DNA of 64,000 nt from Acidobacteriota bacterium (GTDB lineage Bacteria; Acidobacteriota; Terriglobia; UBA7540), in NCBI GenBank assembly GCA_021838785.1, contig JAKCCV010000019.1, positions 16,710-80,709 of the forward strand. The letters run 5' to 3'. Positions 1-64,000 of the stretch are shown here, piece by piece (the first letter of the stretch is position 1; the number at the start of each line of letters is the position of its first letter). The translations under genes were made by a program, and so were the position numbers. Under the pieces are notes generated by a model. It was not told where the DNA came from, ran no database searches, and worked only from the letters and a program-made list of their open reading frames with translations.

Positions 1-1
1 C

Positions 2-1645
2 CTGGCGCGAGCCCGCTCGCTCAATCCAAAGCTCATTGCACCGTGGTATTACAGCGGTTATTGTCACCTCGTGCTTCATCATGACCGCTTGGCTCTGAAG
101 GAGCTGGAACATGCCACTTCGCTCAACCCGAGGGACGCCAACGTGTGGCTTCTGGAGGCCGAGGTGGCCGCCGAGCTGAACCGACCGCGACGCTCCTTCC
201 AAGCCGTAGTCCACTCGCTGGCGCTTCAGCCCAATCGGCCCGAGGGCTATTACTTGGCTGGGGAAGATGGCTTAACCCTGGCGAAGCAAGAATATTCGCT
301 GGTCATGGCGAACCCCTCGAGCGTGATTGCGCTTCGCCTGCGCGCGGAGCGAAACCTTGGCCAAGGAGTTCCGGCTGCTGCCGCCGCGGATTACCGAAAG
401 GCCTTAACGCTTTCGCCGGGCGCGCCCGACCTCTTGTTTGGGCTGGGCAGCGCAGATCTTGCGCAAGGCCTTGGCGCAGAGGCCGAGCAGGCCTTCCGCC
501 GTTGCCTACTGTTGGTTCCCGATGCGCCGTGGGCACGGCTTCGGCTCGCCCTGGCCCTCATTCCGCAGTCGAAGGATCAACAAGCTGCACACGTTTTATC
601 CTCCGTTCAATCCTCGGAGTTGGTATCTCCGTATGAATGGGAAGATTTGATCGCTGGTGAATATCTGTTAGGGCACCCGGACGTGGCCGAGCAATTGCTG
701 GATGAAGCGGAATCTCGGTTTCCCGATTTTTCCGCTTGGGATCGTTGGATTGAGCGTATTGCGGCTCAGAAAGCCAGGCCCGACGCGCCAGCGCGGTCTT
801 CCTTCCGATTCCTGCGCTCCTCGAGCATCGCGCTTTCAATCACCTTCTCACTCACCGGGCATGGAGATTTGGAGAGCTTCGTTCATCCTCTGTTGAGCGG
901 TTCCGGAAATTTTCAGGCTTTTCGCACGGCTTTTTTGGCACGCCAGGATGTCGAGGCCGCGGATTACGTAGCGAGGTCATTGCGCCGCATGCCTTCCGAT
1001 CCAGCCGCCGCGTTTGCTTACGGTGAAGTTGTTCACAGGCTCTCCTTGGATTTTTTCCAAGTGCTTGACCTGCGATATCCAACTTCCGAGGCGGCCATGG
1101 TTCTGTCGGCTCAGAACTATTCCGCTGCGGGAAATCAGGCAGAAGCAATTGAAATTTACAAAACGCTTCTTGAGAAATATGGGCCCTCGGCCGATGTGTT
1201 GAGGGGTCTGGCGCGGGTGTACTATAAACAGAACGACTGGAACAAAGCCCTTGCGGTTCTCCTTCGGCTTGCCAAAATAGACCCCCACGACGCTAGCATC
1301 TTCGTGAATCTGGGGCGCATCTACTCATACCAGCAAAAGTTTGGGGAGGCGGAGTGGAATTTTCGGCAAGCTGTTCGGATTCAACCTGGTGACTACGAGG
1401 CGCGTCTGGGGCTGGGGGAAATATTGGAGATGGAGGGCGAAGAGCAGAAGGCTGTTCCCGAGTTGGAGGCGGCCATGCGGGTGGACCCCTCTAATCCAAG
1501 GCCGCACTACCTCCTTTCCCAGATCTATGCGAGGCTGGGGGAGAAAGGGCTTGCAGCCAGGGAGATGAAAGAATTTGAGCGGCTTCAACCTCATACTTCT
1601 ACCGAATCCGCCCACCCGGGCCATGGCTTGGTCTCGCAGGAGTAA
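2..1645 (+). CDS. TPR-repeat protein, 5' end outside the window
   Basis: The frame is open from base 2, so the gene starts upstream and what is seen is the C-terminal part (about 548 codons). The visible protein is a chain of tetratricopeptide-like helical pairs with the usual A/L/Y/P spacing, for example around residues 350-520 if counting from the GTG at 71, where repeats carry the NLGRIY, ARLGLGEI and YLLSQIYARLG patterns. TPR arrays are protein-interaction scaffolds; no catalytic domain is seen. The stop overlaps the start of the next TPR gene by 23 bases, and a CRTAC1-type protein follows, a trio often met in acidobacteria. Exact function unknown. The family call is secure, the true start is not visible. 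Confidence 0.85.
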   Translation: MARARSLNPKLIAPWYYSGYCHLVLHHDRLALKELEHATSLNPRDANVWLLEAEVAAELNRPRRSFQAVVHSLALQPNRPEGYYLAGEDGLTLAKQEYSLVMANPSSVIALRLRAERNLGQGVPAAAAADYRKALTLSPGAPDLLFGLGSADLAQGLGAEAEQAFRRCLLLVPDAPWARLRLALALIPQSKDQQAAHVLSSVQSSELVSPYEWEDLIAGEYLLGHPDVAEQLLDEAESRFPDFSAWDRWIERIAAQKARPDAPARSSFRFLRSSSIALSITFSLTGHGDLESFVHPLLSGSGNFQAFRTAFLARQDVEAADYVARSLRRMPSDPAAAFAYGEVVHRLSLDFFQVLDLRYPTSEAAMVLSAQNYSAAGNQAEAIEIYKTLLEKYGPSADVLRGLARVYYKQNDWNKALAVLLRLAKIDPHDASIFVNLGRIYSYQQKFGEAEWNFRQAVRIQPGDYEARLGLGEILEMEGEEQKAVPELEAAMRVDPSNPRPHYLLSQIYARLGEKGLAAREMKEFERLQPHTSTESAHPGHGLVSQE

Positions 1646-2936
1646 ACGCTTGGCTACTTTATGCCACCGCCTTGGCTCCATAGCGGGCGCAAGGCTACTC
1701 GCTTCGGGTTTATGCCTCCTGGTGGCGGCAGCGATATTGGCCACGCCGAGGCCGGCGCTTAGCGTGGCTCAGCATCCGCCGACGAAGGTGGCCTCGGGCT
1801 CGGCGGAGTTTCGGGCGGTGGCCAAACGAGCCTCGCAAGCCCGCCAGGCCAATCAACTCACCCAAGCTATTGTGCTCTATCGGCAAGCCCTCCACTTGAA
1901 CCCGCGCTGGGCTGAAGGTTGGTGGTATCTGGGGACACTCTATTACGACACCAATCAATACCCGCAGGGGGTCAGCGCGTTTCGTAGCTTAGTGGAACTC
2001 GACCCCAATTACGGACCGGGCTGGGCGATGCTCGGGCTTTGCGAGTTTGAAACCCATGATTACAAAAATTCCCTCTTCCATCTTCAAACCTCGCTCGTAA
2101 AGGGGCTCGGCGGGAATGTGGAGTTGCTCAACGCTGTAAATTACCATCGGGCCTTGATTGAAAACATGCGGGGCGATTTTGAAGATGCCGAGAAGACGCT
2201 TGCTGTGCTGGTCACCAAGGGGGTCCTTTCTGACGTCGTTCGCTTTGCGATGGGTATGTCGCTGCTGCGAGTCCCCCTCTTGCCCAGTCAAGTGAACCCC
2301 AGCAAGGATGCTCTGATCAATCAAGCGGGCGAGGTAGGCGAACTCATCGCTCTGGAAGATTACGATCAGGCGGAAACGGCCTTCCAGCGGCTGGTGAAGG
2401 ATTACCCGACCACACCCTTTGTCCATTACGCGTACGGGTCCCTGCTGGCAGACTTGGCACGCTACGATGAAGCGAAGCAGCAGTTCAAGGAAGAAATCAA
2501 AGTGAACCCGCAAAGCGCAATGGCCTACATGCGGCTCGCATTTGTGGATTTGCGGCTGAACGAACCGAAACGCGCTCTGCCGCTGGCTGAGAAATCGGCG
2601 CAACTCGCGCCGGAATCTTTTATCGCCCACTATTTGCTCGGTCGAGCGCTCTTGGGAGCGGGACAGGTGCAGGAGGCCGTCAAAGAACTTGAGATCGCTC
2701 GGCGCCTGGCCCCCTTCAGCCCCGAGGTCCATTACAGCTTAGCCCAGGCGCTGGCGCGCGACAACCGCCCCAAGGAGGCTGCCCGCGAGCGGGCTGAATT
2801 TGTGCGCCTGAACGCGCTGCTGGAAAAGTCTCGCCAACAGCAGGGCGCCGCCGGACAGTCCTACAGGATGTCGAATTCGCGAGGCAATCTGAATCTGCAT
2901 GAGGTGCAGGAATCCGCTCGGAACTCCGCAAACTAA
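1623..2936 (+). CDS. Secreted TPR-repeat protein
   Basis: I chose the ATG at 1623 rather than the one at 1575 because it places a signal peptide at the N-terminus: basic stretch SRRSKR followed by a hydrophobic core (LLASGLCLLVAAAIL) and an ALS-type cleavage region near residue 45. The rest is made of TPR pairs, e.g. AEGWWYLGTLYYDTNQY near residue 95 and SFIAHYLLGRALLGAGQ near residue 335. The gene overlaps the upstream TPR gene by 23 bases and is followed after 87 bases by a Tat-exported FG-GAP protein, so the three are probably one transcription unit working in the cell envelope. No enzymatic motif seen; role unknown. Confidence 0.85.
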   Translation: MAWSRRSKRLATLCHRLGSIAGARLLASGLCLLVAAAILATPRPALSVAQHPPTKVASGSAEFRAVAKRASQARQANQLTQAIVLYRQALHLNPRWAEGWWYLGTLYYDTNQYPQGVSAFRSLVELDPNYGPGWAMLGLCEFETHDYKNSLFHLQTSLVKGLGGNVELLNAVNYHRALIENMRGDFEDAEKTLAVLVTKGVLSDVVRFAMGMSLLRVPLLPSQVNPSKDALINQAGEVGELIALEDYDQAETAFQRLVKDYPTTPFVHYAYGSLLADLARYDEAKQQFKEEIKVNPQSAMAYMRLAFVDLRLNEPKRALPLAEKSAQLAPESFIAHYLLGRALLGAGQVQEAVKELEIARRLAPFSPEVHYSLAQALARDNRPKEAARERAEFVRLNALLEKSRQQQGAAGQSYRMSNSRGNLNLHEVQESARNSAN

Positions 2937-3023
2937 TTAGCATTGTCAGCGTGCAAATACACGTCAATCGGGTCGGGGAGTGGGTACAGATATTATTTGG
3001 GAATCGGGGAGGGTAGGTGAGGA

Positions 3024-4790
3024 ATGAGTTCTAAGGGAAAATCAAAAAGGAGTGCCAAGTCACGGCGCGATTTTTTGAAGACGGTGAGCTTGGCTGGGCT
3101 TGCGAGCTACGGCCTGTCAGGGAAGATTGTTACTCTGCGCGGCGCCGCCGCCCCAGTCCCGGTGCCACCCAATGGTTTGCCGGTTTTTCAAGTAGTGCCC
3201 AGCACACGCACGGGCATTAACTTTATTCATATCAACGCGCGTTCCCCGGAATACTATTTGCCAGAAACGCTGGGCGGCGGGGGCGGTTTCATAGACTACG
3301 ACAACGACGGTTGGATGGACATCTATTTCGTCAACAGCGGCAAATGCGACTTTTATGACCCCCATCCTCCATTGCGCAACGCGCTCTACCACAACAATCG
3401 CGACGGCACGTTCACGGACGTCACCGAGAAGGCGGGGGTCCAAGGTGGCGGCTTTGGCATGGGCGCGGCGGTGGGTGATTATGACGGTGACGGTTGGCCC
3501 GACCTTTTCGTCACCCAATATGAACGCTGCATTCTTTACCATAATAACGGGAACGGCACGTTTACCGATGTCACCGAAAAAGCGGGGGTGAGCGCTCCCG
3601 GATGGAGTGCCAGCGCTGTCTGGTTTGATTACGATAATGACGGCCGCCTGGACCTTTTTGTTTGCCGGTCAGTGGATTTTCACAAATCCAACAACAAATT
3701 TTGCGGAAACCTTGAAACCGGTGAGCGCTATTACTGTATTCCCAGCGTCTATAATCCCATGCCCAGCTATCTGTTCCACAACAACGGCGATGGCACCTTC
3801 ACGGATGTCAGCAAGGAATCCGGCATTGCGTCCTCGCTCGGCATCGCCTGGGGCGTGGTGGCGACCGATATCAATAACGACGGTTTTATGGACCTCTTCG
3901 TGGCCAATGACACGGTGGCCAATTTCCTGTTTGCCAATCAAGGCAACGGGAAATTCAAAGAGATTGGCTTGCAATCCGGGGTCGGCTATAGCGCCGACGG
4001 CCGAGCGCGCTCCGGTATGGGCGTGGACTCAGCCGATTACGACCAGGACGGTTGGATGGATTTGTTCTTGACGGACGTGGATGAGGAAATGTTTTCCCTC
4101 TACCACAATAATCACGACGAGACTTTTAATGACGAATCCATGTCCAACGGCATTGGCATGACGGTGCGGTTTATGAGCGGCTGGGGGGTGAAGTTTTTGG
4201 ACTACGATAACGACGGCAACGTGGATATTTTCATCGTCTCGGGCCATCCCGACAACAAAGTTTCGCAACGCTATAAGATGGTGCGCTACCGGGAAAATCC
4301 GCTCCTGTGGCGCAACCTGGACACCGGAAATTACCGGCACACCTATGCCGACGTCAGTGATCAGAGCGGGCCTGTATTTCGCGAGCGTTTCGCTGGGCGA
4401 GGCCTTGCCATCGGCGATTTCAATAATGACGGTGGCGTGGACGTGCTGATGATTCTTAACCAGGGAGCGCCGGTCTTGCTACGCAACAATGTTGGCAAGC
4501 TCAACCACTGGCTGGGGGTTTTGCTGAAAGGCAAGACCGCCAACCCGGACGCCGTCGGTGCCACCATCACCTGGCAGGCCGGAGACTTGAACCGGCACGT
4601 CTATAAGGTCGCGGGCGGCGGTTACTTATCTTGCCACGACCCTCGATTGGTCTTGGGCATCGGCCCGCGGACCAAAATGGATTGGATTGAAGTTAAATGG
4701 CCCGCCCCGAGCTCCAGGGTGGATCGCTTTACAAGCCTTCCCATTGACCGCTACATTACGATTGTCGAGGGCGAAGGAATCAAGACCTAG
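3024..4790 (+). CDS. CRTAC1 family protein (FG-GAP/VCBS repeats, ASPIC/UnbV domain), Tat-exported
   Basis: The N-terminus has a twin-arginine signal ([15 protein letters not shown], residues 13-27). At least seven FG-GAP/VCBS-like calcium-binding repeats follow, each with a D-x-D/N-x-D-G core: DYDNDGWMD near residue 91, DYDGDGWPD near 152, [36 protein letters not shown] and DFNNDGGVD near 470. The C-terminal ~90 residues match the ASPIC/UnbV domain (GATITWQAG, then [14 protein letters not shown]). Such proteins form a secreted beta-propeller of unknown ligand. The gene follows two TPR genes, a common pairing in acidobacteria. GGTGAGGA precedes the ATG as a ribosome site. Confidence 0.92.
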
Positions 4791-4815
4791 CTCCGGCCCC
4801 ACTCCTCGGTGAAAA

Positions 4816-4980
4816 ATGGCCGACGCGCGCCCCGTGCTCGCGTGCAAAATCCTCGTCGCCGAAGGGATGCAGATTATGGATTTGTCCGATGAGCTGAAGT
4901 GGACGCTCGCTGGCATGCTTCGCGGCGGCGGCCCCGACCCCGCCACTGAGCCCTCGCCCGGCGAGCTCGAGGAATTTTAG
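4816..4980 (+). CDS. Possible 54-residue ORF in the 4791-5113 gap (weak)
   Basis: The 323 bases between the CRTAC1 gene and the first EutN gene hold no recognised gene. A + strand ORF of 54 codons with strongly G/C third positions begins MADARPVLACKILVAEG and ends in acidic residues (GELEEF). On the minus strand an overlapping ORF of 113 codons (5121 down to 4780) begins at an ATG that overlaps the last codons of the EutN gene by 8 bases, as a translationally coupled gene might. Its composition (runs of R, A, G) looks like a shadow or a decayed gene. I cannot tell which, if either, is real. Confidence 0.22.
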   Translation: MADARPVLACKILVAEGMQIMDLSDELKWTLAGMLRGGGPDPATEPSPGELEEF

Positions 4981-5113
4981 CCGCGATCCATAAACCGCCC
5001 CGGCGCAACGCTGCCCGTAGCTCGGTCGGATGCTTTTGCGGTCCGCGGCCCTTCGGTGAGCGTCCAGGGCAGACCGCGCATCCCGCAGCGCGGGAGGGTC
5101 TTCGCCGCCCGCG

Positions 5114-5386
5114 TTACTCATCCACGTTCACCGAATCAATGACCCCAAGAACGGCCATGTCAATCGGCGATTGCGGCCGCTCGACGGCGGTCATCGCGCT
5201 CCAGCCTTCGGTCACAACCAGCACGCGATCGCCCACGCCCGCGTCCACGGCATCGAGCGCCAAGAGCGCCTCGCCCCGCTCCGTGCCGTCCAGGTTGAGC
5301 GGCTGAACCATGAGGATCTTCCGCCCTTCATGGCTCGGCGCCTTCTGCGTCGCAACAATATCGCCAATCACTCGGCCGATGAGCAT
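5114..5386 (-). CDS. BMC vertex protein, EutN/CcmL family (copy 3)
   Basis: 90 residues, full length for the EutN/CcmL (BMC-P) family. It starts MLIGRVIGDIVATQKAPSHEG with the family's R-V-x-G-x-V-x-A-T-x-K opening, then KILMVQPLN, LALDAVDAGVGDRVLVVTEG and a closing VLGVIDSVNV strand. These proteins assemble as pentamers that cap the corners of icosahedral microcompartments. It is the last of three such genes here; the start overlaps the 3' end of the DUF2283 ORF by 19 bases. Three different vertex paralogues are typical of loci that build a complete shell. Confidence 0.93.
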   Translation of the reverse strand: MLIGRVIGDIVATQKAPSHEGRKILMVQPLNLDGTERGEALLALDAVDAGVGDRVLVVTEGWSAMTAVERPQSPIDMAVLGVIDSVNVDE

Positions 5387-5571
5387 GTTATCAATTGTAA
5401 ATCACGAAATCGGGGAGCTCCTGAGCAGGCACGCTCGTCAAACCGCACGATCCCGCCGTCGAACCCGAAGTCCGCAATGACGCCGGGGCGGACTTCGTCG
5501 CTTTCCTTGATGCGCTCGTCGCGAAGGGTGATCGTCATTGTATCGGTTTGCCGATCGTAGGTTACTTTCAT
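5368..5571 (-). CDS. DUF2283-like small protein, apparently frameshifted at its C-terminus
   Basis: The ATG at 5571 follows a GGGGGG-rich ribosome site and gives MKVTYDRQTDTMTITLRDE, then ESDEVRPGVIADFGFDGGIV, which fits the first three strands of DUF2283, a family of ~65-residue beta proteins often found beside toxin-like or metabolic genes. The expected ending (a strand like FEILDASK) is missing: after RFDE the frame reads ACSGAPRFRD and runs 19 bases into the EutN gene. In the neighbouring frame the DNA reads SVPAQELPDFVIYN and stops at 5391, just before the EutN ATG, a much more typical ending. So a small deletion or sequencing error near 5415-5435 is likely. Role within the microcompartment locus unknown. 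Confidence 0.6.
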   Translation of the reverse strand: MKVTYDRQTDTMTITLRDERIKESDEVRPGVIADFGFDGGIVRFDERACSGAPRFRDLQLITCSSAE

Positions 5572-5599
5572 TGCGCGCCCCCCTTCGTATATTTTTCTA

Positions 5600-5878
5600 T
5601 CATGGTTCATGATTGCCGACGTTGACGCGATCCACAATCGCCACGATGCTGGTTTCCGTCGGCACTTCGCCCGGTAGCCAAGGGAAGCTGGCTTCGCGGC
5701 CGCGGCAGCAATAGACGGTTTCGCCGGCGCCCGCGCCGACGCTATCGAGCGCCAGCAGCTTTTCGCCTCGCGCCTCGCCGTTTTGGTTGACGGGCTGGAC
5801 GATCAAAATTTTCTTTCCCGCAAGCGCGGGATCCTTGATCGTTGCCACCACGTTGCCGACCACTTTGGCCAGGAACAT
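5600..5878 (-). CDS. BMC vertex protein, EutN/CcmL family (copy 2)
   Basis: 92 residues: MFLAKVVGNVVATIKDPALAG opens with the family signature, then KILIVQPVNQNG, LLALDSVGAGAGETVYCCRG and TSIVAIVDRVNV. This is the complete pentamer-forming fold of BMC vertex proteins. A CC pair in the YCCRGRE loop replaces the more usual VV/TE and is a small oddity. GGGGAGA lies upstream of the ATG. The 183 bases separating it from copy 1 hold no convincing gene. It is co-directional with the rest of the shell genes and presumably co-transcribed. Confidence 0.93.
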   Translation of the reverse strand: MFLAKVVGNVVATIKDPALAGKKILIVQPVNQNGEARGEKLLALDSVGAGAGETVYCCRGREASFPWLPGEVPTETSIVAIVDRVNVGNHEP

Positions 5879-6061
5879 ACGGCCTATCTCCCCGCTACCT
5901 CAGTTCACCGTCTCGGTAACTGCCGTCGCGTCGCTCGGAGCCTGCGCTGATGGAGCAACGAAGTGGCGCAAACTTCGACGTCATGTACCCCGTCCTGAAA
6001 TGTCCGCCTGATGGTTTGCTGCTCGGCCGCTGCGGTGACTTCGCCCCACGCCGGTGGGGAC

Positions 6062-6367
6062 TCAGCCCCTCGGCGAGTCGAGTTTCACCGTGTCCACGAT
6101 GCCAACAATGGCTGTATCCACGGGCGTATCTTTGCAGCCGCTGGCCATGCGGGCGGAACTTCCTTGCACGATGATCACGGTTTCTCGATAGCCCGCGTCC
6201 ACTGTATCTACAGCTACCAGGTAGGAAGCTCGGCCCGCCTTCGCCTCGCGTTTTCCGCTTTCGACCTCCTCTGGCGTGAGGGGGGCGACGACCAACAATT
6301 TTTTCCCTTCCAGCCGCGCGTCCTTTCGCGTGGCGACCACGGTCCCGATGACTCGGGCTAATTGCAT
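6062..6367 (-). CDS. BMC vertex protein, EutN/CcmL family (copy 1)
   Basis: I place the start at the ATG at 6367, giving MQLARVIGTVVATRKDARLEG, the standard EutN opening; a longer ORF reaching 6457 would add an arginine-rich, non-homologous leader. The 101-residue product has a longer loop (LTPEEVESGKREAKAGRAS) after the third strand than the other two copies, then VAVDTVDAGYRETVIIVQGS and AIVGIVDTVKL. It is next to the hexameric shell gene, as in most shell operons. Function: pentameric corner of the protein shell. Confidence 0.92.
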   Translation of the reverse strand: MQLARVIGTVVATRKDARLEGKKLLVVAPLTPEEVESGKREAKAGRASYLVAVDTVDAGYRETVIIVQGSSARMASGCKDTPVDTAIVGIVDTVKLDSPRG

Positions 6368-6505
6368 AGATTCACCCGGTTTGGCACGGGGCGGCTCAGC
6401 ATCGGCGGGCCTTCGTCGCCGCGTTGTTTGAACTCGGCGGCAGGCCTGTGTTGCCATCGTCTGCCGAGAACCGCCGGCTCCAGAACGACCTCAAACCCCT
6501 GACTT

Positions 6506-6799
6506 CTACTCGGCCGCCGAATCGGCTTTACCAATAGGCAGCGTGCCCTCCAGGCTCGGATGGGGCCGCGGAATGACGTGCACTGCCACCAGCTCACCCA
6601 CTCGCCGTGCCGCCGCAGCTCCGGCGTCGGTGGCCGCTTTGACCGCGGCTACGTCGCCTCGCACCAGCGCCGTAACGTATCCCGAACCGATTTTTTCCCA
6701 TCCCACCAGCGTGACCTTGGCGGCTTTGACCATCGCGTCCGATGCCTCAATCATCGCCACCAAGCCGCGAGTTTCGATCATCCCTAACGCTTCACCCAT
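6506..6799 (-). CDS. BMC hexameric shell protein (BMC-H, PduA/EutM/CcmK type)
   Basis: 97 residues, a single BMC domain: [21 protein letters not shown] at the start, [39 protein letters not shown] and [14 protein letters not shown]. These are the signature elements of hexamer-forming shell tiles. The short pore-lining loop (IGSG between strands, residues ~37-40) matches small polar metabolite channels of the PduA type. A GGGAGG ribosome site precedes the ATG. It is the only tile-forming shell gene in the window; at least one other tile paralogue or the cargo enzymes may lie elsewhere. Confidence 0.96.
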
Positions 6800-6865
6800 T
6801 CCGTGCCTCCCTTTCGAAATGCCAAATGACGGCTCCTGCCTTCGCCTTACACGCTAGGTCCAAGG

Positions 6866-7684
6866 CTAATCCTTGATTTTGCGGGCAGCTTCCGCAACCA
6901 GGGTCGCTAATTCCTGTGTGCTCACACGGAATCTCTCAGGTTCCGTGGGTGGCGAACCGGCCACGGGGCAGCTCTCGGAGCGAGCCAGATTGCGGGCGCT
7001 TGCGCCAAAATATTTCTGCCGTGCCGCCACGAGTTTATCCACATCGCTTTCGGAGAGCAAGACCTGCCGTCCCAACAGTTCGGTCACCAAGGAAATCTTG
7101 GCAAAGTGCTCCACCGTTTCCATGCGGAAGTACGCTTGCATCAAATCCGCGCCGCAGGTGACCACGCCATGATTGGCCATCAGGATGGCGTCATAAGAGC
7201 TCACCAGGGGCGCGAGGGCTTCGGTCAGCTCCGGCGTGCCCGGCGTTCCGTAAGCCGCCAGCGGAATGCATCCGAGGGAGAGCACCACCTCCGAGATCAG
7301 CGCCTTGTTGAGCGACAAGCCCGCCGCCGCGTAGCCGGTGGCCGTCGGCGGATGGGCATGCACCACCGCCTGGACGTCCGGCCGCCGCCGATAGATGAGC
7401 AGATGCATGGCAATTTCGCTGGTGACGTTGCGCCGCCCGGAAATTTTTCTGCCCTCCTCATCCACCACCACCAAGTCGTCAATCGCCATCATGCCTTTGC
7501 TGATCGTTGTGGGGGTGGAAAGAATGCGGTGGTTGTCGAGCCGCGCTGAAATGTTGCCGTCGTAGGCCGCCACGAATCCGAGGCGATGAATCCACCGCCC
7601 GATTTCCACGATCTGTTCTCGCAATTGGTCTTCTGTGTGGATCATTGCACTGACGTGAGCGGTCGGCCGCACCATCAACCGCAT
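6866..7684 (-). CDS. Class II aldolase, L-fuculose-1-phosphate aldolase-like
   Basis: Zn-dependent class II aldolase/adducin domain spanning nearly the whole 272 residues. Visible: GNISAR near residue 44, the HAHPP zinc motif near residue 109, GTPGTPEL, and MANHGVV with the third histidine. Enzymes of this kind split fuculose-, rhamnulose- or similar sugar phosphates to dihydroxyacetone phosphate and a lactaldehyde. In aldolase-type microcompartments of other bacteria the aldehyde is then handled inside the shell. The ATG at 7645 (MIHTEDQLREQ) is an alternative, possibly better, start. It heads the shell-gene row. No aldehyde dehydrogenase, PduL or kinase gene accompanies it. Confidence 0.88.
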   Translation of the reverse strand: MRLMVRPTAHVSAMIHTEDQLREQIVEIGRWIHRLGFVAAYDGNISARLDNHRILSTPTTISKGMMAIDDLVVVDEEGRKISGRRNVTSEIAMHLLIYRRRPDVQAVVHAHPPTATGYAAAGLSLNKALISEVVLSLGCIPLAAYGTPGTPELTEALAPLVSSYDAILMANHGVVTCGADLMQAYFRMETVEHFAKISLVTELLGRQVLLSESDVDKLVAARQKYFGASARNLARSESCPVAGSPPTEPERFRVSTQELATLVAEAARKIKD

Positions 7685-7798
7685 GGCGCCTCAAACCGAA
7701 TCGCACCTCACGTTACTGGAGGCCAATCCGTTTGTCAAGCTAGGCGAATCCCCGCGGCTGCCGCGGGTTGGGCCCGGAAAGGCACTCCGCGGCGATGC

Positions 7799-8425
7799 TC
7801 ACGGGGCCTTCAAAATCACGACTTCGCGTCGGCCGGAGCGGGTTAAAAACGTCTTGGCGCTCGTGCCCGACGCGAGCTGTTCCACCTCTCGATTACTCAC
7901 GGCGGGATAAGGAAAGTTGCGTTGGCCGTGGCCGCCCATGCTGAGCGTTTGAAGGGTTTCAAACCACCAATAGGTATCCACGCCTGCCGCGAGCGAAGGT
8001 TCGCGGAGCAAGCAAAAAAATACGCCGCCTGGCTGGAGCAGACCGAAAAGCTTCTCCACGAGTTTGCCTCGAGACTCTCGCGGCAGCAAATCGAGCAAGT
8101 GCCAGGCACAGATCACCGTCAAGGAGGCCGGCGGAATGCGAGGCAACCGCTCCATGAAAGCTTGCGGATCAAAAACCAGTTTTTTCCCTTCAGGCTTCCA
8201 AAGCGCGGGATCGCCTCGTTGCAAAGGCGCAATGGCGTCAGCCACATAAAGCTTGGCGCGGCGTTGGAGCAGGACGCGAACCGTGGAGGCGGACACCGGG
8301 CCACAATCAAGGAAGCGCGGGCGCGGTGTGTCGCGGAGGTACTTCCAAAGCCATTCCAAAGCAGGGCTTGCCGTCGTCGGCGTGGCGGCAGGTTTTCGGG
8401 TTGTCTCCGCCTTCGATGGAGACAT
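7799..8425 (-). CDS. Class I SAM-methyltransferase-like protein
   Basis: 208 residues with a Rossmann-like layout: FLDCGPVS (residues ~38-45) in the place of motif I, LYVADAI as strand 2, LTVICAWHLLDLLP as motif II/post-II, and LLQPGGVFFCLLRE as motif III. The glycine-rich motif I is poor (CGPVSAS rather than GxGxG), so SAM binding may be altered or lost. It sits between the aldolase and the bactofilin gene on the same strand. Substrate unknown; it may belong with the bactofilin group rather than the microcompartment. Confidence 0.65.
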   Translation of the reverse strand: MSPSKAETTRKPAATPTTASPALEWLWKYLRDTPRPRFLDCGPVSASTVRVLLQRRAKLYVADAIAPLQRGDPALWKPEGKKLVFDPQAFMERLPRIPPASLTVICAWHLLDLLPRESRGKLVEKLFGLLQPGGVFFCLLREPSLAAGVDTYWWFETLQTLSMGGHGQRNFPYPAVSNREVEQLASGTSAKTFLTRSGRREVVILKAP

Positions 8426-8537
8426 GAGGTGACGCTTGGATCAAGCAAGCTCGCCTTTTGGCGAGAGGAAAGTTCTCCCTGGAGTTTGGCGGGCGGGTGA
8501 GCTCGGTCGCCGGCGACCCTCACGGGGGCAAGCGCCG

Positions 8538-9047
8538 TCAGTCGTTATCGTAGGCACTTGCAGCCGTGGTGATCCGCGACTCTTCTCCCTTGCCTTCGCG
8601 GAGGATGTCAATGCTGCCCTTAAAGTACGCGCCTTCCTCAATCGAAACGCTCGCCGCGGTCAAGTCGCCTATTACGTTCCCGCTCCTGCGCACTTCAATC
8701 TTTTCCCGCGCGTTCACATTTCCGTTGACGGAGCCCAGAATCACGACCTGCCGGGCGTGAATCTCTGCTTTCACCTTGCCGTTGGCTCCGACTGTTAGAC
8801 AATGATCCTGAAGGTTGACCGTGCCCTCGAATTGCCCCTCGATCAACAAATCCTCGTTGGCCGAGAGTTCGCCTTTGAGCACGATGGACCGCCCAATCAC
8901 CGCCTGCACCGGCGAGGCTGAGCTGGAAGTTGGTTCTCTGCGGATGGTTTCGGGCATGGGAGTTTCCACCTTTGTTATAAGAGGAGGAGTTACCGGGGTG
9001 GGTCGGGGATTAGGTAAGTCGGATTGGGGCTTCTTTTCCCACCACAT
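8538..9047 (-). CDS. Bactofilin (polymer-forming cytoskeletal protein)
   Basis: The ATG at 9047 has GGAGG seven bases upstream and yields 169 residues; the longer frame from 9107 adds an implausible leader. After a proline-rich N-terminal tail (PNPRPTPVTPP) comes the DUF583/bactofilin beta-helix: VIGRSIVLKGELSANEDLLI, then EGQFEGTVN, ANGKVKAEIHARQVVILGSV, NGNVNAREKIEVRRSGNVIG, and SIEEGAYFKGSI. Bactofilins polymerise without nucleotides and anchor envelope or cell-shape machinery. The C-terminal tail after the helix is short and polar. Confidence 0.93.
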   Translation of the reverse strand: MWWEKKPQSDLPNPRPTPVTPPLITKVETPMPETIRREPTSSSASPVQAVIGRSIVLKGELSANEDLLIEGQFEGTVNLQDHCLTVGANGKVKAEIHARQVVILGSVNGNVNAREKIEVRRSGNVIGDLTAASVSIEEGAYFKGSIDILREGKGEESRITTAASAYDND

Positions 9048-9271
9048 GGCATCCTCCCGCCCCCTCCGGCAGCAGCGGAGGACGGCTGGCCACCCACCGC
9101 TGCCCAAAACGAGAACCAGAATCTTACCGCGCCTTCATGGCCAGCGCAACCCCTTAATGGCTCAGGCTGGGCCACCCTGCGAGAAGCGGTCAAATGCCCT
9201 TATAGCTTCCTTCTCCCGAGCTGGCTGGGACGTCCGTCGGGTTTGCCATACCGTAACTTCCGTGGCGGATT

Positions 9272-9979
9272 TCACTCCGGGCGCACAATATCAGAAAATC
9301 GCGGCTTCGATCCGGAGACTGATTTCACGTTGGCGTCGCCGGCATCCAACACTTGCGTGACCTCTAAAACGCCGACCGGGGTGGTAGGGTCGCTGGCTCG
9401 ATACAAGTCCAGCCGGGAGCCTTTTTGGAGTCCTGCCGACGACCCCAGGTCAATGGTGATCGTGTCGCCGGAGACGACGGTCACGTAGCCCTGCACGGGA
9501 GCCGCCGCGGCAGAGCTTGCCGAGCTTGCGCCGGCCGCGCCGGACGATGGCGTGGCCGAACTGGAGGAAGCAGAAGCTTGTTGCGCCGCCTGCAATTGCG
9601 CCACCGCCTTTTGTAGGCTAGCGAACGAGGCTTGCTCTCCAGAACTCACGCGGGAGAGCGCCGAACTGACGTTTGCGAATCCTTCCACCTGGCCCAGTTG
9701 CATCGTCAGCAAGGATTGCTTCAGCCCTTGGAGGCGCTGCCGTTCGCTTACGAGTGCCGTCTGGAGCGCTGTCTGCTGCTGCTGCAAGGCTACCACCGCC
9801 TTCTGCAGGCCAACCAATTGGGCGGACAACGCTTTAAGTCGGGTTTCTAGTGATGAGAATTCCTCATCAAAGTAGGCCTTCTTCTGCTTGCTCAGCTTGC
9901 CGCTTCGGATCAGCGCGCCCCAACCGGGCGCGGCAGTGAACGTCAACAGGACCATCGCCACCATCATGCGGTTTTTCAT
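9272..9979 (-). CDS. Secreted coiled-coil protein with C-terminal FlgT-like/SH3-like domain
   Basis: An N-terminal signal peptide (KNRMMVAMVLLTFTAAPGWG) is followed by a long heptad-rich coiled coil (residues ~40-130, QLVGLQKAVVALQQQQTAL), a low-complexity Ser/Ala/Gly linker (~135-160), and a C-terminal beta domain: YVTVVSGDTITIDLGSSAGL, KGSRLDLYRA, VGVLEVTQVLDAGDANV. That domain resembles the small barrel at the end of FlgT-type proteins, usually an envelope attachment module. GGAGGGAG precedes the ATG. It lies between bactofilin and a PEGA kinase. Function unknown. Confidence 0.7.
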   Translation of the reverse strand: MKNRMMVAMVLLTFTAAPGWGALIRSGKLSKQKKAYFDEEFSSLETRLKALSAQLVGLQKAVVALQQQQTALQTALVSERQRLQGLKQSLLTMQLGQVEGFANVSSALSRVSSGEQASFASLQKAVAQLQAAQQASASSSSATPSSGAAGASSASSAAAAPVQGYVTVVSGDTITIDLGSSAGLQKGSRLDLYRASDPTTPVGVLEVTQVLDAGDANVKSVSGSKPRFSDIVRPE

Positions 9980-10024
9980 AGTCTCCCTCCGTTCGGCGGG
10001 CTTGGTTTGGCCTTGCGCTGGGCT

Positions 10025-12016
10025 CTACGGGGCCAGACCTCTCAGTAGAACCTCCACAGGAACCGATTGCCCCCGCTGGATGTCAACCTCGTCTCGAAAC
10101 GGCTGGTAGCCCGCCTTCGACACGATCAAAATATGTGGCCCGACGCGCAGCGTGATGCGGGTCGGCGTCAGGCGGCCCATAGCCATCCCGTCCACGATGA
10201 TCGTGGCGCCGGGCGGAATGGTTCGAATGCTCACCGTGCCGGTGGCGGCCCGCGCCCGGGTCAACGAAACCGTTTGCGTCACATAACTGCCGGAGCGGAT
10301 GACAAATTCGCGCGTCGGCGAGGTGATGCGTCCTTGCCTCAGCACGTAGGTATGTCGTCCGGCCGGAAGCACCGCCCGCACCGGACTTGGTCCGTAATCT
10401 TTTCCGTCAATCCTCACGTCGGCGCCGGGCGGATTCGTCATTAGCTTGAACGCGCCCGTCGGCGTGGTAAGGCTCAAATTTAGGGTGTGGCTCTGCCCAG
10501 CAACGACGGTGATCCGGCGTGCCACACCCTCGTAACCGTCTTTAGCCACCATCACGTCGTGGCTTCCGGGCGCCAGATTGGTGAAGGTGTATGGCGTTAC
10601 CCATTCCGGCCGAGTCTGGTCGTCCAAAGTGATGCTAGCCCCGATGACGTTGCTGGTCACTCTCAGCGTTCCCACGTCGGCGGGTTTTATGGTCTCCGAA
10701 GCCCGCTCTGCGAGCCGATGAGTCCGCTCCGGTTTCATTTTCGCCGCTGGAGCAACGGCCGCGGGCGCCTGGGATGTGGGGGATTTTGCGGTCGAGCTTG
10801 CGCTGCTCGGCGAGGCGGGCGGGGGAGTGATGACGGGTGCCGCCGGCATCGTGGGCCGTGCCGACACCGCCCGCGAGGCCCGAACTGCTACCGGGCGGGA
10901 TGTTGAATGGCCCATCCCCAGCGCCGCCATCCAAGGCCGCAATTTCGGCCCCAGATAATACGCCCCCGCTCCGAAGACACAGATCAACAGCAGTGCCACG
11001 AGCACGGACAAGCTCCGCGAGGTATGACGCTCGGGGCTCGGTGCCATAACCGGCCGGGGCGTGAGAGGCACATCGAGCGGCGGTTTCGGTGGACTGGTTG
11101 GCGGCGTCTCCAACGGGGGCTTCGGCGTCCCGGCGGCGACCGCTGCGGGAACGCTTATCGGTACCGTCGCAAAGGCCGGCACGGAAGAACCCAAGGTTCG
11201 GAAGTGCCTCAGCTCTTCCATCAATTCCAGGCAATTCGCGTAGCGTTCCGCGGGGTTTTTGTTCAGCGCCTTGCTGATGATCCGCGCCACGCCGGGATGG
11301 ATGGAGGCGTCGAGTTCGCGCGGTGGAACGGGATTCTCATGCACAATCCGATAGATAACCGTGGTAATGTTGTCGCCGCCGAACGGCTTCGTGCCCGTGA
11401 CCACCTCGTACAGAATCACACCCAGCGAAAAGATATCGGCCCGCCCATCCACCGGCCTGCCCGTCACCTGCTCCGGCGACATATAATTCGGCGTGCCCAG
11501 AATCCCGCCTGTTTGCGTCATCCCGCCCGACATGATTTTGGCAATGCCGAAGTCGGTCACTTTGACCACTCGATTTTCCAGCACCATGATGTTAGCCGGC
11601 TTAATGTCTCGATGAATGATGTGGCGGGAATGAGCATAGTGGAGCGCGCTCGTAATCTGCTCGAACATCGGTAGGATGGAATCCATGGCGAAGATGGGTT
11701 GCTCTTCCATCAGATCATGCAGCGTCCGGCCCTCCAGAAATTCCATCGTGAGGTAAAGCACGCCTTCGTCTTCGCCAAAGTCATAGACGGTCACAATGTT
11801 GGGGTGGGCTAAAACGCCCGCGCTCTGCGCTTCGCGCTGGAATCGCGCTTTGTATTCTTGGAAGTCTTCCGGCCTCAGAGCGTCCGTCAGCATGGTCTTG
11901 ATGGCTACTTTACGGCCGATCACGGGGTCGAAACCCGCGTACACGACACCCATGGATCCCCGCCCAATTTCGTGGAGAATTTGGTAACGGCCGGCTTTGG
12001 TGAGGATTCTAGCCAC
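10025..12016 (-). CDS. Membrane Ser/Thr protein kinase with three PEGA domains
   Basis: Residues 10-275 are a complete Hanks-type kinase: G-loop GRGSMG (18-23), VAIK lysine (40), HRDIKPAN (135-142), DFG (155-157), SPEQ in the activation segment. A proline-rich juxtamembrane region follows, then one membrane helix (about 334-356, SLSVLVALLLICVFGAGAYY). Outside are three PEGA beta domains (starting near 445, 515 and 590) with ASITLDD, ADVRIDGKDYG and ATIIVDGMAMG hairpins. So it probably senses or binds something in the periplasm. The GTG start at 12016 overlaps the end of a small upstream ORF by 8 bases, suggesting coupled translation. Confidence 0.94.
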   Translation of the reverse strand: MARILTKAGRYQILHEIGRGSMGVVYAGFDPVIGRKVAIKTMLTDALRPEDFQEYKARFQREAQSAGVLAHPNIVTVYDFGEDEGVLYLTMEFLEGRTLHDLMEEQPIFAMDSILPMFEQITSALHYAHSRHIIHRDIKPANIMVLENRVVKVTDFGIAKIMSGGMTQTGGILGTPNYMSPEQVTGRPVDGRADIFSLGVILYEVVTGTKPFGGDNITTVIYRIVHENPVPPRELDASIHPGVARIISKALNKNPAERYANCLELMEELRHFRTLGSSVPAFATVPISVPAAVAAGTPKPPLETPPTSPPKPPLDVPLTPRPVMAPSPERHTSRSLSVLVALLLICVFGAGAYYLGPKLRPWMAALGMGHSTSRPVAVRASRAVSARPTMPAAPVITPPPASPSSASSTAKSPTSQAPAAVAPAAKMKPERTHRLAERASETIKPADVGTLRVTSNVIGASITLDDQTRPEWVTPYTFTNLAPGSHDVMVAKDGYEGVARRITVVAGQSHTLNLSLTTPTGAFKLMTNPPGADVRIDGKDYGPSPVRAVLPAGRHTYVLRQGRITSPTREFVIRSGSYVTQTVSLTRARAATGTVSIRTIPPGATIIVDGMAMGRLTPTRITLRVGPHILIVSKAGYQPFRDEVDIQRGQSVPVEVLLRGLAP

Positions 12017-12188
12017 CCACGGTCAAGCTGCGGCTTTGCGCTCCACAGGATGCCGGGAGATCATTCCTCGCGCCCTTCACTCGCCGGACACGAAGGATTG
12101 CAGCAGCGGACATGCCGCGGGCATCCAACGTCCCAGCAGCGGCAAAGGACACTCTTTCCCCTATCCTGCTCGCTAGTTCATCATTCAC
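12009..12188 (-). CDS. Small ORF of 59 residues upstream of the kinase
   Basis: A GTG at 12188 with AAGGAGGGG seven bases upstream opens a 59-residue frame (VNDELASRIGERVSFAAAG, then LDARGMSAAAILRVRR) whose stop overlaps the kinase GTG by 8 bases. The strong ribosome site and the overlap argue that it is translated and couples translation to the kinase. I recognise no domain. It could be only a leader peptide. Confidence 0.4.
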   Translation of the reverse strand: MNDELASRIGERVSFAAAGTLDARGMSAAAILRVRRVKGARNDLPASCGAQSRSLTVGG

Positions 12189-12540
12189 CGCACGCCCCTC
12201 CTTGCCATGCGGAAACCCCTGGTTGCCTCTTGCTGGCTCTGTGCCTGAACTTCGTGCCAAGACTACCGCAGGATATTCCCCAAGTCAAGCATCCGACTGT
12301 TCGGCATTGCCTCCAGAATCCCCGTTGGCATCCGTGTGCATCGTCTCGCTGTCCTGCGGAGGGGTTGGGTGCAAGCGGAGTTCATAAAAAATACGATCCG
12401 AGGGAAAATGGATGATGAACAATCTGTCAGGTTCAACAGACAGGCTACACTTCGTTCAGTGCCTGGCGCGAGAACGTCATGGGCAGGTCAGGCAATCCCT
12501 CGACCGGGCCACTCCCGGCGGCGGAGGTCCACTACATCAT
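12189..12540. other. Intergenic stretch without a convincing gene
   Basis: About 350 bases between the divergent kinase operon and the queF promoter. Several short frames exist but none has a ribosome site with coding-like composition. The kinase-operon promoter should lie here; I did not find a clear -35/-10 pair for it. Confidence 0.5.
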
Positions 12541-12570
12541 TTGTTTGATTTTATCGGGTTAAGCTATGCT
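12541..12570 (+). promoter_or_regulatory. Candidate sigma-70 promoter of queF
   Basis: TTGTTT (12541-12546) and TATGCT (12565-12570) are separated by 18 bases. The predicted transcription start, 6-8 bases downstream, falls at about 12577, exactly where the first strand of the leader pseudoknot begins. Each hexamer matches consensus at four positions. Confidence 0.45.
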
Positions 12571-12576
12571 AGCGTT

Positions 12577-12698
12577 GTGCGTCTAACGGTTCTTTCGAAG
12601 GCAGCGACCTTGCGCTGGCGCCTCGCCCGTGCCGGAAGTGCTACGCTGTCAGCCTATCTGACGCACCATACTACCTTGGGAGACCGTTAGGATGCGTC
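12577..12698 (+). promoter_or_regulatory. Candidate cis-regulatory RNA (pseudoknot leader) of queF
   Basis: Four perfectly complementary segments lie in crossing order. GTGCGTC (12577-12583) pairs with GACGCAC (12660-12666), and CTAACGGT (12583-12590) pairs with ACCGTTAG (12683-12690), which ends one base before the queF ATG. The two 5' strands are contiguous, the arrangement of an H-type pseudoknot with coaxial helices. A CAGCG/CGCTG hairpin (around 12602-12617) can form in the long loop. The GACGCA strand can instead pair with TGCGTC at 12693-12698, covering the start codon, which would be a mutually exclusive off-state. Known preQ1 riboswitches all fold as pseudoknots in front of queuosine genes; this one matches none I can name. 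Confidence 0.5.
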
Positions 12699-13090
12699 AA
12701 AAGCCGACCTATACCGCCGAACACGCCGCCTCTGGAGTCCGTGCTTCTTTGCCGGCCATTGAGACGTGGCCGAATCAGTACCGGGGCTATGAAATCACGA
12801 TTTCCATCCCGGAGTACACCTCCATTTGCCCGCGCACCGGCCTGCCCGATTTCGGAACGATCACGCTGCATTACCTGCCGGACAAGAAGTGCCTGGAGTT
12901 GAAATCGCTGAAGTATTACCTTTTGGCCTATCGCAACTTGGGCATCTTTTATGAGAACGCCGTGAACCGCATTCTGGAAGATGTGGTGCGAGCTTGCCGG
13001 CCCAAATGGGCGGTGGTGCGAGGCGAGTTTGCGACGCGCGGCGGGATGCGAACCACGGTCGAGGCGCGCTACCCGCAGAGCCGCCGTTAA
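12692..13090 (+). CDS. queF: NADPH-dependent 7-cyano-7-deazaguanine reductase (type I QueF)
   Basis: 132 residues, the length of the short unimodular QueF. The enzyme reduces the nitrile of preQ0 to preQ1 in queuosine tRNA-modification synthesis. Visible: EYTSICPRTGLPDFG with the active-site cysteine, the NADPH-binding ELKSLKYYLLAYRN motif (canonical E-(S/L)-K-S-x-K-x-Y-x-x-x-x-R), and FYENAVNRIL. GGGAG nine bases before the ATG is the likely ribosome site, lying between the pseudoknot strands. No other queuosine gene is in the window. Confidence 0.96.
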   Translation: MRQKPTYTAEHAASGVRASLPAIETWPNQYRGYEITISIPEYTSICPRTGLPDFGTITLHYLPDKKCLELKSLKYYLLAYRNLGIFYENAVNRILEDVVRACRPKWAVVRGEFATRGGMRTTVEARYPQSRR

Positions 13091-13186
13091 GTCTCCCGAA
13101 CATGCCGGCCTCACGCCGCCGCGTACGACGAATTTCAGCAAATGATATGATAATACGCATATAATCGTATCTAATAATTCTACAAG

Positions 13187-13215
13187 TTGACTCATATCGA
13201 GGGACTCGGTACGAT
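13187..13215 (+). promoter_or_regulatory. Candidate sigma-70 promoter of the Oar-like receptor
   Basis: TTGACT (13187-13192) is followed after 17 bases by TACGAT (13210-13215), inside an unusually AT-rich patch (13141-13200) for this genome. The receptor ATG lies 35 bases downstream. Confidence 0.5.
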
Positions 13216-13250
13216 GGCGGTCAGCGCTGCTTGCGCCCCAGGAGTGACTT

Positions 13251-16200
13251 ATGCCCTCGAAATTGGACAACGCAGCACGGCGATGCCTGTGCACCTGCTT
13301 CGGTGTTCGAGGCAGGCGGCTATCGCTTGCGATGCTGTTGATTGCGGCTGCGGGCTTGCCGGCTCAGGCTCAAGTGACGGCGACGATTTCAGGTCGCGTC
13401 ACGGACCCGGCGGGCCGTCCCGTCGTTCGGGCCACGGTTCAAGCGCGTAATCTCCAAACGGGCCTGCTTCGTTCGACCGTCACCGATGGGCAGGGCTTCT
13501 ATGGCTTGGTGGCGCTTCCGGCGGGACGCTATCGGCTCCGGGTGATGAAGGAGGGTTTTCAGCCGGTGGTTCGGAACACGGTCGAACTCGGCGCGGCGGA
13601 GCACGCAGTGAGCAACTTTGCCCTTTCTATCGGCGAATTGCAGCAATCGTTGACCGTGAAAGCGCGTGCTCCGTTAATGAATCTCTCGACCACGCCGAGC
13701 GGAGGCATGGTGCGGGGAAAGGAAATCAGAAACCTCCCCCTCAACGGGCGAAGCTACGACCAATTGCTTGTGCTCGACCCGGGCGTGGTGGATTACACCT
13801 CTGAAAAAGCGGGTGGGGTTGGCGTCTCGAACTCGGCGGTGGGAAACATGTTTGCAGTGCTGGGGCGCCGGCCGCAGGAAAATCTCTTTCTGCTGAACGG
13901 CATTGAATATACCGGCGCGGCAGAAATCAACATGCAACCGGCGGGAACCAGCGGGCAGCTTTTGGGCGTGGATGCGGTTCGGGAATTCAACGTGGTGACC
14001 GCGCCCTATGGGGCCTCTTACGGCAAGAGACCGGGCGCGCAAATCAGCATCATCACGGCTTCGGGAACCAACCGCTGGCACGGCTCGGCATTTGAATTTA
14101 TTCGCAACGGCGCGCTCGATGCCCGAAATTTTTTTGACCGTGGCGCGCCGCCTCCTTTCCAGCGCAACCAATTTGGCGGCTCGCTGGGCGGACCGCTCAA
14201 AAGGAACCGAACGTTTATCTTTGCCAATTACGAAGGCTACCGCCAGCATTTGCGGTTGAGCAATGTGGCTCTGGTGCCGGACGCGGCAGCGCGCCAGGGC
14301 GATCTGCCCGGACCGAACGGAACCGTGGAAGCGGTGGGCCTGGCACCGGGCGTCAAGCCGCTTTTCTCGCTCTGGCCGGAGCCGAACGGCCCCGATCTCG
14401 GCGGCGGCATTGCGGAGGCGTTCAGCCACCCTCTGCAAACGGTCCGGGAAGATTTTGGAACAGCGCGGCTGGACCAGCAATTTTCCGAGCGCGACGCTTT
14501 GAGCGGGGTTTACACACTCGACCGCAGCGCGGATTTCACCCCCAGCGTCAATCCGCTCAGCCTGGACCTGGAAAATCTAACGGAGCAGGTTGCGAGCCTG
14601 GCGGAGACCCACGTTTTTTCTCCCACGGCGTTGAATGTGGCGCGCATCGGCTTCTCACGCGCAGCGTATTTTTTTACGGGAGCCTCGGCGGTGGCTTTGC
14701 CGGGTTTTATTCGCGGCCTGCCGATCGGTGCCGTGGTGATTGGCGGAGGCGCCTCTCCCAACGCCGCCGCCCAAATCAGCCTGGCCGGAAGCAATATCGG
14801 CAGCCATCTGTTTATCCACCGCAATCTTTTTACTTATGAAGACCACGTCGCGATTCACCGCGGGCGTCAACAATGGAGCGTGGGCGTGTGGGTGCAACAG
14901 ATTCAATCGAATGACCGGCTGGCGCTTTCGCAGTACGGCCAAGCCTCGTTCGCGAGCCTGGAAGATTTTTTGCAAGGCAATGTTTCCACGTTCGTTGCCG
15001 TCCCGGCGGCGACCGCCATGGAGTGGCGGTCGCTCGAAGGCGCCTGGTACGCGCAGGACAGCTTGTCGTTGCGGCCTAACCTGATGCTCACCCTCGGTTT
15101 CCGCGACGAATTCACCAACGGCTGGAACGAAGCCAGAAACCGGGCAGCGAATTACATCTTCAACCGGCAAGGGATTATGGAAACGGAGCCTCGGGTGGCG
15201 TCTTCCGTCTTCACCGTCAACAAGGCGCGGTTCTTGCCGCAACCCCGCCTGGGGCTCGCCTGGAATCCGTTGGGCAACGGCCAAACGGTGATCCGTGCTG
15301 GGTTCGGTTTATACGCCGATTTGCAAGACGCCTTGAGTTACCGCTTGGATCAGAACGCTCCGTTCAACACCACAATTCACCTGAAAAACGTGCCGTTGTC
15401 CTTCTTTCCGCTGAATCCGAAGAATGGCTTGCCGGCCGGCGCCCTGATCGAGCCGGCGGGCGTGCAGCCCAGTCTCGAAACGCCCATGGTGGCTGCTTAC
15501 CGTTTGGGGATCGAGCGCGCGCTCGGGGTCAACACGGTCGCCGAAGTGAGCTACGTTGGCTCTCACGGTTACCACGAAATAGTCAGCCTGGACGCCAACG
15601 CCCCCGCGCCCGTGGTTTGTCCGGCGGCACCGTGTCCGAGCGGACTGGCAAGAGGAACACTCTACATCGCGCCGGGAACGCCCCTGCCCAATCCCAAGCT
15701 GGCCAACAGTTGGTCGTGGTTTTCCGAGGGTGTCAGCTCCTATAACGCCCTTCAGGCGGAATTGAGGCGGCGCTTCAGCGGCGGTTTGGGTTTGCGCGCG
15801 GCTTACACTTGGTCGAAGAGCCTCGACAACGGCGATACGCTCAATCCGAGCGCCGCCACCAACGCGCCTGGGTTGGTTATGGACCCGTCGAACCTTTCTC
15901 TGGACTACGGCCTGTCCACCTTCGATGTGAGGAGCGTCGCCGTTTTTAGCGGAACTTACGACCTGCCTTTTGGAGAGGGGAAGCGATTCTTCACAAACCC
16001 CGAGGGCTGGACTCAAAAGATTGCCGGCGGCTGGCAACTCAACGCCATCGAAGAGTTGCGTTCCGGTTTTCCTTTCACGCCCCAGTTGAGCTTCAATCCT
16101 TCGAATAATGGCGATAGTCGCAACTCGGTGCGGCCGTCTTGGAACCCGGCTTTTCACGGCCCGATCGTGCTGGGCGGCCCCAACCAATACTTCAACCCGC

Positions 16201-16496
16201 GCGCCTTCATTGTCCCTCCGAACGGCACCTTTGGGAACGTCGGGCGGGACACGCTCATCGGCCCCGGTCTCGCCGATCTCGACCTTTCGGTTCTGAAAAA
16301 TACGCCCCTCAGCGAACGGGTCAGGCTGGAGTTGCGGGCGGAGTTCTTCAACCTGCTCAACCACACCAACTTCAACACCCCGAACTTGATCGTCTTCACT
16401 CAGCCGGCAGGCCCTCCTTCGCCCAGCGCCGGCGTTATCACGAGCACTTCTACGAGCGCGCGGGAGATTCAGTTTGGAATGAAATTGATTTGGTGA
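13251..16496 (+). CDS. TonB-dependent receptor, Oar-like, with carboxypeptidase-regulatory domain
   Basis: 1081 residues. A signal peptide (LSLAMLLIAAAGLPAQAQ, ending near residue 41) is followed by a CarboxypepD_reg beta sandwich (ATISGRVTDPAGRPVVRATV to YRLRVMKEGF, ~45-110), then a plug with RNLPLNGRSYDQLLVLDPGV and AVREFNVVTAPYGASYGKRPG, and a long 22-strand-type barrel ending RVRLELRAEFFNLLNHTNFN, with FGMKLIW at the terminus. This architecture is abundant in acidobacteria and is taken to import or export large substrates such as oligosaccharides or peptides. No transporter partner is adjacent; substrate unknown. Confidence 0.93.
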   Translation: MPSKLDNAARRCLCTCFGVRGRRLSLAMLLIAAAGLPAQAQVTATISGRVTDPAGRPVVRATVQARNLQTGLLRSTVTDGQGFYGLVALPAGRYRLRVMKEGFQPVVRNTVELGAAEHAVSNFALSIGELQQSLTVKARAPLMNLSTTPSGGMVRGKEIRNLPLNGRSYDQLLVLDPGVVDYTSEKAGGVGVSNSAVGNMFAVLGRRPQENLFLLNGIEYTGAAEINMQPAGTSGQLLGVDAVREFNVVTAPYGASYGKRPGAQISIITASGTNRWHGSAFEFIRNGALDARNFFDRGAPPPFQRNQFGGSLGGPLKRNRTFIFANYEGYRQHLRLSNVALVPDAAARQGDLPGPNGTVEAVGLAPGVKPLFSLWPEPNGPDLGGGIAEAFSHPLQTVREDFGTARLDQQFSERDALSGVYTLDRSADFTPSVNPLSLDLENLTEQVASLAETHVFSPTALNVARIGFSRAAYFFTGASAVALPGFIRGLPIGAVVIGGGASPNAAAQISLAGSNIGSHLFIHRNLFTYEDHVAIHRGRQQWSVGVWVQQIQSNDRLALSQYGQASFASLEDFLQGNVSTFVAVPAATAMEWRSLEGAWYAQDSLSLRPNLMLTLGFRDEFTNGWNEARNRAANYIFNRQGIMETEPRVASSVFTVNKARFLPQPRLGLAWNPLGNGQTVIRAGFGLYADLQDALSYRLDQNAPFNTTIHLKNVPLSFFPLNPKNGLPAGALIEPAGVQPSLETPMVAAYRLGIERALGVNTVAEVSYVGSHGYHEIVSLDANAPAPVVCPAAPCPSGLARGTLYIAPGTPLPNPKLANSWSWFSEGVSSYNALQAELRRRFSGGLGLRAAYTWSKSLDNGDTLNPSAATNAPGLVMDPSNLSLDYGLSTFDVRSVAVFSGTYDLPFGEGKRFFTNPEGWTQKIAGGWQLNAIEELRSGFPFTPQLSFNPSNNGDSRNSVRPSWNPAFHGPIVLGGPNQYFNPRAFIVPPNGTFGNVGRDTLIGPGLADLDLSVLKNTPLSERVRLELRAEFFNLLNHTNFNTPNLIVFTQPAGPPSPSAGVITSTSTSAREIQFGMKLIW

Positions 16497-16614
16497 GGAT
16501 GCTTGTGCTGAGCCCCCGGTTGGCGCCGCTCTGAGGGGCGGCCGTAGGGAAGCGCCTCGCGCCGGAGGGATCAGGCTCGCGGCAAAGGGGCGAGGCGTTC
16601 AAAAAACGGGCGCG

Positions 16615-18048
16615 TTACTTCCATCGTTTTCTGAAGGGTTGCGGCGCGGGAGCGGGCAAATCGCGGCCCTCGGTCCAACTCGAGAGCGGAAACCACCCAA
16701 ACCGGTGGATCCATTGCCGAGGCGAGTCCCATCGCCCGAGCGTCTTCAGGCCCGCGCGCATCAGCCAACCGCCCATCGCGTAGGCCCACGGCCGCTGCAT
16801 CGCCCAAGCCCACAGCCGCATTGAGGCGCGCTCCGACAGCGGCGAGGCTTTGGGTCGCGGGGCGGGTGTTGTTTGCTGAGCCTTCGAGCGCAGGTGCAAC
16901 AGCAAATCCGGAATGTTGATCTTCACGGGGCAGACTTCGCGGCAAGCTCCGCACAGCGAGGAAGCAAACGGCAATTCGCGCGCCTGGCCGATGCCCACAA
17001 ACTGCGGCGTAATCAGCGCACCGATTGGGCCGCTGTAAACCCATCCGTAAGCCTGGCCGCCGATCTTGCGATAGACGGGACAAGCGTTCAGGCAAGCGCC
17101 GCAACGAATGCAATAGAGCGCCTCCCGCATCTTCACGTCCGCCAGCGCGCCCACGCGGCCATTATCCACCAGCACCACGTGCATTTCTCGCGGCCCGTCT
17201 TCGCCGGCGCGGCGCGGCCCGGTGAGGATGGAGGTGTAGCTGGTCAGTTTTTGCCCAGTTCCCGAGCGCGCCAGCAGGCGCAAAAACACGGCTAGGTCGG
17301 CGAAGCGCGGAATCAATTTTTCAATTCCCACCAGCGCCACATGGACCGGCGGAGTCGTAGTTGCCAGTCGGATGTTTCCTTCGTTTTCAATCACCACAAG
17401 GCTGCCGGTTTCGGCGACGGCGAAATTAGCCCCGCTCAATCCCACGCCGGCACGCGCAAACACTTCGCGCAGTGCCCGGCGGGCGATGGCGGTCAAACGT
17501 TCCGGCTCCTCGGTGCGTTCGGCGTTAAGTTTTTGGGCGAACAGGTCGGCCACATCCTGGCGCGTTTTGTGGATAGCGGGCGCCACAATGTGGGCGGGCC
17601 GCTCGCCGGCGAGTTGCAAAATCAGCTCGCCCAAGTCGCCCTCGACGGGGCGAATGCCCGCCCGCTCCAGCGCTTCATTCAGCTCAATCTCTTCGCCGAC
17701 CATGCTTTTGGCTTTGACCACTTCGCGCGCTCCGGCCTTTTGGCAGATTTCGACCACCGTGGCCGAGGCTTGCTCGGCCGTCTCCGCCCAATGCACCACG
17801 CCGCCCGCGCGCTCCACGTTGCGGGCGAATTGGTCGAGGTAAAAGTCCAAGTGCTCGATGACCTCGCGCTTTAGCTCCCGTGCCTGCTCCCGCAGCCGCT
17901 CGAAGTCGGTCAGCTCCTGGGTAGCTTTCAGCCGGTGCGTGTAGAGCCGCAGCGTTGAGGAACGATAGGCTTCCTGCAAATGGGAGTCGGCAAGCGCCGC
18001 CTTCAGCCGCTCATGAATCTCTGAGCTGTGAACTCCCGTCTCGCTCAT
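16615..18048 (-). CDS. LutB-like iron-sulfur protein of lactate utilisation
   Basis: 477 residues with an N-terminal LUD (DUF162) domain (KAKSMVGEEIELNEALERAG; FAVAETGSLVVIENEGN) and two 4Fe-4S clusters: CIRCGACLNACPVY near residue 316 and CGACREVCPVKI near 366. In the LutABC system this subunit works with LutA and LutC to oxidise L-lactate to pyruvate. Neither partner is adjacent, so it is a solo copy. It is the last gene of a same-strand row with an ECF sigma factor, but a 209-base gap separates it from the TPR gene, so it may have its own promoter. Confidence 0.88.
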   Translation of the reverse strand: MSETGVHSSEIHERLKAALADSHLQEAYRSSTLRLYTHRLKATQELTDFERLREQARELKREVIEHLDFYLDQFARNVERAGGVVHWAETAEQASATVVEICQKAGAREVVKAKSMVGEEIELNEALERAGIRPVEGDLGELILQLAGERPAHIVAPAIHKTRQDVADLFAQKLNAERTEEPERLTAIARRALREVFARAGVGLSGANFAVAETGSLVVIENEGNIRLATTTPPVHVALVGIEKLIPRFADLAVFLRLLARSGTGQKLTSYTSILTGPRRAGEDGPREMHVVLVDNGRVGALADVKMREALYCIRCGACLNACPVYRKIGGQAYGWVYSGPIGALITPQFVGIGQARELPFASSLCGACREVCPVKINIPDLLLHLRSKAQQTTPAPRPKASPLSERASMRLWAWAMQRPWAYAMGGWLMRAGLKTLGRWDSPRQWIHRFGWFPLSSWTEGRDLPAPAPQPFRKRWK

Positions 18049-18257
18049 GTTTTCCTTTCCCCCGCCGGGGCTTTGGTTGATCGCCTTCCGCAGCGCCGGG
18101 TTCCTCTAACTGTGGTTCCGGGAAGCAACCGAGTCAAGGATAAGTTTACCGGTCCCCCAGCAACCGTCGTTGAGCCTGGGGAGTTCGGCGCGTGGTGCCC
18201 AAGGGCGCCTTGCCGGACCGGCCTGCGGCGAGCGTTCCGCGGCAACTCATCGAGCGG

Positions 18258-19805
18258 TCATTCGGAGCCAAATGGATGCTGGAGACCCTCCTGGACGGCG
18301 CGCAGGGCTTGCGGGTAAGCGGCGGCCGTGACCGAAGCGGCGCGGTATTGAGCTAGAGCTTCTTTGCGATTTCCGTTGAGGTCGGCGATGCGGCCCAGGT
18401 AGATGTGAGACCAGGTGACCAACCGCGGGTCGCGCGCCGAGGCGAGCGTCATTTTGAAGTATTTTTCCGCCAGGTCCGGCTTGCCAAGGCTGCTCTCGGC
18501 CACGGCCAGGCCAAACAAGGCGTGGGCGCTCTTCGCGTCAATCTGCTTCAATACTTGGGTGAAAACGGTGAGGGCTTGCTGGTATTGACCGTCGTAAATG
18601 TCATTGTCGCCGCGATCCAGCAGGCGCGTCTTCTCGGAAAGGTGGGCCGTGGGAGGGAGAGCGGGGCGCGGAGCGGGCGCGAATTTGATTTGAGCCAGCT
18701 CGGCGGTTTCTTGCCGCAGGTTGATGCCGCGAATCATGCTGGGGTAGAAGACATCCATCGAGGCGTCCTGGTTCTGAAATTCTCCCAGCGCTTTGTAAAA
18801 GTAAGGGGTCAAGATCAGCCCTTGCGAAGCCAGCCGCGACACTTCCTTCTGAGCCTGCGCGGGAGGAGTGCGATCCATCCGCAACTCGATCGCGTGAATC
18901 AAACACTCCGTCAGGAGCAGCGAGAAATCGTTTTTATAATCGCTGCCGAGGGCTGGGGCCTTGCGGCCAATGGCGGCGAGCGGAGAGAGTTTCTGAATTT
19001 GTGGAGCATACTTGACCGCCAGCGGGTCGAGCAGGAAATGGAGGTATTGATACCGGATTTCGCGCAGCTTGAGCCGGCGCGACGGCATGATGACCAAATA
19101 GTAGTGATCCCGATAGATGCGCCCTTGCACCTGATGGGCGGCGCCGAGAAAGTCCAAGTAGATGGTGTAGGTGCGGCCCAAATAAGCGCCCGTGGCGAAG
19201 CGCAAATAGGCGTCGGTGAGAGCGATGGTGCGGCGCACAGGGGTGCTGTAGCGGGCGATGGCTTCCCGCCGATGCGGTTGCAGCCGCGCCCAAAGGTCCG
19301 CCAAATCCGCTTGGCGGTAAAACTGGCGCAGCAAGGGAACCATCCCGGCCACGCCGGCCGCGTCGGGCGGCAAATCCTGGCGGGCAATCTTAAAATGGAA
19401 ATCCGGCGGCGGGCCTAACAGCAAGGCCAAGGAAACGTACTGCGCCAAATTCTGCGCGGCGCTCAGACCGATGCGGTGGGTGGCGTAAAAATCCCGGAGC
19501 TTGGGAAGAACGGGGATATTTTCTCGCGCCAAGATGGCTCGAACGGCCTCGCGGGTGCGGCGGCCGGCATGTGCTCCCAGCCCGGCGTTGTAACCGGCGG
19601 CGTTGATCGCCGCGAGTACCGCAAACAATTGTGGGCTGGTCTTGAGCACCACGCTGCCTTCGCCGAGTTGAGCGAAGGCCGAGGGCGAACACGCTAGGAT
19701 TCCGGCCATGAGAATGGCGGCAAGGAAAGGCGATGGCCCGAGCCGGAAACGGCGGGACACCTTCCGCGAACGGGTGCGCTGCGAACTCATCATCCTCAAG
19801 CGCAA
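18258..19805 (-). CDS. Secreted protein with C-terminal TPR repeats, function unknown
   Basis: A basic N-terminus then a hydrophobic segment (FLAAILMAGILACSPSAFAQ) form a signal peptide near residue 45. The middle ~300 residues match no family I know (YYLVIMPSRRLKLREIRYQY; LTECLIHAIELRMD). The C-terminal third has TPR units (YDGQYQQALTVFTQVL, SAHALFGLAVAESSLG, THIYLGRI-like). The start is a TTG at 19805 four bases after the anti-sigma stop, or one of two ATGs at 19793/19790. Co-transcription with the sigma/anti-sigma pair suggests an envelope role under their control. Confidence 0.75.
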   Translation of the reverse strand: MRLRMMSSQRTRSRKVSRRFRLGPSPFLAAILMAGILACSPSAFAQLGEGSVVLKTSPQLFAVLAAINAAGYNAGLGAHAGRRTREAVRAILARENIPVLPKLRDFYATHRIGLSAAQNLAQYVSLALLLGPPPDFHFKIARQDLPPDAAGVAGMVPLLRQFYRQADLADLWARLQPHRREAIARYSTPVRRTIALTDAYLRFATGAYLGRTYTIYLDFLGAAHQVQGRIYRDHYYLVIMPSRRLKLREIRYQYLHFLLDPLAVKYAPQIQKLSPLAAIGRKAPALGSDYKNDFSLLLTECLIHAIELRMDRTPPAQAQKEVSRLASQGLILTPYFYKALGEFQNQDASMDVFYPSMIRGINLRQETAELAQIKFAPAPRPALPPTAHLSEKTRLLDRGDNDIYDGQYQQALTVFTQVLKQIDAKSAHALFGLAVAESSLGKPDLAEKYFKMTLASARDPRLVTWSHIYLGRIADLNGNRKEALAQYRAASVTAAAYPQALRAVQEGLQHPFGSE

Positions 19806-19809
19806 GCTG

Positions 19810-20460
19810 CTAACCTCGGACGGTAATCTGCCGGAAGGAAAGAATCACCTCGCCCTTTGTGGGTTCGCCGAAGACCCTGGCGGGCCGGAACAGGCTGAAA
19901 TACACCAGACGGTCGAGCTGATTCATAAGTTGAGGGGAACGCTGACCGGAAAGGATTTTGTAGCCCGTCGCGTAACCGTTCGCGTTGACGTAAGTCACCA
20001 CGACCAACGGTTGATTGCCGGTGTTGAACTCGACGGGCGCAAGCTGCCAGACGCGCGCCGGCGTGACCAACTCCAACGGGACGTCCGGCTGATGGGAAAC
20101 GGGCGGAATACCTTGACACAGGACCAGGCCGACAAAAATCACCGCCGTCACCACTCCCGCGACCGACGGCACGAGCAAGGGGCGCACCGCGTTGTCCCAC
20201 CATAGGGCCCAGCGCTCCCACAGATGGCGGTGTCGCGCCTGCGATACGCGCACCCGCAAGCGCAAAGCGACGTCCGGCGGGACTTGCGCGCGAGGCAGGG
20301 TTCGGAGCTCTTCCTGCACCCTTTGCCATTGCGCGTAGTCGGCGCTGCACCGGGGACACGCCACGAGGTGGGAGCGCACCGCGCGTCCGACCTCCGGCCC
20401 ACACACCCCATCCAGATAATCGGAAAATTGAGCGACGATTTCTCGGCAGCTTTTTGACAT
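19810..20460 (-). CDS. Anti-sigma factor, zinc-finger (zf-HC2) type
   Basis: The ATG at 20460 is four bases after the sigma factor stop. The N-terminus holds the anti-sigma zinc finger: CREIVAQFSDYLDG, then HLVACPRC (H-x3-C-x2-C, residues ~31-38). One membrane helix follows (VAGVVTAVIFVGLVLCQGI, ~100-120), and a C-terminal domain outside (LVVVTYVNANGYATGYKIL) that would be the sensor. Such proteins hold the ECF sigma at the membrane until a stress signal. The regulated stress is not deducible. Confidence 0.88.
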   Translation of the reverse strand: MSKSCREIVAQFSDYLDGVCGPEVGRAVRSHLVACPRCSADYAQWQRVQEELRTLPRAQVPPDVALRLRVRVSQARHRHLWERWALWWDNAVRPLLVPSVAGVVTAVIFVGLVLCQGIPPVSHQPDVPLELVTPARVWQLAPVEFNTGNQPLVVVTYVNANGYATGYKILSGQRSPQLMNQLDRLVYFSLFRPARVFGEPTKGEVILSFRQITVRG

Positions 20461-20464
20461 CGCT

Positions 20465-21094
20465 TTAAGCCTTCCGACGGAGCTGTCCTTCCAATTTGCG
20501 TCGCAGCAGGTCACGGCCTCGTCTCAGACGCGACTTCACCGTTCCCTGGGCGACGCCGAGCACTTGAGCAATCTCTTCGTAGCTAAGATTCTCAATTTCC
20601 CGCAAGATGAGGGCCGCGCGATAAGGCTCGGCAATGGTCGCCAGAGCACGGCGCACCACCGCCTGCCGCTCGGCCTGCTCCACCAAAAGATAGGGGCTTT
20701 CCGAGGAGTTACCCCAACCTTTCCCCTCGGCTGACAGGTTATCTTCCACCGACACCGGCTCGTGAGAAAGGCGACGGTGAAACCGACGCCGCTCGTTTAA
20801 GGCTTCCCGCAACGCGATTTGATAAATCCAGGTCCGGAGGCTGCTTTTCTGATGAAACTGGCGAATGCCGCGGAAGATCTTGACAAAGACATCCTGCAGG
20901 ACGTCGGCCGCCTCCGCTTGATTCCCCAACATGTGGAAGATGAGGTTGTAGATGGGGTTCTGATAAATTCCCACGAGGTAAGCGAAGGCGCGCTCGGAAC
21001 CCGCTTGCAGCTCAGCCACCAGAGCGGCTTCGTCGCTGACGGCCTCTTGCGCCCGATCGAGCGCAACGTCCACGGATCGCGGCATCCCCATCAC
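20465..21094 (-). CDS. ECF (RpoE-type) RNA polymerase sigma factor
   Basis: 209 residues with region 2 (YLVGIYQNPIYNLIFHMLG, then DVLQDVFVKIFRGIRQF, and RTWIYQIALREALNERRR) and region 4 (RRALATIAEPYRAALILRE, YEEIAQVLGVAQGTVKSRL). A ~25-residue linker rich in S/E/G separates them. It starts the operon with its zinc-finger anti-sigma. The promoter must lie within the 192-base gap shared with the divergent DUF58 gene. Confidence 0.95.
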   Translation of the reverse strand: MMGMPRSVDVALDRAQEAVSDEAALVAELQAGSERAFAYLVGIYQNPIYNLIFHMLGNQAEAADVLQDVFVKIFRGIRQFHQKSSLRTWIYQIALREALNERRRFHRRLSHEPVSVEDNLSAEGKGWGNSSESPYLLVEQAERQAVVRRALATIAEPYRAALILREIENLSYEEIAQVLGVAQGTVKSRLRRGRDLLRRKLEGQLRRKA

Positions 21095-21286
21095 AATTCC
21101 TATGATAGCGGTTCAGCCGCGCTGCTACAAGAGCCTAGCCAGACGCCGGCCGAGCCCCAGGTCTGGCGACTGAAAGACTCCCCTTCTCCCCGCTTTTCGG
21201 CCGTTTGGGACGGCGCGAAAATCTGTTGGCCGGAAAAACCAGAGAATCCGTTTCGCGGCCCGCGAAGTCGCGGGTAAAATGCCTGC

Positions 21287-22666
21287 ATGGCAAATCTTGT
21301 GGGTGCCGAAGCGGCGCGCAGCTCCGGGAGGTCGGTCGCCACGGGGCGCAGCGCCTGGCGCCGATTCTTTCTGGCGCTTTTTACCCTGGTTTTTTCCCTG
21401 TTGATGGCCCTTTACGCGACCGACGTGCGAGAATCCGGCCACTACCTGCTCGGTGCGGCGCTGGCGCTCGTGGCGCTCGTGTTGACCGCGGCGGTGGCGA
21501 TCCAGATTGTTCCTCGCCTGGTGCGCCGCACGGCGCTCGAACATTGGATGGGGAAGATCGAGTATGAAATCACGCGCGAAGGCGTGGTCTATATCGTTCT
21601 CGTCCTCGCCATTGGAATCGCGGCGCTCAACACCGGCAACAATCTTCTCTTTATCGTCCTGGCCAGTCTGCTGGCCGGCATCTTGGCTTCGGGCGTGTTG
21701 TCACGGCTGGTGCTGAAGGGTCTCGAGTTGGAGCTGACCCTGCCGGATCATCTGTTCGCGGAACGGGCCGTGGCGGCTCGTCTGGCGTTGTCCAATCGCA
21801 AACGCGTCTTCCCGTCGTTTTCCATCACCATTTCCGGCCGCACCCCGAAAAAACGGGAAAACGTGTCCGCCGCGGCCGCTGCGCGACGCATTCTCCATCA
21901 GGCCGTTTATATTCCGTATCTTCCTCATCGCGCCACGGTCAGCCAAAGCGTGGAAATTATTTTCCCCCACCGCGGCCGTTACACGCAGGACGGCTTTCGC
22001 GTCAGCACAAAATTTCCGTTTGGTCTGTTGCGCAAAGGGCACGAACTCGCCAACCATCAAGAGGTGATTGTTTTGCCCAACGTTGAGCCGACGGGCGAGC
22101 TGATGCAGATGCTCTCCCTGTTGGGCAGCGAGGCGGAGAGTCCCTGGAAGGGGCACGGACACGACCTCTATGCGATCCGCGATTATCAGGAAACCGACGC
22201 CGCCCGCCATGTGGACTGGAAAGCTTCCGCCAAAGCCCAAGCCTTGAAGGTGCGCGAATTTACCCGCGAGGACGAGCGCCGCTTCAGCTTGATTTTTGAC
22301 CGGTTCGCGCCCCAGCTCGCCTCCCCCACCGTCGAGCAGTTTGAGAGGGCCGTACGGTTCTGTGCCAGCCTGTCGTGGCGCTTTTACGAGATGGAAGCGC
22401 AGATGGAGTTCCTGACGGAGGATTTCACAACACCCATGGCCTCCGCCTCCGAGGTCATTTTCCCCGCGCTCGAGAAGCTGGCACTTGTCGAGCTTGCGGC
22501 CACGGACGGCCCGGCGTTTTGGGCATCGCTCGGCCCGGCGCTCGAAGGGTTTCGGGTGATTTTCACCGCTCGGCCGCGCCACCTGATTCCTCCGGGCGAT
22601 TGGGCGGGGACACAATTCGTTTTCATGGAGGATCTCGGCAGCGTGGCCGCTTCGGACCCGCCATGA
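21287..22666 (+). CDS. DUF58 domain membrane protein
   Basis: 459 residues with two pairs of membrane helices near the N-terminus (FFLALFTLVFSLLMALYA, LLGAALALVALVLTAAVAI; VVYIVLVLAIGIAALNTG, LLFIVLASLLAGILASGV). The C-terminal DUF58 region has the hallmark AIRDYQETDAARHVDWKASA. The family is usually linked to MoxR-type ATPases and VWA proteins in envelope maturation; no MoxR gene is adjacent here. It is transcribed away from the sigma operon. Confidence 0.9.
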   Translation: MANLVGAEAARSSGRSVATGRSAWRRFFLALFTLVFSLLMALYATDVRESGHYLLGAALALVALVLTAAVAIQIVPRLVRRTALEHWMGKIEYEITREGVVYIVLVLAIGIAALNTGNNLLFIVLASLLAGILASGVLSRLVLKGLELELTLPDHLFAERAVAARLALSNRKRVFPSFSITISGRTPKKRENVSAAAAARRILHQAVYIPYLPHRATVSQSVEIIFPHRGRYTQDGFRVSTKFPFGLLRKGHELANHQEVIVLPNVEPTGELMQMLSLLGSEAESPWKGHGHDLYAIRDYQETDAARHVDWKASAKAQALKVREFTREDERRFSLIFDRFAPQLASPTVEQFERAVRFCASLSWRFYEMEAQMEFLTEDFTTPMASASEVIFPALEKLALVELAATDGPAFWASLGPALEGFRVIFTARPRHLIPPGDWAGTQFVFMEDLGSVAASDPP

Positions 22667-22756
22667 ACCTCTGGCGCGGAGCCTCGGCCGCTCAACCCAT
22701 AACCGACCGCCGCCGGGACGTGTTGTTCCGTTTCTCCTCCAGGTGGCGCTCTGCGG

Positions 22757-23740
22757 CTATACCTTCAGCCTTTCACGCGCTAATACCACCGCGCCCAAAG
22801 GGCCTGCGTCGTCGCCAAGCTGGCCCGGCAGAATCTTAATGCCCTGCGCTCGCGCGGGGTGGAGGAAGTACTCGTAAGCGGTTTGGCGAATCGGCTTCAC
22901 GAAGTCTTCCTGGAGGCGCGCGGCGATGCCGCCGCCGATCACGATGCGTTCGGGGTCGAGCAGATTGACGGCGTTGGCCGCCAGGATGCCCAGGTAATAC
23001 TGCGCTCGCTTGAAAACCTCCTCCATCACGCGATCGCGCTTTTTCAGCGCCGCCTGAATGATGCTGCTGGTCATGCGGGTGTGGCCTTTCTTCTTCATAA
23101 TTTTCAGCACAACGCTCTTGCGACCCGAGGCGATGGCGGCGCGAACGTCGCGCTCCATCGCCGTGCGGCTCGCCAAGGCTTCGGCGCAGCCACGATGGCC
23201 GCAGTGGCACAAAGGGCCTTGCACCATGAGCACGGTGTGGCCAATTTCTCCGGCACTACCGCAGGCGCCTTCGTAAAGCTTTCCTTGCAGCACCAACGCG
23301 CCGCCAATGCCCGTCCCGACAAAGATGCCCACCAGATTTTGTGCCCCTTGGCCCGCGCCCAGCCTATACTCGCCCATCATGCCGACATTCACATCATTCT
23401 CCACGCGCACCGGCAGGCGCAGGCGCTGGCGCAACTCCTTGGCCAACGGCACTTCGGTCCAGCCGAGGTTGGGGGCTTGCTCCACCACGCCGCGTCGCGC
23501 GTCAATGGTGCCGGGCGCGCCCACGCTCACCGCTCCCAAGTCGGCTCGCCGCACCCCGGCCGTTTTGAGCGCCGCCTCAATCACTTCTTCCATTTTGGCT
23601 ATCGTCACCCGTGGCTTGGCGGGCACCGGCGTGCGAACCTTCTGCGAGCCGAGAATGCGGTAGCTTCCATCCACTACCATGGCCCGCAAACTGGTCCCGC
23701 CCAAATCCACACCCACGTAATACGGCTTGTGCTTCGCCAT
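22757..23740 (-). CDS. ROK family sugar kinase (glucokinase-like)
   Basis: 327 residues. GVDLGGTSLRAMVVD is the phosphate-binding loop, VENDVNVG carries the catalytic Asp near residue 119, VGIFVGTGIGGALVL is the ROK core, and the zinc motif CHCGHRGCAEALAS (C-x-C-G-x2-G-C) lies near residue 186. ROK kinases phosphorylate glucose or other hexoses with ATP; several also act as regulators, but no DNA-binding domain is present here. It stands alone, so substrate is inferred from family only. Confidence 0.93.
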   Translation of the reverse strand: MAKHKPYYVGVDLGGTSLRAMVVDGSYRILGSQKVRTPVPAKPRVTIAKMEEVIEAALKTAGVRRADLGAVSVGAPGTIDARRGVVEQAPNLGWTEVPLAKELRQRLRLPVRVENDVNVGMMGEYRLGAGQGAQNLVGIFVGTGIGGALVLQGKLYEGACGSAGEIGHTVLMVQGPLCHCGHRGCAEALASRTAMERDVRAAIASGRKSVVLKIMKKKGHTRMTSSIIQAALKKRDRVMEEVFKRAQYYLGILAANAVNLLDPERIVIGGGIAARLQEDFVKPIRQTAYEYFLHPARAQGIKILPGQLGDDAGPLGAVVLARERLKV

Positions 23741-24053
23741 CTTTTCCCTCCGCGATGTCCTTCGCTGCGCCAGTGTACCGCAGTCGTCGGAACAGGCAAG
23801 CAGAAAGAAATTTTGCCCGGGGGTTCGGACCTGCCGTTTGAGCGTTGGGCGCGGTTACAGGCAGGTCCCGGAAAATCAGGGGCTGCACCACAGCCGGGGC
23901 TCGGTTTTTGGCGCCTCATGCAACGCTCCGAAAATTTCAGAAATCCTACTTATAAGGATCGGGAATGAGGGAACCATCAGCGCCAAGGCGAAAGGCCGAG
24001 CGTGGGTTCTACGTCGTCATCTCGATGCCAGGTTAGTTGAAGGAGGAACGAAA
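23741..24053. other. Intergenic region between ROK kinase and beta-barrel gene
   Basis: 313 bases with divergent genes on either side, so two promoters are expected. An open frame extends through it into the barrel gene but its composition and lack of a ribosome site make it non-coding. No clear promoter pair was found. Confidence 0.5.
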
Positions 24054-24707
24054 ATGAGACGAAATTATTGGCGCGAGTATCTGGCAGCAGCATTTCTTAG
24101 TGCCGTTTGGGTGGCCGCGGCGAGGGCGCAATCGCCGAACTTCCACCGCTGGAGCTTCGAGGTTGGGGCTGGAGTCACGCCCACGCTGGGGCACACCTCC
24201 GATGAACTGGGTACCGGTTGGAACGTCACCGGAGGCGCAGGTTACAATTTCAACTCTCGATTCGGGGCCGATCTTCAGGTGATGTACGACCGCCTCGGCG
24301 TTAACTCCTCGGTGCTTAAGGAGTTCTCGGTTCCGGGCGCAAACGCCCACCTTTGGGGCTTCACGCTGGACCCCATCGTTCGTTTTCGGACGGATGATCG
24401 CCTGGGGTTCTACATCACGGGAGGAGGCGGCTATTACCGTCGAATTGTGAATTTCACCCGACCGACGACGGCGATTATTGACGTGTTCGACCCCTTCTTC
24501 GGTATCATTCAGCCCATCGTGGTGCCCGCCAACCAGACCATCGGAACCATCACCCGCGTGGGCTGGGGCGAAAATATCGGCGGTGGCTTCACGTATAAAC
24601 TAGGCGACGGACACGAGAAATTCTTCGTGGAAGCGCGATACCACCACATTGAGACTCGACCGAGGTCAACCGATATTCTGCCCATCACCGTGGGTATTCG
24701 CTGGTAG
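24054..24707 (+). CDS. Small outer-membrane beta-barrel protein
   Basis: I chose the ATG at 24054 because AAGGAGGAACG lies just upstream and a clear signal peptide follows (EYLAAAFLSAVWVAAARAQ, cleaved near residue 26). The mature ~190 residues alternate hydrophobic and polar residues in strands typical of 8-strand barrels: WSFEVGAGVTPTLG, GGAGYNFNSRFGADLQVMYD, LGFYITGGGGYYRRIV, ENIGGGFTYKLGD, KFFVEARYHHIET, and a terminal ITVGIRW ending in an aromatic residue as barrel proteins do. Role not deducible. Confidence 0.85.
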   Translation: MRRNYWREYLAAAFLSAVWVAAARAQSPNFHRWSFEVGAGVTPTLGHTSDELGTGWNVTGGAGYNFNSRFGADLQVMYDRLGVNSSVLKEFSVPGANAHLWGFTLDPIVRFRTDDRLGFYITGGGGYYRRIVNFTRPTTAIIDVFDPFFGIIQPIVVPANQTIGTITRVGWGENIGGGFTYKLGDGHEKFFVEARYHHIETRPRSTDILPITVGIRW

Positions 24708-24797
24708 GTTGACTGGTCTGACCTAGGAACTCCCGTGGACGGGTGGCAGCCCGACCGTGGAGCCCTTGTATCCTGAAGGAGGGGCTTAGCACACCGG

Positions 24798-26258
24798 TTA
24801 GCCGGCCGGGCGTTGGGATAAGCGGGGCGCAGGCCGTGGCATCACGGGGCGCGAACGACGGAACGCGGTGGGCGGGCGAGGCGGCGCGCCGGGAACGTAA
24901 CAGCCATCCTCAGCCTGCACCGAAAAGCCCGCGTGCCGGAGCAGTTCGACTCGCACCCGATGGTAACTGCCGTTAGCCAGGTAGCGCGGAATCTCGAAGG
25001 TGAGAATATAGAGCGAGCGGGGCAAGCGAGCGGCCATCGGAAAAGCAAATTCCGGATCGTAGGTATTGGGAACAAAATTCCCGCCCGTCCCCGCAGCCAA
25101 TTGCATGACTACTTCCGTGGCCATGGAGGCTTCACCCACCTTCATTCGGTAGCGCGCCGCAGCCAGCGCCACCCTCTGAGCCTGCGCGGCGGAAAAGCCC
25201 GCCGTGTCAAAGGAGGGCTGCGTCAACTGCGGGCGGATGTCAATGGTGCTCACGGTGATGTTCAGTTGAGTGGCGCGGCGCACCAGGTCATCCACTTGCG
25301 GCCCGAAGGCGGGGGTTAAAAAGCCGGGTGAAATCACAATAATCCTTCGCGGATCGGGCAATTGCGCCACGGTGTGAATGAGGGAATCCAGGTGATCCAG
25401 GAATTGGGCTGAGCGCCGCTCTTCGGCCGCCAAGACCCGGCGTGCCTGGACATCGGCCTGCCGCGCCGCGCGACGCAAAACCGCCACCGGCGCGCGATGC
25501 GCCGGGTCAGTTTCCAGGTGAAGACACTGAAGCGCCTGCTCGATGGCCACTTCCCGCGCCAAGGCTTGGTGAATGTCCACCACCAGGTAGCCTTCAAAGT
25601 CATTCATGGGCGGGCAGCCATTCACAATAGACTTCGGCAGCGGATGGGCGTGAATGGTCATGAGGGTGTTGTGCAGCGCCAGGAGGTTATGGGTGAAGGG
25701 CAAGGTGTTTTCACCGGAGGCGGTAAAGATTCCTACTCGATCCCACGTTCCGAGGCGGTGAGCAAAATAGCCGTCCGCGCCATCGGTGGCCCGAATGATC
25801 TCCGTGGAGTTCATGTGGAGATCGTCAAAATAAAGCGCGATGTAGCGCAGCGTGGTCACGGCGTGGGGCGAGGTCGGCGCGGGCGGAATGATGTTCTCCG
25901 CAAAATCGGAAATGACATGAAACCGACCGTCCACCAACAGTCGGAAGTCTTGCCGGCGCAGCCCGCCGACGGAATGCCCATCGGGATCCCGAACCACCAC
26001 TGGAATATGAATCGCCACTTCCGGCGGCCGTTTGCGTCGCAGAGGGTAGGCGGCGGGCGTTTTGATGGGATGTCCAAGCGACGCCGCTTGGGCGCGGGCG
26101 GGAATCCAGAGCATAATCCCTGCCAAGAGCCACGCGGCCGTCCGCCAGCGGCTCGTGTCGCGCCAGCGACCCAGGCTGGAGAAGCTCCGGCTCCTCTTGG
26201 CCACGGCCCACAGCCCTCCGAGGCATCGTTGAAGATTCGGTCGTTCCTTGACGTCCAT
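24798..26258 (-). CDS. VWFA-related protein of the acidobacterial type
   Basis: The start at 26258 gives 486 residues with one hydrophobic segment (TAAWLLAGIMLWIPARAQA, ~40-58), probably a signal peptide. The domain that follows starts HIPVVVRDPDGHSVGGLRRQDFRLLVDG, shown here in part as VVVRDPDGHSVGGL, then YIALYFDDLHM, RVGIFTASG, RRIIVISPGFL and NITVSTIDIRP, which is the layout of VWFA-related proteins described mainly from acidobacteria. The metal site DxSxS is replaced by DDLHMNS, as usual in this subfamily. Secreted, function unknown. Confidence 0.85.
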   Translation of the reverse strand: MDVKERPNLQRCLGGLWAVAKRSRSFSSLGRWRDTSRWRTAAWLLAGIMLWIPARAQAASLGHPIKTPAAYPLRRKRPPEVAIHIPVVVRDPDGHSVGGLRRQDFRLLVDGRFHVISDFAENIIPPAPTSPHAVTTLRYIALYFDDLHMNSTEIIRATDGADGYFAHRLGTWDRVGIFTASGENTLPFTHNLLALHNTLMTIHAHPLPKSIVNGCPPMNDFEGYLVVDIHQALAREVAIEQALQCLHLETDPAHRAPVAVLRRAARQADVQARRVLAAEERRSAQFLDHLDSLIHTVAQLPDPRRIIVISPGFLTPAFGPQVDDLVRRATQLNITVSTIDIRPQLTQPSFDTAGFSAAQAQRVALAAARYRMKVGEASMATEVVMQLAAGTGGNFVPNTYDPEFAFPMAARLPRSLYILTFEIPRYLANGSYHRVRVELLRHAGFSVQAEDGCYVPGAPPRPPTAFRRSRPVMPRPAPRLSQRPAG

Positions 26259-26349
26259 CCCGGCGACAACCTCAGTATCAGCGCGAGCGAGGAAAATTGT
26301 CAACGTTCCGTAAGCGGTTGTCGCGCGCTGGCCCCAGGTCGCGTCCGTG

Positions 26350-26838
26350 CTATCGGTTGGCCTGAACTTCCGCCATCGGGCCAATGAAGGGCAGTTGGAA
26401 TTTTTCGTTCTGGTAAGCCTTCGCCACAAGTATCACCCACAGCACCAAGCCTGCCAGGGAGATCCCAGCGTGCAAAAACGCCAGGAGCGTCCATCCAATC
26501 ACCGGCACGAGGGCAACGAGCATTCCAACAATCGCCGCCGCAATCCAGAAAACGATCCAGACGAAGCAAAAGAATAGCGACTGAAAGGCGTGGAAGCGCA
26601 CAAACCGGTCTTTGTTGTAAGGTTCGATGAGAAGAAAAAGAATCGCCGGAATGAAGGTGAAATAGGCCAGCATTCCCGCCACATTCGGCGTCAAATCGGC
26701 GTTTGCGGCCGGCGGCCTGCTCGCCGGCCCGGAAGGCGTCGGCGTCGGAGGCGCTGGTGCGGCCACCGGCGCTCCACACGAAGCGCAAAAAGCCGCGCCT
26801 TCCTCGAGTTTTGCCCCACATTTTGTGCAAAAGGCCAT
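26350..26838 (-). CDS. Zinc-ribbon plus DUF4870-like membrane protein
   Basis: 162 residues. The N-terminus is a zinc ribbon (CTKCG at residues 4-8 and CASCG at 18-22), then a proline/alanine linker, then a Tic20/DUF4870-like membrane part with three to four helices: GMLAYFTFIPAILFLLIEPY, RFHAFQSLFFCFVWIVFW, IVGMLVALVPVIGW, ISLAGLVLWVILVAKAYQNE. The RFVRFHAFQS motif is typical of the family. Function unknown. Confidence 0.88.
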   Translation of the reverse strand: MAFCTKCGAKLEEGAAFCASCGAPVAAPAPPTPTPSGPASRPPAANADLTPNVAGMLAYFTFIPAILFLLIEPYNKDRFVRFHAFQSLFFCFVWIVFWIAAAIVGMLVALVPVIGWTLLAFLHAGISLAGLVLWVILVAKAYQNEKFQLPFIGPMAEVQANR

Positions 26839-27093
26839 GTTCGCGCTCCCTTCGAGTTAGAGTGAATCGCCCGGCTTCAGCTTTTGCCGTCGGCCAAGGT
26901 GCGTGGGCGCTGAAGCGTAGGCTCGTGGGCCGTCTGCCGAAAGCCGACTTATACTAACCTCCCGCTGGTTATAGTGCAATGGCGGAGGCAACGGTTCTCT
27001 ATGTTTCGACAGGCGGCGGATAGAATGGCGGCCGTCGCCGGAACGACGAGCTCTCCTGTTCCCTGAAAAGTTGCAGGGCGGGTTTGGAAGCGC
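26839..27093. other. Intergenic region upstream of the recombinase/polymerase cassette
   Basis: No gene seen between the zinc-ribbon gene and the promoter at 27094. A loose direct repeat GGTTCTCTATGTTTC at about 26992-27006 could be a regulator site, but it does not match a damage-response operator that I can name. Confidence 0.4.
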
Positions 27094-27122
27094 TTGACTT
27101 TCGCTTTTTTTTCGCCTATCCT
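27094..27122 (+). promoter_or_regulatory. Candidate promoter of the RadB-like/PolB cassette
   Basis: TTGACT (27094-27099) and TATCCT (27117-27122) with a 17-base spacer containing a T8 run. The first gene of the cassette starts 78 bases downstream behind GGAGG. Confidence 0.5.
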
Positions 27123-27199
27123 TCTTACCTGGGGCTGGAAAAGCGGCCGCGTGATGAAAATTGCGGCGCCACGGCCAAGAAGGTGCCCGGAGGTCCACC

Positions 27200-27883
27200 A
27201 TGTTCTCCAACGAGTCACAAGCGATGCCCAGGCCGATGCGTGCAGGGTCTGGTGGGTGCGCGGTGTCGGCGACGGCTCCTTCTGCTCCGGTGCGCCGCGC
27301 CCCGTGGACGTTGCCGACGCAGGGTCTGGCGGTTTTCCACGGGGCGTGCGACACGGCGCGGCTGAGCCACTATTTTTTGCCGCGACTGATTTTGTCGGGC
27401 CAGCGCGTGCTGGTACTCGACGGAGCCAACTCAGCCGACCCGCGATTGATGGCGCGGCTGGCGCGCGAGCGCGGCATGACGTTTGATGCTTTCAGTCGTC
27501 AAATCCAAATTGCGCGCGCCTTCACCTGCTTTCAGCTCACCGAGCTCACGGCGCGGCTGCCGCGCTGGGTGGCGGAGTTTCCGGCGAAGGTCTTAATCGT
27601 CACGGCGCTGCCCGAGCTTTACTTCGACGAAGACGTACGAGATGGCGATGCGCACGCGGCGTTCGAGCAAGCGCTCCGCCATCTGCGACGCTGGGCGACG
27701 GAGCAAGGCGCGGTGGCCGTCTTTTCTTCCGCTGTGAACTTTGCGCCTTCGGCGGGGCGGCGGAGCTTTTTCCCGCGCCTGGCCGCGGCGGCGAACGAAG
27801 CCTGGGAATTCCAGGTGGATGAAAACGGCCGCATGACGCCGGGGCCGCTGCCGCGGGGGAGCTTTCCATCCCTTGCCCAATAA
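27200..27883 (+). CDS. RecA/RadB-like protein with degenerate P-loop
   Basis: The ATG at 27200 has GGAGG six bases upstream, giving 227 residues. The fold pattern is that of RecA/RadA core ATPases: GLAVFHGACDTARLSHYFL in the P-loop position, QRVLVLDGANSADPRLMARL as strand plus VVYIDTE-like element, QIQIARAFTCFQLTELTARL (archaeal RadA/RadB read xxARAxxxxH/Q here), AKVLIVTALPELYF as Walker B strand, and QGAVAVFSSAVNFA. The lysine and serine/threonine of Walker A are absent (GACDTARLS), so ATP binding is probably lost. It leads a cassette with a small protein and a family B polymerase. The RecA-like assignment is from pattern only. Confidence 0.6.
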   Translation: MFSNESQAMPRPMRAGSGGCAVSATAPSAPVRRAPWTLPTQGLAVFHGACDTARLSHYFLPRLILSGQRVLVLDGANSADPRLMARLARERGMTFDAFSRQIQIARAFTCFQLTELTARLPRWVAEFPAKVLIVTALPELYFDEDVRDGDAHAAFEQALRHLRRWATEQGAVAVFSSAVNFAPSAGRRSFFPRLAAAANEAWEFQVDENGRMTPGPLPRGSFPSLAQ

Positions 27884-27889
27884 AATGCC

Positions 27890-28243
27890 ATGGGCCGAAC
27901 CCTCGCCACATTTCGCGACTTGATTGAGCAAGAGATGCAGAACTGGGAGCGTGTCTTTGGGCGGGCGCTGCGGCGGGAAGAGCGCGTGCACTTTGAGGCC
28001 ATGTTCCAACGGGTGCGCCTCTATGTGCAGGCCTGTACGCATCAATCCTCCGTGCACGCCATGGACGCCATCAACGTGGCCATCGGCTTGGACCACGAAA
28101 TTCGGCTGCGCGCGATTGAAGCGCGTTTAGGAATCAACCTTGCGACTCAGTGGATGGATTCTCGACCTTTACCCGTCCGCGGAGGGGATGACGCTGTGGC
28201 TGATCCCGCAGAACGGCAATCCCCAACGCCGTCGGCTGATTGA
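27890..28243 (+). CDS. Small helical protein of the RadB-like/PolB cassette
   Basis: 117 residues, seven bases behind the RadB-like gene and overlapping the polymerase gene by 104 bases. The first ~85 residues are strongly helical and charged (FRDLIEQEMQNWERVFGRAL, EERVHFEAMFQRVRLYVQAC, MDAINVAIGLDHEIRLRAIE); the last 30 (RPLPVRGGDDAVADPAERQS) are low-complexity and lie in the overlap, so that tail may be little constrained. I recognise no family. Its position between two DNA-repair-like genes suggests a bridging or clamp-adaptor role, which is inference. Confidence 0.6.
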   Translation: MGRTLATFRDLIEQEMQNWERVFGRALRREERVHFEAMFQRVRLYVQACTHQSSVHAMDAINVAIGLDHEIRLRAIEARLGINLATQWMDSRPLPVRGGDDAVADPAERQSPTPSAD

Positions 28244-30434
28244 TCCCTCCTTTCACCCGCGCTTCTACGCGCGCGGTCCGCAGGCGGCGCTGGAGCGGCT
28301 GGCGGCGGAATTGGCACGGCGCGCTCCGGTAAGGTGCGCCTTCACCGAGAAGCAGGACCTCTGGGAAGGCCCGGTCACGGTGCTGGAAGTTACGGTACAT
28401 TGTCCCGCGCAGTTCGCGGCGCTCGCGCGCCTGGCTCGCCGCGCCCCAAGTTCGCTTCGCCTCTATAACACCGACCTGATGCTGGCAGCGGTCTATAGTT
28501 GGGAGAAAAAGGTTTTCCCACTGGCTCAGGTGGAAGCGGAGGTGGAAGGAGACCGCCTCCGCGCCCTGGCTGGCCGCGACGATCCTTGGCGCGTAGATTA
28601 CGAATTGCCGCCGCTCGGCGTGATGCAGGCGCGCCTGGAGGGTCTGGACCGCGTGGACCCGCAGCACGGGCGACGCGGGGCGCTCGAAGTCGCGCATGAG
28701 GGCGAGTGGCAAATTTTGGATGACGCCGATGAGCCGGTGGCGGCGGGCTTTGAGCGCCTCTTGCGCACTTGGGACCCCGACCTCATCGTCACCGAATGGG
28801 GCGATGCCACGCTGCTGCCCGGACTGATGCGGCAGGCGCGGCGGTGCGGGTTCGAGCTTTCGCTCAACCGCGACCACGCTCCGGCCGAACGCCATCGCGC
28901 CCGCAGCTACACGAGCTACGGCCGCGTGCTCTTCAAGGCCAGCGCTACCACGCTGCGGGGGCGCCTGCACGTGGATATTCGCAATTCCTTCATCGCCCAT
29001 GCGTGCGAGCTGGACGGCCTATGGGAGCTGGCGCGCGTCACCAAGCTGCCCGTGCAATATTGCGCCCGCACCAGCACGGGCACCGGCATTTCCTATCTCC
29101 AGATGGAACTGGCCTGGCGTGATGGACTGCTGATTCCGGAGCAGAAGGCCGAGCCGGAATCACCCAAGCACCCGGACGAATTGCTACGAGCCGATCGCGG
29201 CGGGCTGGTGTTTCCGCCGCGCTTGGGATTTTTCTCGAATGTGGCCGAACTCGATTTTGTGAGCGAGTTTCCCAGCATCATGGCGCGCTTCAACGTCTCT
29301 CCAGAAACGGTCAACTGCCGCTGCTGTCCGGACGCTCCGCGCGTGCCGGAGCTGGGTTATCGCATCTGTCAGAAGCGCCGTGGCCTGACCGGCCGCGTGG
29401 TGGAGCGACTGATTGCCAAGCGCGGAGAATACAAGCGGCGCATGATCCTGGCGCCGGACGGCTCGAACTCGGCTTCGCCCGGGCGGTTCCTTTCGCCCGT
29501 TGAGTGGAACTCCTACGCGCAGCGGCGTTCGGCCCTCAAGTGGCTGCTGGTCTGCTGTTTCGGTTACACCGGCTACAAGAACGCGCGCTTTGGCAAGATT
29601 GAGGCGCATGAGGCCATCAACGCCCTGGCGCGAGAAAAACTGCTTGCGGCCAAGGAAGCCGCGGAGGCGCGCGGCTACCGCGTGCTGCACGCGCTGGTAG
29701 ATTCGCTCTACGTCGAGCGCGAAGGTGCGACGCGCGCGGACTACGAATGCCTGGCGAGGGAGATCGAGCGGCTCACCGGTTTGCCGCTGGCTCTGGAGGC
29801 GGTTTACCGTTACGTGATTTTTCTGCCCTCGAAACAGAACCCGGAAATTCCCGTGCCCAACCGCTTCTTCGCCGTCGCGGAAGACGGCACGCTGAAGGTT
29901 CGCGGCCTGGAGTGCCGCCGGCATGACACGCCGCCGCTGGTAGCGCGAATGCAGGAAAAGGTTTTGGAGATTCTGGCGGAGGCGCGCGACCAGGAGACTT
30001 ATGCGCAGAAGCTTGAAGAAGCGCGGCGAGTGCTCGAACGGTATCTTGAGCGCATCGAAGCCGGCAGCGTGCCGGCGGAGGAGTTGGTCATCAGCAAGCG
30101 GCTTTCACGCCTGCCCTCGAACTACCGCCAAGCCAGCCAGGTGGCCATCGCGGCTCAGCAACTCGACCGCTCCGGCGTGCGCCTGCGAGCCGGCGAGACC
30201 ATCGAATACATTCTCACTTGTGCTGGCGCCAAGCTGGCTGACGATCGCGTGCGCGCCTACACGTTGTGGGAAGGCTGGCGAGGCTATGATGCCGCCGCTT
30301 ACCGTGCCGCGCTGCTCGACGCTTTTCAGCCGTTCGAGTTTTTCGCGCCAACGCCGGACCACGGGGCGAGCGCCGCACCGCACCCTCAGACCTGCACCGC
30401 GACGCTGGTTTCCGTGCGGATGACCGGACGATAG
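28140..30434 (+). CDS. Family B DNA polymerase with degraded exonuclease and altered motif C
   Basis: 764 residues from a TTG at 28140 (in-frame stop at 28128; next ATG at 28188 would cut conserved N-terminus). Motif A is LDFVSEFPSIMARFN (D372). Motif B is RRSALKWLLVCCFGYTGYKN (K467). Motif C is HALVDSLYVE: the second Asp (D521) stays but the first Asp of Y-G-D-T-D-S is Leu. KVRGLECRRHDTPP (586-599) is the conserved thumb-proximal motif. The exonuclease looks dead: Exo I reads VMQARLEG instead of FDIE, and Exo II reads WGDATLLP instead of N-G-D-x-F-D. The gene overlaps mqnE convergently by 49 bases. Likely an accessory repair polymerase rather than replicative. Confidence 0.9.
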   Translation: MRLSGWILDLYPSAEGMTLWLIPQNGNPQRRRLIDPSFHPRFYARGPQAALERLAAELARRAPVRCAFTEKQDLWEGPVTVLEVTVHCPAQFAALARLARRAPSSLRLYNTDLMLAAVYSWEKKVFPLAQVEAEVEGDRLRALAGRDDPWRVDYELPPLGVMQARLEGLDRVDPQHGRRGALEVAHEGEWQILDDADEPVAAGFERLLRTWDPDLIVTEWGDATLLPGLMRQARRCGFELSLNRDHAPAERHRARSYTSYGRVLFKASATTLRGRLHVDIRNSFIAHACELDGLWELARVTKLPVQYCARTSTGTGISYLQMELAWRDGLLIPEQKAEPESPKHPDELLRADRGGLVFPPRLGFFSNVAELDFVSEFPSIMARFNVSPETVNCRCCPDAPRVPELGYRICQKRRGLTGRVVERLIAKRGEYKRRMILAPDGSNSASPGRFLSPVEWNSYAQRRSALKWLLVCCFGYTGYKNARFGKIEAHEAINALAREKLLAAKEAAEARGYRVLHALVDSLYVEREGATRADYECLAREIERLTGLPLALEAVYRYVIFLPSKQNPEIPVPNRFFAVAEDGTLKVRGLECRRHDTPPLVARMQEKVLEILAEARDQETYAQKLEEARRVLERYLERIEAGSVPAEELVISKRLSRLPSNYRQASQVAIAAQQLDRSGVRLRAGETIEYILTCAGAKLADDRVRAYTLWEGWRGYDAAAYRAALLDAFQPFEFFAPTPDHGASAAPHPQTCTATLVSVRMTGR

Positions 30435-31528
30435 AGCGTATCGCGCTCCATGGGCTCAAGCCCGGCCTCATGGATGAGCCGGATGATTTGCTGGCGGGTC
30501 ATGGTCTGCGGAGTCTTGGCGCCGGCATCGTGGTAAATCTTTTCCTCGACGACCGTGCCGTCCAAATCATTTGCGCCGAAGCGCAACGCCACCTGGGCCA
30601 CGCGCGGCGTCATCATAATCCAATACGCTTTGATATGCGGGAAATTGTCGAGCAGTAGCCGCGCCACGGCGATGTTTTTTAAATCCATGAAGCCGGTAGT
30701 TTCCGGCCAGGGCACGCGCCGGCCCAGCTCCGTGTTGGCGGGATGAAACGCCAGCGGAATGAAGGTGCGAAAGCCGCCCGTCTCATCTTGCAAAGCGCGC
30801 AACTGCAACAGATGATCCACGCGATCTTCCGCCGACTCAATGTGACCGTAAAGCATGGTCGCGGTCGAGGCCAGGCCCATTTCGTGGGCGATGCGATGCA
30901 CCTTCAACCAGGTGTACGCCCCGATTTTGTGGTCGCAGATCACGCGCCGCACCGCCGGAGCAAAAATCTCCGCTCCGCCGCCCGGCAGCGAATCGAGGCC
31001 GGCGGCCTTTAACCGCTCCAGAATTTCACGAATCGAAAGCTGCGTGATGTGCGAGTAATAGGCAATCTCGACGGCCGTGAAGGCTTTGAGATGAACCTGG
31101 GGAAAGCGCTCCTTCAACCCTCGCAACAAGTCCACGTAATATTGAAACGGCAGGTCCGGATGCAGACCGCCCACAATGTGGAACTCGGTCACCGCCTCTG
31201 ACCAATTCTCTCCCGCCACGCGAAAGGCTTCCTCCAGCGCCATCGTGTAGGCGCCCGGAGCGTCCGGCTTCCGCCCAAACGCGCATAGCTTGCAACTGGC
31301 CACGCACACGTTGGTCGGATTGAGGTGCCGGTTGACGTTGAAGTAGGTCCGGTCTCCGTGCCGTTTGTGGCGGACATAGTGCGCCAGCCAGCCGAGGGCC
31401 AGCAAGTCATGGGAGCGATATAAGCCGACGCCGTCTTCAAAGCTCAGGCGCTCACCCGCTCTTACCTTTTCGGCGATTGGTCGCAGCGCGGCGTCTTCAA
31501 TGCCAGGATCCTTCATCGGCTCAGCCAT
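30386..31528 (-). CDS. mqnE: Aminofutalosine synthase (radical SAM)
   Basis: 380 residues. NPTNVCVASCKLCAFGR holds the radical-SAM CxxxCxxC. EFHIVGGLHPDLPF, VHLKAFTAVEI, LDSLPGGGAEIFAP, TMLYGHIES and FGANDLDGTVVEEKIYH are MqnE hallmarks; the sister enzyme MqnC differs in several of these. The enzyme joins 3-((1-carboxyvinyl)oxy)benzoate to SAM giving aminofutalosine, so menaquinone is made by the futalosine route. No other mqn gene is adjacent. Confidence 0.92.
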   Translation of the reverse strand: MAEPMKDPGIEDAALRPIAEKVRAGERLSFEDGVGLYRSHDLLALGWLAHYVRHKRHGDRTYFNVNRHLNPTNVCVASCKLCAFGRKPDAPGAYTMALEEAFRVAGENWSEAVTEFHIVGGLHPDLPFQYYVDLLRGLKERFPQVHLKAFTAVEIAYYSHITQLSIREILERLKAAGLDSLPGGGAEIFAPAVRRVICDHKIGAYTWLKVHRIAHEMGLASTATMLYGHIESAEDRVDHLLQLRALQDETGGFRTFIPLAFHPANTELGRRVPWPETTGFMDLKNIAVARLLLDNFPHIKAYWIMMTPRVAQVALRFGANDLDGTVVEEKIYHDAGAKTPQTMTRQQIIRLIHEAGLEPMERDTLYRPVIRTETSVAVQV

Positions 31529-31715
31529 GCCTCCATCTCAAAACCCTTATTGTACGCTGCCTGAAGGCCAGCATTCAATAAGTTAGGCTGGGCCGATTTT
31601 CTTGTTTCGGCGAGCGCGGAAATGATAGCATGCCTCTTGCGCCTGGAAAGCGGCGACGCGACCGGCCGGGTTGAACGCATAATTCAGGCGCCAGCCCCAG
31701 CCAGCGAGGAACGAA

Positions 31716-32396
31716 ATGCGCAAATCTTCGAAAGTGAGAACTTCCCAACCGAACGACGGGGCCGGGCGACGGTTGAGCCGACGGGCGATGGTTCAGCAGC
31801 TTCTGGTGGGCGCGAGCGTTGGCTACGCCGCTCCAGCGCTGGCCGGGCCGGATCCAGGCGCGGCACGCCCAAAGCCGGCAACCCGGACATCGCCGGCGAG
31901 TGAGACCCCCTGGAAGCCGCTGTTCTTGGACCCGCATCAGGCGGAAACCCTCGGGGTGCTGGCGGAGCGCATCGTCCCTGGCTCAACGGAAGCTCAGGTC
32001 AATCGCTTTATTGACCTGCTGCTGAGCGTGGATACGCAGGAAAATCAACGGAAATTCATTGATTCGCTTTCCGCCTTTGAGGCGGAGGCTATTCAGCGTT
32101 ACGGCCAACCGTTTTTGAGCCTCACCCAGGTGGAGCAAAATCAGATTTTGACGGCGGCCTCGGCGGGCGAGTCGGGCGCAATGCGTCCGAAGGAACCGCA
32201 ATCCCACCGGCGCGGGCTTCACGAGCTGGGCACGGCCTTTCCGCCACAAGGCCGCCCGGCCACGCTCTTCGATCACTTTGTCAATTTGAAAACCTGGATT
32301 GTGGGCGCCTACTATTCCTCCGAGGTGGGCATGAAAGACCTCGGCTGGACCGGCCAGGTGTTCTTCACGTCGTATCCGGGCTGCGGGCAGTCTTAA
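31716..32396 (+). CDS. Gluconate 2-dehydrogenase subunit 3 family protein, orphan
   Basis: 226 residues with a twin-arginine-type leader (GRRLSRRAMVQQLLVGASVG, residues ~17-36) ending near an ALAG site. The mature part follows subunit 3 of gluconate 2-dehydrogenase-like GMC oxidoreductases: LDPHQAETLGVLAERIVPG, VNRFIDLLLS, RKFIDSLSAFEAEAIQRYG, and YYSSEVGMKDLGW near the end. The large flavoprotein partner and cytochrome subunit are not next to it; downstream DNA is transposon debris, so partners may have been lost. Confidence 0.85.
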   Translation: MRKSSKVRTSQPNDGAGRRLSRRAMVQQLLVGASVGYAAPALAGPDPGAARPKPATRTSPASETPWKPLFLDPHQAETLGVLAERIVPGSTEAQVNRFIDLLLSVDTQENQRKFIDSLSAFEAEAIQRYGQPFLSLTQVEQNQILTAASAGESGAMRPKEPQSHRRGLHELGTAFPPQGRPATLFDHFVNLKTWIVGAYYSSEVGMKDLGWTGQVFFTSYPGCGQS

Positions 32397-32433
32397 GCCA
32401 CTTCGTCCTTTAACCCAACATCGGTGAGTAAAT

Positions 32434-32640
32434 TCAAGGCGTGATTTGGTTTGCGTCGGAGCTACACCGCTCTGTCGAGGGCACATTGCTGTTCAGCAGC
32501 CGGGTCGCGTACCTCCGGTGATACCCGGTGTGGGCGCAGAATTCGTTCCAAATCACGCGCTTCAACTTCCGATCCGCTTGGCGATAGCGCGCGTCAATGG
32601 CGCGGAGATATTCCCATCGCGGTCGGTGACTTATGGCAAC
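32434..32640 (-). pseudogene. Remnant of a DDE transposase/integrase N-terminus
   Basis: An open minus-strand frame of 68 codons without start reads WEYLRAIDARYRQADRKLKR, then WNEFCAHTGYHRRYATRLLN, closely like the N-terminal helix-turn-helix of ISNCY-type integrase-core transposases (pattern YLxAIxxRYxxAxxxxKxxxLDEFC...GYHRKYAIRLL). It stops at 32434 after an unrelated tail (CSSDANQITP). The catalytic part is absent, so this is a dead fragment. It is too short and start-less to be listed as an ordinary ORF. Confidence 0.65.
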
Positions 32641-32745
32641 CCTCTTCCAGACTCTGGAATCGGGTTACATTCTTAAATGTCTCGACGGCCTCTCATCAGT
32701 TTCATTTAACACGTCTCGATACGCTCACTGTGTTCGCTCAGAATG

Positions 32746-33300
32746 ATTGGTGACACCTTTGGTAGAGTGTCACCATGCAGATCAAAGGTTTAGGATGGCC
32801 CCCCCGCTCCAGGTACCTGGAGCGGGGCGCGGCGGAGTTGAGCCGCGAAGCTCGCACTCGGCTGGCCTGGTTCGATTACTATGAGTCGCGCGGGCGGAAG
32901 GTGGCTTCGACCTGTCGCCATTTTGGGATCAGCCGGCAGACGTTTTATCGCTGGCAGCGGCGCTACGACCCGCAAGACTTGTGTACCTTGGAGGATCGCT
33001 CGCATCGCCCGCAGCATCGGCGTCGTCCCACCTGAACGGGGGAGCAGGCCGCGCAGGTTCGTCGCCTGCGAGAGCAGTACCCGCGCTGGGGCAAGGATAA
33101 GTTGGCCGTGCTGTTGCGGCGGGAGGGCTGGGCCGTGTCGGTTTCGAGGGTGGGAAGGATTCTGACTTCCCTTCGCCAGAGGGGAGTTCTGAGAGAGCCT
33201 GTGCGGTTCCGGGTGAAGCGGCGGCGGGGAACCCAGAACCGGCCCTGGGCACTGCGCAAGCCCAAGGATTATGCGGTGGAAAGGCCGGGGGACCTGGTCC
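32746..33300 (+). mobile_element. Truncated IS481-like element with a nonsense mutation in its transposase
   Basis: The left end carries GATTGGTGACAC (32746-32757), nearly the same as the end of the element at 63888. The transposase starts at ATG 32775 (EARTRLAWFDYYESRGRKVA; CRHFGISRQTFYRWQRRYDP; TLEDRSHRPQHRRRPT) and stops at 33033. Beyond that TGA the same frame continues perfectly (TGEQAAQVRRLREQYPRWGK, LAVLLRREGWAVSVSRVGRI, ALRKPKDYAVERPGDLV), so TGA most likely replaced a TGG. The frame ends at about 33300 where the DDE catalytic domain should begin. Non-functional. Confidence 0.8.
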
Positions 33301-33510
33301 TGCGCGAACGCGGTATCCTGCACCTTGAGCGGCGGCGAGTTTGGGAGCGGCCAAGGAGAGTTGTCCTCGGGCAGCGTCTCCGTCTCGCCCACGACCAATA
33401 CGACCTACACCCTTTCCTGTAACGGCTCCGGCTCCGGCCCAACGAATACCGTTACCTCTCAAACAACCGTGACCACGCAGGGGCCGAGCGTGCGGGAGAT
33501 CAATCCGTAG
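33298..33510 (+). pseudogene. C-terminal remnant of an Ig-like surface protein, fused to the IS fragment
   Basis: In a different frame from the transposase, the DNA from the junction reads SCANAVSCTLSGGEFGSGQG, then SVSVSPTTNTTYTLSCNGSG and TSQTTVTTQGPSVREINP and a stop at 33510. This is the closing Ig-like repeat of a bacterial surface protein (pattern SVSPTTNTTYTLSC). A rho-independent terminator follows after 26 bases, as for a genuine gene end. The 5' part has been replaced by the IS fragment. Confidence 0.6.
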
Positions 33511-33536
33511 CAGAAGGAGGAAGGGTACGAAAAGAA

Positions 33537-33577
33537 CAGCCCCGCCGGGATAAATCCCGACAGGGCTGCGTTCGTTT
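33537..33577. terminator. Bidirectional rho-independent terminator
   Basis: CAGCCC...GGGCTG flanking CGGGA-TAAA-TCCCG forms a long stem (33537-33568), followed by TTCGTTTT on the + strand; on the minus strand the stem is followed by TTCTTTT. It separates the Ig-like remnant (+) from the convergent lipoprotein gene (-). Confidence 0.75.
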
Positions 33578-33587
33578 TGCTGGTTGA

Positions 33588-35469
33588 TTACTGATTGAGT
33601 TCGAAGTCGGCCTTCCCCTCCACAAAGACAGCGATGTGGCTGCCGTCATTCGTGACGAGGAACCCGGCTCCGGGAACAAGAGTTGAAGTGGACTGGAGGA
33701 GGACGGTATTCCCCGTGTCCACGTAGATCCGCTCGAACCGCGTGACGGGCGGAGATACCGTGAAATCCGGATACTCCGCGACGATCGCGTTGTTAGTCGG
33801 ATCAGGTGTGATGTGGATGGTTCCTGCCGGAAGGTCCACGGACTGGATGAGGGATTGGTTCGTGTCGTTGACGAGGGCGAGCTTTTGGCTCACGGTCCCG
33901 TCAGAGTTCACGACCTGCCCCATCACCCCAAGCGTGGAGCCCACTTGCACGAGGTCCCAGCCACCCGTCGCGGGGTACGTTTTCCAGTAGTTCGCGTCGG
34001 TTGGCGCAAACTCAGAAAGTTGCAACGTTCCCGCGGCCGTCGCCGTGGTCCCCGAGATCGTGTACCACCGCAGGGTCTGGTCGCCCCGGCCGTAGAACAC
34101 GATATGCGAGGAGTCGAGAACCCGGATTGCGGTTGGCTGGCTGCCGGACAGGATGCCTGGAATGGTGAACGTCCCGCCGCTGTCGTTGCAGTCCACCGCA
34201 TCCGTGCTGTTCGGTGAGCCACCGCCCGTCGGGATGGTGACGCAGACGAGTCCATTTTTTGCATCAATGGCAAGCGGTTCGCCGTTGGTGAGCGAGATGA
34301 CGTTAGATACCGCACCGGTGCTCGCGTTGAAAACGTCGATAGCGTTATCGGTCGAAGAGATTGGGGCTGGTGACGTTAGGAAAATGAGCTGGTTGTCGAA
34401 CGCAATTGCTTCGTCTCCGGAACCAGTCCCATTCGTGTAACTACCACCTGCTGTCCCGTCGGGCTTGAATTTCATGATCGCGCCCGACCCGTCGGAGCCG
34501 TTGCCGGCGGAGTAATAGTAGATCTCCCCGGACGACGGATCCTGCACGGCCACGTTCTGGCTCCCGTCAAAGGTGAGCCAGAGCGTGTTGGACTTCGCTC
34601 CATCGGTGCCCATGACCCACATCTCAGTTGGACGAGGCACATATGTATATCCGGTGGAGTTGATCCCTTCTGACCATGGAACGCCGGCATAAGGGTCGGT
34701 GTAGGTGTAAATGCCCGGCTCGGAAACCGTGAGCGCGTCTCCCGTCTCGCACCCGGCGGTACAGTCGATTGTTATTACGAGCACCGTTCCGAAATCAGAG
34801 TAGTACTCGTTATTTGGAAGCGGCTGCGGGAAACTGATCGTGATCACCCGTTCCACCGTGACCGTTACGGTTCCCGTCGCGGAGCCGGTCGAATCCGTCG
34901 CGGTTGCGGTGATCGTGACCGTGGTGGATGCGGTAACGGTCGCGGGGGGGCAGGTAGGTTGCGGTGAGCGGGCCAGTGGATGAAACGCTGCCCGTGGAAG
35001 GGCTTACGCTCCACGTCACCGTTGCGTTCCCTGCCCCACCCGTGAGGGTTGCGGCAAGGGCGGCGCCGGTCGTGTCGCCCGCGTTCACCGTGGCAGGAGT
35101 CGCGGAAACGGATACCGCAAGAGGAAAAACGACCGTTACCGTGGCGGTTCCCGACTTGGTCGGGTCCTGCGATGAAGTCGCCGTTACGGTCACGGTCCCC
35201 GCGGCGCTTGGCGCCGTGAGGACGCCGGACGAGCTGATCGTTCCGGCGCTCGCGGTCCAGGTGACTGAGGAACTGTAGTTCCCCGTTCCCGTGACGCTTG
35301 CGGTGAATGTCGCCGTCTTGCCCGTCACGACCGTAGCCGTCGCGGGCGCGATGGTGACCGAAGTGATCGTGGGCGGCAGAGTGATGGACCCTCCGCCGCT
35401 GCCGCCGCAGGCCGAGAGCCCCGCGACGACGGAAAAAACAAACACGAGTAGAGTCATGCGCTGTTTCAC
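33588..35469 (-). pseudogene. Ig-like-domain lipoprotein with beta-propeller, split by a frameshift in a G7 tract
   Basis: A GTG at 35469 behind AAGGAG gives a lipoprotein leader (MTLLVFVFSVVAGLSACGG, lipobox LSAC), then two Ig-like/BIG repeats (ITSVTIAPATATVVTGKTAT; VTWTASAGTISSSGVLTAPS; AVSVSATPATVNAGDTTGA). At a run of seven C on the coding strand (34944-34950 as G) the frame runs into PPRDRYRIHHGHDH. With one base fewer it reads LPPATVTASTTVTITATATD and joins directly to the downstream frame (33588-34856; VITISFPQPLPNNEYYSDFG). That part holds propeller-like blades (MWVMGTDGAKSNTLWLTFDG; AIMKFKPDGTAGG) and ends FELNQ. Either phase variation, decay or a sequencing error. Confidence 0.75.
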
Positions 35470-35539
35470 GGCATTTTCTCCTTTCTGTTGTCTTGGGAAT
35501 TGAGTTGTCGCAGGGCTTGGGATCCTGCAGCTGTCACTA

Positions 35540-35568
35540 AGTCTACTATATGTTATCTGATTAGTCAA
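35540..35568 (-). promoter_or_regulatory. Candidate promoter of the lipoprotein gene
   Basis: On the minus strand TTGACT (35568-35563) and TAGACT (35545-35540) are 17 bases apart in an AT-rich patch. The lipoprotein GTG lies about 70 bases downstream. Confidence 0.5.
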
Positions 35569-35726
35569 TACCTCGGGTGGCCGCCAGGGCACACGCGGTC
35601 CTGGATCAAGCCCGTGTGGCTCGCCTCGTATGTCTTCTCCTTTGGCCGCCGTGTTTATTCTTGGCGGCGTAACGAGAGTTCGCGCCACCCTCCCCTCCAT
35701 CGGGCCTCCCGTAGCCTTCAGGCGTG

Positions 35727-35754
35727 CTGGTTATAACCAGTATGGTTATAACCA
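35727..35754. promoter_or_regulatory. Twin palindromic operators upstream of the XRE regulator
   Basis: CTGGTTATAACCAG (35727-35740) is a perfect 14-base palindrome. TGGTTATAACCA (35743-35754) repeats its 12-base core, with centres 15 bases apart. They end 22 bases before the GTG of the XRE-type gene, the place expected for autoregulation. The surrounding 35470-35776 region holds no gene. Confidence 0.6.
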
Positions 35755-35776
35755 GCCTACGCGGAAACTATCTCTT

Positions 35777-35965
35777 GTGCAAGACATTCAGAATGAGATC
35801 GGCCGCACGGTGAGGACCTTCCGGCTTAGGAGAAAATGGACCCAGGCCGTTTTTGCGGAGCGGGCAGGACTCAATCGCGCGCACGTGGGGGAAATCGAGC
35901 GCGGGGAGTGCAACGTGACCATCCAGACGCTCAAGATGATGGCCGATACCTTGGGGGATTGCTAA
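35777..35965 (+). CDS. Short XRE-family DNA-binding protein
   Basis: The GTG at 35777 yields 62 residues, nearly all one HTH_3 domain: GRTVRTFRLRRKWTQAVFAE, RAGLNRAHVGEIERGECNVT, IQTLKMMADTLGDC. It is cut just after helix 4/5 by TAA. With one G fewer in the G5 run at 35953-35957 the frame would continue LGIANFAKHGG, closer to the usual ADTLGI ending, so a one-base shift may have shortened it. Likely repressor binding the twin palindromes immediately upstream. Confidence 0.7.
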   Translation: MQDIQNEIGRTVRTFRLRRKWTQAVFAERAGLNRAHVGEIERGECNVTIQTLKMMADTLGDC

Positions 35966-36089
35966 CTTTGCGAAGCACGGGGGGTTCCTTGACCGTACTC
36001 AAGTGATAGCGGGATGTGGAACGGGTCAATTGCCATGAGGAAATGGCGTCAGTGGCCTTTGATTTGGTTGGTTCCCTGAAGAGGTAAAT

Positions 36090-36515
36090 ATGGGACGATT
36101 TGCCGGGCCTGAAGAAGAAACGCAGGGCGAGACACGGGGGAATCACTCCACGGAACGGTTGGCGCCAGCGGTGGCCACCTCCAAAGGTGACGGCAACTTC
36201 AGCGACACGCCCCACGGAATTGAAGTCCTCCTCACCAGCAGGGAAGCACCCCAGGTTCTAAAAATTCATCCGAAAGTGCTCGAACGGATGGCAAAGCGGG
36301 GCGAGGTACCGGCTCTGAAAGTTGGGAAGTATTGGCGGTATCGCGCTACAAGGGGTGTTCAAAGCGCGGCTATCGTGCTAGAATGCCTGCGTTGGGCCAC
36401 GAAGGGAGAGCGGAGGAAAACCGGCAGAGGCAAGTGGGGCGAACCGGCATGCCGCCAGGTCGTGCGAGGCAAAAGAGAAGGGCCTGTAGCTCAGGTGGCT
36501 AGAGCGCACCCCTGA
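36090..36515 (+). CDS. Excisionase-like HTH ORF running into the tRNA gene
   Basis: Residues ~45-90 match the MerR-like/excisionase HTH_17 domain: LLTSREAPQVLKIHPKVLER, MAKRGEVPALKVGKYWRYRA. After RYRA the usual ending (xLDxWI) is lost and the frame continues with unrelated, arginine-rich sequence into the tRNA-Ile gene, which shows the 3' part is not the original. Probably a truncated regulator or recombination-directionality factor left by an integrated element. Confidence 0.5.
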   Translation: MGRFAGPEEETQGETRGNHSTERLAPAVATSKGDGNFSDTPHGIEVLLTSREAPQVLKIHPKVLERMAKRGEVPALKVGKYWRYRATRGVQSAAIVLECLRWATKGERRKTGRGKWGEPACRQVVRGKREGPVAQVARAHP

Positions 36516-36556
36516 TAAGGGTGAGGTCGGTAGTTCAACTCTACCCAGGCCCACCA
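36480..36556 (+). tRNA. tRNA-Ile (anticodon GAT)
   Basis: 77 bases with complete cloverleaf: acceptor GGGCCTG/CAGGCCC, D-stem GCTC/GAGC, anticodon stem CACCC/GGGTG with loop CTGATAA (anticodon GAT), T-stem GGTAG/CTACC with loop TTCAACT, and encoded ACCA 3' end. tRNA-Ile(GAT) is usually inside rRNA operons; here it stands alone at the edge of a region of mobile remnants. Confidence 0.97.
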
Positions 36557-36751
36557 TTTGCTGTCTGCTCCGTGACGGGTAGGATTTTAAATTCCCGGGG
36601 TCCAAAGCGCCGCCGGCCAATGCGACGGGCACGGCAATCAGCCCCACCGGGGTGGAAGGATGGGGCGACCGAATGCCAGAGCTTGGGCAGCGTAGGCCGG
36701 GACCTTCACCGGGAGCAAACGGAGAGCGACCCTCAACGATCGCAGGGCCCC

Positions 36752-37501
36752 GTGAGTAGCGAGATTCCCGAAGCCCGCCTGCTAGCCCAAATCCATCCCG
36801 AACGGCTTCCCAAGCATGTGGCCATCATCATGGATGGAAACGGCCGCTGGGCCAGGAAACGCCGGCTGCCGCGCATCGCCGGCCATCGCGCCGGCATGAA
36901 CGCCGTCCGACGGGTCATTGAAGCCTGCGCGGAGCTGCGCATCCCCTACCTGACCTTGTACGCTTTCTCGGTAGAAAATTGGAAGAGGCCGCGGCGCGAA
37001 GTCGAATTGCTGATGCAGCTATTGAAAGAATATCTGAAAAAAGGGGTCGCGGATCTCGACCGACATAACATTCGTCTAGGGGTAATCGGGCGAATCGCTG
37101 AACTTCCGGCCAGCGTTCGGCAGGGGCTTCGTGCAGCGGTTGGAAAGACTCAATCTAACACCGGTTTGCGCCTGACCTTGGCCCTGAACTACGGCGGGCG
37201 GGCCGAATTGGTGGACGCTTTTCGCTCCCTCATGTCGGAGCACGCCTCGGCTGCGGGAGCCGCGCCACCCCCGGACGAAGAGGCCATTCGCCGCCACTTA
37301 TACACAAGTGATCTGCCTGACCCGGATCTGCTCATTCGCACCAGCGGGGAAATGCGGCTGAGCAATTTTTTGCTGTGGCAAGTGGCCTACGCGGAAATCT
37401 GGGTGACGGAAACGCTCTGGCCCGATTTCGGCAAGAAGGATTTGCTCGAGGCGCTGCTCGATTACCAAAAGCGCGAACGACGTTATGGAGGGTTAGGATA
37501 G
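36752..37501 (+). CDS. uppS: Undecaprenyl diphosphate synthase (cis-prenyltransferase)
   Basis: The GTG at 36752 gives 249 residues, the family's normal size; the frame extends back into the tRNA gene and cannot be coding there. IIMDGNGRWARKRRLPRIAG is the catalytic Asp/FPP region, LTLYAFSVENWKRP and LNYGGRAELVDA follow, and LLIRTSGEMRLSNFLLWQVA is the IPP-binding signature. It makes the C55 lipid carrier for peptidoglycan. First gene of uppS-cdsA-dxr-rseP. Confidence 0.95.
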   Translation: MSSEIPEARLLAQIHPERLPKHVAIIMDGNGRWARKRRLPRIAGHRAGMNAVRRVIEACAELRIPYLTLYAFSVENWKRPRREVELLMQLLKEYLKKGVADLDRHNIRLGVIGRIAELPASVRQGLRAAVGKTQSNTGLRLTLALNYGGRAELVDAFRSLMSEHASAAGAAPPPDEEAIRRHLYTSDLPDPDLLIRTSGEMRLSNFLLWQVAYAEIWVTETLWPDFGKKDLLEALLDYQKRERRYGGLG

Positions 37502-37555
37502 CTGGGAAGGCCGCGGCCGCCGGAAAGAAAGTGGGCGACGCCGCATGGAAGTCGC

Positions 37556-38368
37556 ATGAAACGTCGCATCTTCACGGCGGTGCCCTTGGCGGCGCTGGTC
37601 GCCTATCTTGTGCTCCAGAGCCGGCCGTGGGTGTTTGTGGTGGCGGTCACTTTGACGGCGGAAATCTGCCTCATCGAATACTTTGGCATCAGCCGCAAAT
37701 GCGGCCTCGGTGGATTGCCGAAGGTCGCTTACTTTGCCACGGCGGCGCTCTGCGGAGCGCAATGGGCGGCGCTTCGCGGTTTGCAAGGCGCCGTGTCCGC
37801 GACATTGTTGTTGACGGTGATCCTGGTTCCGATTGTCGCTCTCGGCGTGCGCCGCGAATTGAGGGAATATTTGGGGACGGTTGCCTCCACGCTATTTGGC
37901 ATCTTGTATATTGGCTTGGGGCTTTCCTGGCTGGTTCGGACACGGTTCGATAGCCCCACGATGGGCCGAGCCATGACCGGCCTGTTGCTGCTCATGGTTT
38001 GGACGGGCGATATTGCGGCGTTTGTCGTAGGGCGAGGCGTGGGTCGAAGGCCGCTGGCGCCGCGAATCTCACCCAAGAAGACTTGGGAAGGAGCGGCGGC
38101 GGGGCTGGCCGCCAGCGTCGCCGTGGCGTGGGGATTTATGCGATATTTTGCGAAGATGCCGGGGTGGGAGGCGGTTCTGTGGGTGTCACTGCCCGTGGCG
38201 GTGGCAAGCCAACTCGGCGACCTGATTGAGTCCGCACTCAAGCGCGGCGCTGACATGAAGGATTCGGGGCGGCTGTTGCCGGGCCACGGAGGGATGTTCG
38301 ACCGTGTGGATAGCCTTATCCTGAGCGCTCCGGTGTTCTGGATGGTAGGGCAATTATGGCATCGGTAA
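37556..38368 (+). CDS. cdsA: Phosphatidate cytidylyltransferase
   Basis: 270 residues, mostly membrane helices (TAVPLAALVAYLVL, VVAVTLTAEICLI, LLMVWTGDIAAFVVGRGVG). The signature is split as ISPKKTWEGAAAGLAAS and SQLGDLIESALKRGADMKDS, then LLPGHGGMFDRVDSL. It activates phosphatidate to CDP-diacylglycerol for phospholipid synthesis. The end overlaps dxr by 13 bases, so translation is coupled. Confidence 0.95.
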   Translation: MKRRIFTAVPLAALVAYLVLQSRPWVFVVAVTLTAEICLIEYFGISRKCGLGGLPKVAYFATAALCGAQWAALRGLQGAVSATLLLTVILVPIVALGVRRELREYLGTVASTLFGILYIGLGLSWLVRTRFDSPTMGRAMTGLLLLMVWTGDIAAFVVGRGVGRRPLAPRISPKKTWEGAAAGLAASVAVAWGFMRYFAKMPGWEAVLWVSLPVAVASQLGDLIESALKRGADMKDSGRLLPGHGGMFDRVDSLILSAPVFWMVGQLWHR

Positions 38369-39555
38369 AACGGCTCTGCATTCTCGGCTCAACCGGCTCG
38401 ATTGGCCAGAGCTGCCTGGCGGTGGTGCGAAGTTTGCCGCAGCGGTTGCGCGTCGAGGCGGTGTGCGCAGGTAAAAATCTGGAGCTTCTCGCCGAGCAAA
38501 TCCGCGAATTCTCACCCTCCTTTGCCTGCGTGGCCCTGCAGGAAGATGTTGAGCGGCTGCGGGCGCGGCTGCGTGAGAGCGGCTACCGCGGCTCGATCCG
38601 CCTGGCAGCGGGCACCGAAGGCCAAATCGAAGCGGCCACCCTGCCCACGGCAGATTACGTAGTCTCCGGCTCGCACGGCATCATAGGGCTTGAGGCCAGC
38701 TTTGCCGCCCTCGAAGCAGGCAAGTCCGTGGGGCTGGCGAACAAAGAGGTTCTGGTGGCGGCCGGTGAACTCTTTATGGCCAAGGCCCGACACCATCGGG
38801 CGAACGTCGTGCCGATTGACAGCGAACACTGCGCCTTGCATCAGTGCCTGCGAGCAGGAACGGGGGTCGAAGTGCAGCGTGTCATCCTGACCGGCTCGGG
38901 AGGCCCTTTTCTGAGAACGCCACCGGATCAGCTGGAATCCGTAACGCCGCAAATGGCGCTCAATCACCCCGTTTGGAAGATGGGCGACCGGATCACGGTA
39001 GATTCGGCAACTCTAATGAACAAAGGGTTTGAAATCATCGAGGCGAGGTGGCTGTTTGGATTGCCTCCGGAGCGCATTGAGACGCTGATTCATCCGGAAT
39101 CGCTGGTGCATTCCATGGTAGAATTCAAGGATGGGTCTGTAATCGCCCAGCTTGCGATTCCGGATATGCGCCTGCCCATCCAATACGCCCTGAGCTATCC
39201 GGAGCGTATGGAGCCCGAGATGCCGCTGCCGAGGCTGGACCTGGTGGGCCGCACGCTGCACTTTGAAAAGCCCGATACGTCGCGCTTTCCGTGCCTGGCG
39301 TTGGCGCGCGAGGCTTTGGAAGCCGGCGGGGCACAAACCTGCCACCTGAATGCCGCGGATGAGATTGCCGTGGCCGCTTTTTTAAGTAAGCGGCTGAAAT
39401 TCACGGATATTCCGCGGGTGATTGAAAAAGTGTTACGCGCCTGCCCTCCGCATCATCTGAACAGTGTGGAGGATGTTCTTGAGTGTGACCGCGAGGCGCG
39501 CCGCCATGCGCAGGAGGCGGTAGAAGCCCTGGCCCAAAGCTCCGTGGTGGCATAA
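38356..39555 (+). CDS. dxr: 1-deoxy-D-xylulose 5-phosphate reductoisomerase
   Basis: 399 residues. CILGSTGSIGQSCLAVV is the NADPH loop; VGLANKEVLVAAG, VVPIDSEHCALHQCL (metal-binding Asp/Glu), LTGSGGPFLRTP and VDSATLMNKGFEIIEARWLF are the substrate-site motifs; VHSMVEFKDGSVIAQLAIPD closes the flexible loop. Second step of the MEP isoprenoid pathway. ispG lies two genes downstream. Confidence 0.97.
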   Translation: MASVKRLCILGSTGSIGQSCLAVVRSLPQRLRVEAVCAGKNLELLAEQIREFSPSFACVALQEDVERLRARLRESGYRGSIRLAAGTEGQIEAATLPTADYVVSGSHGIIGLEASFAALEAGKSVGLANKEVLVAAGELFMAKARHHRANVVPIDSEHCALHQCLRAGTGVEVQRVILTGSGGPFLRTPPDQLESVTPQMALNHPVWKMGDRITVDSATLMNKGFEIIEARWLFGLPPERIETLIHPESLVHSMVEFKDGSVIAQLAIPDMRLPIQYALSYPERMEPEMPLPRLDLVGRTLHFEKPDTSRFPCLALAREALEAGGAQTCHLNAADEIAVAAFLSKRLKFTDIPRVIEKVLRACPPHHLNSVEDVLECDREARRHAQEAVEALAQSSVVA

Positions 39556-39574
39556 AGGGGTCAATCGAGTCAGC

Positions 39575-40942
39575 ATGGTCTCTTCATTTTTGACGGATGT
39601 GACGGTGGTGGGCATCGTGCTGGGCGGCATGGTGTTCATCCACGAACTGGGCCACTTTCTGGCGGCTAAGGCGTTTGGCGTTCGGGTGGTCACTTTCTCC
39701 CTCGGGTTTGGGCAGAGGTTGTTGGGCATTCATGCCGGGCGGCTGAGCTTGGGCGCGCTCAAAGACCCTGACCCAATGCACACCGATTATCGCTTAAGTC
39801 TGCTGCCGCTTGGCGGCTGGGTCAAAATGGCGGGCGATGACCCCACCGAAACACACCACACCGATCCCGATGAATATCTCTCCCGACCACGCTGGCAACG
39901 ATTCGTGATCGTGCTGATGGGACCGACCATGAACGCCTTGCTGGCGGTGGGCCTGCTGACCGGACTCTACCGATTTCACTTCGAGAAGCCAGCTTATGAA
40001 GAGCAGCCGGTCGTCATCGGCGCCATCGTTCCGCACTCTCCGGCGGCAGAGGCGGGGCTTCAGGTGGGCGACACGGTGGCGCGCTTTGGAACACTCCAGC
40101 ATCCGCGGTGGCAGGACGTTGAGTTCCGCGTGCTCACCGACGCCGGGCAAAGCATTCCTTTGGTGGTGGAACACGACGGCAAGCAGTTTCAGACGACGCT
40201 CGTGCCGAGGGCGGAAGGAAGAGACCAAGTGGGAAGCGCAGGATGGTATCCGTGCGTCCCCTTGGTGATTGATCAGGTGTCGCCCGGCTCGCCCGCGAAC
40301 CGCGTCGGCCTGCGGCCAGGAGACGAAATTATCGGCATCAACGGCCGGAAGATTCTTTTTGAGCCGCTCATCGTGGAAAAGCTCCGCGAAAGTGACGGAC
40401 ACCGAGTCCAGTTGACCATTGAGCGAGATGGTAAAACCTTCCCAGTGAGCGTGCGGCCGGTTTATTCCGAGGTGCAAGGGCAAAAATTCTGGCGGATCGG
40501 TGTGACGCTGCGGAACACGCTTTTTGTCGTGCGGGAGCTGCCGCTCGGACTCGCTTTTGAACGTTCGCTGCGCGACAACTTCCGCAGCCTGCTGGCCACT
40601 TTTGACGTGCTGGGCAAGATTGTGACCCGTCAGATGTCCACCCGGTCCCTCTCGGGCCCCATCGGCATTGCCCAGGCCTCGGGCCAAGCCTACCGTGAAG
40701 GTTTGCCCGACCTGCTGACGCTGGCGGCGTTTATCAGCCTCCAATTGGCCCTCATCAACTTGTTCCCCATTCCAATTCTCGATGGCGGGGCCATCCTGCT
40801 CTTGGCGATTGAAGGGGTGCTTCGCCGCGACCTGAGTGTGGAACTCAAGGAACGCTTCTTGCAGGTAGGAATGGTTTTCCTGCTTTTGCTCGTCGTTTTT
40901 GTGACGTATAACGATATTGTCAAGACGGTTCACCCTTCGTAA
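39575..40942 (+). CDS. rseP: RseP-type site-2 zinc metalloprotease
   Basis: 455 residues. HELGH (residues 23-27) in the first helix and LDGG in the third helix (FPIPILDGGAILL) supply the zinc ligands. Two PDZ domains lie between (VPHSPAAEAGLQVGDTVARF; VSPGSPANRVGLRPGDEIIG). It cuts membrane-bound anti-sigma factors within the membrane; whether it acts on the zinc-finger anti-sigma at 19.8-20.5 kb is open. Typical neighbour of dxr. Confidence 0.95.
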   Translation: MVSSFLTDVTVVGIVLGGMVFIHELGHFLAAKAFGVRVVTFSLGFGQRLLGIHAGRLSLGALKDPDPMHTDYRLSLLPLGGWVKMAGDDPTETHHTDPDEYLSRPRWQRFVIVLMGPTMNALLAVGLLTGLYRFHFEKPAYEEQPVVIGAIVPHSPAAEAGLQVGDTVARFGTLQHPRWQDVEFRVLTDAGQSIPLVVEHDGKQFQTTLVPRAEGRDQVGSAGWYPCVPLVIDQVSPGSPANRVGLRPGDEIIGINGRKILFEPLIVEKLRESDGHRVQLTIERDGKTFPVSVRPVYSEVQGQKFWRIGVTLRNTLFVVRELPLGLAFERSLRDNFRSLLATFDVLGKIVTRQMSTRSLSGPIGIAQASGQAYREGLPDLLTLAAFISLQLALINLFPIPILDGGAILLLAIEGVLRRDLSVELKERFLQVGMVFLLLLVVFVTYNDIVKTVHPS

Positions 40943-41039
40943 AACTGGCGGGAAGTTGTAAAATAGTCTCTCGCAGGTGAGCCCAAACGATGCGGGAGAG
41001 AACCGAATTTTTCGGCGGCGGACATAAGGAAGGACTGCG

Positions 41040-42209
41040 GTGAATTTCAGCGACCAAGAACATTTTCCTCCGCGACGCAAGACGCGCCCGGTAAAGGTGG
41101 GGCGGCTGACGATCGGCGGTGATGCGCCCATCGTTGTCCAATCCATGACCAAGACGGATACGCGCGATGTGGAAAAGACGGTCGAGCAAATCCAACAGAT
41201 GGAAGCGGCCGGCTGCGAGATTGTCCGGCTGGCGGTTCCTGACCTAGAGGCCGCCAAAGCCTTGGCAGAAATTCGCAAGCGCTGCCCCGATTCGGTGGTG
41301 GTTTCCGACATTCATTTTCAGTACAAGTTCGCCCTGATGGCCCTCGACGCGGGCATTGATAAGCTGCGCATCAATCCGGGGAACATCGGCGACGCGGAAA
41401 AAGTGCGCGAGGTGGTGCGGCGCGCGCAGCAGCAGAAGGTGCCCATCCGCATTGGGGTGAACGCCGGCTCGCTGGAGCGGCGCCTGCTTGAGAAATACGG
41501 GTATCCGACCCCCGAGGCGATGGTCGAAAGCGCCGAATATCACCTCCGCATCTTGGAGGATTTGGGATTCCGAGATACGGTCATCTCGCTAAAATCCTCC
41601 AACGTCAAGCTGACCGTGGCGGCGTATCGCCTGTTGGCCCAACGCTGCGATTATCCTTTTCACCTGGGCGTGACGGAGGCGGGCACGCAATTTTCGGGCA
41701 CCGTGAAATCCTGCGTTGGCATGGGGATTTTGCTGGCAGAAGGCATTGGAGACACCATTCGTGTTTCGTTGGCCACCGATCCGGTGGAGGAAGTGCGCGT
41801 GGCTTATGAATTGTTGAAATCGCTGGAGCTGCGCAGTCGCGGCCCGGTGGTGATTGCCTGCCCCACCTGCGGCCGGTTAGAGGTGGATTTGTTCAAAATT
41901 GCTCAAGAAATCGAGCAAGCGACTTCCAAAATCAAAACGCCCCTGACCGTGGCCGTGATGGGTTGCGCCGTGAACGGCCCGGGAGAGGCCCGCGAGGCCG
42001 ATTTGGGCGTGGCGGCCGGTCGCGGCAACGGCATGATCTATCGCCAAGGCAAAGCCATTCGGCGGGTCGCCGAAAGCGAAATTGTTCCGGCCCTACTGGA
42101 AGAGATAGAACGCTTTGTTGCCGATCAAGCCTCCGGCTTGACCGAGCCGGCCGCGGCCATTCCGGAGCCGAAAGAGCAACTCTCCAGCCGTCTGGTGACG
42201 ATTTCCTAA
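41040..42209 (+). CDS. ispG: 4-hydroxy-3-methylbut-2-en-1-yl diphosphate synthase (GcpE)
   Basis: GTG start behind AAGGA. 389 residues: PIVVQSMTKTDTRDVEKTV, DIHFQYKFALMALDAGIDKL, RINPGNIG, GVNAGSLERRLL, then the C-terminal iron-sulfur domain with VIACPTCGR, VMGCAVNGPGEAREADLG, the three cysteines of the 4Fe-4S cluster. It lacks the plant/Chlamydia insertion, so it is the short bacterial form. Penultimate MEP step. Confidence 0.96.
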   Translation: MNFSDQEHFPPRRKTRPVKVGRLTIGGDAPIVVQSMTKTDTRDVEKTVEQIQQMEAAGCEIVRLAVPDLEAAKALAEIRKRCPDSVVVSDIHFQYKFALMALDAGIDKLRINPGNIGDAEKVREVVRRAQQQKVPIRIGVNAGSLERRLLEKYGYPTPEAMVESAEYHLRILEDLGFRDTVISLKSSNVKLTVAAYRLLAQRCDYPFHLGVTEAGTQFSGTVKSCVGMGILLAEGIGDTIRVSLATDPVEEVRVAYELLKSLELRSRGPVVIACPTCGRLEVDLFKIAQEIEQATSKIKTPLTVAVMGCAVNGPGEAREADLGVAAGRGNGMIYRQGKAIRRVAESEIVPALLEEIERFVADQASGLTEPAAAIPEPKEQLSSRLVTIS

Positions 42210-42213
42210 CCCC

Positions 42214-43185
42214 TCACGATTTTCCTACCGAACGTGCAGCCATCCGTGCGGAGAAGAACTGCTGCCAGTGAAAGTAGCGGCGCGTCCGACGAATATCTTT
42301 TCCGATTTGTGCCTTCAGGGCTTCGGAGGTGGGAAAGGCCCTCTCCTCCCGCAGGCGGTAGAGGAATTGAATGCGCAGACGGTTCTCCTCGCCCTGCGGA
42401 GGGTCTTCCAGCAAATAGGTTTCAATGGAAAGAGGATGCGGGCCAAAGGTTGGCTTCGTGCCGACGTTGGTCACCGATTCAAACCTTCGCTCACCGAGCA
42501 GGGTGCCGGTTACATAGACGCCGGTTCGAGGAAGCTGCTGTTGCGGCGTGGCCAGGTTAAGCGTGGGCACGGTTAAGCGACGGCCGCGGCCTTCACCCGG
42601 CTCGACCAACCCCGCCAACTCATAGGCCCGGCCCAGCAGCCGATTGGCCAGGGAAATTTTCCCTTCATCGAGCAGCGCCCGGACGCGGCTGCTCGAAACC
42701 GGCTCGCCCCGCATCATCCGCAGCGGAAGCACGTGAACCGCAAACCCTTCAGTTTCCCCCAACTGTCTGAGCCGATCCACGGTTCCTTGGCGGTTCCGGC
42801 CGAAGCAGAAATTCGCGCCCACATGAATCTGCCGCGCCCCTAAAGCCCGAACCAGCGCCTGCTCGACAAATTCCTCCGGAGAGAGCTGCGCCAGGGCGTG
42901 GGTGAAGGGAAGAATCCACACGATATCCACGCCCTGCTCGGCAATGAGCCTGAGCTTGAGACTGAGCTGGGTCAACGTCTTAGGCACACGCTCGGGCGCC
43001 AGGATTTGAGCTGGATGAGGATCGAACGTCAGCACGACGGCCGGGACGCCCAAGCTCCGGGCCGCTTGCACAACGCTTCCGAACAGCTCCTGATGCGCGC
43101 AGTGGACGCCATCAAAGTTGCCGATGGTCACCACGCTCGCCGCAAGTGATTCGGCTGGGGGCAGCGACTGGCGCAGCACTCGCAT
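42214..43185 (-). CDS. ribF: Bifunctional riboflavin kinase/FAD synthetase
   Basis: 323 residues. N-terminal FMN adenylyltransferase: VVTIGNFDGVHCAHQELFG (H-x-G-H-like nucleotide site), VLTFDPHPAQIL, FCFGRNRQGTVDRL, SSSRVRALLDEG. C-terminal riboflavin kinase: RLLGRAYELAGLVEPGEGRG, LPRTGVYVTGTL, SVTNVGTKPTFG, and RLREERAFPTSEALKAQIGK. Provides FMN and FAD. Convergent with ispG, four bases apart. Confidence 0.95.
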   Translation of the reverse strand: MRVLRQSLPPAESLAASVVTIGNFDGVHCAHQELFGSVVQAARSLGVPAVVLTFDPHPAQILAPERVPKTLTQLSLKLRLIAEQGVDIVWILPFTHALAQLSPEEFVEQALVRALGARQIHVGANFCFGRNRQGTVDRLRQLGETEGFAVHVLPLRMMRGEPVSSSRVRALLDEGKISLANRLLGRAYELAGLVEPGEGRGRRLTVPTLNLATPQQQLPRTGVYVTGTLLGERRFESVTNVGTKPTFGPHPLSIETYLLEDPPQGEENRLRIQFLYRLREERAFPTSEALKAQIGKDIRRTRRYFHWQQFFSARMAARSVGKS

Positions 43186-43194
43186 AGAATGAAT

Positions 43195-43953
43195 TCAAAC
43201 CTCGACCTTCAGGCCGTCGTAAGCCAACCGCACGTGCGGAGGAAGCAGGGCGTTGGTGCTTTCGTGCCCCATTTCATGCGCAATATGCGTGAACAGGGCT
43301 CGCGCCGGCTTTAAGCGCTCGACCAACGCCAGGGATTGGTCCAAACTCGAGTGCGTGGGGTGCGGCTCCCGCCGCAGGGAATCAAGAATCAATAAATCCA
43401 AACCTTCCAGCATGGCCAGCGTCGGCTCGGGAATTACGCTGAAATCGGTGACGTAGGCGGCGCGCCGAAACCGGAAACCTAGTACCGGCAACTGACCGTG
43501 AACAACAGGCAAGGGCGTCATCCGCTCGCCCCACAGCTCAAAGGGCGCCGCAATCAAGCGCGGTTCAATGCGAAGAATTCCGCCGTAAGGATAGTCGTGG
43601 TTGAAGATGTAGGGAAACATTCTCTCCAGATCCCTCATACAGCGCTCGTCGGCATAAAGCGGAATCGGCTGTCGCTGCTTAAAATAATACGGGCGCACGT
43701 CGTCCAAGCCGAGCACGTGGTCGGCGTGCGCGTGCGTAAAAACGAGCGCATCCACCCTTTCAATCTGCTCCCGCAAGGCCTGGAAACGAAAATCCGGCGC
43801 CGTGTCAATCACGACGACACGGCCCTCGAATTCCAACAGCAGAGAAGGTCGCGTGCGCTTGTCGTGAGAATCCGGAGACAGGCAAACAGGGCAACGGCAG
43901 CCAAGAATCGGAACGCCGGTTGAGGTGCCGGTGCCCAGGAAGGTGAGTTTCAT
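43195..43953 (-). CDS. MBL-fold metallo-hydrolase, PhnP/GloB-like
   Basis: 252 residues. FLGTGTSTGVPILGCRCPVC contains the extra zinc cysteines seen in PhnP-like phosphodiesterases. FTHAHADHVLGLDDVRP is the metallo-beta-lactamase HxHxDH motif, YVTDFS and HPTHSSLDQSLAL follow, and HIAHEMGHE is near the end. The family hydrolyses cyclic phosphodiesters. Overlaps DUF1844 by 4 bases and lies ten bases from ribF, so probably one operon. Confidence 0.9.
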   Translation of the reverse strand: MKLTFLGTGTSTGVPILGCRCPVCLSPDSHDKRTRPSLLLEFEGRVVVIDTAPDFRFQALREQIERVDALVFTHAHADHVLGLDDVRPYYFKQRQPIPLYADERCMRDLERMFPYIFNHDYPYGGILRIEPRLIAAPFELWGERMTPLPVVHGQLPVLGFRFRRAAYVTDFSVIPEPTLAMLEGLDLLILDSLRREPHPTHSSLDQSLALVERLKPARALFTHIAHEMGHESTNALLPPHVRLAYDGLKVEV

Positions 43954-44381
43954 CGGCGCTTGGAGAGAAGCCGCTTTTCAACCTCGAGGTAACTGGCTCG
44001 CAATTCGTACAGCACCTCGTCGAGCAACCGCATTTCTTCGGCGGTGAGGTTGCCGCGCGTTTTTTTCTGCAGAACCTCCAGCAGATCAATCGTGCGACGG
44101 GCGTTGACGGGGTCGGGCGGCATTCGCTCGCCGTCCGGCCCCGGCAGGAGCGACAGTTGATACATGGCCGTCGTGCTTAGGTAGGAAACTAAGGTTTCAA
44201 ACTCCGGCATGGCTTCCGGAGCAGGTTGGGAGGACGGCGCGGCGGTCGGCTCGGGGCGAGACGCGGGCGGAGGCGTCGAATTCACTGTTTCGGTCTCGGT
44301 CCCCAAACGGGTGCCGTCGGCCGCAAAGCCTCGACGATCCACAACCTTAAAGCCCGTTGGCTGGTCATTTTCCTCGGCCAT
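43950..44381 (-). CDS. DUF1844 domain protein
   Basis: 143 residues. A polar, proline/serine-rich first half is followed by DUF1844: FETLVSYLSTTAMYQLSLLP, RTIDLLEVLQKKTRGNLTAE, EMRLLDEVLYELRASYLEVE. The family is common in acidobacteria and deltaproteobacteria near metallo-hydrolase and envelope genes; biochemical role unknown. Its stop overlaps the MBL-fold gene ATG. Confidence 0.88.
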   Translation of the reverse strand: MAEENDQPTGFKVVDRRGFAADGTRLGTETETVNSTPPPASRPEPTAAPSSQPAPEAMPEFETLVSYLSTTAMYQLSLLPGPDGERMPPDPVNARRTIDLLEVLQKKTRGNLTAEEMRLLDEVLYELRASYLEVEKRLLSKRR

Positions 44382-44596
44382 CAGATTCCTCCCGGGTGGT
44401 CGCCGCCGTCAGAGTGCAGGTCTCCCGATAATGTGCAAACTTTAGTGTATCAATTTGTTCCAATCGCCACAAGGTTTGAAGCCTGAACGTAGGGCGAAAC
44501 TGGAACTGCAAGAGAGACGAAGCCGCCTGCGCGAATCTTTCCGTGCGGTCGCGCATCAAATAGGCGAGTGAATGCAAATAAACAGGAGAAAACGGA

Positions 44597-44935
44597 GTGA
44601 ATAATATCTATACCGTGCAAGGCCCGGATTGGGAAAGCCTACAAACTTCTTCCGAACCGGTTTTAGTGGATTTTTGGGCAGCTTGGTGCGCGCCCTGCCG
44701 AATGCTGGCGCCAACGTTTGGAAAGTTGGCGGAAAAGTTTACTCCCGGCATCCGGTTCGCGAAGCTCGACGTGGATGCACTCCCGGAACTGGCCGCTCGA
44801 TACAACGTTCGGTCCATTCCAACTTTATTGCTCCTTAAAGGAGGGCAGGAAGTAGAGCGATGGATTGGCGTCCGCTCTTACCAGGAGCTCGAGAAAAAGC
44901 TCGCGGCCCACGTCGCCGTTCCCGCCAAGAACTGA
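44597..44935 (+). CDS. Thioredoxin-like protein with WCAPC active site
   Basis: 112 residues, one thioredoxin fold: VLVDFWAAWCAPCRMLAPTF (active site CAPC rather than the usual CGPC), RFAKLDVDALPELAARYNVR, SIPTLLLLKGGQEVERWIG with the cis-proline. The Gly-to-Ala change in the active site is found in some thioredoxins and would shift its redox potential. GTG start behind AAACGGA. Confidence 0.9.
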   Translation: MNNIYTVQGPDWESLQTSSEPVLVDFWAAWCAPCRMLAPTFGKLAEKFTPGIRFAKLDVDALPELAARYNVRSIPTLLLLKGGQEVERWIGVRSYQELEKKLAAHVAVPAKN

Positions 44936-45056
44936 GCGCCCGGTCGGTGGCCGCGTTGCGAGCCTGCCGCGGGCGAAGCGCAGCGAGGCTAGCCCTCGAG
45001 AGAAGCCGGCCAACCTCTTGGCCGCACGTCATGTTTTTGGTTAAGCTAAACAAACC

Positions 45057-46541
45057 ATGAGCCGATACGTGTTGGCGCTCGATCAAGGGACCACCAGCTC
45101 GCGGGCCATTCTTTTTGATCACGAGGGCAACGTGCGCGCCTCGGCCAGCATGGAATTCCGGCAGCATTATCCGCGGCCGGGCTGGGTGGAGCACGATGCC
45201 GAAGAGATTTGGCGGTCGCAGATCGCAACGGCGGAAAAGGTTCTGGCCACCGGGCAAGCCTCGGCCGATGACGTTGTGGCCATCGGCATCACCAATCAGC
45301 GGGAAACCGTGGTGTTGTGGGATCGGGCCACGGGCAAACCGGTGCATCGCGCTATCGTCTGGCAGTGCCGCCGCACGGCGGAAGCCTGCGACCGCATTCG
45401 TCAGCAGGGCTTTGACCGCACGCTCCGCGAAAAGACGGGGCTGGTAACGGACGCCTATTTTTCCGGAACCAAAATCGCCTGGCTGTTGGAGAACGTGCCC
45501 GGCCTACGCGAGCGGGCTGAACGCGGCGAACTGGCCGCCGGCACCATAGATTCCTGGCTCATCTGGAACTTGACGGCGGGGCGCGCACATGTCACCGACG
45601 TCTCCAACGCCTCGCGCACCATGCTGTTCAACCTCCACACCCTGCAATGGGACGAGGAGATTCTGCGCTACTTTAAGATTCCCCCTTCGCTATTGCCCAC
45701 GGTCCAGGCCTCGAGCGGCGTGTTGGGCGAGACGCGGCTGTGGGGCAAAAGCATTCCGATTGCCGGCGTCGCCGGCGACCAACAGGCCTCGCTGTTCGGC
45801 CATCAGTGCTTTGAGCCGGGCAGCGCCAAGAACACGTATGGCACGGGGCTGTTCCTGTTGATGAATGCCGGGGAGGAAATTCCGCGCTCGGATTCCGGTT
45901 TGATTGCCACGGCGGCTTGGCAACGCAACGGCCGAACCGTTTACGCCCTGGAAGGAAGCGTTTTTATAGCTGGCGCGGCCATTCAATGGCTGCGCGACGG
46001 GCTGAGGTTGATTGAGAGCGCCGAAGAAAGTGAGGCCCTGGCCCGCACTGTGCCGGACACCGGCGGCGTCTATCTGGTCCCAGCGTTTGTGGGGCTGGGT
46101 GCACCGCATTGGGACCCTTATGCACGCGGCGTGGTGGTCGGGTTGACGCGCGGCACCGAGCGCGCCCATCTGGTACGGGCCGCGCTCGAGGCGATGACCT
46201 TCCAGACCCGCGAGGTGTTGGAGGCGATGGCCCAAGACGCGGGTCACCCGCCGGAACGCCTGCGCGTGGATGGTGGCGCGGCGCGCAACGATTTCCTCTG
46301 CCAGTTTCAGGCCGATATCCTCGGCCTGCCGGTGGAACGCCCTGCCACGACGGAGGCGACGGCGCTCGGCGCAGCCTATTTGGCGGGGTTGGGCGTGGGC
46401 TTTTGGAAAGACGAGCGCGAACTGGCCTCGCAGCTTCGCATGGCTCGCCGCTTTGAGCCGCAAATGAGCCCCGCTCGCCGCGACGAACTCTTTGCCGGTT
46501 GGCGGCGCGCCGTCGGGCGCGCGAAGGGATGGGCCCATTAA
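45057..46541 (+). CDS. glpK: Glycerol kinase
   Basis: 494 residues, standard length. [19 protein letters not shown] is the N-terminal ATP loop; [81 protein letters not shown]; and [20 protein letters not shown] are all family motifs. Phosphorylates glycerol to glycerol-3-phosphate. No glpF or glpD next to it. Confidence 0.97.
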
Positions 46542-46627
46542 CACGCCGAGGAGAAAGGCTTTAAGTTGCCCGCCCCTCGCTCCCATTTTACGCTTTGGAT
46601 TCCCATGAATAACCCCGAGGTGCAACG

Positions 46628-46777
46628 ATGAAGGTGAGAGACCCGGTTTGCAAGATGGAGATTGATGCGGAAAAGGCCGCGGCCACGAGCGAGTACCAAG
46701 GAAAGAAGTTTTATTTTTGCGCGCCCGGCTGTAAGGCGGCCTTTGACAAGGACCCAGCCCGTTACGTCGGGCAATAA
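46628..46777 (+). CDS. YHS domain protein (49 residues)
   Basis: Starts ATG behind GAGGTG. The sequence KVRDPVCKMEIDAEKAAATS, EYQGKKFYFCAPGCKAAFDK is a complete YHS domain with three cysteines (C8, C31, C35), a small metal- or ligand-binding module seen in copper ATPases and oxygenases. It stands between glpK and a convergent molybdopterin gene, and may be an independent copper-handling protein. Confidence 0.9.
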   Translation: MKVRDPVCKMEIDAEKAAATSEYQGKKFYFCAPGCKAAFDKDPARYVGQ

Positions 46778-46788
46778 GTTGCCAGCCG

Positions 46789-47805
46789 TTAAATGACGTG
46801 AACCGTGACCACTTGTTGGCCGGTTGCGCCGCGAGGGAAGGTGCTCGTGGGACCGCGCCCCTCGATGCGGCCATGGCCGTCAATAGCCCGCAGGCGAATC
46901 TTGTACTTTCCCGGCTTGGGGTTCGCCCAAGTGTACTTCCAAAAGGTCCAGACGATCGGGGAAGGATTGCTAAAGATCGTGGTAGGCTCCCACGTCTTGC
47001 CATTATCAAAGCTGATCTCGACCGACCGAATGCCATCCAGGTTCCCAATCGCGTAACCGGCGAACTGCAAGTTCTTTCCGCGCAACTTGGCTCCGTCCCG
47101 CAGGTCCGTGAAGCGAGCCTGCGCCCAGCGCTCGCAGTTGTCCGACCAGCCGCGCGATTCCCAATAGCCGAGGTAGTGCTTTTTGCGTAACTCAATGCGG
47201 GTCACCCACTTGGGCTGCTTCATGCCGAACTTGCCCGGAATAAAAACCCGGGCGGGATACCCGTGAATGGGCGGCAAATCCACGCCGTTCATCTGGTAGG
47301 CGATAAAATTCTCTTCGTTCCACAACCGCTCCACGGGTAATCCGGTCGAAAGACCGTCGGCGCCGTAAATGGCCGCAAACCGCGCCTCGCCGAGGGGTTG
47401 GGCTTTTTCGAGAAGCGGCTTCAGCGGTGTGCCGGTCCAAACGGCATTGCCAATCGCCGTTCCGCCAATGGGATTGGAGATACATTCCAGGGTGTAAACC
47501 TTTTGAATTTTGGGCAGCGCCAGCAGTTCCTGATAATTGAGGGTGAAGGGATGCGCAACCAGGCCGTCAAATTTCAACTGCCATTGGCTGGCGTCCACCA
47601 TCGGTGTAGGCCCTTTGGAAGTGATGTAGAATTCATCGTTGGGCGTGATGGCCATGAGCGCAGCGCGCGGGCCGTACTTTTCATAGGCCTGAACCGAAAT
47701 CAAGGGCGGGTCGGTAAGGCCGTTCATCCAGCGGCTGACGGTCAAATATTCAAAGGCTCCGAGGCCGCCGGCGACGGCCCCAATAATGAAAGTTCGGCGC
47801 TTCAT
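46789..47805 (-). CDS. Molybdopterin-dependent oxidoreductase, sulfite-oxidase family, exported
   Basis: The ATG at 47805 gives a Tat-like leader (KRRTFIIGAVAGGLGAFEYL). The molybdopterin domain shows FTLNYQELLALP, VYTLECISNPIGG with the Mo-ligand cysteine near residue 108, GTPLKPLLEKA, and YQMNGVDLPPIHGYPARVFI, then PKWVTRIEL. A C-terminal Ig-like dimerisation domain follows (VEISFDNGKTWEPTT; WTFWKYTWANPKPGKYKIRL). 338 residues. Could be a periplasmic sulfite or methionine-sulfoxide-type enzyme; substrate not determinable. No cytochrome partner adjacent. Confidence 0.9.
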   Translation of the reverse strand: MKRRTFIIGAVAGGLGAFEYLTVSRWMNGLTDPPLISVQAYEKYGPRAALMAITPNDEFYITSKGPTPMVDASQWQLKFDGLVAHPFTLNYQELLALPKIQKVYTLECISNPIGGTAIGNAVWTGTPLKPLLEKAQPLGEARFAAIYGADGLSTGLPVERLWNEENFIAYQMNGVDLPPIHGYPARVFIPGKFGMKQPKWVTRIELRKKHYLGYWESRGWSDNCERWAQARFTDLRDGAKLRGKNLQFAGYAIGNLDGIRSVEISFDNGKTWEPTTIFSNPSPIVWTFWKYTWANPKPGKYKIRLRAIDGHGRIEGRGPTSTFPRGATGQQVVTVHVI

Positions 47806-47878
47806 GGTGCTTATTATGACGCAAGCGAAGGAGGGTCGGTTGCTTTTTTTATGGATGGGCGATGCCGGGCTGAAGCCC

Positions 47879-48100
47879 ATGAACGAATCAACTTCCCGGC
47901 GGCGCCGACAATTCTGCGCCCGCTGCGGACAATTGATGTTTGAATTTTTTAGCTCGCCCGACGGACACTTTGGTTTGGTGGACGAGCCTCGAGCGGGGCG
48001 GGGCCGTCATGGCTCGGAAGTCGCCTGCCCGTCCTGCGGGGCGCGTTACCGCTTGCTCGATCGAATCAATGCCACGGGGCAGCCCGTCGAGCGAAAGTGA
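47879..48100 (+). CDS. Small zinc-ribbon protein
   Basis: 73 residues from the ATG at 47879 (MNESTSRRRRQFCARCGQLM), though the frame is open from 47786 and ATGs at 47816 and 47855 are possible. CARC near residue 13 and CPSCGARYRLL near 53 form a four-cysteine zinc ribbon. Divergent from the molybdopterin gene with starts only ~75 bases apart. No ribosome site is convincing, hence moderate confidence. Confidence 0.55.
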   Translation: MNESTSRRRRQFCARCGQLMFEFFSSPDGHFGLVDEPRAGRGRHGSEVACPSCGARYRLLDRINATGQPVERK

Positions 48101-48160
48101 GGCAGGAGCCCAAGGCCCACGTCGGGGCCAAGCACCCGACCCATCATCACAGTGCAACCG

Positions 48161-49195
48161 ATGACCGAAACCACATCCGGAACGAGGACGACATTCGAGC
48201 TGGCGCCGGAAACGCTGCGGGCTTATTTGGCAGAAGAGGGCCTGGTGCGCGACGCGCGCCGTTTGCGCATCCGCCCACTGGGCGGCGGGGTTTCGAACGT
48301 GGTCCTGCTGATTGAGAGCCAGGAGGCTCGATGGGTCGCCAAGCAGGCGCTTGAAAAATTGCGGGTTCAGGAGGACTGGCGTTCCGACCGAGGCCGCGTC
48401 TTTCGCGAGGCGGAAGCCATTCGCCGGCTCGAGCCGAAGCTCGGCAAGGGTCACCTTCCAAAAATCGTCCATATAGCCGCGGCCCAGAGCTTCTTTATCA
48501 TGACCGCAGCGCCCGCTGACGCCGTGGTGTGGAAAGCATCGCTGCTCGAAGGCCGCGTGGAGATGGCGGTGGCCCGCGAGGCTGGGCTCCTGCTCAGCCG
48601 TATGATTCGAATCTCTAGAGCGGACCCGAATTTTAAGAAACGGTTTGAGGATCGCACGGTTTTTGAGCAACTCCGCGTAGATCCTTATTATCGGACGACG
48701 GCGTTACGCCACCCCGACGTGAGCGAGGCTCTGAGCGAACTGATCGAAGCCTCGTGGCGGGTGCGAGAAGCGCTGGTCCATGCGGATTACAGCCCCAAAA
48801 ACATGCTGGTTCGGGAGGGGCAAATCTTCTTGATTGACTTCGAATGCGTTCACTGGGGTGACCCGGCTTTTGACGCGGGGTTTCTGCTCAATCATCTGGT
48901 CCTGAAAGCATTCCATCAGCCGCGCTGGATGGGCGACTACTTAGCGGCGGCGCGGCAATTCTGGGCGACGCTAGCCGCGGGGCTGCGGGCGTTGAATCTC
49001 CCTAGCTTTGAGCGACGAACCCTCCGCCACCTCGGCGGCTTGATGCTGGCCCGCATTGACGGAAAATCTCCCGTCGAGTACCTTCGGGATGATGCCACGC
49101 GCAACCGCGTGCGGCGAGCCGCCAAACGAATTCTCAACGAGCGACCGGAAACATTGGAAGAAGCCCTTGGCATCGTCAGGAGGGAGATAGCCTAG
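48161..49195 (+). CDS. Aminoglycoside phosphotransferase-family kinase
   Basis: 344 residues, ATG 48161 (GTG at 48152 is an alternative). RIRPLGGGVSNVVLLIES is the nucleotide loop, RWVAKQALEKL holds the lysine, ALVHADYSPKNMLV is the catalytic loop with HAD in place of HGD, and IFLIDFECVHWGDPAFDAGF is the metal-binding DFE motif. Similar kinases act on choline, methylthioribose, fructosamine or drugs. Immediately upstream of a divergent enolase, so a sugar or metabolite kinase is likelier than resistance. Confidence 0.83.
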   Translation: MTETTSGTRTTFELAPETLRAYLAEEGLVRDARRLRIRPLGGGVSNVVLLIESQEARWVAKQALEKLRVQEDWRSDRGRVFREAEAIRRLEPKLGKGHLPKIVHIAAAQSFFIMTAAPADAVVWKASLLEGRVEMAVAREAGLLLSRMIRISRADPNFKKRFEDRTVFEQLRVDPYYRTTALRHPDVSEALSELIEASWRVREALVHADYSPKNMLVREGQIFLIDFECVHWGDPAFDAGFLLNHLVLKAFHQPRWMGDYLAAARQFWATLAAGLRALNLPSFERRTLRHLGGLMLARIDGKSPVEYLRDDATRNRVRRAAKRILNERPETLEEALGIVRREIA

Positions 49196-49270
49196 CGCCG
49201 GCTTACGTTCCGCAAGGTCATGATTTTTGCGGAGCCGAGGCAACTCCCTCAACTCGAAGGCAACCGCCGC

Positions 49271-50536
49271 ATGGCCCGCATTGCCTACCTCCAGGCGCGA
49301 GAAATGCTCGACTCCCGCGGGAATCCGACCGTGGAGGTGGACGTGTTTCTGGAAGATGGGGCGCACGGTCGGGCGATGGTTCCTTCGGGCGCCTCGACCG
49401 GCCGGCACGAAGCTTTGGAATTGCGCGACGGCGACTCGATGCGGTACTTGGGCCGAGGCACGCGGAAAGCCGTCCAAAACGTAGTGCGGGAGATCGCGCC
49501 GGCGCTGCTCGGGATGGAGGCCAACGATCAGCGGGCCGTGGATCAGATGATGATCGCACTCGATGGTACGCGCTCAAAATCGCGGCTTGGAGCCAACGCC
49601 ATCCTCGGCGTCTCCATAGCCGTAGCGCGCGCGGCCGCTCAATCGGTGCGCGTTCCGCTTTATCGGGCCCTGGGGGGACAGAAGGCGCAGCGGTTGCCTG
49701 CGCCGATGGTCAACATTCTGAGCGGTGGCGTGCATGGCGACGGTAATTTCGATCTGCAAGACTTCATGGTGATTCCGCTCCGCGCCCGCCGCTTTGCGGA
49801 GGCGTTGGAGGACGCCGTGGCAGTCTATCGCTCGATGAAGGGCGTGCTTCAGAAGCACGGCATGGACTCGGCGGGCGTCGCTGATGAAGGCGGCTACGCT
49901 CCGCGCCTCGCCTCAAACGAAGCGGGGTTTGACCTGATGGCCGAAGCCATCGAGCACGCAGGATTGGAACCAGGTGGAGAGGCCGCCATTGCGGTGGATG
50001 TGGCGGCCAGCCAATTTTATGAAAATGGAAGCTACTCGCTGGCGGCGGAGGGGAAGCGCTTCCAAACCGAAGAATGGATTGAGCGGCTGGAAGGCTGGGT
50101 TCGTCGCTACCCCGTGACGTGTATCGAGGATGGTCTGGCCGAAGAAGATTGGGAAGGTTGGCGCCGGCTCACCTCGCGCCTGGGCGAACAGTGCCGGTTG
50201 GTGGGCGACGATCTTTTTGTGACGCAAGCGGACCGATTGCTGCGAGGCGTTGCCGAGGGCGCGGCGAACGCCATTTTGGTCAAGATGAATCAAGTGGGCA
50301 CGTTGACGGAAACTCTGGACGTGGTGCGCCTGGCTGAGATGCACGGTTATGCAACTGTGGTCAGCGCGCGGTCGGGCGAAACCGAAGATGACACCCTCGC
50401 CGACTTGGCGGTTGCAACGGGGGCTCCTTTCATCAAGATTGGCTCCATTACTCGCTCCGAGAGGCTTGCGAAGTATAATCGCTTGCTTCGCATCGAAGAG
50501 GAACTAGGCCCACAGGCCGCCTACGCCTTGCCGTAA
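49271..50536 (+). CDS. Divergent enolase (phosphopyruvate hydratase family)
   Basis: 421 residues from ATG 49271; the frame from 49220 adds a non-homologous leader. The fold is clearly enolase: AREMLDSRGNPTVEVDV, GRAMVPSGASTGRHEALELR, VADEGGYAPRL (E206), VDVAAS (D243), CIEDGLAEEDW (E286), LVGDDLFVT (D313/314), ILVKMNQVGTLTETL (K338), IKIGSITRSERLAKYN. Unlike true enolases, QEF is QDF (D164, the E168 of yeast) and S-H-R-S-G-E is SARSGE (A366, the catalytic H373 of yeast). It may be a paralogue with changed activity; whether a standard eno exists elsewhere is not visible. Confidence 0.9.
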   Translation: MARIAYLQAREMLDSRGNPTVEVDVFLEDGAHGRAMVPSGASTGRHEALELRDGDSMRYLGRGTRKAVQNVVREIAPALLGMEANDQRAVDQMMIALDGTRSKSRLGANAILGVSIAVARAAAQSVRVPLYRALGGQKAQRLPAPMVNILSGGVHGDGNFDLQDFMVIPLRARRFAEALEDAVAVYRSMKGVLQKHGMDSAGVADEGGYAPRLASNEAGFDLMAEAIEHAGLEPGGEAAIAVDVAASQFYENGSYSLAAEGKRFQTEEWIERLEGWVRRYPVTCIEDGLAEEDWEGWRRLTSRLGEQCRLVGDDLFVTQADRLLRGVAEGAANAILVKMNQVGTLTETLDVVRLAEMHGYATVVSARSGETEDDTLADLAVATGAPFIKIGSITRSERLAKYNRLLRIEEELGPQAAYALP

Positions 50537-50670
50537 AAGCGGCCCAGGATTCCCATCGAACATCCTGATAAAATGGAGTTCCGCGGCACCCCTCGCGAGG
50601 GGCGGAGGTCAAGGGGAGAACCTCGCGGGGCGTTTTGCATCGAATACCCAGAGAGGCATGGGCGGGATAG

Positions 50671-51657
50671 ATGGCCAACGGTCACAACCAAGGGGAGGGC
50701 AAGAGGACTTTGCGGGGAACCGAGCGATTCCGAAGGGCTGTCTGCATGTTTTCTTTCACGTTGGCCGTTTGGCCATTGAGCCGAGCGCTTGCCTACCAGC
50801 GACCAAACTTTACGCCGGGATTTAACTTATTCTCGCCGCCGGAGGATGTGGCCGTCGGACACAAAGCCTCTGCTCAGATGGATCACAGCCTGCCGCTGGT
50901 TCAGGACCCCGTCGTTGTCCAATACATCAACTCACTGGGGAAATATTTATCTCAATTTGCGCCCAACCAAAAGACGTTTAAGTATCCGTGGACGTTCCAT
51001 GTGGTGAACAGCGATGCCATCAACGCGTTTGCCTTGCCCGGCGGGTACATCTACGTCAATCGGGGCGCGATTGTGGCGGCCCAAGATGAGGCCGAACTGG
51101 CCGGCGTCCTCGCCCACGAAGAAGGGCATGTGGTCATGCGCCACGGCACCCACGAAGCCTCAGAAAGGCTTTTGGCCGACATGCCACTGGAAATTCTGGC
51201 CGGTTACTTGGGACAAAACAGCAGCCTGTTGGGGCAACTCACCGAACTCGGAATCGGGTTGGGGGTCAACTCACTTTTCCTTAAAAATTCGCGTGATGTG
51301 GAAACGCAAGCGGATCGAGTAGGCACTTATATCCTTTACCGATCCGGCTACGATCCCTACGCCATGGCACAGTTTTTCAAAATCATTCAGGAGAAGTATC
51401 CCGAGCGAACCCTTGAATTTTTTTCAGATCACCCCGATCCAGGAAATCGCATTGAGGCCGTAGATGAAGAGGTTCCTGAGCTCGGGCCGGCGAAGGCGTG
51501 GAAAACGGACAGCCCGGAGTTCGAAGCGATCAAGCAACGCTTGCTGGCCATGCCCCCGCCGCCCAAGTCCCAGGGCGCTCACGGAGGAGCGGGCGCGGCT
51601 TTGCCTCCGGGAGGCAACCGCCCCATCCTGACCAATTTGCGCGAGGAGAAGAACTGA
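50671..51657 (+). CDS. M48-family metalloprotease, secreted
   Basis: 328 residues with an N-terminal hydrophobic stretch (AVCMFSFTLAVWPLSRALA, ~24-42). The zinc motif is LAHEEGHVVMRHG (HExxH near residue 149) and DVETQADRVGTYIL gives the third ligand Glu. YPERTLEFFSDHPDPGNRIE is the conserved M48B end (BepA/YfgC-like SDHP). These envelope proteases process or degrade outer-membrane proteins. The stop overlaps the start of DUF302 by one base. Confidence 0.92.
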   Translation: MANGHNQGEGKRTLRGTERFRRAVCMFSFTLAVWPLSRALAYQRPNFTPGFNLFSPPEDVAVGHKASAQMDHSLPLVQDPVVVQYINSLGKYLSQFAPNQKTFKYPWTFHVVNSDAINAFALPGGYIYVNRGAIVAAQDEAELAGVLAHEEGHVVMRHGTHEASERLLADMPLEILAGYLGQNSSLLGQLTELGIGLGVNSLFLKNSRDVETQADRVGTYILYRSGYDPYAMAQFFKIIQEKYPERTLEFFSDHPDPGNRIEAVDEEVPELGPAKAWKTDSPEFEAIKQRLLAMPPPPKSQGAHGGAGAALPPGGNRPILTNLREEKN

Positions 51658-52049
51658 TGAGCGATCTTGTGGTGCAAGTCCGGTCAAAGAAAAAAATGAG
51701 CGAAGTGGCGCGCGATCTTGAGGCGGCCGCGCAGCGCAACAAGTTTGGCGTGCTGGGCGTGCATGATTTGAAGGCCAAGATGGTGGAGAAAGGCGTGGAA
51801 TTCAACCGCGACTGCTTGATCTTTGAGGTGTGCAATCCTCAACAAGCCAAGCGGGTGCTGGAAGCGAACACGGAGATTTCCACGGCTTTGCCATGCCGCA
51901 TCGCAGTGTACGAGGAAAGCGACGGTGTGACCTTGGCCACGTTGCGACCTTCGGCTCTGTTGGGAATGTTTAATGCGGCTAATTTGGCCCCGGTGGCCCA
52001 AGAGGTGGAAACGACCATCCTCCGCATCATGGACGAGGCGGCGCGCTAG
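51657..52049 (+). CDS. DUF302 domain protein
   Basis: 130 residues starting at an ATG that overlaps the protease stop (ATGA). Family features: SEVARDLEAAAQRNKFGVLG, VHDLKAKMVEKGVEF, DCLIFEVCNPQQAKRVLEAN, ALPCRIAVYEESDGVTLATL. DUF302 proteins are small, soluble and of unknown function. Operon with the M48 protease. Confidence 0.9.
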   Translation: MSDLVVQVRSKKKMSEVARDLEAAAQRNKFGVLGVHDLKAKMVEKGVEFNRDCLIFEVCNPQQAKRVLEANTEISTALPCRIAVYEESDGVTLATLRPSALLGMFNAANLAPVAQEVETTILRIMDEAAR

Positions 52050-52071
52050 CCACGAGTTCAGGATCACCCCC

Positions 52072-52218
52072 ATGCCTCCTCAAGGACAAACCGAATCGAA
52101 ACCCTTCACGCTCGGCGAGTTTATCCGGCTCTTGCCGGAGCTGCTGAAGGCTTACGTGATCGGATGGTTGCTCATCTTTGCTGATTTTTTTAGGAGAGCT
52201 GGGCGCCACGCACGTTGA
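52072..52218 (+). CDS. Possible 48-residue membrane peptide
   Basis: ATG at 52072, 22 bases after DUF302: KPFTLGEFIRLLPELLKAYV, IGWLLIFADFFRRAGRHAR. One amphipathic helix then a membrane-like helix with a basic tail. No clear ribosome site. Position and composition suggest a real small envelope peptide; not recognised as a family. Confidence 0.4.
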   Translation: MPPQGQTESKPFTLGEFIRLLPELLKAYVIGWLLIFADFFRRAGRHAR

Positions 52219-52389
52219 CGAGCTTTTCCAAAACCGGCGAGAGGGTCAGAGTCACGACGGCAGGTTGCCGGTCCGGATCAAAATGGGAAGGGACGCTGGT
52301 CGAAAGTCAAGGGTGCGAGAATGCCTCGCGCGCTGGTTCGGCAGACTATCCGCGGCTCGGAGAGCGGGCGCGTCCGGGGGGCGCGCCGG

Positions 52390-54225
52390 TTACTCGGGGA
52401 GAGCACCCTTGGGAATCTTCTGCCGGACGTGCTCGGCGGCCGCCGCTTCCCCGGCTGCCTGAAGCGCTTGCGCCTCCGCCTGGTAAGCCTGCCAATAATG
52501 CGGTGCAACGACTCGCGCAGCGTGAAATTGTGCGGCAGCCTGGCGGTAGTGCCCCAGTTTCATCAGGCAAGTTCCGTAGTAGAACCGTCCTCCCAAGTCT
52601 TGAGGATTGCATTTCACGGCTTGCGCAAAATACTTGGAGGCCTCCGCATAATTCCCATCCGGGAAATAGACGGCCCCTAGAGCGTCATATCCCTGGTAGC
52701 TAGTGGGGGCCACCTGGATGACCTTTTTGAAGTCACGAATGGCTTGTTGGCGATGCCCCATTCTCAGGGCGATGCGTCCCAGGGCCAGATAGTAATCGTG
52801 AGCCAAGCCGAGCGGCCAAGTACTCTCTTGATTGAGCCTCCATGCGGTTTTGTATTCTTGAAGCGCCGCCTGCAAATTGCCCTCTCGATATTCAAAGTCT
52901 AAACCGAGCGCCATGTAAAGCAAGGGCGACTTGGGCGCCTGGCGGAGGGAGTAGTCAATGAGCTTGTCATTGCTGTCCCATTGCGGAATATAGCCCATCG
53001 TCTCCACGGTGAAGGCAACCGCGGCAACAGCCAAAGCCGCCACGCCCACGGTCTGGAATTCCAACCGGCGAGTGTGAGCGGGCAGCCATTCGAGCGCGAT
53101 CCAAGCGACCGCCAAGCATGGCCCAATGGAGGGAAGATAATTAAATCGGTCCGCGAGTTGTGGGAAGCTCAGTTGTCGGATGTCCAGCACCGGAAGTATG
53201 CAGATTGGCCACCACAGCATCAAAAAGCTGAGACGCGGCTCCCACCGGCGGATCCAGAGCGCGCTTAAGATGACCGCCAGGGTCGCACACGGCCACGGCG
53301 AAACCAAGCTAGCTTTCAAGTTGAACATCCGATACACGGTCAGGTGGTTGGGCCAAACCAACAGGCGGGCGTTATCGCCCAACAAACCCAAGGCCGCTTC
53401 CAGAACCACGCGGTCAGGATGCCAGAAGTGGTGACTCATGCTGAAGTAGCCGAGCGCGAGGCGCCGGGCGCCCATATAAAGCGCCACGGCAGCTACGTAA
53501 GCCATCCAGCGAAGGCCCCGGCGGAGCCACGAGTCTTTCCGGCCCAGGCAGAACCACCAGGCCAGCAACAACAATGGATAAGTGAGCGCCATCTCTTTGA
53601 ACAGCAACGCGATGAGCAAGGCCAAGGCCGACCACAGCGTGAGGCGAACGTCGTGGGAGCGTTCCCGTTCGGCGCGAAGAAAAAGAAGAAACGAAATGAC
53701 GCAGAAAAGGCCGCAGCCAAGATCCGGCAGACAAGAAATCCAGGCTACCGTCTCGACGTGAATGGGATGGAGCGCCCACACTAAGGCTCCGGCCCACGCC
53801 ACCGTCGCGTTAAGCTGGAGGCGAAGCGCCAAACGATAAATCAGGACCACCGTGGCGGCATAAATCAGCAGGTTGAGCAGATGAAAAGGAACCGGATTCG
53901 GGCCCACCAGGCGATAAAGAATCCAGTAACAGACGAACTGCAGCGGACGATAAAAGTTAGTCGCCGCTCCGTTAAATGACCATACGGAGCCGAAGAAAAT
54001 CTTTTTCCAAAGATGCGGATTAACAATGAACGGATTCTGGATAATCTGAGGATTGTCGTCATAGACAAAATCGTTGGCGAGGGTGCCGGAAAAAACCACC
54101 AGCGTCACGGCAACGAGCAATCCTTGGGCCGCCACGGGATTTCGCTCGAGCCAGGAAGCGCATTGCTGGGACCATCGGCGTGGCTTGGAGAGCATTACCG
54201 CTGGGTCGCGCAGCTCAGAATCCAA
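52390..54225 (-). CDS. Multi-pass glycosyltransferase-like protein with C-terminal TPRs (TMTC-like)
   Basis: 611 residues. FVYDDNPQIIQNP (near residue 53) is the first-loop motif of PMT/TMTC-type C-superfamily glycosyltransferases, followed by ~10 membrane helices (FHLLNLLIYAATVVLIYRL, AWAGALVWALHPIHVETVAW, LWSALALLIALLFKEMAL). The C-terminal ~180 residues are TPRs (LYMALGLDFEYREGNLQAAL, YLALGRIALRMGHRQQAI, RFYYGTCLMKLGHYRQAAAQ). Family members mannosylate secreted proteins. Last gene of the row beginning with mlaE; functional link to lipid transport is unproven. Confidence 0.85.
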   Translation of the reverse strand: MDSELRDPAVMLSKPRRWSQQCASWLERNPVAAQGLLVAVTLVVFSGTLANDFVYDDNPQIIQNPFIVNPHLWKKIFFGSVWSFNGAATNFYRPLQFVCYWILYRLVGPNPVPFHLLNLLIYAATVVLIYRLALRLQLNATVAWAGALVWALHPIHVETVAWISCLPDLGCGLFCVISFLLFLRAERERSHDVRLTLWSALALLIALLFKEMALTYPLLLLAWWFCLGRKDSWLRRGLRWMAYVAAVALYMGARRLALGYFSMSHHFWHPDRVVLEAALGLLGDNARLLVWPNHLTVYRMFNLKASLVSPWPCATLAVILSALWIRRWEPRLSFLMLWWPICILPVLDIRQLSFPQLADRFNYLPSIGPCLAVAWIALEWLPAHTRRLEFQTVGVAALAVAAVAFTVETMGYIPQWDSNDKLIDYSLRQAPKSPLLYMALGLDFEYREGNLQAALQEYKTAWRLNQESTWPLGLAHDYYLALGRIALRMGHRQQAIRDFKKVIQVAPTSYQGYDALGAVYFPDGNYAEASKYFAQAVKCNPQDLGGRFYYGTCLMKLGHYRQAAAQFHAARVVAPHYWQAYQAEAQALQAAGEAAAAEHVRQKIPKGALPE

Positions 54226-54343
54226 GTGGAAACTCCTTTATCCTCGCCCTATTATACAAGACCGGCAATCCGCAGCCCTCACGGTATGCGCCGTGGGATG
54301 CCGCTGTCAGATGGCCTTCGTCTGCCAGCGTGCCACGTTCGCC

Positions 54344-55420
54344 TCAAAAGATGTGCAAGTGAAGGGTCAAGTACTTCTTCGGGTGCTTGCGGAAAATGGT
54401 CATGAAATCCCGAAAGGATTTCATTCCCGCGCTGGCATTGTTGTAAAGCGTGGGGTCGGTGGAGAGCTTGCCGAGCGTCCCCTCACCCTTATCAATCCGA
54501 GTGGCGATCACATCAACCTTTTGTACGGTGTCGTTAACATGGTCATAAAGTTGGGGGTCGGTAGCCAGCTTGCCCAGCGTTCCCTTGCCGCTATTGATGT
54601 TGGTCATCAGGACGCTGGCTTGGCTTGAAACTTTCTTGAGGTTGTTATAGAGCGACGGGTCGTTGATGAATTTGGCCATGCTGCCGTTCCCATGCTGGAT
54701 CTGATTCACCACGTCGTTCAGGTGATTGACGGTCGTATTGATGCGAGCATAGAGCGTATCATCGGTGAGCAGCTTGCCGAGCGTCCCGTGACCCTTCTTG
54801 ACGTTGGTCAGAATGCCTTGCGCTTCGGCCACCGTGTCGCTCATGCGGTTATAGAGAGTCGGGTCATTGATGAACTTACCGATCGTGCCTTTGCCCGATT
54901 GAATGGAAGCCGTGATTTGGTTGATTTTGTCGGTCAACATGCGAAGATTGGCAATCACGTCATTGGCATTGCGAACGACTTGCTTCATGCCGGGCACGAC
55001 ATGCCCCCGGACCGTGCCACCATTTTTGAGCACGGGATAGCCCGGCTCGCCCCGGGTGATGTTGACGTAAGTTTCGCCCAGCAGCCCGACGGTTTCGAGC
55101 GAGGCTCGAGAGTCGGTGTGAATTTGACTCTGAAAGGAGCGTGCCACGCGCATATCAATCTCCACGGCACGATTCGGATCTTCGTAAGGCGAGATGGCGA
55201 TCCGATACACGTTGCCCACGGCAATGCCCGCCAGCCGCACCTGGGCGCCGATGCGCACGTCCCCGGCGCTGGGCAGGAAGGTCTTGAGCGTGTAATGGCG
55301 CGTCAGAAATCCCACTTGGCCGCTGATGAAGAAAATCCCCACCGCCAAGATGATCAGGCTGATGATCACCATCGCTCCGACTCGCAGTTGAGCCCAGGTA
55401 ATTTGTTTACGTTGTGGCAT
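54344..55420 (-). CDS. mlaD: MlaD-like MCE-domain protein with five tandem repeats
   Basis: 358 residues. A single membrane helix (VGAMVIISLIILAVGIFFIS, ~14-33) anchors the MCE domain (~37-120: GDVRIGAQVRLAGIAVGNVY; LLGETYVNITRG). Then comes a region of five ~34-residue repeats, each with G-x-G-T-x-G-K-x-x-x-D-P-x-L-Y (for example KGTIGKFINDPTLYN, HGTLGKLLTDDTLYA, GNGSMAKFINDPSLYN, GKGTLGKLATDPQLYD, GEGTLGKLSTDPTLYN). MCE proteins bind and shuttle phospholipid between membranes. It lies downstream of mlaE-mlaF, but a receptor gene separates it from them. Confidence 0.93.
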   Translation of the reverse strand: MPQRKQITWAQLRVGAMVIISLIILAVGIFFISGQVGFLTRHYTLKTFLPSAGDVRIGAQVRLAGIAVGNVYRIAISPYEDPNRAVEIDMRVARSFQSQIHTDSRASLETVGLLGETYVNITRGEPGYPVLKNGGTVRGHVVPGMKQVVRNANDVIANLRMLTDKINQITASIQSGKGTIGKFINDPTLYNRMSDTVAEAQGILTNVKKGHGTLGKLLTDDTLYARINTTVNHLNDVVNQIQHGNGSMAKFINDPSLYNNLKKVSSQASVLMTNINSGKGTLGKLATDPQLYDHVNDTVQKVDVIATRIDKGEGTLGKLSTDPTLYNNASAGMKSFRDFMTIFRKHPKKYLTLHLHIF

Positions 55421-55553
55421 AACTCCTCCGTTAGCGAACTAAAATCTTCCTCCATCTTCTAATTTAACTCCGAACTCGTCACATCTCACCCCGCTTGCCA
55501 ACTCCATGACCCGCGCCGTAGCAACTGTCTGGGGCGCCTCCGGCAATCTTCGA

Positions 55554-57875
55554 TCAAAAGACTGCTCGCGCACCGACATCGAAGCTGCGAGGCGCCCCGA
55601 TAGCCGTGCCTGAAAACAGGCTGGCAAAATTGATGACGTTGAGGTGATTCGTGAGGTTGGTGCATTGAACCTGAATCCAGAAAGCACTATTTTCTTTGCC
55701 GTACAACTTCAGCCCGGCTCCGGCATCGAGCGAAAAGGAGGGCCGAACGCGTCCCCTCGGAAAGTCCACGTGACTCAAGACCTCCGAGCCGTATTGCGAA
55801 AGCAGGAAGGCGCGGGAGGTATCACCGCTATCCAATTCCACCGGTAAGCCGCTGCCATACGAGCTTCCCATCGCCAGCCACAGCGACCTCGTCGCCGCCC
55901 AGCGAAGGCTGGCGTGCGCCGTGTTCCGCTGATCCTGAGAAATCCAGAATCGTTCATTCTGGGCCGCGTTGGCCAGAGCTTCTGCTCCGATTAAAAGGCC
56001 GCCGGTCACCGGACCTTGGCCGACAGCCAACTGATTCGCGTAGCTCACGGTTCCGGAGAACCTTCCCCAATTCGGAAAGGCCAATTGCCCCTCCACGCCT
56101 CGAATCCACGCACGCGCATCGGCAATCGGGAAGCTCACGCCGGTATTGAGCAACGTGTCGTCGTCGGAGAAATTTCGGAAGTCACGCTCAAACACATTCG
56201 CCGTGAGGCTGACCCGCCCTAGGAATCCTTTCGTGAAACCCGCTTCATAATAGTTGGCTCGAGCCGGCTGAACGGGCAGACGCTGCACCAGCGGGCTGAC
56301 GCGCTCCAGTTGCGGCGAGCTTGCCAGGAGCAGGTTTTCAAGAGCCGGTGTCTGGAAGACCCGGTCGTAGGCAAAGTGAACTACGAGGTCATGGCGCGAG
56401 AAGGCGTGCGAAATCGCAACCCGCGGGCTCCATGCCGATTGTCTGGCGACAAAGTGATAGTCGTCATATCGCATCCCCAGCCCCAGGTTCCAATGCGCCC
56501 CATGAATATTCTCCTGAACAAAAGCAGCCGGCTCGATGTCGGTGGCACGGTCGGCAAAGCGGAAGCGCAGGGCCGTTCCAGCGTCGAAGAGCGAAGGGTT
56601 GGTAATCTGATATTGGAGCGCTTCGTGAACGGGCGTGAAAAAGGCGTCGGCGCCGATCTGCCAGTCCTGATGATGATCAGCTCCCGCGAGGCTCAGTCGC
56701 CCATAACCTCGACGGAAACCGCGCTGCTGGCTGACAATGACAGGGGTGGAGAAACGATTCGACTCCAGGTGAAAGGATTCCGTCGTCAAACTGCCAACCG
56801 CCGTCAAGAGCAGGGTAGGAGAAAGAACCTGTTCGTAGGTGGCCACTCCGTCGGTTTCAGTGTCGGCGGCCTGCTGGCGTTGGCCGGCCTGCTGCTGCAC
56901 GAGCTCGTTTGGAACCTCATAGCGAACTTCCGCGCGGCGGAGGAAAAAGTGCAGGCGGGCGTTATCGCTGAGGTCTCGGGCGTAGTCGGCCGCTAGGCCT
57001 CCGGTCGAGCCGTGGTTGGTGTAGTTGGCAAGGACGGGGGGATCGAGATAGCGATCGGTTGTGCCCACGTTGCCATTGAACTGCCACTGGTTGCGGCCGC
57101 GATCGTAGCCCACGGTTCCCTCGGCAGTAGAAGTCGCGAAGCTCCCCGCTTCGGCTGCGCCGCTCCAATGGAATCCGGGGGAAAAATTTCTGCGGGTTGT
57201 AATTTCCACGACCCCGCCTAACTTGCGGCCATACTCGGCCGGAAACCCGGCGGTCAGCACGCGGATCGACTGAACGTCACCGCCTGCAAGCGGCGGAGCA
57301 AAGGCCGGCGACCGGTTTTCAGTAAAGGGTACACCGTTAATGACATATTGCACGTCGTACTCCGAGCCGCGCGGATGGAGGACGCCATTGGCCTCATACA
57401 GCCAGCCGGGCTGGGAGTCCACCGCGTCTGAAATACCCCGACCCATCTGAGCCGGCAAACGTGTTTGCAGGGTTTTAGAGCCGATCGTGTAAACGGTTCC
57501 GAGTCGGTCCGGATCAATCAGGGTGGCCGAGGACGTCACCCGCACGTGGCTTTTGACGGGCTTAAGCCGCAACGTGATGGAGACTCTCAGAGGAATGGAT
57601 GAGCGTACCTCGACCACCCGTGCGGCCGGGGCGAATCCGCTGTGCATCACCCGCACCCGATAAAGGCCGTAAGGCAGGCCGCGCGCCACGAACCGCCCTG
57701 CCTTATCGGTGTTGAACCGCTGCTGAAGCTGATTCACCCTGCTACCCAACTCTACCGTGGCACGCAACGGTTGACCCTGCGGGTCACGGACGCGGATGCG
57801 AATCGTTCCCCGCTGTGTCTGAGCAGGTGCGGCGAGTGCCACGACCAGGAAAACCAGCAGAGTTTTCGCGGCCAT
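55554..57875 (-). CDS. TonB-dependent receptor with carboxypeptidase-regulatory domain, inside the Mla row
   Basis: The ATG at 57875 gives a clean signal peptide (AAKTLLVFLVVALAAPAQTQ); the frame is open to 58037. The CarboxypepD_reg domain runs RGTIRIRVRDPQGQPLRATV to YGLYRVRVMHSGF. The plug contains RLPAQMGRGISDAVDSQPGW, YDVQYVINGVPFTENRSPAF, IRVLTAGFPAEYGRKLGGVV. The barrel ends with LNVINFASLFSGTAIGAPRS and a terminal F (RAVF). It sits between mlaF and mlaD on the same strand, which is not usual for either system. Substrate unknown. Confidence 0.9.
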   Translation of the reverse strand: MAAKTLLVFLVVALAAPAQTQRGTIRIRVRDPQGQPLRATVELGSRVNQLQQRFNTDKAGRFVARGLPYGLYRVRVMHSGFAPAARVVEVRSSIPLRVSITLRLKPVKSHVRVTSSATLIDPDRLGTVYTIGSKTLQTRLPAQMGRGISDAVDSQPGWLYEANGVLHPRGSEYDVQYVINGVPFTENRSPAFAPPLAGGDVQSIRVLTAGFPAEYGRKLGGVVEITTRRNFSPGFHWSGAAEAGSFATSTAEGTVGYDRGRNQWQFNGNVGTTDRYLDPPVLANYTNHGSTGGLAADYARDLSDNARLHFFLRRAEVRYEVPNELVQQQAGQRQQAADTETDGVATYEQVLSPTLLLTAVGSLTTESFHLESNRFSTPVIVSQQRGFRRGYGRLSLAGADHHQDWQIGADAFFTPVHEALQYQITNPSLFDAGTALRFRFADRATDIEPAAFVQENIHGAHWNLGLGMRYDDYHFVARQSAWSPRVAISHAFSRHDLVVHFAYDRVFQTPALENLLLASSPQLERVSPLVQRLPVQPARANYYEAGFTKGFLGRVSLTANVFERDFRNFSDDDTLLNTGVSFPIADARAWIRGVEGQLAFPNWGRFSGTVSYANQLAVGQGPVTGGLLIGAEALANAAQNERFWISQDQRNTAHASLRWAATRSLWLAMGSSYGSGLPVELDSGDTSRAFLLSQYGSEVLSHVDFPRGRVRPSFSLDAGAGLKLYGKENSAFWIQVQCTNLTNHLNVINFASLFSGTAIGAPRSFDVGARAVF

Positions 57876-58091
57876 CGCCGCCGAACGACAGGGATATGAG
57901 GCCAGACGACGCTCGGCGCCGCCAGCAGGACCCTGCAGCCGTCCGACCTTCGCCCGTTGCTTCTGGGCGGTCATGTTGATGACCGTAGCCATTGCTCTAA
58001 GTTTCGTTCCGGTGACCGCTCGGCCCTCCCAGACCACCTGAATTCTGCCATGTTTCCGAGGATCTCCTGCAATAGCGGGGACTAAAGGGGC

Positions 58092-58895
58092 TTATCGAAT
58101 AAACCTGTGCAAGTAGGAGTCGCCCGATTCAATTAGCTCCTTGGCCGTTCCAAAAAAATGGACGCTTCCTTCCCGCAGCACCAAGAACCTGGCCAACGCG
58201 GGTCCCCCAGCCTTGGAACCGTTCGGAGGGACCAACGATTGGCTTTGAGCGGAAAAACGGAAGTTGGCAAGGAAAAAGGCGTCCTGCAAGCGATGCGTGA
58301 CCACGACCGAACTAACCTGCTCGGTGTCGCGCAACTTCATAATCAGAAGGTTGATGGTATGCGCGGTGACCGGATCCAATCCTCCAGTCGGCGAGTCGTA
58401 GAGCATAACGGTCGGTTCGCTAATGATGGCACGCGCAATCGAAACCCGCCGTCGCATGCCACCGGAAAGCTCGGCGGGCATCTTATCCACGGCGGATTCC
58501 ATCTCTACAAAGCGCAGAACCTCCAGGACTCGGCGACGAATCTCTTCCTCGTCGCGCAGCCCCTCCTCGCGCAGGCGGTAGGCGACGTTTTCATAGACGG
58601 AGAGCGAATCAAACAGCGCACCTTCCTGGAAAACAATGCCCATGCGCTGGCGAGCAGGACGGAGTTGGGCTTCCGTCAGTTGGGTGATGTCTTGCCCATC
58701 AATCAGAATGCGCCCTTCGTCGGGTCGGAGCAAACCCAGGATGGTCTTCAGCATGACGGATTTGCCGGAGCCTGTGGCTCCGAGCAGAACCAACGTCTCA
58801 CCGTGCATCACCTTGCACGAAACATCGGCCAAGGCGGGTTTGTCTTCAAAGGAGAGCCAGACGTGCTCGAGTTCAATAGCAGGTCTTGCATTCAT
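58092..58895 (-). CDS. mlaF: MlaF-like ABC transporter ATPase
   Basis: 267 residues. Walker A GATGSGKS near residue 38, Q-loop GIVFQEGALFDSLSVYENVA, signature LSGGMRRRVSIARAI, Walker B VMLYDSPTGGLDPVTA and H-loop VVVTHRLQDAFF. An insertion (SAQSQSLVPPNGSKAGGP, ~222-239) follows the H-loop. Powers lipid transport with MlaE and MlaD. 166 bases separate it from mlaE. Confidence 0.94.
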   Translation of the reverse strand: MNARPAIELEHVWLSFEDKPALADVSCKVMHGETLVLLGATGSGKSVMLKTILGLLRPDEGRILIDGQDITQLTEAQLRPARQRMGIVFQEGALFDSLSVYENVAYRLREEGLRDEEEIRRRVLEVLRFVEMESAVDKMPAELSGGMRRRVSIARAIISEPTVMLYDSPTGGLDPVTAHTINLLIMKLRDTEQVSSVVVTHRLQDAFFLANFRFSAQSQSLVPPNGSKAGGPALARFLVLREGSVHFFGTAKELIESGDSYLHRFIR

Positions 58896-59060
58896 CGCTC
58901 ATCTCGATTAGCCGCGTTGCCCAACGCTATTGGCCTTTCAAGCCCGTCGCAGGCAAAATGCCGGAGGCCCCGCCGAGATGTTTGCTCCGGCGGAAGGTTT
59001 ACCAATGCACACCGGGAACTTCAGCATCCTTGCAAGGGGCCAACCGCATGGGCCGTCTCG

Positions 59061-59840
59061 TCAGAAGAAGTGAATGCCGACCATGAGCTTGGTGATGAAG
59101 AAATCCACCACCAAAATAAGGACGGAGGCCACGACCACAGCTTGCGTAGTGGATCGGCCCACGCCCTCGGTGCCACCGCGCGTCTTTAGGCCGAAATAGC
59201 ATCCGACCAACGCCACAATCACCGCAAAGAAGAACGGCTTCAAAAGCCCCTGCGTGACATCCTGAAAATCAAGCGCCTCATAGGCGTTGGTCCAGTATTC
59301 CACCGAGGTGAGGTGGGCCGTGGAGACGCTGACAAAGAATCCGCCCAACATGCCGCAGAAATCCGCCAACACGGTCAGCGCCGGCAGCGTCGCCAAGGTG
59401 GCGTAAAGGCGCGGCGCCACGAGCTTGCGCAAGGGGTCGGTGCCGAGCGCGCGCATGGCGTCAATCTGCTCACTCACCAGCATGGAGCCAATTTCAGAGG
59501 CAATGCCGGAACTGTTCCGTCCCGCCACCATCAGCGCCGTCAGCACCGGGCCCAATTCCCGGACCACAGAAATCGAAACTACTTCGCCTAAAAACGCCAC
59601 GGAACCGAAGGTGCTCAGGGTGCGATAGCTTTGCAGCGCCAGAACCCCTCCCGTAAAGAATCCCGTCAGCAGGACGATGGGCAATGAGCCCACCCCAATC
59701 ACATCCATTTGAATCAGGGTGTCGGTCAAATAACGAGGGGGAGCAAGAATGCTCGCGATGGAGTTCAGAAACAGGTAGGTAAAGTCCTGCACCGCCAGGA
59801 CCTTGCGCTTCAAGTAGCCGTCAATCGAAAGTTCAGCCAT
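59061..59840 (-). CDS. mlaE: MlaE-like ABC transporter permease
   Basis: 259 residues, 5-6 membrane helices. IGVGSLPIVLLTGFFTGGVL, ALQSYRTLSTFGSVAFLGEV, VRELGPVLTALMVAGRNSSG, ASEIGSMLVSEQIDAMRALG are the MlaE/DUF140 family hallmarks; the R-E-L-G-P-V and E-I-G-x-M segments are invariant. First gene of the row. The 278-base gap to nadB (divergent) should hold both promoters; no clear elements were recognised. Confidence 0.95.
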   Translation of the reverse strand: MAELSIDGYLKRKVLAVQDFTYLFLNSIASILAPPRYLTDTLIQMDVIGVGSLPIVLLTGFFTGGVLALQSYRTLSTFGSVAFLGEVVSISVVRELGPVLTALMVAGRNSSGIASEIGSMLVSEQIDAMRALGTDPLRKLVAPRLYATLATLPALTVLADFCGMLGGFFVSVSTAHLTSVEYWTNAYEALDFQDVTQGLLKPFFFAVIVALVGCYFGLKTRGGTEGVGRSTTQAVVVASVLILVVDFFITKLMVGIHFF

Positions 59841-60118
59841 CAGTCCACGGGCGTTCGACGCTCAAGGGCCGTCTCTTTCGCAATGTATCGGTTTACCCGC
59901 GGCCCGTCAAGCGATGCTTCAGGGGTCGAAGCAGAACGATGCCCCGTTGGACAAACCGGCTGACGGCGCATTCATCTCTTGAGGCCGCGCCGACGCAGCC
60001 AGTTGACGAGCAGGATGGGCCAAATTGCCGAGCACCCGTTTTCATAAGTGCGGGTTGGATTGGGGGTTCGCATGTGGTAAGTGCCGTTGCGGAAGGGTTC
60101 GGCGACGGCTATCATAAA

Positions 60119-61777
60119 ATGTTCATGGCAGACAAAAAGGACACCCAAGCGGATTTTGTCATCATCGGCGGGGGAATAGCCGGAATCCGCGCCGCTATTG
60201 AATTGGCCGCCGTGGGACGCGTGCTGGTTCTCACCAAAGGAGACGTAGCCGAATCGAATACCCAGCAGGCGCAGGGAGGGATCGCTGCGGCGCTCGCCGA
60301 TGACGATGAGGTCGCGCTGCACTACCAGGACACGCTCCGGGCGGGCGATGGTCTGTGCTGCGAGCAAGCAGTCCAGATGCTGGTGGAGCAAGGCCCGCAA
60401 GAAATCCGACGGCTCATCCAGTGGGGGATGAAATTCGATCGAGACGGGAACAAGTTGGCATTTACCCGCGAGGGCGCGCACAGCCGATCCCGCGTGTTGC
60501 ACGCGCATGGCGACTCGACGGGAGCGCAAACGATGCGGGCCCTTTTGGCTAAAGCCCAGCGTCTGCCAAATCTTGAAATCCGATCTCATGCGTTTGCCTT
60601 GAACCTTCTGAAGGAAGGTGAACGCGTGAGCGGCGTGCTCTACCTGAACGAAGCAACGGGAGCCGTTCAGCACTTGTCGGCACGGTCTGTTCTGTTGGCC
60701 ACGGGGGGACTTGGCCAAGTATATCAAGAGACGACCAACCCTTCGGTGGCTACCGGCGACGGCGTCGCGCTGGCCTATCGTGCCGGCGCATTGCTGAGCG
60801 ACCTGGAGTTTATCCAGTTTCACCCGACGGCCCTGTTTGCGCGCGGAGCGCCACGCTTTCTGCTCTCCGAGGCTTTGCGGGGTGAGGGAGGCATCCTGCG
60901 CAACATTCTTCTGGAACGCTTCATGCCCCGCTATCACGAAGCGGGCGAGTTAGCCCCACGTGACATCGTCTCCCGCAGCATCGTGATGGAAATGCAAAGG
61001 ACCCGAAGCGATTTTGTGTATCTCGACCTCACAGCCTTGGACGCGGAACATCTCAAGCAACGCTTCCCGACCATCTATGCAACTTGTCTCCACTACAACT
61101 TGGATATTACCCAAGACCTCGTCCCGGTTCGGCCAGCCGCACATTACTCCATGGGCGGTGTCGCCACCGACTTGGAGGGAGCGACGTCGGTGGCGGGACT
61201 TTACGCGGCGGGCGAAGTGGCGGCGACGGGCGTCCACGGCGCCAATCGGCTGGCGAGCAATTCTTTGTTGGAAGGATTGGTCTTCGGCGCGCGAGCCGCC
61301 GTCGCCATGACTCGGTCACATGGTCCCGCCAAAATTCCTCCCGCCCTCCCGCATTTTCCAGTCGAAACCAGGACGGAAGCGGCTCCCGGAGAAGCCAATG
61401 GTCCTACAACCCTTCCGCCGGAAAAGCTCATTGAAGAAGTGCGGTCCATCCTCTGGAATAAAGCCGGCATTTTGCGAAACGCGAAGGAATTGGGCGAGGC
61501 CCAACGACGCCTTGCCACCCTTAGTCTCGGGCCGGAAATTCCGTTTCACCGCCGCGACCATGAGGCGGAAAACATTCTGACCGTGGGCCGGCTGATTGTA
61601 CGTTGCGCCCTGGCACGACAAGAAAGTCGCGGCGCGCATTATCGCACCGACGCTCCCCTCAAAGACGAGACTCGGCCTCCTGCGCATTCCTTCGTTCGTA
61701 AGGGCAGTCCGATTTTCTTCGCTCCCGCGCTTGCCGAGCTTGCGAAAAGCATCCAGCCCACCCCGCGGCGTAACTGA
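60119..61777 (+). CDS. nadB: L-aspartate oxidase
   Basis: The ATG at 60119 (or 60125) is preferred; the frame open from 59939 has no homology upstream. About 552 residues. FVIIGGGIAGIRAAIELA binds FAD; SNTQQAQGGIAAAL, DTLRAGDGLCCEQAV, FTREGAHSRSRVLHAHGDST, LEFIQFHPTAL, LLSEALRGEGGIL, APRDIVSRSI, and AAHYSMGGVATDLEG complete the flavoprotein core. Oxidises aspartate to iminoaspartate for NAD synthesis. nadA and nadC are not adjacent. Confidence 0.96.
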   Translation: MFMADKKDTQADFVIIGGGIAGIRAAIELAAVGRVLVLTKGDVAESNTQQAQGGIAAALADDDEVALHYQDTLRAGDGLCCEQAVQMLVEQGPQEIRRLIQWGMKFDRDGNKLAFTREGAHSRSRVLHAHGDSTGAQTMRALLAKAQRLPNLEIRSHAFALNLLKEGERVSGVLYLNEATGAVQHLSARSVLLATGGLGQVYQETTNPSVATGDGVALAYRAGALLSDLEFIQFHPTALFARGAPRFLLSEALRGEGGILRNILLERFMPRYHEAGELAPRDIVSRSIVMEMQRTRSDFVYLDLTALDAEHLKQRFPTIYATCLHYNLDITQDLVPVRPAAHYSMGGVATDLEGATSVAGLYAAGEVAATGVHGANRLASNSLLEGLVFGARAAVAMTRSHGPAKIPPALPHFPVETRTEAAPGEANGPTTLPPEKLIEEVRSILWNKAGILRNAKELGEAQRRLATLSLGPEIPFHRRDHEAENILTVGRLIVRCALARQESRGAHYRTDAPLKDETRPPAHSFVRKGSPIFFAPALAELAKSIQPTPRRN

Positions 61778-61835
61778 CCTCACCCGAATTTCGGCTCCGG
61801 CGTTCAACTGCGCACCGTCAGAGCCAATTCCAGCT

Positions 61836-62783
61836 TTATGGGGCGGAGCGGGGCGAGTGTTGAATTTCATCCAGGGTCGCGAGTACCACGCGCCCCACGA
61901 TGGTCAGGCTTGCCGGGCTGCAATGCTGAACGGTATCCTGAGCCGTGTGCCAGTAACCGCCGAACGGGCTGCTCCCCGGCCCATAATCCAGTCCAATGAT
62001 GTCAATGGCAGAGACACCGGCGTTGATGAAGGGAATGTGGTCGTCGTCAATCGCGGTGAGTGTCTTTTGGAAGTAGCGCTGATAGCCGAGCCGGTCCGCC
62101 GTCTGGAAAACCAGCTTGTTCAACCAGGCGGTCGAGTTCGCATCCTGTTGAACCACCAGGTGAGTTCCAGCGACCATGTCCACCAAAATCATCGCATGAA
62201 TCCGGTCCAGTTTGCCGTCGGCGGTCAGACGGGCGACCAACTGCCGGCTGCCGTAAAGGCTGTCGGTGGAGGTCCAATGGCGGACGGCTTCTTCGCCGTC
62301 GAAAAAAACCAGCCAATAGGTGAAGTGATGTTTCTGACGGGGCAGAATGCGCGCCAACTCTAATAAAAAGGCTGCGCTCGAGCCACCATCGTTGGCTCCC
62401 ACAAAACGGAATTTGGAAAAGCGTTTGGTGTCATAATGGCCGGCAATCATGAGGACTTTACGGCTTGAGCCCGGCAGCTTCGCAATCAGATTGACCATCC
62501 GAATCGGCCCAATGGGAGTGTCTGCCGTAAAAGCATCCCGCTCGACGGACCATCCTGATTGCTTCAGTTGGCCGATAATCCAATGCCGCGCCGCCGCGAG
62601 CGCCCTGGAGCCCGCTGGCCGCTGGCCGAAATCTACCAGTTTCTCCAGGTATGAAAAAGCGCGGCTCCCGTTAAAAGCGTAGGGATCGGCGGCCCGCGAG
62701 CGCGCTGCGACAGCCACCAGCATCAACACCGCGCTTGCCAGCACGCTCAGCCGATGATGCCGCTGCGCCTTACGTCTCTTCAT
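61836..62783 (-). CDS. Secreted M28-family metallopeptidase, glutaminyl-cyclase-like
   Basis: 315 residues with a signal peptide (RLSVLASAVLMLVAVAARSR). GHYDTKRF, FVGANDGGSSAAFLLE, LVFFDGEEA, DDDHIPFINAGVSAIDIIGL and YWHTAQDTVQHCS are the zinc and active-site motifs of M28 peptidases; the DDDHIPF and WHT-x-x-D-T pair match bacterial and animal glutaminyl cyclases especially well. It may form N-terminal pyroglutamate or act as aminopeptidase. Overlaps tatC start by 14 bases, so co-transcribed. Confidence 0.9.
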   Translation of the reverse strand: MKRRKAQRHHRLSVLASAVLMLVAVAARSRAADPYAFNGSRAFSYLEKLVDFGQRPAGSRALAAARHWIIGQLKQSGWSVERDAFTADTPIGPIRMVNLIAKLPGSSRKVLMIAGHYDTKRFSKFRFVGANDGGSSAAFLLELARILPRQKHHFTYWLVFFDGEEAVRHWTSTDSLYGSRQLVARLTADGKLDRIHAMILVDMVAGTHLVVQQDANSTAWLNKLVFQTADRLGYQRYFQKTLTAIDDDHIPFINAGVSAIDIIGLDYGPGSSPFGGYWHTAQDTVQHCSPASLTIVGRVVLATLDEIQHSPRSAP

Positions 62784-63585
62784 GCTTCGGCTTTCGTTTG
62801 CGCAGGTACACTAACCAGGAAAGGCCAATACTCAGAACGTAGAGTCCAACCAGCGGAATCCAGACGACGAAGATCGAGGCCATGTCGTTGCTGGGCACGA
62901 TGGCCGCGGCCGCAACGGCCGTCAGCAGGATGGCGTAACGGATATTCCGCAGCAGAAATTTGGGGGTCACGATGCCAAAAAATGAGAGAATCATCACCAC
63001 AACGGGAAGTTCAAATACCAGGCCGACGGCGACCATAATAGAAAAAGCTAAATTCCAATACTCGTTGATCTCCACCACGGGCTGGAACTCTTTGCCAAAT
63101 CCTACCAAGAAGTAAAGAGCTTTGGGCAACGCCAGTTTGTAAGCAAACAGCCCACCGGCAATAAACAAGCTGCTGGTGAGCAAGATGAAAGGCCACACAT
63201 AGCGTTTCTCATGCCGATACAGCCCGGGCGAAATAAACAGCCACAATTGCCACAACACGTAGGGCGAAGCTAGGAAAAGTCCGGCGATCAGGGAGATTTT
63301 GATCGAGAGGTTGAAAGGATCCACCGGGTTCAGATAAGCCAATTTGGGAGACAGATGCAGGGCAAGCAGCGTGCTCGTCAGAGGCTGCGCCAAAAAGTTG
63401 TAGATCGCATCGTGGAAATAGAAACACGCGCCGCTGGTAATGAGGATGGCGATGACGCTGCGGAGAAGCCGCTGCCGCAGTTCCTCGAGGTGCTCGAGGA
63501 AGGACATTTGTTTGCCGTTCAGCTCGTCATCCTCGGGATCGCGGTTCGGCCTCTTCGTGGGAGGGTTCGGAATAATCGTAGCCAT
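62770..63585 (-). CDS. tatC: Sec-independent translocase subunit TatC
   Basis: 271 residues, six membrane helices. FLEHLEELRQRLLRSVIAIL is the TatC N-terminal signature; LKLSLIAGLFLASPYVLWQL-like segment (here SLIAGLFLASPYVLWQLWLF), FISPGLYRHEKRYVWPF, and FELPVVVMILSFFGIV follow. The basic tail RKRKPKHEET is cytoplasmic. Serves the several Tat-type proteins seen in this window. Overlaps the tatA/B gene by 59 bases. Confidence 0.96.
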   Translation of the reverse strand: MATIIPNPPTKRPNRDPEDDELNGKQMSFLEHLEELRQRLLRSVIAILITSGACFYFHDAIYNFLAQPLTSTLLALHLSPKLAYLNPVDPFNLSIKISLIAGLFLASPYVLWQLWLFISPGLYRHEKRYVWPFILLTSSLFIAGGLFAYKLALPKALYFLVGFGKEFQPVVEINEYWNLAFSIMVAVGLVFELPVVVMILSFFGIVTPKFLLRNIRYAILLTAVAAAAIVPSNDMASIFVVWIPLVGLYVLSIGLSWLVYLRKRKPKHEET

Positions 63586-63820
63586 GATCGAGGGGCGGCT
63601 CGACCTCGGTTTCTGCTTCGGTTTCGGAGGGCAGTTCGTGGGGCTGGTCTAAATTCCGTATTTCTTCTTCCAGCGAATTTTTTAATTCGTCGGAGGCCCG
63701 ACGCAACTGCCCCAGGCTTTTACCGAGGGTTCGCGCGATTTCCGGCAGCTTTTCAGGGCCGAACAAGAGAAAGGCGATGAAAAGAATGAAACCGATCTCG
63801 AAGAACCCACCGCTGAACAA
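63527..63820 (-). CDS. Tat translocase TatA/TatB subunit
   Basis: I prefer the TTG at 63820, preceded by GAGGGAGAGG, over the ATG at 63853: the latter adds a polar leader (LTYDLRERHS) that these proteins lack. FFEIGFILFIAFLLFGPEKL is the membrane helix and F-G-P-x-K-L hinge, then PEIARTLGKSLGQLRRASDE as the amphipathic helix and an acidic tail (EAETEVEPPLDH). The tail length and the G-x-L-R-R-A helix fit TatB slightly better than TatA; in two-component Tat systems one protein does both. Confidence 0.9.
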   Translation of the reverse strand: MFSGGFFEIGFILFIAFLLFGPEKLPEIARTLGKSLGQLRRASDELKNSLEEEIRNLDQPHELPSETEAETEVEPPLDHGYDYSEPSHEEAEPRSRG

Positions 63821-63887
63821 GCTGTGCCTCTCCCTCAAATCATAGGTGAGCAAGCGACGACTGTCAAGTGAGCGTACTCGTCCAGTA

Positions 63888-64000
63888 GATTAGTGACACA
63901 GGAGGTCCTTTCTTTGAGATGAGGATTGAGCGAGAAACTCCAGGGGGGTGAGGTAGCCGAGGGCTTGGTGAGGGCGGACGGTGTTGTAGATTCGTTCCCA
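63888..64000 (-). mobile_element. End of an IS481-like element, transposase C-terminus (partial)
   Basis: A minus-strand frame open at the window edge reads WERIYNTVRPHQALGYLTPL, then EFLAQSSSQRKDLLCH and a stop at 63890. This is the classic C-terminus of integrase-core transposases. The terminal sequence GATTAGTGACAC (63888-63899) matches the end of the truncated element at 32746 apart from two substitutions, so the two belong to one family. The rest lies beyond the window. Confidence 0.85.

What the first reader, a model, noticed from the sequence alone, without database searches (positions are those of the whole stretch)
27094..30434. Three-gene cassette: P-loop-less RecA/RadB-like protein, small helical protein, atypical family B polymerase
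Seen: one promoter-like site, gaps or overlaps of +6 and -104 bases, and three same-strand genes. The first has RecA/RadA-like strands but GACDTARLS where Walker A should be. The third keeps motif A (DFVSEFPSI) and motif B, but motif C is HALVDSLYV (first Asp lost) and both Exo I and Exo II catalytic residues are replaced. Known: the ImuA-ImuB-DnaE2 mutasome pairs a RecA-like non-ATPase with an error-prone polymerase, and archaeal PolB2/Dpo2 enzymes have deviating motifs. Inference: this is a polB-based analogue of that mutasome, a translesion or damage-tolerance module with a polymerase that lacks proofreading.
Basis: partly seen in the sequence, partly recalled or inferred. Interest (0 to 1): 0.82.

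Follow-up and report, generated by a model that had tools for sequence, protein, structure and literature searches.

The report
SOS-linked PolB2 mutasome operon, Acidobacteriota
This stretch holds a known three-gene set (a RadA-like protein without an ATP site, a small helper and an archaeal-type DNA polymerase) that likely copies past damaged DNA, and its promoter carries the same DNA signal as the gene for the predicted damage-response repressor LexA.

Summary

Three points go beyond what I found in print. (1) TTCGCTTTTTTTTCGCCTA lies between -35 and -10. The same direct repeat precedes lexA in 29 of 32 genomes with a clear LexA and the cassette in 15 of 16; it is likely the LexA operator. 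(2) In other genomes of the order it precedes imuA of imuA-imuB-dnaE2 (5 of 8, a sixth with 2 mismatches). None of 40 genomes carries both PolB2 and ImuB, but a tree-based test gives no support. (3) This 98%-complete genome has no Y-family match and one DnaE, so PolB2 is likely its only dedicated lesion-bypass polymerase.

LexA binding, induction and mutagenesis are untested.

The parts
27094..27099 (+). -35 hexamer TTGACT
   Evidence: sequence; of the 15 cassette promoters with the repeat, 11 have TTGACT, 3 TTTACT and 1 ATTACT at this place
27100..27118 (+). predicted LexA operator TTCGCTTTTTTTTCGCCTA, a direct repeat TTCGC-N6-TTCGC lying between -35 and -10
   Evidence: same repeat before lexA in this genome and 28 others; only full match in the 64 kb window, next best 4 mismatches; 3 sites of the AT-rich form in the whole genome, 0 in the reversed control
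27117..27122 (+). -10 hexamer TATCCT, 17 bases from the -35
   Evidence: sequence; TATNNT in 12 of the 15 promoters, TACNNT or TAACAT in 3
27189..27194 (+). Shine-Dalgarno GGAGGT before iRadA
   Evidence: sequence
27200..27883 (+). iRadA: RadA/Rad51-fold protein (predicted), 227 aa, without Walker A
27890..28243 (+). PPB2 (arCOG07300-like) small partner, 117 aa, begins MGRTLATFR
   Evidence: MGRT in 9 of 9 aligned proteins, Arg-9 in 8 of 9; motif described in PMC11791011
28140..30434 (+). PolB2: B-family polymerase with decayed exonuclease and motif C LHALVDSLY, 764 aa, TTG start
   Evidence: Pfam DNA_pol_B E 6.7e-27; NCBIfam PRK05761 subfamily E 3.4e-112, below its curated cut-off; PDB archaeal PolB E 4e-42
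28140..28243 (+). ppb2/polB2 coding overlap, 104 nt
   Evidence: overlap of 68-104 nt in 24 of 26 loci examined (18 distinct; L014 and L057 gave no measurement); lowest synonymous variation of the gene

Best explanation
This is a bacterial iRadA-PPB2-PolB2 operon whose three proteins are predicted to form a DNA-damage-induced lesion-bypass complex (a mutasome), likely switched on by LexA through a direct-repeat operator in its promoter. Shown here: the three genes, their family-level residues, the predicted RadA fold of the first, conservation of the trio, and the repeat shared with lexA. Predicted in print for the family: one PolB2, one iRadA and three PPB2 assemble, with iRadA docked on the polymerase as in a RadA filament and the MGRT arm of PPB2 near the active site. 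Inferred for this genome: damage makes LexA cleave itself and leave the operator, the operon is expressed, and PolB2, which lacks proofreading, extends mismatched or lesion-opposed primer ends that DnaE1 cannot extend, causing mutations. Since no Y-family polymerase and only one DnaE were found, PolB2 would be the main or only polymerase for this task here.
For: Family match of PolB2. RadA fold of the iRadA model. Trio conserved in order (PolB2 in 21 and iRadA in 19 of 40 genomes of the order). Published family features met: order iRadA-PPB2-PolB2, MGRT, lost first Asp, lost ATP site. Operator: shared with lexA (29 of the 32 genomes with LexA over the family cut-off) and found within 2 mismatches in 15 of 16 cassette promoters against 0 of 8000 shuffled ones; 132 sites against 6 for the reversed pattern over 40 genomes. 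Genomes with a lexA match have the box in 33 of 34 cases, those without in 3 of 6 (Fisher 0.008). The same box lies next to imuA, DUF72 and Rv2578c-type radical SAM genes. No Y-family match in this genome. S. islandicus Dpo2, a PolB2, extends mismatches and has no exonuclease (PMC8764526, passages).
Against: No bacterial PolB2 had been assayed in anything I read. LexA binding to the repeat was not tested; the repeat overlaps the promoter core and could in part be a shared promoter type. recA promoters were not examined, and recA was not among the neighbours I named. One cassette promoter of 16 (G415) lacks the box, and so does the distant G389 cassette. Of 8 imuA loci, two (G424, G419) show no box within 2 mismatches in the stretch held, and in G406 it has 2 mismatches. 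For the radical SAM gene, DUF72 and the five strict imuA cases the repeat lies on the opposite strand. 38 of 132 box sites have no recurrent neighbour. The PolB2 model failed (pLDDT 51), and no complex could be modelled. S. islandicus Dpo2 copies undamaged DNA with high fidelity, so 'error-prone' means mismatch extension.
Confidence: 0.86

Rival explanations
1. The cassette is a PolB2 operon, but PolB2 is catalytically dead and acts as a structural or regulatory partner, like ImuB in the DnaE2 mutasome or as first proposed for archaeal PolB2 in 2014.
For: First Asp of motif C lost in 9 of 9; PMC4104785 read the family as inactivated.
Against: The second Asp of motif C and the motif A Asp are kept in all 9, and S. 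islandicus Dpo2, a member of the family with the first Asp replaced (PMC11791011), is a robust polymerase. The genome shows no DnaE2 or Y-family polymerase for a scaffold to serve.
Confidence: 0.08
2. The shared repeat is a strong constitutive promoter type or the site of another regulator, and the cassette is not under SOS control.
For: The repeat fills the space between -35 and -10; no binding data; not all cassettes or imuA genes have it; 38 of 132 sites have no recurrent neighbour.
Against: Few copies per genome (3 in this one, 14 at most), unlike a general promoter; recurrent neighbours are lexA, both mutasomes, DUF72, a DinB-superfamily gene and an Rv2578c-type radical SAM gene. Three of the four genomes without the box also lack a detected lexA.
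Confidence: 0.12
3. The cassette is a passive relic of horizontal transfer without present function.
For: Patchy: 21 of 40 genomes in the order, 2 full-length matches among 396 genomes of the phylum sample; one genome, G425, keeps only iRadA.
Against: All three frames are open, core residues are invariant across relatives at 60-85% identity to the window's PolB2, and the repeat is kept in 15 of 16 promoters.
Confidence: 0.03

Closest known systems
PolB2 mutasome PolB2-PPB2-iRadA (Timinskas et al. 2025, PMC11791011; operon described in Makarova et al. 2014, PMC4104785)
   Same: All three proteins, gene order iRadA-PPB2-PolB2, MGRT arm, lost first Asp of DxD, inactive exonuclease, inactive RadA, a link to lexA and DUF72
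   Different: Here lexA is on another contig; the link is a shared promoter repeat. PPB2 and PolB2 genes overlap by about 100 nt. The sliding-clamp motif is unclear.
Dpo2 of Sulfolobus islandicus (PMC8764526, passages; PMC7390963 seen as listing only)
   Same: PolB2 family, exonuclease dead, first motif C Asp replaced; damage-inducible in Sulfolobales
   Different: Archaeal; per PMC11791011 archaeal neighbourhoods are enriched in orc1/cdc6 and bacterial ones in lexA
ImuA-ImuB-DnaE2 mutasome
   Same: RecA-like partner plus error-prone polymerase; in 5 of 8 imuA loci of this order the same promoter repeat is found (a sixth with 2 mismatches)
   Different: Polymerase is C-family and the scaffold an inactive Y-family protein (general knowledge and PMC12926913); ImuA of these relatives matches RecA clearly (E 3e-20) while iRadA matches Rad51 only weakly (E 0.005)
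Pol V (UmuD'2C-RecA)
   Same: Architectural parallel proposed in PMC11791011
   Different: Y-family polymerase, active RecA, UmuD'; no Y-family match in this genome

Membership tests
PolB2 mutasome operon (bacterial G2 group) | B-family polymerase domain | tested here: met
   Pfam DNA_pol_B E 6.7e-27; PDB archaeal PolB E 4e-42
PolB2 mutasome operon (bacterial G2 group) | First Asp of motif C DxD replaced (as in most members), second kept | tested here: met
   LHALVDS in 9 of 9
PolB2 mutasome operon (bacterial G2 group) | 3'-5' exonuclease site lost | tested here: met
   ExoII residues differ in the HMMER alignment (target chain is itself altered at one of them); no Pfam exonuclease match at E 1; ExoI by position only
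PolB2 mutasome operon (bacterial G2 group) | Conserved D(K/R) before the palm | tested here: inconclusive
   ADRGG in 9 of 9, but not aligned to the S. islandicus 253-DK-254
PolB2 mutasome operon (bacterial G2 group) | Adjacent RadA homologue without ATPase site | tested here: met
   RadA fold of the model; Walker A absent in 8 of 8
PolB2 mutasome operon (bacterial G2 group) | Small PPB2 with N-terminal MGRT | tested here: met
   MGRT in 9 of 9; its helical fold was not modelled
PolB2 mutasome operon (bacterial G2 group) | Gene order iRadA-PPB2-PolB2 | tested here: met
PolB2 mutasome operon (bacterial G2 group) | Tree placement with bacterial PolB2 | not tested
   No named archaeal PolB2 sequences were fetched; an NCBIfam PRK05761 model is the best match but below cut-off
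PolB2 mutasome operon (bacterial G2 group) | Clamp-binding motif in PolB2 or iRadA (only a fraction have it) | tested here: inconclusive
   PolB2 tail has AFQPFEFF; the Gln is kept in 3 of 9
PolB2 mutasome operon (bacterial G2 group) | Heteropentamer, damage-induced, lesion bypass | not testable with these tools
   needs complex modelling or bench work
ImuA-ImuB-DnaE2 mutasome | Second DnaE (DnaE2) and ImuB | tested here: not met
   One DnaE and no Y-family match in this genome
LexA/SOS regulon | Operator shared with lexA promoter | tested here: met
LexA/SOS regulon | LexA binding and damage induction | not testable with these tools
   bench work

The most novel reading that the evidence does not exclude
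In this order of Acidobacteriota the SOS response has one mutasome slot that two unrelated machines fill in turn: an archaeal-derived PolB2 complex or ImuA-ImuB-DnaE2, each behind the same new LexA operator (a TTCGC-N6-TTCGC direct repeat), with at least one genome (G425) caught mid-swap, keeping an orphan, still LexA-boxed iRadA beside a full imuAB-dnaE2. In the window's lineage the swap left PolB2 as the only dedicated lesion-bypass polymerase.
Probability: 0.42. Interest if true: 0.68.

Novelty: new member of a known kind. Interest (0 to 1): 0.45.

Why it matters
The cassette itself is known, so the finding confirms published predictions in a phylum that my term searches did not find named in the main texts of the three papers on it (figures and supplements not seen). 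What would matter is the exchange. If PolB2 and ImuA-ImuB-DnaE2 replace each other under one operator, they do the same job, and the proposed mutagenic role of bacterial PolB2 becomes testable: delete it where it is the only lesion-bypass polymerase, or compare close relatives that carry one or the other. The repeat also gives a handle on the SOS regulon of uncultured Acidobacteriota, including DUF72 and Rv2578c-type radical SAM genes.

Tried and rejected
AlphaFold of PolB2 on 9 close relatives gave pLDDT 51 and pTM 0.31; not used. A search of the order of G389 found PolB2 in 1 of 10 genomes (G389 itself) and was not followed. The other 27 matching genomes of the phylum sample score at most 91 bits against 603 and 1435 for the two full-length ones and were taken as other B-family polymerases without further test.

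PolB2 against ImuB/DnaE2 was first counted with partial genes included: 2 both, 21 cassette only, 8 Imu/DnaE2 only, 9 neither, of 40; Fisher 0.009; in the 18 best genomes 1, 11, 5, 1, Fisher 0.004. Of the two 'both', G425 has iRadA alone (no PPB2 or PolB2 match in the 7.5 kb held around it), and G398 (80% complete, 6% contaminated) has a PolB2 fragment plus a separate lexA-PolY-DnaE cluster with no ImuB seen. Counting the PolB2 gene against an ImuB-like gene gives 0, 21, 8, 11 (Fisher 0.001) and, in the 18 best genomes, 0, 11, 5, 2 (Fisher 0.002). These tests ignore ancestry. On a DnaE1 tree of 36 genomes, independent pairs gave no support (median p 1; only about 4 of 9-10 pairs differ in the second trait, too few to reach 0.05), so exclusion is a pattern, not a proof.

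Dual coding in the ppb2/polB2 overlap: synonymous change is lower there (0.36 against 0.48; 5 of 671 windows as low), but the first codons of a gene are often constrained for translation, so I do not claim a function for the PPB2 tail.

A wider box pattern (TTCGC-N6-TTCGCC) gave 5 sites in this genome against 10 for its reversed control: that form is not significant. Only the AT-rich form is (3 against 0 here; 132 against 6 over 40 genomes). 38 of the 132 sites were not assigned to a recurrent gene (29 lexA and 12 cassette sites, 53 others). Literature: seven full-text searches (only the top 6-20 titles of each were seen) showed no statement of this repeat as a LexA box nor of PolB2/ImuB exchange; Mazon 2006 on the Acidobacterium capsulatum LexA box was seen only as a title in a reference list, so overlap with it is not excluded.
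Full report
WHAT IS THERE. Three same-strand genes follow one promoter: iRadA 27200-27883, PPB2 27890-28243, PolB2 28140-30434. The finding's start at 27094 is the -35 hexamer. The TTG start of PolB2 is supported because relatives L007 and L011 have ATG at the same place and L005 one codon on.

POLYMERASE. The third protein matches Pfam DNA_pol_B (E 6.7e-27), an NCBIfam archaeal-type PolB model (E 3.4e-112 but below that model's cut-off) and archaeal PolB structures (E 4e-42). Nine aligned proteins all keep the motif A Asp and the second Asp of motif C and lack the first (LHALVDS). ExoII residues differ in the alignment to a Pyrococcus PolB (that chain seems itself altered at one ExoII residue), and no exonuclease family was matched. 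ExoI loss is read from position only.

DISTRIBUTION. Of 11 homologous loci in named records, 7 hold the trio, one (L004) holds it cut at a contig edge, and three matched PolB2 only, in part. Profile searches found PolB2 in 21 of 40 genomes of the order (four of these matches are partial) and iRadA in 19 of 40. Among 396 genomes of the phylum sample, 29 matched but only two over the full length: the window's own and G389.

OPERATOR. Upstream of lexA in 29 genomes, this one included, lies a near-invariant direct repeat, TTCGCcTTTTaTTCGCCTA, running into a TATAAT-like -10 (25 of 29 rows match in full, and in the other four my 160-base cut clipped the first half). By the strict pattern the repeat precedes lexA in 29 of the 32 genomes with LexA over the family cut-off; G416, G420 and G430 lack it. 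The same repeat lies between -35 and -10 of the cassette (27100-27118). Of 16 genomes with enough upstream sequence, 15 have it within 2 mismatches; none of 8000 shuffled upstreams does. G415 lacks it. Two further genomes, G404 and G416, have it before iRadA at contig ends. Over 40 genomes there are 132 sites against 6 for the reversed pattern. Recurrent neighbours: lexA (29 sites) and the cassette (12 sites, plus those two), an Rv2578c-type radical SAM gene (26 genomes), DUF72 (12 genomes), a DinB-superfamily gene (8 genomes) and imuA (5 genomes). 38 sites are unassigned. In this genome the three sites are lexA, the cassette and the radical SAM gene. Box and lexA go together: 33 of 34 genomes with a lexA match have a box, 3 of 6 without. 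The spacing of 11 equals that of the GTTC-N7-GTTC repeat quoted for alpha-proteobacteria in PMC3323433 (passages), which also cites a paper on the Acidobacterium capsulatum LexA box (title seen only). That LexA binds the repeat is inferred.

TWO MUTASOMES, ONE SIGNAL. In eight genomes without a PolB2 gene an ImuB-like gene was found. Its imuA has the strict repeat, on the opposite strand, in five (G407, G410, G411, G425, G426) and the repeat with 2 mismatches in G406; G424 and G419 show none within 2 mismatches in the stretch held. No genome of 40 has both a PolB2 gene and an ImuB-like gene: 21 PolB2 only, 8 ImuB only, 11 neither; Fisher 0.001; in the 18 best genomes 11, 5, 2; Fisher 0.002. 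Within the window's own genus two genomes have PolB2, a third, G419, has ImuB, and a fourth (57% complete) shows neither. G425 has imuA-imuB-dnaE2 and a lone iRadA that still has a box with one mismatch. Against this: incomplete genomes, one doubtful genome (G398) with a PolB2 fragment and another DnaE cluster, and a tree-based test that finds no support because too few independent pairs differ. The window's genome has no Y-family match and one DnaE; 16 of the 18 best genomes do have a Y-family match.

OVERLAP. ppb2 and polB2 overlap by 68-104 nt in 24 of 26 loci examined (18 distinct; L014 and L057 gave no measurement). Synonymous change in the overlap is the lowest of the gene, which fits dual coding or a translation-start constraint.

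MECHANISM. Shown: genes, residues, predicted RadA fold, conservation, shared repeat. Predicted in print: the pentamer. Inferred: LexA release on damage, PolB2 extension past lesions without proofreading, and mutation as the result.

Noticed in passing
window 30386-31528 (-): mqnE (aminofutalosine synthase, NCBIfam TIGR03700 over cut-off) is convergent with polB2, and the two coding ends overlap by 49 nt.
   Followed up: partly
G000:C1:165-181 and gene at C1:191-1219 (L161): Rv2578c-type radical SAM gene with the predicted LexA repeat 9 bases before its first possible start, repeat on the opposite strand; the same arrangement in 26 genomes.
   Followed up: partly
L166, L170, L218 and nine further loci: DUF72 genes carry the predicted LexA repeat within a few bases of their first possible start codon in 12 genomes (L218 confirmed as DUF72); DUF72 is also reported near polB2 in PMC11791011.
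   Followed up: partly
L300 (G425:C72:5000-12500): Orphan iRadA with LexA-like box (1 mismatch) but no PPB2 or PolB2 match beside it, in a genome with imuA-imuB-dnaE2.
   Followed up: partly
L262 (G398:C612): A DUF72-like gene, a second LexA-like gene, a Y-family polymerase and DnaE pieces in one cluster, which looks like a separate DnaE2-PolY type module.
   Followed up: no
L003, L004, L010 (iRadA and/or PolB2 genes); P0050, P0053, P0055: In-frame low-complexity inserts (such as GWGLGTG-like and ETRNSK-like words) sit inside otherwise conserved iRadA and PolB2 proteins of relatives.
   Followed up: no
L190, L196, L236, L240, L254: ImuA of these relatives has a GxxSSGRT-like stretch where I would expect Walker A and, in the two tested, a clear RecA match, so it may not be dead like most ImuA.
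   Followed up: no
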